Shown piece by piece: positions 1 to 24,265 of a DNA stretch of 24,265 nucleotides; position 1 is the stretch's first letter, and the number at the start of each line of letters is the position of its first letter. The stretch is taken from positions 1 through 24,265 of IMG/VR virus record IMGVR_UViG_3300030329_003769; one strand, 5' to 3'. The notes under the pieces were generated by a model. It was not told the origin of the DNA and ran no database searches. It worked only from the letters and a program-made list of their open reading frames with translations. This DNA is from a virus. Both the position numbers and the translations under genes were made by a program.

Positions 1-60
1 AGCCACTCCGAACGGGCGCAAGCTGCCCGCGACCGCAACGCTCGCAAGAAGGTGTCGTAA
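1..60 (+). CDS. C-terminal end of an upstream gene (partial)
   Basis: Frame 1 is open from the window edge to the TAA at 58-60. It encodes the last 19 residues of a protein, ending in a polar, Arg/Lys/Ala-rich tail (SHSERAQAARDRNARKKVS). The stop overlaps the next start as TAATG, the same coupling seen throughout the window, which supports a real gene on this strand. Too little remains to assign a function; a basic tail could bind nucleic acid, but that is a guess. Confidence 0.6.
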   Translation, partial: SHSERAQAARDRNARKKVS

Positions 61-320
61 TGGCCCGTCTAGGATCAAAGCCCCCCGCCCTCGCAGTCGT
101 ATCGCGCGAGGTAGCCGAGCACCTCGACCGCCTTTCGAAGGCGGCGCTGATTGACCTCTACGTGAACCAGCTAGCTGTCAATCTCGGCGCCTGCGATGAC
201 GCGCCCACCCTAGAACAGGTTGCCGACGACGCTAACGGCGTTCTCCGGTTTCGGGGTGACCGTCTGATTAGACGGCGCCACCGTCATCCGGACGAGGATA
301 TCCCATGGGGGACGACATGA
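60..320 (+). CDS. Hypothetical 86-aa early phage protein
   Basis: The start is the ATG at 60 inside a TAATG overlap with the preceding stop, with an AAGAAGG purine run just upstream as a possible ribosome binding site. The 86-aa product has no domain I recognise. The middle (about residues 15-60) looks helical and acidic, and the C-terminus is basic (RLIRRRHRHPDED). The stop overlaps the next ATG as ATGA (317-320), so translation is probably coupled to the 34-aa gene downstream. The position in a run of small overlapping genes fits an accessory early protein. I can assign no function. Confidence 0.65.
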   Translation: MARLGSKPPALAVVSREVAEHLDRLSKAALIDLYVNQLAVNLGACDDAPTLEQVADDANGVLRFRGDRLIRRRHRHPDEDIPWGTT

Positions 321-421
321 TGGCCCGTCTCCTTGCCGAGCTGGTCCTGTCCGCGTCCGCCTTCGGACTGGTCTGGCTTGCCGCGTCCGCCTTCGGGCTG
401 TGGATGTGGGGTGGGATGTGA
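317..421 (+). CDS. Micro-gene: 34-aa hydrophobic peptide with an internal repeat
   Basis: This ORF starts at ATG 317 (ATGA overlap with the previous stop) and ends at TGA 419-421, which itself overlaps the next GTG start as GTGA. The 34-aa product is almost wholly hydrophobic after MMARLLAEL, long enough for one membrane-spanning helix. It contains a direct duplication, SASAFGL ... AASAFGL, encoded by two near-identical copies of CCGCGTCCGCCTTCGG. Start and stop are both locked into its neighbours by 4-nt overlaps, which is the main argument that it is translated. A membrane-acting early peptide is an inference from hydrophobicity only; it may also be just a translational relay. Confidence 0.5.
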   Translation: MMARLLAELVLSASAFGLVWLAASAFGLWMWGGM

Positions 422-693
422 AACCCTACACCCTCCACCTCTACCCGTCCGAGCTGGCGGCGCTGTCGTTCCTCACCGGGAGGGGGTACTTCCCCCGGGA
501 GGCATGGGACGCACTCGAACGTATCGACGGCGATGGACTAGACAACCCTGACGCGCCCGGGGTATGGGCTATCCCCGAACACGCGGCGTGGTCTATCTTG
601 GAACTGGTGAGCGATGATCCCGACGCCTATGCGGCGTGCGCTGCTCCTGAACTGCGGCGCAAGCTGTGGCAGTTGTGGGAGTCCATCGTGTAG
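418..693 (+). CDS. Hypothetical 91-aa early phage protein
   Basis: I prefer the GTG at 418, in a GTGA overlap with the preceding stop, over the in-frame ATG at 400, which would overlap the previous gene by 22 nt. The product is acidic and rich in Trp and Leu. It begins (M)KPYTLHLYPSEL, has a GRGYFPREAWDAL segment near residues 22-34 and ends in a helical stretch, LRRKLWQLWESIV. I recognise no family. Its TAG stop (691-693) is followed within 10 nt by the hammerhead ribozyme at 703-752, so cleavage would put a new mRNA 3' end about 53 nt past this stop. Confidence 0.65.
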   Translation: MKPYTLHLYPSELAALSFLTGRGYFPREAWDALERIDGDGLDNPDAPGVWAIPEHAAWSILELVSDDPDAYAACAAPELRRKLWQLWESIV

Positions 694-702
694 CCCGGCA
701 CT

Positions 703-752
703 GCGGCACTGATGAGGGCGTAAGCCCGAAACGCCCCCCGGGCGTCTGTCGC
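703..752 (+). ncRNA. Hammerhead ribozyme (type I arrangement, GUC cleavage after 746)
   Basis: All core elements are present in order. Stem I 5' strand is GCGGCA (703-708), followed by CTGATGA (709-715). Stem II is GGGC (716-719), GTAA loop, GCCC (724-727), followed by GAA (728-730). Stem III is A731 plus CGCCC (732-736), CCC loop, GGGCG (740-744) plus T745. Cleavage position 17 is C746, and stem I 3' strand is TGTCGC (747-752). A731 pairs with T745 and A708 with T747 as the fold requires; stem I has one G-T wobble (706/749). The cleavage triplet is the favoured GUC. Stems II and III are capped and stem I is open, which is type I topology. Self-cleavage is inferred from the known fold; I have not tested it. 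It fills the gap between two co-directional genes, so it should split their shared mRNA. Confidence 0.88.
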
Positions 753-772
753 TACTGACTCAACATCAGACA

Positions 773-788
773 AGGGCACACCTATGTC
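773..788 (+). promoter_or_regulatory. Repeated translation-initiation leader, copy 1
   Basis: AGGGCACACCTATGTC spans the start codon (784-786) of the 105-aa gene and recurs exactly at 4780-4795 around the ATG of the ERF gene. The AGGG lies 7 nt before the ATG and is a modest Shine-Dalgarno match. Identity over 16 nt, in front of two proteins that differ after the second residue, suggests a shared initiation or regulatory site rather than coding homology. Confidence 0.5.
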
Positions 789-1101
789 AGACTACGATCG
801 CCGCAGCTACTACGCCACCGTCCGCGCCATCGCTGCCGAGGTGGCGGAGCTTCCTGAAGACGACCAATACGACCGACTGCATGAGGAGGTCGATGGATCG
901 GCGTGGATTATCTACACACACGCCCAACGGCAGGTGCTGCGCCACACGGACAATGAAGACGCCGTTGAGGATGTCTATGGTTCGGACTGGCTTTCCATGT
1001 GTGAGACGTGGGACAAGGCTCACACGGCGCGCGCCTACTTCGCCATGTACCAGGACATCGCCGACGAACTCTACAGGATGGAACGTGCGTCAGCTTGCTA
1101 G
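784..1101 (+). CDS. Hypothetical 105-aa acidic phage protein
   Basis: The ATG at 784 is preceded by AGGGCACACCT, a leader also found before the ERF gene. The protein is acidic and aromatic-rich, with ELPEDDQYDRLHEEVDGS near residues 22-39, a WIIYTHAQRQVLRH stretch near 41-54 and an acidic HTDNEDAVEDVYG segment after it. Small proteins of this kind are common among phage early genes, but I cannot name a function. Its mRNA would start at 747 if the upstream ribozyme cleaves, giving a 37-nt leader. It is followed by a 17-nt overlap with a GTG-started micro-gene. Confidence 0.7.
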   Translation: MSDYDRRSYYATVRAIAAEVAELPEDDQYDRLHEEVDGSAWIIYTHAQRQVLRHTDNEDAVEDVYGSDWLSMCETWDKAHTARAYFAMYQDIADELYRMERASAC

Positions 1102-1174
1102 CGATGTCCTATCGATAGCCCCTCTCGTCCTGTACCTGCTAATCCTGCTCATCCTGCTGAGCTGCCGACGGTAG
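1085..1174 (+). CDS. Micro-gene: 29-aa membrane peptide
   Basis: A GTG at 1085 opens a 29-codon frame ending at TAG 1172-1174. The product has a polar start ((M)RQLASDV), a strongly hydrophobic run (LVLYLLILLILL) and a basic end (SCRR), the profile of a single-span membrane peptide with a cytoplasmic positive tail. AGGATGG about 5 nt upstream, inside the previous gene, could serve as ribosome binding site. It overlaps the end of the 105-aa gene in another frame and ends just before the predicted terminator at 1190. Expression is inferred from composition and position only. Confidence 0.4.
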   Translation: MRQLASDVLSIAPLVLYLLILLILLSCRR

Positions 1175-1189
1175 CCGGTAGGCAGGACC

Positions 1190-1219
1190 ACCCCGTACCC
1201 CGCCAGGGGTCGGGGTTTT
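1190..1219 (+). terminator. Probable intrinsic terminator
   Basis: ACCCCG-T-ACCCC (1190-1201) pairs with GGGGT-CGGGGT (1206-1216) around the loop GCCA. This gives 11 G/C-dominated pairs with a single bulged T, directly followed by T residues to 1219. It sits in the 72-nt gap between the 29-aa micro-gene and the methyltransferase gene, so it would end or attenuate transcription of the first small-gene cluster. The T-tract is short (TTTT), so partial read-through is likely. Confidence 0.55.
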
Positions 1220-1246
1220 CGTGGTATCCCCAGTCTGTGAGGCAAT

Positions 1247-1831
1247 ATGAAACCGGTATTAGTAGCGTGCGAAGAATCCCAAGCGGTAACCATTGCCCTA
1301 CGATCGATCGGGGTGCGCGCATACAGCGCGGACATCCTCCCCGCATTGGGCGGGCATCCCGAGTGGCACATCCAGGGAGACGTGCGAGAGCTGGTAGAGG
1401 GTGGCGCCGCCTCTCAATGGAGCGCCGTGCTGGCCTTCCCCCCCTGTACACACCTCGCCGTTTCCGGTGCGCGCTGGTGGCCGGCCAAACGGGCCGACGG
1501 TAGGCAGGCAGCAGCGGTCGACTTCTTCTTGATGCTGGCGGAGTGCGAAGCCCCGAGGGTAGCGGTGGAGAATCCCATTGGGCTGATATCTACCGTATGG
1601 CGCAAGCCTGACCAGATCGTACAGCCTTGGATGTTCGGTCACGGTGAGACTAAGGCCACCTGCCTCTGGCTTCGGAACCTCCCGAAGCTGACCCCGACCA
1701 ACATCGTAGAAGGGCGTTCGCCTCGGGTGCATATGATGCCCGACTCCAAGGGTAGAGCACGGCGACGGAGCCGGACCTACACGGGCCTCGCTGAGGCGAT
1801 GGCAGCGCAGTGGGGCGAGCTGCTGAGGTAG
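1247..1831 (+). CDS. Phage DNA (cytosine-5) methyltransferase-like protein
   Basis: The 194-aa protein matches a family widespread in phages and prophages, annotated as DNA cytosine methyltransferase. It starts with an SAM-binding-like strand (PVLVACEESQAV, residues 3-14), has an acidic strand end (SADILPALGGHPEWHIQGD, 27-45), the PPC catalytic loop (PPCTHLAVSG, 65-74, Cys67) and a VENPIGL motif (107-113) in place of the ENV motif. The C-terminus RSRTYTGLAEAMAAQWG (174-190) is typical of the family. It is much shorter than restriction-type C5 methylases and has no obvious target-recognition domain. No restriction endonuclease lies nearby, so it is an orphan enzyme that may protect phage DNA. 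Start: ATG 1247 with GTGAGG about 6 nt upstream. Confidence 0.8.
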   Translation: MKPVLVACEESQAVTIALRSIGVRAYSADILPALGGHPEWHIQGDVRELVEGGAASQWSAVLAFPPCTHLAVSGARWWPAKRADGRQAAAVDFFLMLAECEAPRVAVENPIGLISTVWRKPDQIVQPWMFGHGETKATCLWLRNLPKLTPTNIVEGRSPRVHMMPDSKGRARRRSRTYTGLAEAMAAQWGELLR

Positions 1832-1848
1832 CCCCCCCGGGGGGCCCC
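1832..1848 (+). other. GC-only palindromic tract after the methyltransferase gene
   Basis: Immediately after the TAG stop comes a run of seven C, six G and four C. It includes GGGGCCCC (1841-1848) and can fold into a very short, very stable C/G hairpin. No T-tract follows, so it is not a classical terminator, but it could stabilise the mRNA 3' end or stall polymerase. The gap 1832-2004 contains this tract and the repeats at 1880-1915; I see no convincing promoter in it. Confidence 0.3.
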
Positions 1849-1879
1849 GCCTGGAGCGCCCCTCCCCCCTGGGGACAGG

Positions 1880-1915
1880 GCGAGGACAGGCAACCCTGCG
1901 AGGACAGGCAACCCT
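1880..1915 (+). repeat. Tandem 18-bp direct repeat (two copies)
   Basis: GCGAGGACAGGCAACCCT occurs at 1880-1897 and again, head to tail and identical, at 1898-1915 in the gap between the methyltransferase gene and the 83-aa gene. The first 17 bp occur a third time at 2452-2468. Two exact copies in a short non-coding stretch suggest binding sites for a regulator or the trace of a local duplication. Confidence 0.75.
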
Positions 1916-2004
1916 CACATTCTCCTGACAGGAAAGACCAGACAACCACATTGCCAAGCATTAAGTTTGGGACAGATGAACAACAGGCCACAGGAGCACA
2001 CTCC

Positions 2005-2256
2005 ATGAACTACAGACAACACGCACGGGGCACCTACCAAGACGACCTCCTCACCGGGAGGGCACGCTGGTCTGGGTCGGACCTTCGAGGCAACGCGCGG
2101 AGGTACGCTGCCCGATACGCGGAGAGCAGGAGGAACCTGCTGGCCCGCCTGGTGGCGGCCGGGCTGACCTGCGAGGTGCGGTCTGTTCGCTCCCCACTAA
2201 ATCGTCCCATCCACGTACTGTTTGTTGACGGTTCTCCCGTCAGCTCGATGTCGTAA
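2005..2256 (+). CDS. Hypothetical 83-aa basic phage protein
   Basis: The frame stays open back to 1810, but I choose ATG 2005. It has AGGAG at 1992-1996 with 8-nt spacing, and the upstream part is low-complexity and carries the tandem repeat. The product is basic, with WSGSDLRGNARRYAARYAES near residues 20-39 followed by a short helix and a C-terminal strand-like HVLFVDGSPV. Its charge would suit nucleic-acid or protein binding, but I recognise no family. It is followed 37 nt later by a small ribbon-helix-helix-like gene, probably in the same transcript. Confidence 0.6.
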   Translation: MNYRQHARGTYQDDLLTGRARWSGSDLRGNARRYAARYAESRRNLLARLVAAGLTCEVRSVRSPLNRPIHVLFVDGSPVSSMS

Positions 2257-2293
2257 GCCCGACACTCACCCAACCACATGAGCTGGAGCAAAG

Positions 2294-2479
2294 ATGCGAC
2301 GACCCCGACTCTCCCTTGAGCACGCCAAGGCGCTGCGTGCTGCCGCCGCCCTCTCTGGGCTGACGGTCACTCTTTACCTGGAGCGAGTAATCCGCCCGAT
2401 GGTAGAAGAGGACCTGCGTGAGAGGGCCAACGGCTCGCCGGCCCTCGCTATGCGAGGACAGGCAACCCCCGAGGAGTAG
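2294..2479 (+). CDS. Small ribbon-helix-helix-like protein (61 aa)
   Basis: ATG 2294 follows GGAG with suitable spacing. The sequence RPRLSLEHAKALRAAAALSG (3-22) followed by LTVTLYLERVIRPMVEEDL (23-41) resembles the beta-strand/helix/helix pattern of Arc/MetJ-type DNA-binding proteins, in which a short strand is followed by an A-helix and a second helix beginning near 'T-YLE'. Such proteins act as dimeric repressors or antitoxins. No toxin gene is adjacent, so a transcriptional regulator is the better guess. Its 3' end holds the third copy of the GCGAGGACAGGCAACCC repeat, and the GAGGAG just before its stop is the ribosome binding site of the primase gene 3 nt downstream. Confidence 0.55.
   Translation: MRRPRLSLEHAKALRAAAALSGLTVTLYLERVIRPMVEEDLRERANGSPALAMRGQATPEE
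2452..2468 (+). repeat. Third copy of the 17-bp repeat, inside a coding sequence
   Basis: GCGAGGACAGGCAACCC is identical to the first 17 bp of each repeat at 1880-1915. Here it is read as codons for (M)RGQATP at the end of the 61-aa RHH-like gene, about 15 nt before the start of the primase-helicase gene. Confidence 0.7.
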
Positions 2480-2482
2480 ACG

Positions 2483-4747
2483 ATGAACGACTCAAGAGCA
2501 CTGCGGGTGTGGCCAACCCCACCCGATGGGGAAACCTACGTCAACGTCACGCTGACGGGAGGGGACTACATCTCCACGGGGATGTTCCTCAGCCGGCAGA
2601 TCGGCGCCGGTGGCAGAGGCAGGAGCTTCGAGAACTGCGTCGCAGTGACGTCGCTCTTCTTTGACCTTGACCTCCTCCCCCTCTATGACGCAGCCCGAGC
2701 TGCGAAGGGGGCCATCCTTGAGCTGCGTGCTCAGGACCGGAAGACCCGGCTGTATGCTGAGGATCCCAAGATGGTCGAGGCGTTCAAGTCGCTTCTGCGA
2801 GACGAGTTCGTATCCGCTCTTGAGGACGTCGTGGGCAAGCCGCCCACCCTGCTCATCGACTCGGGCTGGGGGTACCACGTCCACTACGCGGTAGCGGAGG
2901 AGATGTGGACTGAGAAGAGCGCACTGCGCAGGGTATCGGCGTCGATCATCAGCGAGGCCAACCGCCGTTGCGCCGAGCGGGCAGCACGGTTCAGCCCGGC
3001 CATCAGGGTGGACAGCGCCTTCGACGCGACTCACGACGTGGGTGCCCGGCTCGCCCGCCTTCCGGGCAGCAAGAACCTGAAGGCGAAGGGACAGGCCAAG
3101 CGGGTCGAGATTGTAGCCGCGAGTCACACGCTGCTCGACCGCTCCCTTCTCCTCGACATCCAGAGTGAGCTGACCCAGGAGGGAGTTCTCCCCGACGAGG
3201 AGGAGAACACAGTACCTACTGCTGCACGTCCAAAGACCGCCCGCCGGGTGGACTGCGACTTTCGCGCGCAGACCCTGGCAGACGGTCGGAGCTGGCAGCT
3301 GATTGCATCGAGCCTGGCCCCAGGCGAGCGAACCAAAGTGGTGTGCCCCTTCGGTGGTACGAGCGTGGGGTCAGGCTTCTTTGCGTGCGAGCGGGATGGG
3401 AGGGTCCGCTTCTACAGCAGCCCGACAGATACAACCTACTGGAATACGTACAAGCCCGTCGCCAGGGCAGGTCTGGCAGACCTGTACCGCTTGCCCGCGA
3501 AGCGGGGGCAGACAAAGGGGGACGTCCAGAGAACGGTGACCAACCTGCTGATGATGCTGCGTGACGATGGCGCCTTTGATTTGTGGTACGACCTCTTCCG
3601 GCAGCGGGAGATGGACGGCGATGAGCCCGTGACTGACCGGCACTGGATGAAGATCCAGTCCCACATGGAGATGGCGTATGCCTGGCTCTGGCGCCCCGGC
3701 CAGGCCACCGTCTGGGCTGCAATCGAAGCGGTCTGTAGGGAGCGCAGCCGAAACCCCGTCGTCGAGTACCTCGACGGGCTGAAGTGGGATGGCGTACCCC
3801 GCCTGGACCGGTGGATTGCGGAGACCACGGGAGCGCAGGACAACGACCTCTTCCGTGCGTACTCCCGCAAGTGGGCGGTCGGTATGATGGCACGAGTCTA
3901 TAAGCCAGGATGTAAGCTGGATACCAGCCTGTGCTTTAGCGGGCCGCAGGGCTACGGCAAGTCCACGATCTTTCGGGAGTGGGTGAACTGGCCTGGGTTT
4001 GATGGGCTCTTCTGCGATACCCGCATCGATCTGCGTGGGCAGGCCAAGGATGCGTACATGACACTGCACAGCTGTCTAATCTACGAGGACGCAGAAATGG
4101 CCGCCCAGAGCAGCGCTGACAACGAGTCGAGGAAGGCGTTCCTGTCGTCGCAGGTGGACAGATTCCGTCCGCCATTCGGCAGGAAGATGCGGGAATACCA
4201 GCGACACACCGTCATCGTAGCGACCACGAACGCAAAGGAGTGTCTGCGCGACAAGACGGGTAGCCGTCGTCACTGGGTGGTAGCCGTCAACTCCGACAAG
4301 GACGGCAAGGAAGGGCTCGCTTGGCTGCGCAAGCACAGAGAGCAGATGCTTGCCGAGGCTCGCGTGGCCTTCCGGGCTGGAGAGCAGTGGTGGCTCACGC
4401 CCGCCCAGGAAGAGGAGCGGGAAGCGGTCAACCGACAGCATGAGGTGGTCGACTGGTTCACGCAGTGCGCTCAGGTCCTCTTTGAAGCGAACGGCGGTGG
4501 GCCCCAGTGCGGCATCACGGTTGCGCAGTTTGCCAAGGCCATCGACCCCAAACTGTCAGCGCAGTCGAGGTCTATCTCCCTCAGCGCTGCCCTCCGCCGA
4601 GCAGGAATGTCACGAGGGCGGGCAAGGGGGGTCACCCTCTACTACAAGTCCGGTGTCAACAAGCACATGGACTCCGGTCTTCGGGCTGTCGAAGCCCTTC
4701 ACGAACGCAGCTTTGCCCAGCGCATGGGCAACGTCAAGGTGAGCTGA
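2483..4747 (+). CDS. Primase-helicase: PrimPol-like domain plus VapE/VirE-type P-loop ATPase
   Basis: This 754-aa protein probably primes and unwinds phage DNA. The N-terminus carries archaeo-eukaryotic-primase-like signatures: the acidic FFDLDL (59-64), an SGWGYHVHY motif (127-135, with the sxH-type His) and RLPGSKNLK (192-200). A CPF...GSGFFAC segment (288-302) resembles a degenerate zinc-binding or linker region. The C-terminal half is a VapE-type ATPase: YLDGLKWDGVPRLD (429-442), Walker A GPQGYGKST (487-495), Walker B-like LIYEDAEMA (532-540), DRFRPPFGRK (559-568), sensor TTNAKECL (581-588) and an arginine-finger-like TGSRRHW (592-598). The start ATG 2483 follows GAGGAG. Family knowledge places such fusions as replication initiators or helicases of phages and mobile elements. 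It heads the replication and recombination block. Confidence 0.88.
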   Translation: MNDSRALRVWPTPPDGETYVNVTLTGGDYISTGMFLSRQIGAGGRGRSFENCVAVTSLFFDLDLLPLYDAARAAKGAILELRAQDRKTRLYAEDPKMVEAFKSLLRDEFVSALEDVVGKPPTLLIDSGWGYHVHYAVAEEMWTEKSALRRVSASIISEANRRCAERAARFSPAIRVDSAFDATHDVGARLARLPGSKNLKAKGQAKRVEIVAASHTLLDRSLLLDIQSELTQEGVLPDEEENTVPTAARPKTARRVDCDFRAQTLADGRSWQLIASSLAPGERTKVVCPFGGTSVGSGFFACERDGRVRFYSSPTDTTYWNTYKPVARAGLADLYRLPAKRGQTKGDVQRTVTNLLMMLRDDGAFDLWYDLFRQREMDGDEPVTDRHWMKIQSHMEMAYAWLWRPGQATVWAAIEAVCRERSRNPVVEYLDGLKWDGVPRLDRWIAETTGAQDNDLFRAYSRKWAVGMMARVYKPGCKLDTSLCFSGPQGYGKSTIFREWVNWPGFDGLFCDTRIDLRGQAKDAYMTLHSCLIYEDAEMAAQSSADNESRKAFLSSQVDRFRPPFGRKMREYQRHTVIVATTNAKECLRDKTGSRRHWVVAVNSDKDGKEGLAWLRKHREQMLAEARVAFRAGEQWWLTPAQEEEREAVNRQHEVVDWFTQCAQVLFEANGGGPQCGITVAQFAKAIDPKLSAQSRSISLSAALRRAGMSRGRARGVTLYYKSGVNKHMDSGLRAVEALHERSFAQRMGNVKVS

Positions 4748-4763
4748 CATCTCGTCGGCTCCG

Positions 4764-4778
4764 CAACAACAACAACAA
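4764..4778 (+). repeat. (CAA)5 microsatellite in the ERF leader
   Basis: Five CAA triplets occupy the 43-nt gap between the primase-helicase stop and the ERF start, immediately before the AGGGCACACCT leader. The stretch cannot form stable pairs, so it would keep the ribosome binding region single-stranded. A role in efficient translation of ERF is inference. Confidence 0.6.
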
Positions 4779-4779
4779 C

Positions 4780-4795
4780 AGGGCACACCTATGTC
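4780..4795 (+). promoter_or_regulatory. Repeated translation-initiation leader, copy 2
   Basis: AGGGCACACCTATGTC is an exact match to 773-788. It spans the ERF start codon at 4791-4793, with AGGG as the only Shine-Dalgarno-like element. Confidence 0.5.
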
Positions 4796-5456
4796 TACTG
4801 TCACTACTACCATCACCCTCTCGCCATCTGTAGATCAGCTCTTCAGCGCTCTGGTTCAGGCCCAGTCCCACATGGGGATTGCGTCAAAGGACAGTAAGAA
4901 CCCCCACTTCCGCAGCAAGTACAGCAGCGTAGAGTCTGTGCTCGACGCGGTGCTGCCCCCGCTCAACGAAGCTGGCATCTCGCTGAGCCAGCACCCCGGT
5001 CTCGACGGTGATGTGGTCACGCTTACCACCCTCCTGGCCCACACCTCTGGGCAGTGGATGATGTCCACGGCGATGACGCCCTTTGGGAAGAAGCGCGATA
5101 GCCACGCCTACGGCTCAGCTGTCACCTACCTCCGACGGTACAGTGCAGCTGCCATCTGTGGGCTGATGCAAGCCGACGACGATGGTAACGCCGCCAGCCA
5201 CCGTGGCTCTGCCACTCCCCGCAGCACGATGGTGCCGAAGGCCAGCCCGATGAGCGAGCGGGTACTCGCTGATAAGCTCGATGGCAACGGGTTCTCCATC
5301 AAGGACCTGACGGAGTGGTGCGTCGCTCACGGACGCCCGACCCCGCTGGAGATGCCACTGCATCAGCAGCGTCAGATGTTGACCTGGCTGGAGGGGGCTG
5401 GAGCAGGCGCCGTGCGCACCTGGCTGACCGAGCAGTACGAGGGGGGTGAGGGGTGA
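4791..5456 (+). CDS. erf: ERF-family single-strand annealing protein
   Basis: The 221-aa protein has the hallmarks of the ERF recombinase family: the N-terminal KNPHFRSKYSSVESVLDAV region (36-54), the GISLSQ strand and the YGSAVTYLRRYSAAAICGL motif (107-125) followed by an acidic DDDGN. ERF proteins form rings on ssDNA and anneal complementary strands, allowing circularisation or recombination-dependent replication of phage DNA. The C-terminal third (about 140-221) is family-variable and helical. Partner genes are close by: a RuvC-like resolvase, a RecE-like exonuclease and an SSB. The stop overlaps the next GTG start as GTGA (5453-5456). The leader contains (CAA)5 and the AGGGCACACCT element. 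Confidence 0.93.
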   Translation: MSTVTTTITLSPSVDQLFSALVQAQSHMGIASKDSKNPHFRSKYSSVESVLDAVLPPLNEAGISLSQHPGLDGDVVTLTTLLAHTSGQWMMSTAMTPFGKKRDSHAYGSAVTYLRRYSAAAICGLMQADDDGNAASHRGSATPRSTMVPKASPMSERVLADKLDGNGFSIKDLTEWCVAHGRPTPLEMPLHQQRQMLTWLEGAGAGAVRTWLTEQYEGGEG

Positions 5457-5806
5457 GCGAGCAACCTGACCCGGTGCTGACCGAGCGCAGCCGTCCCGTT
5501 CGAGCCGACTTAAACATCGGCGTAGCCGGGGGAAACCCCGGCCTGCTCCAAGACCTGCTTGACCGCCTGGCCTTGGGAGAGCAGCGCTACGGCGTAGAAC
5601 TGCACAGCTACTGTGGGAGGGATCTACTGCGAGATGCCTACGAGGAAGCTCTCGACGGCTACATCTACCTCAACGCATACCTCTCAGAGAGGAGCAGATC
5701 CTACCCGCTCGACGCGGAAGAGCTGCGCGCCATCGTCCAGGCGACCACCTGCTCCTACGCTTTGCTCGCCGAGCTTCGGTACCTGATGGCCGCGAGGGCG
5801 GGGTGA
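5453..5806 (+). CDS. MazG-like (all-alpha NTP pyrophosphohydrolase-like) protein
   Basis: The GTG start at 5453 overlaps the ERF stop as GTGA. The 117-aa product contains a segment reading RYGVELHSYCGRDLLRDAYE, then EALDGYIYLNAYL, near residues 45-77. This matches the pattern of small phage MazG-like proteins, with an EExxD metal-binding triad (E64, E65, D68) on a helix. That family hydrolyses (d)NTPs to monophosphates and is thought to modulate nucleotide pools or alarmones. A second acidic motif expected in true enzymes is less clear here (DAEEL, 87-91), so activity is uncertain. It ends with a GTGA overlap into the next gene, so this is one translationally coupled run. Confidence 0.5.
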   Translation: MSEQPDPVLTERSRPVRADLNIGVAGGNPGLLQDLLDRLALGEQRYGVELHSYCGRDLLRDAYEEALDGYIYLNAYLSERSRSYPLDAEELRAIVQATTCSYALLAELRYLMAARAG

Positions 5807-6243
5807 CACTATTTCCGCTGACCTTGAAGGAGGCGAACGCGATCGTCGAGAAGTGGCACCGTCACCACAAGCCAGTAGTCGGGTGTCGGTTTGCAATCGG
5901 AGTATCTGTTGACCAAGAGTGTGTTGGCGTGGCCATTGTGGGACGACCCCTTGCGCGAATGTTGGACGACGGATGGACGGCAGAGGTGACGCGATGCGCA
6001 ACGGATGGAACCAGGAACGCCTGCTCCAAGCTCTACGGAGCCGCGTGGCGAGCTTGGCGCGCCATGGGTGGGCGTCGGTTGGTGACCTACACCCTCCCGT
6101 CGGAGGGCGGAGCTTCACTGCGTGGCGCAGGATGGACCTGTTTGGGTGAAGCGGGCGGAGGGTCGTGGTCACGGAAGGATCGGCCACGGATCGACCTTCA
6201 CCCCACACAAGTAAAGTTTCGCTGGGAGAAAACGAATGATTAG
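5803..6243 (+). CDS. XF1762-family (GNAT-like) phage protein
   Basis: The GTG start at 5803 overlaps the previous stop as GTGA. The 146-aa protein closely follows the XF1762-type phage/prophage family: PLTLKEANAIVEKWHRHHKP near the N-terminus, then GVAIVGRPLARMLDDG, EVTRCATDGTRNACSKLYGAAWRA (about 62-85), GGRRLVTYTLPSEGGASLRGAGW (about 89-111) and SWSRKDRPR near the end. The fold is thought to be acetyltransferase-like, but the substrate is unknown; these genes usually lie among phage replication and recombination genes, as here. The C-terminus overlaps the RuvC-like start at 6236 by 8 nt. Confidence 0.8.
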   Translation: MTLFPLTLKEANAIVEKWHRHHKPVVGCRFAIGVSVDQECVGVAIVGRPLARMLDDGWTAEVTRCATDGTRNACSKLYGAAWRAWRAMGGRRLVTYTLPSEGGASLRGAGWTCLGEAGGGSWSRKDRPRIDLHPTQVKFRWEKTND

Positions 6244-6760
6244 ACGCATCGTAGGCATCGACCCCGGCCCCAAGACCAGCGGGCTTGTGGTCTATGAGCT
6301 GTCCGGCCCTTGGCCCGGCCGAGTCCTGCGCAGCTACAAGGCAGCCACCCTCGACCAGGTACGCATGGAGATTGACGAGGCCGCCCGACTGGGCAGCAAC
6401 TTCAACTGGTGCGAAGTGGTGGTCGAGTGTACCCAGGCGGGTCCACCCTCCACGGCAGTGGTGAAGACTACGGAGGTGGTCGGCAGGATCATGGAGCGGT
6501 GCGACCTGCGCAAGATCGACTGCGAGCCTTACTACCGAAGAGAAGTTCTGCAAGCCCTCGACTGCGCCAAGAAGGGCAACAAGGACGGGTACGTCCGCGC
6601 AGCCTGCATCGAGCTGCACGGAGGAGAGAAGAGCGTGGCCGTCGGCACCAAGAAGGCACCCGGCCCACTGTACGGAGTCAGCTCACACGGGTGGCAGGCG
6701 CTGGGCGTCGTCTGCACCCACATTTTCAATCAGCACTACCCCCCCGGAGGCACACAATGA
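6236..6760 (+). CDS. RuvC-like Holliday junction resolvase
   Basis: The 174-aa protein begins MIRRIVGIDPGPKTSG, the RNase H-fold strand with the first catalytic Asp (D9). A second acidic strand CEVVVECTQAG gives E60/E64, and the C-terminal GVSSHGWQALGVV (147-159) corresponds to the last RuvC helix, with a His in place of one of the usual aspartates. D117 in KGNKDGYVRAA may complete the metal site. Such proteins cut four-way DNA junctions made by annealing or recombination and resolve phage concatemers or branched intermediates. The ATG at 6236 lies inside the end of the preceding gene, and the stop overlaps the next ATG as ATGA (6757-6760). Confidence 0.82.
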   Translation: MIRRIVGIDPGPKTSGLVVYELSGPWPGRVLRSYKAATLDQVRMEIDEAARLGSNFNWCEVVVECTQAGPPSTAVVKTTEVVGRIMERCDLRKIDCEPYYRREVLQALDCAKKGNKDGYVRAACIELHGGEKSVAVGTKKAPGPLYGVSSHGWQALGVVCTHIFNQHYPPGGTQ

Positions 6761-7569
6761 GCAAGAAGATCACGATGACCGATGCTGAGTACCGGCTGTT
6801 GCCGGCGATTAACTACAGCAATCTCAAGCACATGCGGAAGTCCCCCCTTCACTACCGGCACAAGGTAGACGCCGGAGAGGACGTCGCTCTCTCAGCGAAG
6901 CTGGCGTGGTTCCGCGCCGTCCACACCCTGGTGCTGGAGCCGTTCGCCTTCCAGGATGAGTACGTCGTGTACCTTGGGAAGCGAGACCGCAGGACAAAGG
7001 TGTACAAGGCGTTCCTGGCCGAGCATCCGGGACGGTCTGTGCTATCGCTCGACGAGCACGACCGTGCGATGACGATCGCGTCATCGGTCAACGAGCACCC
7101 GTGGGTGGCAGAGATGCTTGCCCACGAGGGCACCGAGACCGAGGTGGTGATGGTCTGGGACGACGCATCGGCCGGACCCTGCAAGGGCAAGGCTGACCTG
7201 CTCCACTACTCCGAGGAGCATGGGCTCATCGTCGCTGACCTGAAGACCTTCAGTACGACGGACGGAAGACAGATCGCGCGAACCGGTGCGCAGTACGGAT
7301 GGCACATCCAGTTCGCCCACTACCTCCACGGCGCAGCTCACCACTTCGGGCTGAGCCTTGCAGACGTACCGTACAAATGCCTGTCGATCGTCGTCGAAGC
7401 CGATGCGCCCCACGACGTCACGGTCTGTGAGTGGGATGAGGTGAGCATCGACCACGCCCTGGCGCAGCACCGGGGACTTCTCGACCACGTAGCAGTATGC
7501 GAGCGTTCACAACGGTGGCCTGGGCGAGCAGCACTCCAGACCATCTCCATCCCTGACTACCTGCTGTAG
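6757..7569 (+). CDS. RecE-like PD-(D/E)XK exonuclease
   Basis: I choose ATG 6757 (ATGA overlap, GGAGG upstream) over the much longer open frame from 6409, which shadows the RuvC gene. The 270-aa protein resembles phage exonuclease VIII/RecE-type nucleases. It has INYSNLKHMRKSPLHY (19-34), FRAVHTLVLEP (52-62, the GxxxH-like element with H56), then GKADLLHY (144-151, D147), LIVADLKTF (157-165, the D-x-K pair D161/K163) and QFAHYLHGA (175-183). These enzymes resect dsDNA 5' to 3' and hand 3' tails to an annealing protein, here ERF. Exonuclease, annealase and SSB encoded within 3.2 kb form a complete strand-annealing recombination set. Confidence 0.85.
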   Translation: MSKKITMTDAEYRLLPAINYSNLKHMRKSPLHYRHKVDAGEDVALSAKLAWFRAVHTLVLEPFAFQDEYVVYLGKRDRRTKVYKAFLAEHPGRSVLSLDEHDRAMTIASSVNEHPWVAEMLAHEGTETEVVMVWDDASAGPCKGKADLLHYSEEHGLIVADLKTFSTTDGRQIARTGAQYGWHIQFAHYLHGAAHHFGLSLADVPYKCLSIVVEADAPHDVTVCEWDEVSIDHALAQHRGLLDHVAVCERSQRWPGRAALQTISIPDYLL

Positions 7570-7578
7570 GAGTACATC

Positions 7579-7965
7579 ATGCCAGCACACATGACGATCA
7601 CCGCCCGCCTTGCACGAGACCCTGAGACCCGAAGCTCAGCGAAGGGCACGAACATCTGCACCCTGCTGCTTCCCGTCGATACGGGATGGGGAGACAACAA
7701 GACCACGACCTGGTGGAGGGTCAGTCTCTTCGGCAAGCGGGCCGACGTGGCTGCACGCTTCATGCGCAAGGGAGCGTGGTGCTGCGTGTCGGGTAGCCCA
7801 ACGGTGCGGGAGTACGAGAAGCGAGACGGCACCACCGGGTTCTCTGCGGAGATGGTGGCGGACAGCTTCGACTTTGTGGGCAACAAGCAAGATCAGGCCC
7901 AGACCCAGGCCCCAGCTCCGGCCCCCTCGAACGGTCGTTACAGTTTGGACGACGCTCCGTTCTGA
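7579..7965 (+). CDS. ssb: Single-stranded DNA-binding protein (OB fold)
   Basis: The ATG at 7579 follows TAGGAG. The 128-aa protein has the usual SSB order: N-terminal MTITARLARDPETRSSAKGT (5-24), WWRVSLFGKRADVAARFMRKG (45-65), a GSPTVREYEKRDG strand-loop-strand (72-84) and an FDFVG strand. A Pro/Gln/Ala-rich linker follows (about 101-118), then the acidic tip DDAPF (124-128), the canonical partner-binding tail of bacterial and phage SSBs. It coats ssDNA during replication and recombination and probably recruits other proteins through the tip. It is the last + strand gene, and its end overlaps the opposing spanin-like gene by 28 nt. Confidence 0.92.
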   Translation: MPAHMTITARLARDPETRSSAKGTNICTLLLPVDTGWGDNKTTTWWRVSLFGKRADVAARFMRKGAWCCVSGSPTVREYEKRDGTTGFSAEMVADSFDFVGNKQDQAQTQAPAPAPSNGRYSLDDAPF

Positions 7966-8315
7966 GCGTGCTCAACTGCCAGCGCTTCGACGGCGTCACA
8001 GTCGGGGCGCTGGGCAGATGACTGTCCGTACTGCCAGCAAGCCATGAGCATACACTGCGGACTAAGGGGGTCTCCTCCCAGGCTGCTCACGCAGGCTGGG
8101 GGAGTATCCGCCAGTGTGGCACGAAGCTCTGCGTCGAGGACGACGGGCTTCGTTGCCTCCGTCAGAATCTCCGTCTGCCCGTCGAGGATGGCGTCGATGC
8201 TCTGAGCCTGGGCCTGGAGTGTCTTGTGATCGTTGCCGTTCTTGACGGCGATGCCGGCTGCCCCACCACCGATGAACGAAAGGAGGGCGACCACAACCAC
8301 GGTTGTGACGGTCAT
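7938..8315 (-). CDS. Spanin-like lysis protein with one N-terminal membrane segment
   Basis: I choose the ATG at 8315, with GAGAGG 6 nt upstream, over a start at 8333 inside the endolysin gene. The 125-aa product has an N-terminal transmembrane helix (about 4-24, VVVVALLSFIGGGAAGIAV), a predicted helical region (26-70) and a C-terminal domain with four cysteines (75, 88, 93, 106) around SPQCMLMACWQYGQSSAQRP. Its place right after holin and endolysin and its N-in, C-out topology suggest an inner-membrane spanin (Rz-type) that disrupts the outer membrane at lysis. The four cysteines are not classical Rz features. I found no separate lipoprotein o-spanin, so the role remains an inference from context. 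Confidence 0.55.
   Translation of the reverse strand: MTVTTVVVVALLSFIGGGAAGIAVKNGNDHKTLQAQAQSIDAILDGQTEILTEATKPVVLDAELRATLADTPPACVSSLGGDPLSPQCMLMACWQYGQSSAQRPDCDAVEALAVEHAQNGASSKL
8072..8104. other. Imperfect hairpin near the convergent gene junction
   Basis: CTCC-t-CCCAG-g-CTGC (8072-8086), loop TCAC, GCAG-g-CTGGG-GGAG (8091-8104): 13 pairs with one bulge and one G/G mismatch, inside the spanin-like gene and 107 nt beyond the SSB stop. There is no T-tract on either side. It could act as a roadblock or RNA processing site for transcription running out of the + strand operon, but may be chance in GC-rich DNA. Confidence 0.25.
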
Positions 8316-8316
8316 G

Positions 8317-8751
8317 TCATGCCTCTCGGACATTTAGCTGCCAGTGTGGGCCGTCTTTGAACGAGCGCCAGTCTCCACCCCACTCCAGATCGTGGGCGAG
8401 AGTCAGGTTTGTCCCCTGGGTTAGGCGCGACCAGACCGCTTTGATGTGGGCAGCGAGCGGATAGTAGTGGTCCCAGTCCCAAGACACGCTGCCGTCGATG
8501 TAGGGTGCGACGTCGACAGCCATCGACGGGCTGGAGTTGTGCTTGGACTTGGGCCAAGCGAGTTGGCTCTTGCCCTCCGCGACCATCTGGTTCTGGCGCT
8601 CCTTGTCGCGGTATCCTTCGAGGATCGTGATGTCCGACGGGCACTCAGGGTCTGCCAGAGCTTCGACCATCAGCAGTACAAGGTCTGCGTGGCAGGTGTT
8701 CAGGCGTGACAAGGATCGCTGGCTGTACCGCCAAGGGCTTCGATCGCTCAT
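8317..8751 (-). CDS. Endolysin, peptidase M15-type (L-alanyl-D-glutamate/D,D-carboxypeptidase family)
   Basis: The 144-aa protein has the M15 zinc-peptidase pattern. ITILEGYRDKERQNQMVAEG (41-60) gives the substrate-binding Arg region. SKHNSSPSMAVDVAPY (69-84) supplies zinc ligands H71 and D80. LEWGGDW (122-128) contains the catalytic Glu123, and the PHWQL element near the C-terminus supplies the third ligand H136. It should cut peptide cross-links or stem peptides of peptidoglycan at lysis. There is no signal peptide, so release depends on the upstream holin, whose stop overlaps this ATG as ATGA (8748-8751). AAGGA lies upstream of the start. Confidence 0.88.
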   Translation of the reverse strand: MSDRSPWRYSQRSLSRLNTCHADLVLLMVEALADPECPSDITILEGYRDKERQNQMVAEGKSQLAWPKSKHNSSPSMAVDVAPYIDGSVSWDWDHYYPLAAHIKAVWSRLTQGTNLTLAHDLEWGGDWRSFKDGPHWQLNVREA

Positions 8752-9017
8752 GCCGTGTCCTTCAAGTCTTCGATCTTCCCGTACAGTCCACCGATCTTGC
8801 GCTCCGTCCGCTCCAGCACCGTGATGATAGCGCGGTGCTCATCACCATGACGCTCCACCATTGCGTCGATCTGCGTCAGGTGACGGTCGATCGCTACCTT
8901 CACCATGGGGACGATGGCATCACGGATCAGCTTGTACACACCCAGCCCGATGAGCAGGCAGATGAGCAGCCCGCTCGCCGGACCGGTCAAGTACGGAAGT
9001 GCAGCTTCGTAGTCCAT
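8748..9017 (-). CDS. Holin-like protein (one transmembrane segment plus coiled coil)
   Basis: The frame is open to 9152, but ATG 9017 is preferred: it has GAGGGGG upstream and sits 1 nt after the previous stop, whereas the upstream extension is low-complexity and basic. The 89-aa product has a short N-terminus, one membrane span (about 15-33, GLLICLLIGLGVYKL) and a charged, helical C-terminal half with heptad-like spacing (about 37-85). Small proteins of this shape directly before an endolysin gene are usually holins, which permeabilise the inner membrane at a set time. The alternative is an endolysin-release chaperone-like membrane protein. Coupled to the endolysin by ATGA. Confidence 0.65.
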   Translation of the reverse strand: MDYEAALPYLTGPASGLLICLLIGLGVYKLIRDAIVPMVKVAIDRHLTQIDAMVERHGDEHRAIITVLERTERKIGGLYGKIEDLKDTA

Positions 9018-9018
9018 G

Positions 9019-9297
9019 CTACCCCCTCGCCGCCCAAGCATCGACAGCTGTGCGGAGCCCCAAAGCATCGAGCTGCGAGGCCAGCGCCGTCTGCCCAGCG
9101 TCGACCCTCGCTTTGATCTCGGCCCGAAGGATGGCCGCCTGGGCCGCGTCAACGGACAGTACGAAGACGGCTACCTGGCGGTCACCCGTGTCGATCGCGT
9201 GCATATCCACGACGCTCAGGTCATCGTAGCACTCCGTGTGGGCGACCAGCCCACCACTCTCATCACTCAGGACCTCGACCAGCTTGTGGTTGCTCAT
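9019..9297 (-). CDS. Hypothetical 92-aa protein between fibre and holin genes
   Basis: ATG 9297 (GGGAG about 7 nt upstream) is favoured over a TTG at 9333 that would overlap the fibre-like gene. The protein starts MSNHKLVEVLSDESGG, has a strand-like QVAVFVLSVDAAQAAILRAE middle (about 52-71) and a helical, Ala-rich end. It has no membrane segment or motif I recognise. Its place between a fibre-like gene and the holin suggests a small virion or lysis-timing protein, but there is no sequence evidence for either. Confidence 0.6.
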   Translation of the reverse strand: MSNHKLVEVLSDESGGLVAHTECYDDLSVVDMHAIDTGDRQVAVFVLSVDAAQAAILRAEIKARVDAGQTALASQLDALGLRTAVDAWAARG

Positions 9298-9313
9298 GCT
9301 GCGCTCCCATATG

Positions 9314-10396
9314 TCATTGATATCGCTGGACAAGCATACGGGTAACCGTGAAGCTGGCCTGCTCGATCAGGCTGAGGTAGGCGTAGGCCGTCGTCACGAA
9401 CGTGGGCTGAGCAGCGAGCGTGCTCAGGCTGCTGCACCCCACGCTGTACGTCGTGGCACCACCGATGGCGGGGACAGGCGGCGTCGTGCCGCTGGTGTCC
9501 ATCACCTCGACGACGGTGCCAGCAAGAAGGATCACGGTGAGCACCCGAGACGACTTGATCGCCGGGGTGTCGATGATCGTGCTGTTGCTCGTGTTGACGC
9601 GGACGCGACGGTCCTCGTCTGTAGCTACCGCATCGCGCCGCAGATACCAGCCCCGGCTTCCCGAGTTGTGCGCCGTCGTGGTGCTGAGCCCCATGAAGAT
9701 GCCGTCGTCGGCGGTGCCGGGGTAGCTGACGCCGGTCAGGACGAAGTGGACGGCGATCGGCGCGCCGAGGGCGTAGGCCCGATTCCACGTCGAGGCCAGC
9801 TCCGAAACCCAGTCATACGCCGCGGTCATCGTGCCTGCGGCACCACCGCCCCCGTAGACCAGTCCAGACCCAGAGGTAGGGGTGACGCCACCCGTGTTTC
9901 CCGCGTAGGTACTGACGGTCATATCGATGGTATCAGCCGATGAGGCGAAAGCCAGGGTAACGGTGCCGCTGGTGACCTGGGACTGGGTGACTACGTCAGT
10001 GAAGTCGTAGTCCTGAAGATCAACCCAAGCAGCAGACCCCGGAGGGGATGCACGGCGATAGCTGTGGACGGCTGTAGCTACGATGTCGCCGTCTCCGTCC
10101 AGCGCGTTGAGGTACAGGGTTCCCGCGTCCCCGTCGGCCGCTCCAGAGGCCGTGTAGGCCCCGAGACCGGTACCTGCCCAGGTGGTGGATCCGTTGGCGT
10201 TGACTTGGCTCGCGCTGTAGTTCGCGATCACCCCATCAGGGTCGGTGAAAGCGCCGAAGGTGACGGTCGCGTAGGCACCTCCGGCTGCGACAGACTGGCT
10301 GGTCGCCGCTGGGGGCTGTACCGGCTCCGCGCCGCCGGAGGGAGACGCACCCCCGGATGCTCCGGTGGTAGGGTCGAAGCAAGGTGTGATCGCCAT
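9314..10396 (-). CDS. Tail fibre-like / receptor-binding candidate (360 aa)
   Basis: The protein is rich in Gly, Ala, Ser and Thr, with few Lys and no long helices. The N-terminus is a Pro/Gly linker, followed by an Ig/cadherin-like segment (GAYATVTFGAFTDPDGVIANY, about 40-60). The C-terminal two thirds alternate short strands and Gly/Ser loops, such as FVLTGVSYPGTADDGIFMGL and GWYLRRD, resembling lectin-like jelly rolls in general character. Position supports a fibre or spike role: in T7 the fibre gene lies between the gp16 ejection protein and the holin, as here. It is short for a fibre, so it may be the tip or a small spike. AGGAG lies 7 nt before ATG 10396. Confidence 0.5.
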   Translation of the reverse strand: MAITPCFDPTTGASGGASPSGGAEPVQPPAATSQSVAAGGAYATVTFGAFTDPDGVIANYSASQVNANGSTTWAGTGLGAYTASGAADGDAGTLYLNALDGDGDIVATAVHSYRRASPPGSAAWVDLQDYDFTDVVTQSQVTSGTVTLAFASSADTIDMTVSTYAGNTGGVTPTSGSGLVYGGGGAAGTMTAAYDWVSELASTWNRAYALGAPIAVHFVLTGVSYPGTADDGIFMGLSTTTAHNSGSRGWYLRRDAVATDEDRRVRVNTSNSTIIDTPAIKSSRVLTVILLAGTVVEVMDTSGTTPPVPAIGGATTYSVGCSSLSTLAAQPTFVTTAYAYLSLIEQASFTVTRMLVQRYQ

Positions 10397-10399
10397 CGG

Positions 10400-10837
10400 T
10401 TACTCCTGCCAGGTAACGCAGGACTGGGCGAACACCGGGTTACTGGTCGCGTTGTCCACCTTCGCGAAGAGGAAGAGCGATCCGTTCCCTGGCCCCCCCG
10501 TCGACTGAAACAACGGGAGGTCGACAGAGTAGGCTGCGCACTTCGTGGCTGCGGTAGTCACGCCGCCCACAAGAGTAGCTACGGTATCGGGTACGAGCGG
10601 GAAGTCTCCAGCTGCGTCTTCGCACAGTCGGATGGTGACCGTCGTGGCCGAGGTAGCCGAGGTGAGCTTGATGTGGATCCCGCTGACGATACCCCTGAAG
10701 TTCCGCTGCGAGAGGAAGGGTACAGCACCAGACGTGAAGTCGTGGTCGTGGACGTCGGCCAGGTCGAAGCTGGTGCCAAGCACCTGCGCTCCGGTGACGA
10801 CGCTGTTGTGGAGAAAGTGCTGGATCTTGGCAGGCAT
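10400..10837 (-). CDS. Hypothetical beta-rich virion protein (145 aa)
   Basis: A strong ribosome binding site (GGGAGG) precedes ATG 10837, and the gene ends 3 nt before the fibre-like start. The product begins MPAKIQHFLHNSVVTGAQVL, then shows alternating strands such as FRGIVSGIHIKL and TTVTIRLCEDAAG and a GGPGNGSLFLFAKVDN stretch near the C-terminus: a compact beta-sandwich-like pattern with no transmembrane segment. I recognise no family. Good guesses are a fibre-associated adaptor or a small decoration protein, based only on position and composition. Confidence 0.65.
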   Translation of the reverse strand: MPAKIQHFLHNSVVTGAQVLGTSFDLADVHDHDFTSGAVPFLSQRNFRGIVSGIHIKLTSATSATTVTIRLCEDAAGDFPLVPDTVATLVGGVTTAATKCAAYSVDLPLFQSTGGPGNGSLFLFAKVDNATSNPVFAQSCVTWQE

Positions 10838-10870
10838 GTGTCCTCCCTTCTGGACGGCTAAACAATAGTA

Positions 10871-13800
10871 TCATGGAGCATTTGGGTCGGCCTTCTTGTG
10901 AAGGCGCCCCATCCTCTTCGCGTTGAAGTACAGCGCGCGAGCAGGGTCGGGCAGCGTGATCGGCGTCTCCGCTCCCGCCATAAACAGCATGGGGTTCGCC
11001 AGGGCGCGGGCACCCGGGAAGGTGAACTCGTTACCAAGCATCCCCATCGAGGTCTTGGTCCAGTCAGTTGTGGTGCGCTGCACCCCGAGCTGCATGAGCG
11101 CCATCATCACGCGAGTGAAGTTCGCTTCATCTTCCGGTGTGGAGAAGTAATACTCACGATGCCCAGCTTCGGGGTCTTGTGGATCAATCGCAGATCCCCG
11201 GCCCGGCTTCTCTACCTTTGCGCTTTCGGGCCCGGTCGGGGTGATATTGAACACCCTCTTGAGGTAAGGCCAAGTCGTGTTCGGGCCGTTGCGGATCGCC
11301 CACTCAACCACGGGAGTGGGCACCTTGTACCCAAGGCTCCCCTCCTTGCGGTCTGAAAGCATCACCTCGCTCACTATTCCACTGATGATGGGAGCAAGAT
11401 TCTCTTCTACCACCGTTTCCCCAGCCCGCTCCCAGAACCTGTTGTTCTTGCTGGTAGTCTGAAGCAAGTAGGAGGCAAGGTTCGTCATGTCAGCGAAGGC
11501 TTCCATGTTGGGCATTGAAGGCCCATAGATAGCCGCACTTAGCCCTTCGTCCACGATGTACTGATCGCTGAGCAGGGGCCTCACCCTTGCGTAGTCTGGG
11601 CCAAGCATCCCAGCGTCGTTGCGCTGCTGGTGGTTGTCCATGAAGTTCACCATTCGGACAAACTGCTTAGGATCCCGCGCCAAGCTCTCCATCATCTCCA
11701 CAGTATTGACGAAGCGGAAGGTCGCGAACAGCACATAGCGGTTGAGATTGTTACGGATCGCTGCCGGGACTCGGCCATAGTCGAGCACAACAGCCCGAGC
11801 GAGGCGTGCGGCCTGAGCCTCGGTCATGCCGTCCTTCAGCGCGGTCGCGAACATGTTCTCGCGGAAGGCTTTGTCTGTGGCGTTGGCTACGTACTGAGCA
11901 AACCCTGTGGCAGTGGGGTCCAGCTCTCTTGCGATGCGACGGGCTACCCCCCTCACGCCAGGCGGAAGTGATGTCCCGTCTGCCATGACGCCTGCTGCAC
12001 GGATTAGCTCCGTGTTGAAGGAGTCGTTGAACTCGACCTGGCCCCGCGAGATGAGGATGTTGTTGCGCCCGATCGCGTCGTCGAGTTCCTGCCGCGTCCA
12101 CGACCGGCCTGTGTCCGACGTGAACATGATGTCCGACGGACTCAGCTTCGCGTTGGCGTTGACAAGCGGCTTCCCGGCGATTCGCCTAAGCTCTTGCCCC
12201 ACGTCACCTGCCTGGGATCGGGCGCCAGCCCCGATGGGCATCCTGATCGCGTTCGCAGCGCCCACGGTTGTCAGCCCGATGATGGGCGCAGTGAGCAGGT
12301 TCATCCCGATGTATCGGGTGTTCGGCGCGGGCACGACGTAAGGGATAGCCAAGTCCTTATCGTGCTCATAGACGCCTAAGTAGAGTCCACCACCAAGCAA
12401 CCCTCCAGCCGCATACCGACGAGATGTTGTGACCACATCCGCCAAAAGATGTAGGGCAAAGCTCGTGGCCGACCCAGCCTTCGCAGCAGACAAGAGCTTC
12501 TTACTCCTAAAGGTAGTCCACCGCTCTGCTTGCTTTAGCTGCTCAAGGTTCCGCGCCAGCTTCCCGCTTGCAGCACTCTCCTTGAGTGCAGCAGCTGCCT
12601 CATTCCATTGGCTACCCAGCACCATCAGCGCGGGGTCGTTGAGGTCCATCTTTGCGGCCATTTGCTGAAGGTTGCCCGCATCTCCCTTCATGGCGCCGGG
12701 GGTATGTCCCATCATGCGATGACTTGTCGCCATCTCCTCGACCAAAGGGGCAACATAAGTCTTAGTGGCCTGATCGATGATTGCGTTTGAGATTATCGGC
12801 ACAAGCTGATCGTCAGGAATATCCCGCATCAGACGAGCGAACAGCTTGTCAACGTCATTATTGTACGCAACGTCAATCGCGTCTTCAGGGTCGAGTGCCT
12901 CTCCAAGCCCGCTAAGGGGGCTTGCCTTCAGCTTCCCACGGTACTGTTCCAGCAGCCCTTTCACGTGTTCGGAAACCGTCCTCTTCTGAAGCTCTCTGCC
13001 ACCGCCTACCTCAAGTGAAACGCCGCCCTCGCCAAAGACGTCTGTCATAACGTCTGTCATCTCATCAGATGTCGCACGAACCGCGCCACGCTCAAGAGCT
13101 TTCATCAGTGTGTTTTCGGCGACATTGAGTCGCGCAGCAGGGTTCATCCCGATGTTCAGTGCCCCAGACATATTGTCCAGCGCATGGATTACTGACCCGC
13201 TGCCAGGCCCACCAACAAGAGGCTCAAAGGTGCCGTTCCGGGTGACCTCAAAGTTCCCATCTGCCTTGCGTCCAGCTGCCACAGCTGCTTGATACGCGGG
13301 GTCTTGGGGCTTTGCGCCCAAAGCACGAAGGACCGACCCTCGAACATCCAGCGGAAAGCGCGCGGTGGTAACGACCCGGTCTGGGCGAGCGCCTTCGAGA
13401 GATGGCATCAGATCAACGAATACCCCAGGGTCATCTCTGCGTAGCTGCTCCACAACGCGCCTTATAAGCAGCTTGTCGTCTACGCCGAGCGCCCACCCAA
13501 ACAGGGTATCGGCAATGGCGTCGATACCATAGCCGGGCAGCCCCCGCTGCAATCCCATCCCCTTTAGGGAAGTGTCTGCTGCCCTGATCTCTTCGATGAT
13601 GTCGCGAAGATCGGCGGTAGTGATGTCTCGATAGGCGCTTGCCCCCAGGTTAGGGCGGGGGGGCACCGGTGACTTCTCACGCCTTGCCCTGGCCGCATCG
13701 ATCTTCCAGTCCTCAAGGACGGCGCGGGGACCTGTCCCGGGCCTTCCTTTGGGCGACGGCTTGAGGATCATGCGATCAACGACGCCGGCCGCCTTGAGCT

Positions 13801-16800
13801 TTTCAAAGACATCGGCCCCAAAGAAGGTGCGCAGAATCTCTTCCCAGGACTCTTCGAGGACATAGACAGCCGCACGATCAACCGCGACTTTCCTAATCTC
13901 TGCTGTCACGCCCTTCTGCCCCAAGCCCTCCACTGCCTTTCCAGCACCCGCCTGATAAGCGGCGTAGTAATAGGCTTGGCTCTCAGTCATGCCGAGCTGG
14001 TCTTGAAGATGCCTGACCTGATGCTCCAGCTTTTCAACCGCCGACCTTACGAGTGCGTCCGTGCGCCGTCCCACGACGTTGTTTAGGCCGACCTGACCAC
14101 GATCTTTGTTGCCCTTCAGGCGAGCAGCCTCCGCACGAACCTCTTTGTAGAGGTTGTCGCTCAAGGCGCCACGCTCTCTCTTGAGCGTATTCCACGCCTC
14201 CTGCCAGGCAAACGGCACAAGCTGTTGGTCCAGCTCACCACCGTCTGCCCTCTTGACTTCCCTCTTGAAGACCTTCCTTACGCGGTTCATCGCTTTAGCG
14301 ATTTGCTGCCCACCCAACTCCTTGACGATGGTGCTGGCGTCATCGACCTTGGGGCCCCACCCCCCGCGATAGCCAAACAACGAAGTCCTGCTGACCCTCG
14401 CCTCCGGTGCGGACTCCAGCCCGATGTTGACGCCAGGGGCCCGTGCACGCTCTGTCTGCCGCCCCTCGAACAGCGCCTCTTTCGCGCGACTGCCCAGCAC
14501 ATCCTCAAACGCCCGGGTCAAAAGGGCGTCCTGGACGAGCCCATGCTCGATGGCGTTCAGCTCTTCCCCAGCCTCAAGCCTCCTCACGATAGCCTTGAGC
14601 TTGGCAGATCGTTCCACGTTGCCCGCACCAATGGCCGCCTCGAACCGCCGGGCAGTAGCTGGGTCAGAGTAGCGATACCAGTTGTCGCCGCCTAAATCCT
14701 GAGCAGCGACCTTTTGGTTTGTGACGGTCCAACCATCAGGCCCATCACGACTCACCCGGCTCGCGACTGCGTCGTATACCTCTTTAGTCAGCAGCTTCCG
14801 GGGAGCCATCAAGGTCTTCGTTATGAAGGTCATGTCCCTTGGGACAGCGTTTTCCAGCGTGGCCTCTACCGCCCGACCAGCTGCGGCAGACGCAGCCCGG
14901 TGGACTTCTTGTGGGGAGGTGGCGAGCGTTACGCTGTTGAACGGCTTGTCTCCCAAGCGCCGGTTCAAGATGCGGCTGAGGGACCCCTCGGCCCGAACGG
15001 CAGCCTTGCTGTCTGCTGCACGTAGAACCTGGGAGCCCACCTCATGGATAGCCCCCATCACGGGCCTGGCGTTACGGATGGGGATCGCTCCCCCAGTCGG
15101 AAAGACGTCCTCGATGACGTCCTTCACCTTTTCAGTGTGCTCTCCACGAGCAATCCTCTCCACCCGCTGGATACCCCTGATGTAGGCGCGGTCCAAGCCG
15201 TGAGCATCAACCTTGTCGAGGATGCGATTGGCTTTCGCCATCTCGGAAAGTTCAGCAGAAGCATCAATGGTGCGCGCCACATCTGAGTAGGCGGACGCGA
15301 TGTGAGACGAGGTCGCTACCGACAGCTTGCGCTTCTCGGTCCGTGTGAGGGCGTGGTTCCTGTCTCGGTTCAGCAGGCCCGCGTCTTGGAGTAGAAGCCT
15401 CGCCTGGGGGCTGTTCTCTGCCAAGTCACTGAGCTGGCCAACAGTGATGGGTCCATCGCCTGCCACTCGAACAGCGGCGGCCAAGGAGTAGGGGGCGATG
15501 GTGTGCTCTGCGACCGTCTCCCCTACGACACGACTCACGCTGTTGACATCTTTGAGGACATCGAGCGCGTCACGATCTAAGTCAACGTGCTCGTTAAGCT
15601 CCTGCGTGATGCGGATCACCTTCGCGCGATTGGCCGCCTCGGTCGGGTCAGCCACCACCGCAGCAATCTTGTTTACAGCGGTGGGCGCCTTTCCGGTTGC
15701 ACGAGCAGCACGAGCAGCACCCTTGGCCGCCTTACCGATTGCGGCAAAAGGACCTATCCCGTATGGGACCTCTCCGATAATCCCCATCCAAAAGGGCATA
15801 TCAGGCCCAGTGTTACGAAACTCCAAATAGTCCTCAGCAAGAACGCCATACCCGGGCTGAAGCTCGTACTCACTTCCCTCACCGAAGTCTGCGACATACG
15901 CCGGGATGCTCATCAGTTCATCACCCAGGCTCCTCCCCCGGGCGAGGGCGTGCGCTGTCCTGGCGATGAAGCTGCCCGACTGTGCGGCGGCGCGATGGGC
16001 GGTGGGGTCTACGCCTGAAGCGGCCCCTCTCTGGATCGCCTGAAAGGGAACCGGTAGTGATGCGAGCGCACCAAACCGTCCAGTCCTGCCACCAGCTGCG
16101 TGGTGGATCGATCCGGTCGTATACCGCTCGACTTCCTCTTCGGTAAACCCGGATTCAAGCAGACTATCCCGCATAAAGCGGTGGATCTGATAGGCCGCAT
16201 CGTTGGGGTTGACCGGCTCTCCGGTCTCAGGGTCCTGCTCCCAGAACAACGGAGCATATTGAAGGACAGCTTCATTCACAGCTGTAGGCACTATCCCCGA
16301 GACACGCAGCATCGCCGCCAGCGGAGTCTCAATGATCCGCCCACTTCCCCGCTCCCGCACCGACAACAGATTCTTGATCGCCGGCTCTGAAGTATCGACT
16401 ATCTGCTCTTCAAGCAGACGCTGACCCTGCTCGTCTAAGACAAGGCCACCAGAAGCCTTGAAGCGCTTTACGTTCTCCCACGCCTTGGCCTCCTGCATCC
16501 TTTTGATTTGCTCAGGAGTTAGCGCTTCCTGCCGCGCCATCGATTCCCAGGCAAGCTCAGCATCTGTCGGGTCACGAAGCTCACCCGTCTCAGGGTCCTC
16601 GTACTTCTTGACCAGGATGGTCTTCGTAGGATCACCAGGCCACGGCTCATCCACCTCCACGATCTTTGAGCGCCTGTACCAAGGCGGAACAAAGGGCAGA
16701 TATTGGTCCGCAAAGCCACCAATACCCGTCGAGGTGCGCTGCCCCTGAACATCTACAGCGCGCTCGCCACGCTCAAGAGCCTCCGCTCGCGCCTGATCCC

Positions 16801-17467
16801 ACGCAGGCTTTTCAATAAGCCGCCTGTGCGCCTCCTCTTCCGCAGCCGTCTTGCCAAAGCCTTCATTCACCTGAAGATGGTGCACCAGCTCCCTGATCTC
16901 AGCGTTTAGTTTGCGACCCTCTTCAATCTTCTTGATGGACAGATCCAGCCGGCGACGCTCCAGTTCCCAAGCCCGCTTACGCACCGCGTCTCGCGTTTGG
17001 GTCTCAGCAGCGCTCAAAGCCTTAAACGCCTCTTCGCGACCGGTGCCAAACGGCCTCTTAGAACCACCGGGAGGAGCCACCCACCGCAGCCCCGACTGAG
17101 ACTGGGGCACAAGGGGCTGGTTGGGGTCCCGCTCGCGAGTCTCATCCTCGATCGGTCGAGGATTCGTTATCGGAGACTCAGGATACTCATACTCCCAGAG
17201 CACTGGGGGAGACTCAGGAAGGTCTCGAAGCGCACGTTCTACGAACAGCTTCTCCTCATCAGCCTTCGCTTTACTGATGTCAGCCGTTGTCATTCCAACA
17301 AATGGACTGTCGCTGGCCATGGGAGCGCCCGGAGGAGGACTCCACGCGGGCGGTGCGGGGCTCTTTACCTGCTCCCCCTGCGCACCCTTCATGCTACGAA
17401 ACAGCTCTACAGCTTCCTGATCGCCGTTCTCCTCTGCCCTCTGGATCATCTCGTCGAGGGTGGGCAT
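10871..17467 (-). CDS. Giant internal virion (ejection) protein, T7 gp16-like position, 2198 aa
   Basis: At 2198 aa this is the largest gene of the window. It starts MPTLDEMIQRAEENGDQEAV and is mostly helical, charged and low in Cys, with long coiled-coil-like stretches. Hydrophobic, Gly/Ala-rich patches occur near 555-590 (GIIGEVPYGIGPFAAIG) and 1680-1745 (GGLLGGGLYLGVY ... LLTAPIIGLTTVGAANAI). Near 1892-1926, DYGRVPAAIRNNLNRYVLFATF resembles the C-terminal part of large polyvalent phage proteins. I see no lytic transglycosylase, protease or RNA polymerase motif. It follows 279- and 529-aa proteins, giving the small-medium-large series of T7 gp14-gp15-gp16, which are ejected into the cell and form a trans-envelope channel. 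An injected protein is therefore the best inference. Start overlaps the previous stop as TAATG. Confidence 0.7.
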   Translation of the reverse strand: MPTLDEMIQRAEENGDQEAVELFRSMKGAQGEQVKSPAPPAWSPPPGAPMASDSPFVGMTTADISKAKADEEKLFVERALRDLPESPPVLWEYEYPESPITNPRPIEDETRERDPNQPLVPQSQSGLRWVAPPGGSKRPFGTGREEAFKALSAAETQTRDAVRKRAWELERRRLDLSIKKIEEGRKLNAEIRELVHHLQVNEGFGKTAAEEEAHRRLIEKPAWDQARAEALERGERAVDVQGQRTSTGIGGFADQYLPFVPPWYRRSKIVEVDEPWPGDPTKTILVKKYEDPETGELRDPTDAELAWESMARQEALTPEQIKRMQEAKAWENVKRFKASGGLVLDEQGQRLLEEQIVDTSEPAIKNLLSVRERGSGRIIETPLAAMLRVSGIVPTAVNEAVLQYAPLFWEQDPETGEPVNPNDAAYQIHRFMRDSLLESGFTEEEVERYTTGSIHHAAGGRTGRFGALASLPVPFQAIQRGAASGVDPTAHRAAAQSGSFIARTAHALARGRSLGDELMSIPAYVADFGEGSEYELQPGYGVLAEDYLEFRNTGPDMPFWMGIIGEVPYGIGPFAAIGKAAKGAARAARATGKAPTAVNKIAAVVADPTEAANRAKVIRITQELNEHVDLDRDALDVLKDVNSVSRVVGETVAEHTIAPYSLAAAVRVAGDGPITVGQLSDLAENSPQARLLLQDAGLLNRDRNHALTRTEKRKLSVATSSHIASAYSDVARTIDASAELSEMAKANRILDKVDAHGLDRAYIRGIQRVERIARGEHTEKVKDVIEDVFPTGGAIPIRNARPVMGAIHEVGSQVLRAADSKAAVRAEGSLSRILNRRLGDKPFNSVTLATSPQEVHRAASAAAGRAVEATLENAVPRDMTFITKTLMAPRKLLTKEVYDAVASRVSRDGPDGWTVTNQKVAAQDLGGDNWYRYSDPATARRFEAAIGAGNVERSAKLKAIVRRLEAGEELNAIEHGLVQDALLTRAFEDVLGSRAKEALFEGRQTERARAPGVNIGLESAPEARVSRTSLFGYRGGWGPKVDDASTIVKELGGQQIAKAMNRVRKVFKREVKRADGGELDQQLVPFAWQEAWNTLKRERGALSDNLYKEVRAEAARLKGNKDRGQVGLNNVVGRRTDALVRSAVEKLEHQVRHLQDQLGMTESQAYYYAAYQAGAGKAVEGLGQKGVTAEIRKVAVDRAAVYVLEESWEEILRTFFGADVFEKLKAAGVVDRMILKPSPKGRPGTGPRAVLEDWKIDAARARREKSPVPPRPNLGASAYRDITTADLRDIIEEIRAADTSLKGMGLQRGLPGYGIDAIADTLFGWALGVDDKLLIRRVVEQLRRDDPGVFVDLMPSLEGARPDRVVTTARFPLDVRGSVLRALGAKPQDPAYQAAVAAGRKADGNFEVTRNGTFEPLVGGPGSGSVIHALDNMSGALNIGMNPAARLNVAENTLMKALERGAVRATSDEMTDVMTDVFGEGGVSLEVGGGRELQKRTVSEHVKGLLEQYRGKLKASPLSGLGEALDPEDAIDVAYNNDVDKLFARLMRDIPDDQLVPIISNAIIDQATKTYVAPLVEEMATSHRMMGHTPGAMKGDAGNLQQMAAKMDLNDPALMVLGSQWNEAAAALKESAASGKLARNLEQLKQAERWTTFRSKKLLSAAKAGSATSFALHLLADVVTTSRRYAAGGLLGGGLYLGVYEHDKDLAIPYVVPAPNTRYIGMNLLTAPIIGLTTVGAANAIRMPIGAGARSQAGDVGQELRRIAGKPLVNANAKLSPSDIMFTSDTGRSWTRQELDDAIGRNNILISRGQVEFNDSFNTELIRAAGVMADGTSLPPGVRGVARRIARELDPTATGFAQYVANATDKAFRENMFATALKDGMTEAQAARLARAVVLDYGRVPAAIRNNLNRYVLFATFRFVNTVEMMESLARDPKQFVRMVNFMDNHQQRNDAGMLGPDYARVRPLLSDQYIVDEGLSAAIYGPSMPNMEAFADMTNLASYLLQTTSKNNRFWERAGETVVEENLAPIISGIVSEVMLSDRKEGSLGYKVPTPVVEWAIRNGPNTTWPYLKRVFNITPTGPESAKVEKPGRGSAIDPQDPEAGHREYYFSTPEDEANFTRVMMALMQLGVQRTTTDWTKTSMGMLGNEFTFPGARALANPMLFMAGAETPITLPDPARALYFNAKRMGRLHKKADPNAP

Positions 17468-19056
17468 TAGAGCGCGCCATCATCAAATCTGTTTTCGATG
17501 AACCCTGGGTCAAGAGTCTGAGTTTTAGCCTGACGCTTGTAGTTCGCCGCACCGATGTAGGAGTACGCCCGCCGTCGCCTATCTGAGCTGTTGGGGTACT
17601 TCTTGTTCAGCACATCGACAAGGCTATTGTGGTCCATGGCGCCCTGGTTTTGATCAATCCAGCTCTGCGCAAACGTCTCGACCTCGTCTCGTGGGCTGAC
17701 GGATTCACCCGGCTCGTCCGATACTCGACGGAGTGCGTAGGGCAGAACCTCAGCCAGCATTGGAGACTGCGCAGCCGCCTGGGCAAGCACCTCTGGGGGC
17801 ACATACGGAAGCGCCGCGCCACGACTGCCCGTTGCGTCCAGGGTCCTCCGGGCAGCCGATACGCCAGGCGAGGGCGCATCCTCGATGGCGCCGATCTGTT
17901 CGTTCACCCGTGCAAGGTTCGCAAGCTCGCGCAAGTAGGACTGGTCGTAGAACACTGACACGCCACGAGGAAGGCGTTCTGCTGTGCGCCCACGCTCATA
18001 CGCCGCTGTCGCGGCATCAAAGTCCTCGCCCAACTCCTCGCGCGTAGCGATCCCATCGTCACTTAGGGCTTCGATGTAGCGCCCCAAGAACGCCTGCTCT
18101 TCTTGGGAGAGGGGTTCGGGGATGCCCAACGCCGCACGACGGGCGGACTCAGCGGCCTTTAGTTCTGTAATCTCATTAGGAGTCTTGCCGGCGTACCTCT
18201 TTAGTTCCTTTTCCTGCCAACCCTCACCACCAGGCGCCCCCGCAGCCATCATGGCGTTCTTCTCGTTCTCAAGAACAGTCCAAGGATGGATGCCACTCTT
18301 CAAGGAGTCTTGAACAAAGTTCGCCTGATCCCCCATTCCTGATGCGTAGGCCACGGTACTCATGATTTCTTTGGCGGCGGACGGAAGTTCGCCACTGACC
18401 GAATCACGCCTAAACATGTCTGGAAAATGCTCATCGAACTTCTGATAAGCATAGGTCATTGCGACCTTTTTCTGAGCACTTGTGAGCTTTTTCGGCAACT
18501 TGCTAAGAAGCATCTGCCACGCCTTGTCTGTCTCCACCTGAACCCTGGCTGAGGTGGGGGGAGTACCCTTAGCGTTTATCAAGGGATGAATGATTTGATT
18601 CACCCAGGATTGAATATAGGGAGGCACCGCGTACTCTTCTCGAACCTCCCGAGCAGCATCGATCCCGATCTTGGCGACCCTGTCCATGTGTTCGTAGGAG
18701 TGCTTGGTCGCGTCAACCCAGTCGCCCACTCCGGCGCCACGACGCCCCTGAGCCCCCCTCGCAAAACCGCTCGACCCTGCACCCGTTCTGCCCGACGGGC
18801 CGAGTCCGGTCTCTCGGAAGCGGGCCAGCACACCCAGGCTTCGGTCCCGCTCTTCATAGAGGATCTTCGCCTTTTCGCTTGCCTGCTTGGCCTGAAACTG
18901 CTCATCGTTCAGGATCTGCTGGTACAGCGCCTGCTGCATCGCACCAGGGTGGTACCTCCCGTACAACTCCATGGCGAGCCGAGTGTTCGCGGCAAGATCC
19001 TGCGTGATGAAGGACCTTGGGACATAGGACGGATAAATGGGCTTAGGAAGTGGCAT
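17467..19056 (-). CDS. Internal virion protein, T7 gp15-like position (529 aa)
   Basis: Translation is coupled at both ends by TAATG overlaps (19056 and 17467). After a Pro-rich start (MPLPKPIYPSYVPRSF), residues 20-75 form a Gln/Ala/Lys-rich helix (AMQQALYQQILNDEQFQAKQ). A Gly/Ser/Arg-rich flexible stretch follows near 84-112, then a largely helical body to about 500 and a basic end. No enzymatic motif or membrane span is seen. Position between the gp14-like and giant genes and the helical composition suggest a core or ejection protein. Sequence identity with T7 gp15 is not apparent, so this is a context call. Confidence 0.6.
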   Translation of the reverse strand: MPLPKPIYPSYVPRSFITQDLAANTRLAMELYGRYHPGAMQQALYQQILNDEQFQAKQASEKAKILYEERDRSLGVLARFRETGLGPSGRTGAGSSGFARGAQGRRGAGVGDWVDATKHSYEHMDRVAKIGIDAAREVREEYAVPPYIQSWVNQIIHPLINAKGTPPTSARVQVETDKAWQMLLSKLPKKLTSAQKKVAMTYAYQKFDEHFPDMFRRDSVSGELPSAAKEIMSTVAYASGMGDQANFVQDSLKSGIHPWTVLENEKNAMMAAGAPGGEGWQEKELKRYAGKTPNEITELKAAESARRAALGIPEPLSQEEQAFLGRYIEALSDDGIATREELGEDFDAATAAYERGRTAERLPRGVSVFYDQSYLRELANLARVNEQIGAIEDAPSPGVSAARRTLDATGSRGAALPYVPPEVLAQAAAQSPMLAEVLPYALRRVSDEPGESVSPRDEVETFAQSWIDQNQGAMDHNSLVDVLNKKYPNSSDRRRRAYSYIGAANYKRQAKTQTLDPGFIENRFDDGAL

Positions 19057-19895
19057 TATCGAATCCTACCAGGAATACCCAACGCCATTCGTTGTGCCTC
19101 AAGCAGCTCCAGCCGCTCCCGAGCTTGGCGCGGGGACATAAGATCAGGCGCAAAGTAGTCTCTCATTTGAGCAAGATCATCGTCGGTGATGTCTGCCTGG
19201 TAGTTGATGCTTGGATCCTTGGTATAGTCCTCGGTATAGTCCACCATCGGCGCAGGTAACGCCACCCCCCCGAGTGCCGTAAGCATGGTTGAGGCCGCCT
19301 GGGCTTGGTACAGCTTCTTCCGCCTTGCCTGCATACTGAGAGTCTGGTCAAACGCATCTGCGCTCGCCTTTGCGCCCAAGGCGCCTACCGCAACAGTCCC
19401 AGCGGTACCGGCCAGGTCAGCGAAGAACTGACGGTTCGCGCTTTTCCTGGCTGCCTCGGCGTCAGCCTTCCGCTGCGCCAACTCCATCAGTTCCTGACGC
19501 TGAGCTTCGGCCGCCAAGCGATCGGCCTCAGCAATGCGGCGAGACTCCTCATCCAACTGCCGTGCCATGGCGTCCTGTAGGCCCATCTCTTGGACGAAGA
19601 GATCGCGCCCGCTTAGCACCCCTCCAGACGCGGCAGAAGCCGCCTGAAGCTGCCTGGCTTGCTGCTGGGCGGACAGGCTGGCGCGCTGGGCAACACCGGC
19701 CGCCTCCATCTCAGCGCGACGTCCCTCGTCAAGCCCAAACCCCAACTCTCTTCGCCGCTCCAGCTCTGCCAAGCGCCGTTCGTACTCTCCAGGGAACATC
19801 CCCTTTGCGCGAGCACGGGCTCCGGCCAAGCCGAAAGCAGCGCTGCCAACACCGGCAAGGCCAGCGGCGATCGGGATTGCAATGGCAGCAGGCAT
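19056..19895 (-). CDS. Internal virion protein, T7 gp14-like position (279 aa)
   Basis: The N-terminus MPAAIAIPIAAGLAGVGSAAFGLAG (1-25) is a membrane-like Ala/Gly helix. Next is a long Ala/Gln/Glu/Arg coiled coil (about 38-165; RQLQAASAASGG, ESRRIAEADRLAAEAQRQEL), a second small hydrophobic patch (TAGTVAVGALGAKAS, about 170-184) and an acidic region with a tandem YTEDYT repeat (about 221-226). This layout is typical of the smallest podovirus ejection protein, which inserts in the host outer membrane. It is first of the 279-529-2198-aa series. AGGAG lies 5 nt upstream of ATG 19895; the gene starts 2 nt after the previous stop. Confidence 0.65.
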   Translation of the reverse strand: MPAAIAIPIAAGLAGVGSAAFGLAGARARAKGMFPGEYERRLAELERRRELGFGLDEGRRAEMEAAGVAQRASLSAQQQARQLQAASAASGGVLSGRDLFVQEMGLQDAMARQLDEESRRIAEADRLAAEAQRQELMELAQRKADAEAARKSANRQFFADLAGTAGTVAVGALGAKASADAFDQTLSMQARRKKLYQAQAASTMLTALGGVALPAPMVDYTEDYTKDPSINYQADITDDDLAQMRDYFAPDLMSPRQARERLELLEAQRMALGIPGRIR

Positions 19896-19897
19896 GG

Positions 19898-20617
19898 CTA
19901 CTCCTGATAGTACGCTTCGATCGAAACGCCCCAGTTGATGATAGCAGAGCGGTCAATCGTGCTCACATGAGCCAGCCCGATAGTGAGCTTGTTGACAGCG
20001 CCATAAATCCGCACACCGGACATGTTGCCGTAGCCCTGCATGACATAGGGTTCTTCGGGCCCGGCGGGTGGGTTTTGGGGCTGGAAGCCCACGTGGTTTT
20101 GGATGACTTCCTGACAGGACGAGGAGATGGTTGACATTGAGCCGGTGCCTGGGATTAGACCACTTATGGTGTAGTCCATGACGTACAAGTAGGCATCGCT
20201 CCCCAGCGAGCGCGGTCCATTGTCGGGGCCGTTCATCGATTCCATCCACCAGTGGAAGATGACCGTTGCTCTCTTGCGCAGATCGACCGTGAACGTCGTT
20301 TGGGGGATTACCGCAACCGTTCGGAACGAAGCGCCATATCGCTTTCCGGTAAGAAAGCCTGTGCCAAACTGACAGCGGACAAGCGCACCGCCATCCCACT
20401 GAGATCCCTGAATCCCTGACACGCCGTGCTGGACTCCCTGAAAGGGCTCCACGATCGGCTGCTGGATGTGTCTGGTCTCAACCCAGGGATTGTTCTCCAG
20501 ATCCCCAACGACCACTCCCTCGTGAAGGTAGACCTTCAGAGCGTTGTCGTTTCCACGAACATCAGTCGCGGTGAGGTTGTTCCCGTCAACGAAGGTGTGT
20601 GGTTTCGTATACGCCAT
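19898..20617 (-). CDS. Virion protein, third of three similar tail-region proteins (239 aa)
   Basis: ATG 20617 lies in a TGATG overlap with the previous stop; the open frame further upstream is only a shadow. The protein begins MAYTKPHTFVDGNNLTATDV, a form common at the start of phage tail-region proteins (a short lead, then a 'D-G-x-x-L-x-A-x-D' segment). The rest is beta-rich: TFTVDLRKRATVIFHWWMES (about 115-134), SDAYLYVMDYTISGLIPG and a C-terminal SAIINWGVSIEAYYQE. N-terminal layout and length range resemble the two genes upstream. Role: minor structural or fibre-base protein, by inference. Confidence 0.6.
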   Translation of the reverse strand: MAYTKPHTFVDGNNLTATDVRGNDNALKVYLHEGVVVGDLENNPWVETRHIQQPIVEPFQGVQHGVSGIQGSQWDGGALVRCQFGTGFLTGKRYGASFRTVAVIPQTTFTVDLRKRATVIFHWWMESMNGPDNGPRSLGSDAYLYVMDYTISGLIPGTGSMSTISSSCQEVIQNHVGFQPQNPPAGPEEPYVMQGYGNMSGVRIYGAVNKLTIGLAHVSTIDRSAIINWGVSIEAYYQE

Positions 20618-21543
20618 CAGCCCATGCTCATGTGGACAGCCGCCATCCTGCCCGAGAGGTACAGGAGGGTGGGATAGGTGGGCGCGATAGTGTTCCGCAG
20701 GTTGTAATCGAACGCCAGGATGTTCTCCTTGTTGCCTGTGCTTAGATGCACGGGGTGAAGGATGCCGACGAGAACAAGCCGAATACCGTAGACAGTGACC
20801 GGCGCTCCAGGCGCATGAACGTACATGCCATACGGCGCGTACCAGCCATGATCCCGACGCACACCCTGGTTCCCCGCAGGCATGTCTCCTTCGGTGCCAA
20901 AAGCATACGACGTCAGCGTCCACGGGCTGATGACCGTCGAAGCGTTCATGTCAGCAACCCGCAATCCTGTGTATGTACCGCTGTCGAAGGACGAGGTTGG
21001 GGGCGCCTGCCCGGGGACAGGGACCCAGTTGGTCAATCCCAGGCTGGTGATGTCCCACTCGATATACGCCAACCAGCAGTGGAATCCATCTGAAAGCTGT
21101 GCTGATGGAACATTATAAAGTCCGAGCGCATCAGGCGACGTATTCCAGAACGGGTCGTTATTGATATTGGTGGTTTGGACTGAAAGATTCCACCACACCC
21201 GCAAGCAATCACCACTATTGATCGTCCAGCCGCCGGCCCCGAAGTTCAGGCGGGTCTCGTTGCCGGCGCCGTCCTCGACGGGGTGGACGGTGCTCCCCCC
21301 CGCGAGTGCAGTGACTACGACTGGGGTGCTGGAGTGGCTTGTAGCGCCTGTGCCCAGCTGTACTGTATCGGTGTTCTTGATGAGCTTGACGTCAGGGGCG
21401 AGATGCGGGATTCCGAAAGCCTGATCTCTCGTGTTGTACTGATTTAGTCCACCCGCCTGGGAATAGTCGTCGTAGGTGCTGTTGAGCGTGGTGGCGTCTG
21501 TCGTTTCTCCCGCCACAACTGGGGGACGAATAATCCTGCTCAT
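20617..21543 (-). CDS. Virion protein, second of three similar tail-region proteins (308 aa)
   Basis: The ATG at 21543 has an excellent ribosome binding site (GGGAGGTGGAG) and overlaps the previous stop as ATGA; the frame from 21654 is rejected. The N-terminus reads MSRIIRPPVVAGETTDATTL, then NSTYDDYSQAGGLNQYNTRD, a pattern I associate with phage tail-region proteins. A beta-sandwich-like body follows (about 90-290, with WTINSGDCLRVWWNLSVQTT and WLAYIEWDITSLGL). Tryptophans are frequent and Lys/Cys rare. It is probably a virion surface or tail component; no enzymatic motif is visible. Confidence 0.6.
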   Translation of the reverse strand: MSRIIRPPVVAGETTDATTLNSTYDDYSQAGGLNQYNTRDQAFGIPHLAPDVKLIKNTDTVQLGTGATSHSSTPVVVTALAGGSTVHPVEDGAGNETRLNFGAGGWTINSGDCLRVWWNLSVQTTNINNDPFWNTSPDALGLYNVPSAQLSDGFHCWLAYIEWDITSLGLTNWVPVPGQAPPTSSFDSGTYTGLRVADMNASTVISPWTLTSYAFGTEGDMPAGNQGVRRDHGWYAPYGMYVHAPGAPVTVYGIRLVLVGILHPVHLSTGNKENILAFDYNLRNTIAPTYPTLLYLSGRMAAVHMSMG

Positions 21544-22241
21544 CTCCACCTCCCAATCGCGAAGATGCGGTTCCCAAACAAATGAGCCTGCATCAGGTCT
21601 AAGCCGGCAGCCGTTTCGATCGGGTCGTCTGGGCCTGCCCCGGTAGGATTCCATTGGCAGGTCAGCGTTACCGGCCCGCTTGGGAGCTGCTGGGCTCCCG
21701 AGATGGAAAAGCAGTCCATTGGCTTTGCTGGCCCGATGCGCTCGACCACGACCACTCCGTTCAGGAGAATCCTTAGTCCCCCAAACTTGTCGTTCGGGAT
21801 TCCCTTTCGGAGTGGTATGCCCGCATACGATGCCTCTTGGGTCCAGCCCCAGAACTGCTGGATGGCGGCGTTACCGTACCACTCGACGAACAGGTTTCCC
21901 CCCTTGAAGGGCTCAAGGGTGGCCTCGAACACGGTGATGAAGCCGGCGGTGTAGTTGACGTAGTTGAGTGCTCTCCACTGCTCAGTAAGGGTATCCGCGT
22001 CTGCCGCACGACGAACAGTCTGCTCGCCTTCAGCTGCGGTAATGCCGGTATCCCAGGGCGAAAACACCCAGCACTTGTGCATCGCGTTGGGCTTCAGGCG
22101 GCTTTGGGTGACGCAATCCTGTGGATATTGGGCACGGTCCAGGCCGGTAATCTGCCCCCGGAAGCTGCGGTGCTGCTCGTTGAACTGGTTCGCATCGACC
22201 ACCTGATCAGTTCGAGCGTTGTTTTTCGTCCACTGCTTCAT
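21540..22241 (-). CDS. Virion protein, first of three similar tail-region proteins (233 aa)
   Basis: The ATG at 22241 overlaps the preceding stop as ATGA, with GGGAAG about 7 nt upstream. The N-terminal 45 residues (KNNARTDQVVDANQFNEQ, then RSFRGQITGLDRAQYPQ) follow the 'D-A-x-x-x-N-x-x-x' pattern also seen in the next two genes. The middle is beta-rich (YTAGFITVFEATL, NLFVEWYGNA) and contains GGLRILLNGVVVVERIGPAK near 148-167. It sits immediately after the tail propeller-like gene. A tail-tip or nozzle-associated role is inferred from order alone. Confidence 0.6.
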   Translation of the reverse strand: MKQWTKNNARTDQVVDANQFNEQHRSFRGQITGLDRAQYPQDCVTQSRLKPNAMHKCWVFSPWDTGITAAEGEQTVRRAADADTLTEQWRALNYVNYTAGFITVFEATLEPFKGGNLFVEWYGNAAIQQFWGWTQEASYAGIPLRKGIPNDKFGGLRILLNGVVVVERIGPAKPMDCFSISGAQQLPSGPVTLTCQWNPTGAGPDDPIETAAGLDLMQAHLFGNRIFAIGRWR

Positions 22242-24265
22242 AGCGTCTTCCCGGCAACCACCCTCGTATTCCGGGCAGCATACTCCAGTTCATACCCCAC
22301 AAGAGTCAGATCGTTCTGGGTCTCAATGGCGAACTTGAACCAAGAGCAAGACTGCTGGGCCACCGGGATTCGGATGGGCACCAGCCGTCCATCCTCCCAG
22401 GGAGAGGTTCCAATCACCGCAGATCCGTAAACAGGCTGGTCCGCCTGGTCGGGGGGCTGGGTGATGTAGGAAGTATTTGTCCCTGTGATGGCAGGGTTGA
22501 AGTCTTTGTAGTGAGTCAGGTTGACGACCACGTTCCCGCCGGTAAGCACCCAAAGGGTGACGTACTGCACCTGCTTCTTTACCTGTGCATCTCCAAAGTC
22601 ATGCCAGGCCGATTCATACCGGCTCGTCGGTGCCGCTGACAGCTGGTAGTTGTCGGCTACGATCGACCCCCCCATGGCCCGGATGCTCGACACCACAAAC
22701 AAGCCGCGCTCGCTGTTGGGGTCACCGCTCTCGGCACCCGTGTGGTGGCCAAAGATCAGCTCATTGTTGTATGTCCTGCCGAGGCATCCGACGGGAAAGC
22801 CCGTCCGAAGGCTCCAGCCCTGCTTGTCGAGGTGGAACACAAGGCCGAGATTAGGGCGATCGTTCCCGTCAACAGGAATGTACAAATGGTACGCGCGCTC
22901 ATTCGGATTGTACATCCCGATTGACCTGGGCGCACACTCCAAAGTGAGCCTACGAAGCTCCTTATCAACAGGCTTCCCGACCTCGATGACGTCGAAAACC
23001 GCGCCACCATCAAGCCCACCACGCAGCAGATACACGCCGTCCTGGGCGAGGAGGAAGACCCCCATCCCAGGGACTGAGTCCAGGGTGTTGGGGGCACGAC
23101 AGGCGATCTGCCGGGTGACGGTCTGGGCAGTAAACCCAGGGTACGACCCCGTCACCACGTCGATGCCGTTCTCCCGGAGCACGATGAGGTTGTTGTAGTA
23201 AGAGTACAGCCCCGTGACCGCGCCTCCGTTGCTGGGCAACCTCAAGTAGTCAGTCGAGCCAAACTGGTCGATGTACCCCGGCTTTGAGAAGAACACCGTC
23301 TCAGACTCATTGGCGCCCCCATCGACGAACAAACAATCCTTAAACGCCGCACACACTCTTGCCCGTGACGCAGGGAAGGGGGCACTATCGGTAGTGGCAG
23401 GGGCCTCGAATCCGAGCGCATTACCCCTACGGAAGGCGTGAAACAAGGTCTCCGAGTTGTTGCGTACATCAGCAACGAAGTAGTGGACTGACCCATCGTC
23501 GATCGTCCGGTAAATGCGCCGAGCTACAGTCCCCTTCGGGCCGACGGGGATGATCAACGACGGGCAGTACCTGTACCCCTTGTCATTCGCGGGAATACTC
23601 CACGCCACCTCGGCTTCCTGGGACAGCGGGGACTCAGAACCGGTGTCGCTGATGAACGACACCCTGAACTGAAACTTCATCCCCGCGCCATCATCGCCCC
23701 CATCTGCCCGGCCCATCCCGTAGACGCCGGGGAATGACAGCGCCTTGCCGTTCGACGGATACCAGTTGGTGGTGCTGTCACCCGTATAGGCCACCGCGCT
23801 GGTTGATGGCCCGGTCCCAGAAGTGTCGGCAAGAGTCGCAACCTTTAGGGTGATCGGCTGAGGAGGAGGGCCAGTCCATCCCAGTGGACGGATGATTTGC
23901 GCAGCCACGTCTGCGGTGAGGTCTGCCATCTTCGGCAGTGGCCATGGGCGAATCACGACAGGCGAATCCTGCCCGTTAGTGACGACGATGCGGTCACCGA
24001 CCTGCGTGTAGACCGATGCGCTTTCGGTGCTTGTTGGCGTTGACCTGTCCGCCAGTGCCACCGTCATCGAGTTCTGCCCCACCTCGTAGTACAGGTAGAG
24101 CTTTCCGCCCGACTCGAAGAGAATGGTCTGTCGGGCACCGCCGGCAAGGCCCTGGTAGACGAACAGGCTATCGATCCGACCCAGCGAGCCCCAGGGATCG
24201 AAGTTGAACGCGGGGTTTGGCCGATACTTTTCGTACCCAACCCGGCTGCTGAAGCCCTGGGTGTC
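22238..24265 (-). CDS. Beta-propeller-like tail (nozzle-type) protein, N-terminus beyond the window edge
   Basis: A GTG at 24082 is not the true start: the frame reads on without a stop to the window end (visible N-terminal part includes FNFDPWGSLGRIDSLFVYQG and FESGGKLYLYYEVG), so the gene is partial, with at least 675 residues. It shows repeated beta-blade-like units: RVSFISDTGSESPLSQEAEV, then DCLFVDGG and ESETVFFSKPGYIDQFGSTD, then NNLIVLRENGIDVVTG and GVFLLAQDGVYLLRGG. These phrases (an 'ESPLS' element, 'x-DGVY-x-x-x-GG') recur in large podovirus tail and stabilisation proteins. Its place before the ejection proteins corresponds to T7 gp12 (tail tubular protein B). Exact family membership is uncertain. 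Confidence 0.6.
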   Translation of the reverse strand, partial: DTQGFSSRVGYEKYRPNPAFNFDPWGSLGRIDSLFVYQGLAGGARQTILFESGGKLYLYYEVGQNSMTVALADRSTPTSTESASVYTQVGDRIVVTNGQDSPVVIRPWPLPKMADLTADVAAQIIRPLGWTGPPPQPITLKVATLADTSGTGPSTSAVAYTGDSTTNWYPSNGKALSFPGVYGMGRADGGDDGAGMKFQFRVSFISDTGSESPLSQEAEVAWSIPANDKGYRYCPSLIIPVGPKGTVARRIYRTIDDGSVHYFVADVRNNSETLFHAFRRGNALGFEAPATTDSAPFPASRARVCAAFKDCLFVDGGANESETVFFSKPGYIDQFGSTDYLRLPSNGGAVTGLYSYYNNLIVLRENGIDVVTGSYPGFTAQTVTRQIACRAPNTLDSVPGMGVFLLAQDGVYLLRGGLDGGAVFDVIEVGKPVDKELRRLTLECAPRSIGMYNPNERAYHLYIPVDGNDRPNLGLVFHLDKQGWSLRTGFPVGCLGRTYNNELIFGHHTGAESGDPNSERGLFVVSSIRAMGGSIVADNYQLSAAPTSRYESAWHDFGDAQVKKQVQYVTLWVLTGGNVVVNLTHYKDFNPAITGTNTSYITQPPDQADQPVYGSAVIGTSPWEDGRLVPIRIPVAQQSCSWFKFAIETQNDLTLVGYELEYAARNTRVVAGKTL

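Follow-up and report, generated by a model that had tools for sequence, protein, structure and literature searches.

A type I hammerhead ribozyme between small genes of a phage replication module and type III hammerheads at the same site in relatives

Results

Genomic context of the ribozyme

The window, that is, the whole stretch of 24,265 nucleotides analysed here (IMGVR_UViG_3300030329_003769, positions 1 to 24,265), is a 24-kb viral fragment given as one strand, and its VapE-like helicase/primase, ERF, Mom-like and amidase/virion genes indicate a phage origin. The small genes around the ribozyme precede the primase-helicase gene, and all of them run in the same direction. The two flanking small genes belong to the replication module. 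The location of the ribozyme between them, given in a preliminary description of the sequence, was upheld, and the filling of the gap by the ribozyme is typical of the type I group. The upstream gene, of which the stop codon TAG lies 18 nt before residue C3 of the ribozyme, has no Pfam or PHROGs family, and the downstream gene, of which the ATG lies 37 nt past the predicted cut, has no confident one. Neither a sigma-70-like promoter nor an intrinsic terminator was found in positions 1-2600.

A blastn search of positions 400-1250 against phage records gave no match. The flanking proteins led to no useful locus as single-sequence queries, and contig L003, which came from such a search, was rejected as a chance match. 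Among named phages the primase showed only distant VapE-type matches, and a primase profile search in bacterial genomes returned no relative. Elsewhere in the window, the gene of a Mom-like DNA modification protein (5803-6243; phrog_1384, E 9e-37) adjoins the gene of the ERF annealing protein, and a very long ORF of 2198 aa is present on the minus strand (10871-17467), within the minus-strand gene block of the second half of the record.

Structure of the ribozyme

A complete type I hammerhead ribozyme is present at positions 703-752 of the plus strand (Table 1), with an intact core, 6, 4 and 6 pairs in stems I, II and III, respectively, and one G-T wobble among all these pairs. The residues that define a hammerhead, i.e. 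the invariant core CUGANGA...GAA, A15.1-U16.1 and H17, are all found, and three helices surround the core in the fold as well as in the covariance model R1 described below. Both also give the type I topology, in which stem I is open at its ends and stems II and III are closed. The minimum-energy fold of 703-752, at -23.0 kcal/mol, is exactly the proposed three-way structure. The letters and coordinates assigned to every element in the preliminary description proved right to the base. Its identification of a type I hammerhead, with a predicted cut after C746, stands as a reading of the sequence and is strengthened by the relatives. In a strict type I scan of the window 703-752 was the sole match, while a type II/III scan gave no match in the window and none in an equal amount of simulated sequence. 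In the leader that follows, CATCAG at 764-769 is the exact complement of CTGATG at 709-714 in the core.

Table 1. Elements of the window ribozyme and its flanking genes
Feature	Positions	Strand	Basis or remark
Upstream small gene	400-693	+	97 aa from GTG 400, or 91 aa from GTG 418; stop TAG 691-693
Stem I, 5' strand GCGGCA (positions 2.6-2.1)	703-708	+	Sequence, fold, R1 model
Catalytic core C3-A9, CUGAUGA (CTGATGA)	709-715	+	Sequence, motif scan, R1 model
Stem II GGGC/GCCC (716-719/724-727) with loop GUAA (720-723)	716-727	+	Fold, loop II/1.7 covariation
Core G12-A14, GAA	728-730	+	Sequence, R1 model
Stem III ACGCCC / loop CCC / GGGCGT, including A15.1-U16.1	731-745	+	Fold, R1 model
C17 and predicted scissile linkage C746/U747	746-747	+	Position from hammerhead consensus
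Stem I, 3' strand UGUCGC (1.1-1.6); predicted 5' end of downstream mRNA	747-752	+	Fold, R1 model
U1.7 and A1.8, flanking signature of type I ribozymes with loop II GNAA	753-754	+	Comparison
Shine-Dalgarno-like AAGGG	772-776	+	7 nt before ATG 784
Downstream gene	784-1101	+	105 aa; relatives in L004, L005, L119

Significance against chance and covariance models

A simulation with 400 Markov-chain copies (19.4 Mb strand-bases) of the window gave 12 loose matches, none with all three stems as strong as those at 703-752; the complete motif stands far above chance. For the covariance model R1 we used 29 type I sequences of phages, among them the window ribozyme and some of those of contigs L005 and L013. 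With R1 (cmsearch, filters off) the window ribozyme scored 62.6 bits (E 4.6e-17), against 11.9 bits for the next best match, and the L005 and L013 sites scored 58-63 bits; these scores are high partly by construction, because the same sequences helped to build the model. Covariation in the stems was very strong across the 29 sequences, with both sides of the pairs varying, in a set that had been chosen by pairing. The core-only pattern CTGATGANNNNGTAANNNNGAAAC imposes no pairing and is, hence, a fair test of the wider group in viral contigs. It gave 77 distinct matches, of which 38 had four paired stem II positions, as compared with 1.5 expected, and 37 of these 38 were full hammerheads. Since the pattern search favours GTAA loops, the sample of type I sites is not a census.

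The covariance-model check proposed in the preliminary description gave no match at threshold. A search of the full window with Rfam gave no match with an E value of 1 or lower, and a local Rfam scan gave only RF00008, at 20.6 bits versus a gathering score of 48.5, with an alignment at 676-737 that was rejected, as its stem III is the wrong one. The window ribozyme has the same type I topology and core as Hammerhead_1 (RF00163), but it and its nearest relatives fall below the gathering scores, which are curated search cut-offs and not structural definitions. At gathering scores the hammerheads of L004, L005, L013 and L119 were missed as well, and one hammerhead each was recovered in L039 and L045 (36 bits versus the RF00163 gathering score of 34), two contigs in which the motif scan sees many, most of them missed by Rfam. 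Because complete hammerheads of the relatives are also missed, the negative Rfam result points to a low sensitivity for these forms and would be misleading as a refutation. As the Rfam thresholds fail for the majority of these copies, phage hammerheads are probably under-annotated.

Loop II and residue 1.7

In a contact described previously (PMC2553840), the final A of a GNRA loop II forms an A-U Hoogsteen pair with a U beside residue 1.6. In the window, A723, the final base of the GUAA loop, is predicted to make this tertiary contact with U753, which is residue 1.7. Fast cleavage needs a peripheral contact of stem I with loop II, and the window shows it as a sequence signature only. Of 79 distinct type I phage hammerheads, 46 combine a final A of loop II with U1.7 (A/U) and 30 a final U with A1.7 (U/A), while 3 are exceptions; the rule is obeyed by 49 of 52 distinct combinations of stem I and loop. 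As these sequences are related, the P-value of the test is not to be taken at face value. U1.7 occurs in 40 of the 41 type I ribozymes with a GNAA loop II, while the non-GNAA loops split 6 to 0 and 0 to 32. The loops TTAGA and TGAA, with T as first and A as last base, take U1.7, which argues that the last base of loop II, and neither its first base nor the loop length, sets residue 1.7. Where both loop kinds are present in one contig, 16 of 18 cases separate by cruder length classes, and both exceptions obey the last-base rule. It is possible that U/A and A/U represent two different docking modules rather than one geometry. The swap offers an easy way to predict which natural type I ribozymes are fast.

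Hammerheads at the same site in relatives

The primase-helicase of the window has 15 relatives among viral contigs, most of them without a hammerhead recognisable by the scans used. No Rfam family matched at gathering scores in L006-L012 and L014-L018, from which we take it that these relatives have no other self-cleaving ribozyme. Upstream of the primase-helicase, type I hammerheads are carried by L005 (three) and L013 (two), as compared with the one of the 24-kb window. In the closest relative by primase, L004 (64%), R1 gives only 19 bits. There, a circularly permuted type III hammerhead can be read from the sequence as GGT C/TGCACC-TAATGCC-GGTGCA CTGACGA GCCG-ATGGCA-CGGC GAA ACC, with the predicted cut at the slash after C, and it was confirmed by a type III scan. 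A second type III hammerhead, in the same place before the gene, was found in L119, a contig obtained by a profile search with the downstream protein. No type II hammerhead was found.

The two type III hammerheads (L004:8277-8326 and L119:3929-3978) have the same position before related genes, the same 6-bp stem I and the same 4-bp stem II as the window ribozyme. Unlike it, they are circularly permuted, have an open stem III of only 3 bp and present complementary loops I and II (TGCC/GGCA in L004; TGCT/GGCA in L119), a kind of pseudoknot described previously (PMC3088659). Minimum-energy folding of L004 and L119 yields structures other than the hammerhead. The predicted cut would leave these ribozymes on the downstream mRNA, in a topology different from that of the type I ribozyme of the window.

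Thus, four diverged contigs carry a hammerhead directly 5' of a related downstream gene, of type I in the window and L005 and of type III in L004 and L119. The downstream proteins are 34-44% identical to each other, with about 62% between L004 and L119. A comparison with related phages had been proposed earlier as a check that could refute the ribozyme; the retention of type I before the related gene in L005, and of type III in L004 and L119, is the opposite of a refutation. Relatives of the downstream gene that are more distant (L121, L122, L124 and L125) showed no hammerhead, and L126 is cut off. A blastp comparison revealed no mutual similarity among the upstream genes of the four sites, so that the ribozyme appears to travel with the downstream gene. 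That a hammerhead is kept before the same gene despite an altered strand order suggests that the cut itself is important. The L004 and L119 sites may represent a single event, and four sites are too few for counting changes between types I and III.

Two assignments were discarded, an Ocr-like identity for the L004 gene product (E 0.019, too weak) and a CHK1-like TPR identity for the L005 gene product, for which the match was under its cut-off. In L004:7703-9180 a repeated leader (ATGAGGCACACCATG) is found 5' of several consecutive small genes, with the ribozyme present or absent.

Position relative to stop codons and proposed processing

The typical type I ribozyme begins at the upstream stop codon and ends just 5' of the next ribosome-binding site, with a median of 27 nt from the predicted cut to the ATG. 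An ATG with a Shine-Dalgarno-like site is present at most 54 nt past the ribozyme end in 67% of the sites, as compared with 9.9% of random same-strand points, and in 54 of 82 type I sites the upstream ORF has its stop between -9 and +10 of C3, compared to 4.8% at random points.

Considering the sequence, the structure, the placement between genes and the relatives of the window ribozyme, we propose, with a probability of about 0.85, that it is a natural cis-acting type I phage hammerhead on a polycistronic message of small genes, and that cotranscriptional self-cleavage separates two messages. What we infer from this reading is that the RNA cleaves in vitro and in the cell, that the flanking genes are co-transcribed and that their expression is affected; co-transcription is assumed because no consensus promoter is seen in the first 2600 positions. 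The nascent RNA 703-753 would fold during transcription, with A723 of loop II docking onto U753 next to stem I, and would be cut between C746 and U747. The upstream mRNA would end in two hairpins and carry a 2',3'-cyclic phosphate, while the downstream mRNA would start with a 5'-hydroxyl and a 37-nt leader bearing the ribosome-binding site of gene 784-1101, the chemistry of the ends left by hammerhead cleavage being established (PMC6155905). The likely use would be to uncouple the stability and translation of the neighbouring genes. Such a role in RNA processing, put forward in the preliminary description, is the best-supported reading, albeit an inferred one; its novelty in kind does not stand, as it was already proposed in 2011 (PMC3088659).

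A broader proposal, which we make tentatively and hold to be possible at best, is that the downstream gene owns the hammerhead as an exchangeable cleavage module, in which types I and III interchange and selection would keep the cut and not the sequence or the strand order; together with the overlapping stop codons, this would create a translation-linked control point in phage operons.

The stop codons also bear on a different reading, in which a ribosome ending the upstream gene would cover stem I or the core, so that the RNA would cleave only when this gene is unread, and the ribozyme would be a translation sensor rather than a constitutive processor. The upstream stop is in the core or stem I or just 5' of them, at -18 to +5 of C3, in 71 of the 82 type I sites, often as the core's own UGA, while a stop at -18 to +10 occurs in only 12 of the 122 CTGANGAG sites that are not hammerheads. 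However, short intergenic gaps are favoured anyway in compact phage genomes, the ORF calls are mechanical, and the window stop, at -18, is among the farther ones of the type I set. We consider this reading unlikely, although it is the most serious of the alternatives.

With 700 as the first position of the transcript, the native fold was obtained for all lengths tested. In longer contexts, most of the tested lengths have a minimum-energy fold that is 0.5-4 kcal/mol more stable than the native one, partly because the leader segment CAUCAG (764-769) pairs with CUGAUG of the core. A regulated switch, in which this pairing would block the cut until it is released, would agree with the minimum-energy folds that include 764-769, which prefer the pairing by at most 4 kcal/mol. 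The computed energies ignore the tertiary fold, though, and shorter transcripts are native or within 1.4 kcal/mol of the minimum. Transcription reaches the end of the ribozyme before 764, so that a fast one could act earlier; the segment is also missing from the leaders of L005, L013 and L004, and such a switch is improbable. Still less credit can be given to a pair or array of hammerheads producing circular or ligated RNA, like those of retrozymes and viroid-like RNAs: several hammerheads in series are held by related and unrelated phage contigs, but the window has a single one, the type I copies sit in coding operons by ribosome-binding sites, and spliced or circular products were sought by Perreault et al. 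and none were found (PMC3088659). Finally, a chance or decayed, inactive motif, for which the absence of an Rfam match at threshold could speak, is the least probable reading of all in view of the simulation, the R1 score, the type II/III null scan, the pairing-free CTGATGANNNNGTAANNNNGAAAC test, the hammerheads at the same site in relatives and the A/U covariation that the window fits.

Discussion

The window ribozyme, which we read as a probable self-cleaving processor of the message, belongs to an already published kind of phage hammerhead. Its 6-bp stem I and 4-bp stem II are also those of the sTRSV hammerhead. With this type III ribozyme it shares, in addition, a GNRA-like loop II with a final A and a U next to residue 1.6 (PMC2553840), but in the window stem I is open and residue 1.7 is in the downstream leader and not in a closed loop. 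In 2011, gene-flanking hammerheads of types I-III were described in phages and prophages, with one or more in a genome, and tandem copies associated with phages were shown to cleave both in vitro and in E. coli (Perreault et al., PMC3088659). In a halovirus, the hammerhead precedes the start of an early gene by 13 nt, and the early transcript starts at most 3 nt from the cut (PMC3088659). Like the members of that set, the window ribozyme has a canonical core, is intergenic and is codirectional with small phage genes. Unlike in that study, where gene contexts were not constant (PMC3088659), the relatives of one gene keep an upstream hammerhead in four contigs and in two topologies.

All three hammerhead topologies are already known in phages (PMC7761336). 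Ribozymes are enriched near Mu-like phage genes, it has been suggested that similar locations are taken by ribozymes of different classes (PMC10085705), and the roles of prokaryotic hammerheads have been called open (PMC6155905). What appears to be new here is the exchange of topology before related genes, the A/U-U/A swap and the overlap with stop codons, of which we found no prior description in the literature searched; its coverage is incomplete, and this is not proof of novelty. A conserved site with a changing topology provides a direct test of why phages carry hammerheads.

Many hammerheads per phage contig, of type I with two loop classes together with some of type III, are present mostly between small genes in L039, L045, L057, L058, L066, L090 and L094. 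A long insert of about 34-72 nt, which may hold a further RNA domain, closes the type I stem III at L032:3371-3469, L045:4065-4161, L081:3495-3585, L057:2072-2188 and L094:2766-2884.
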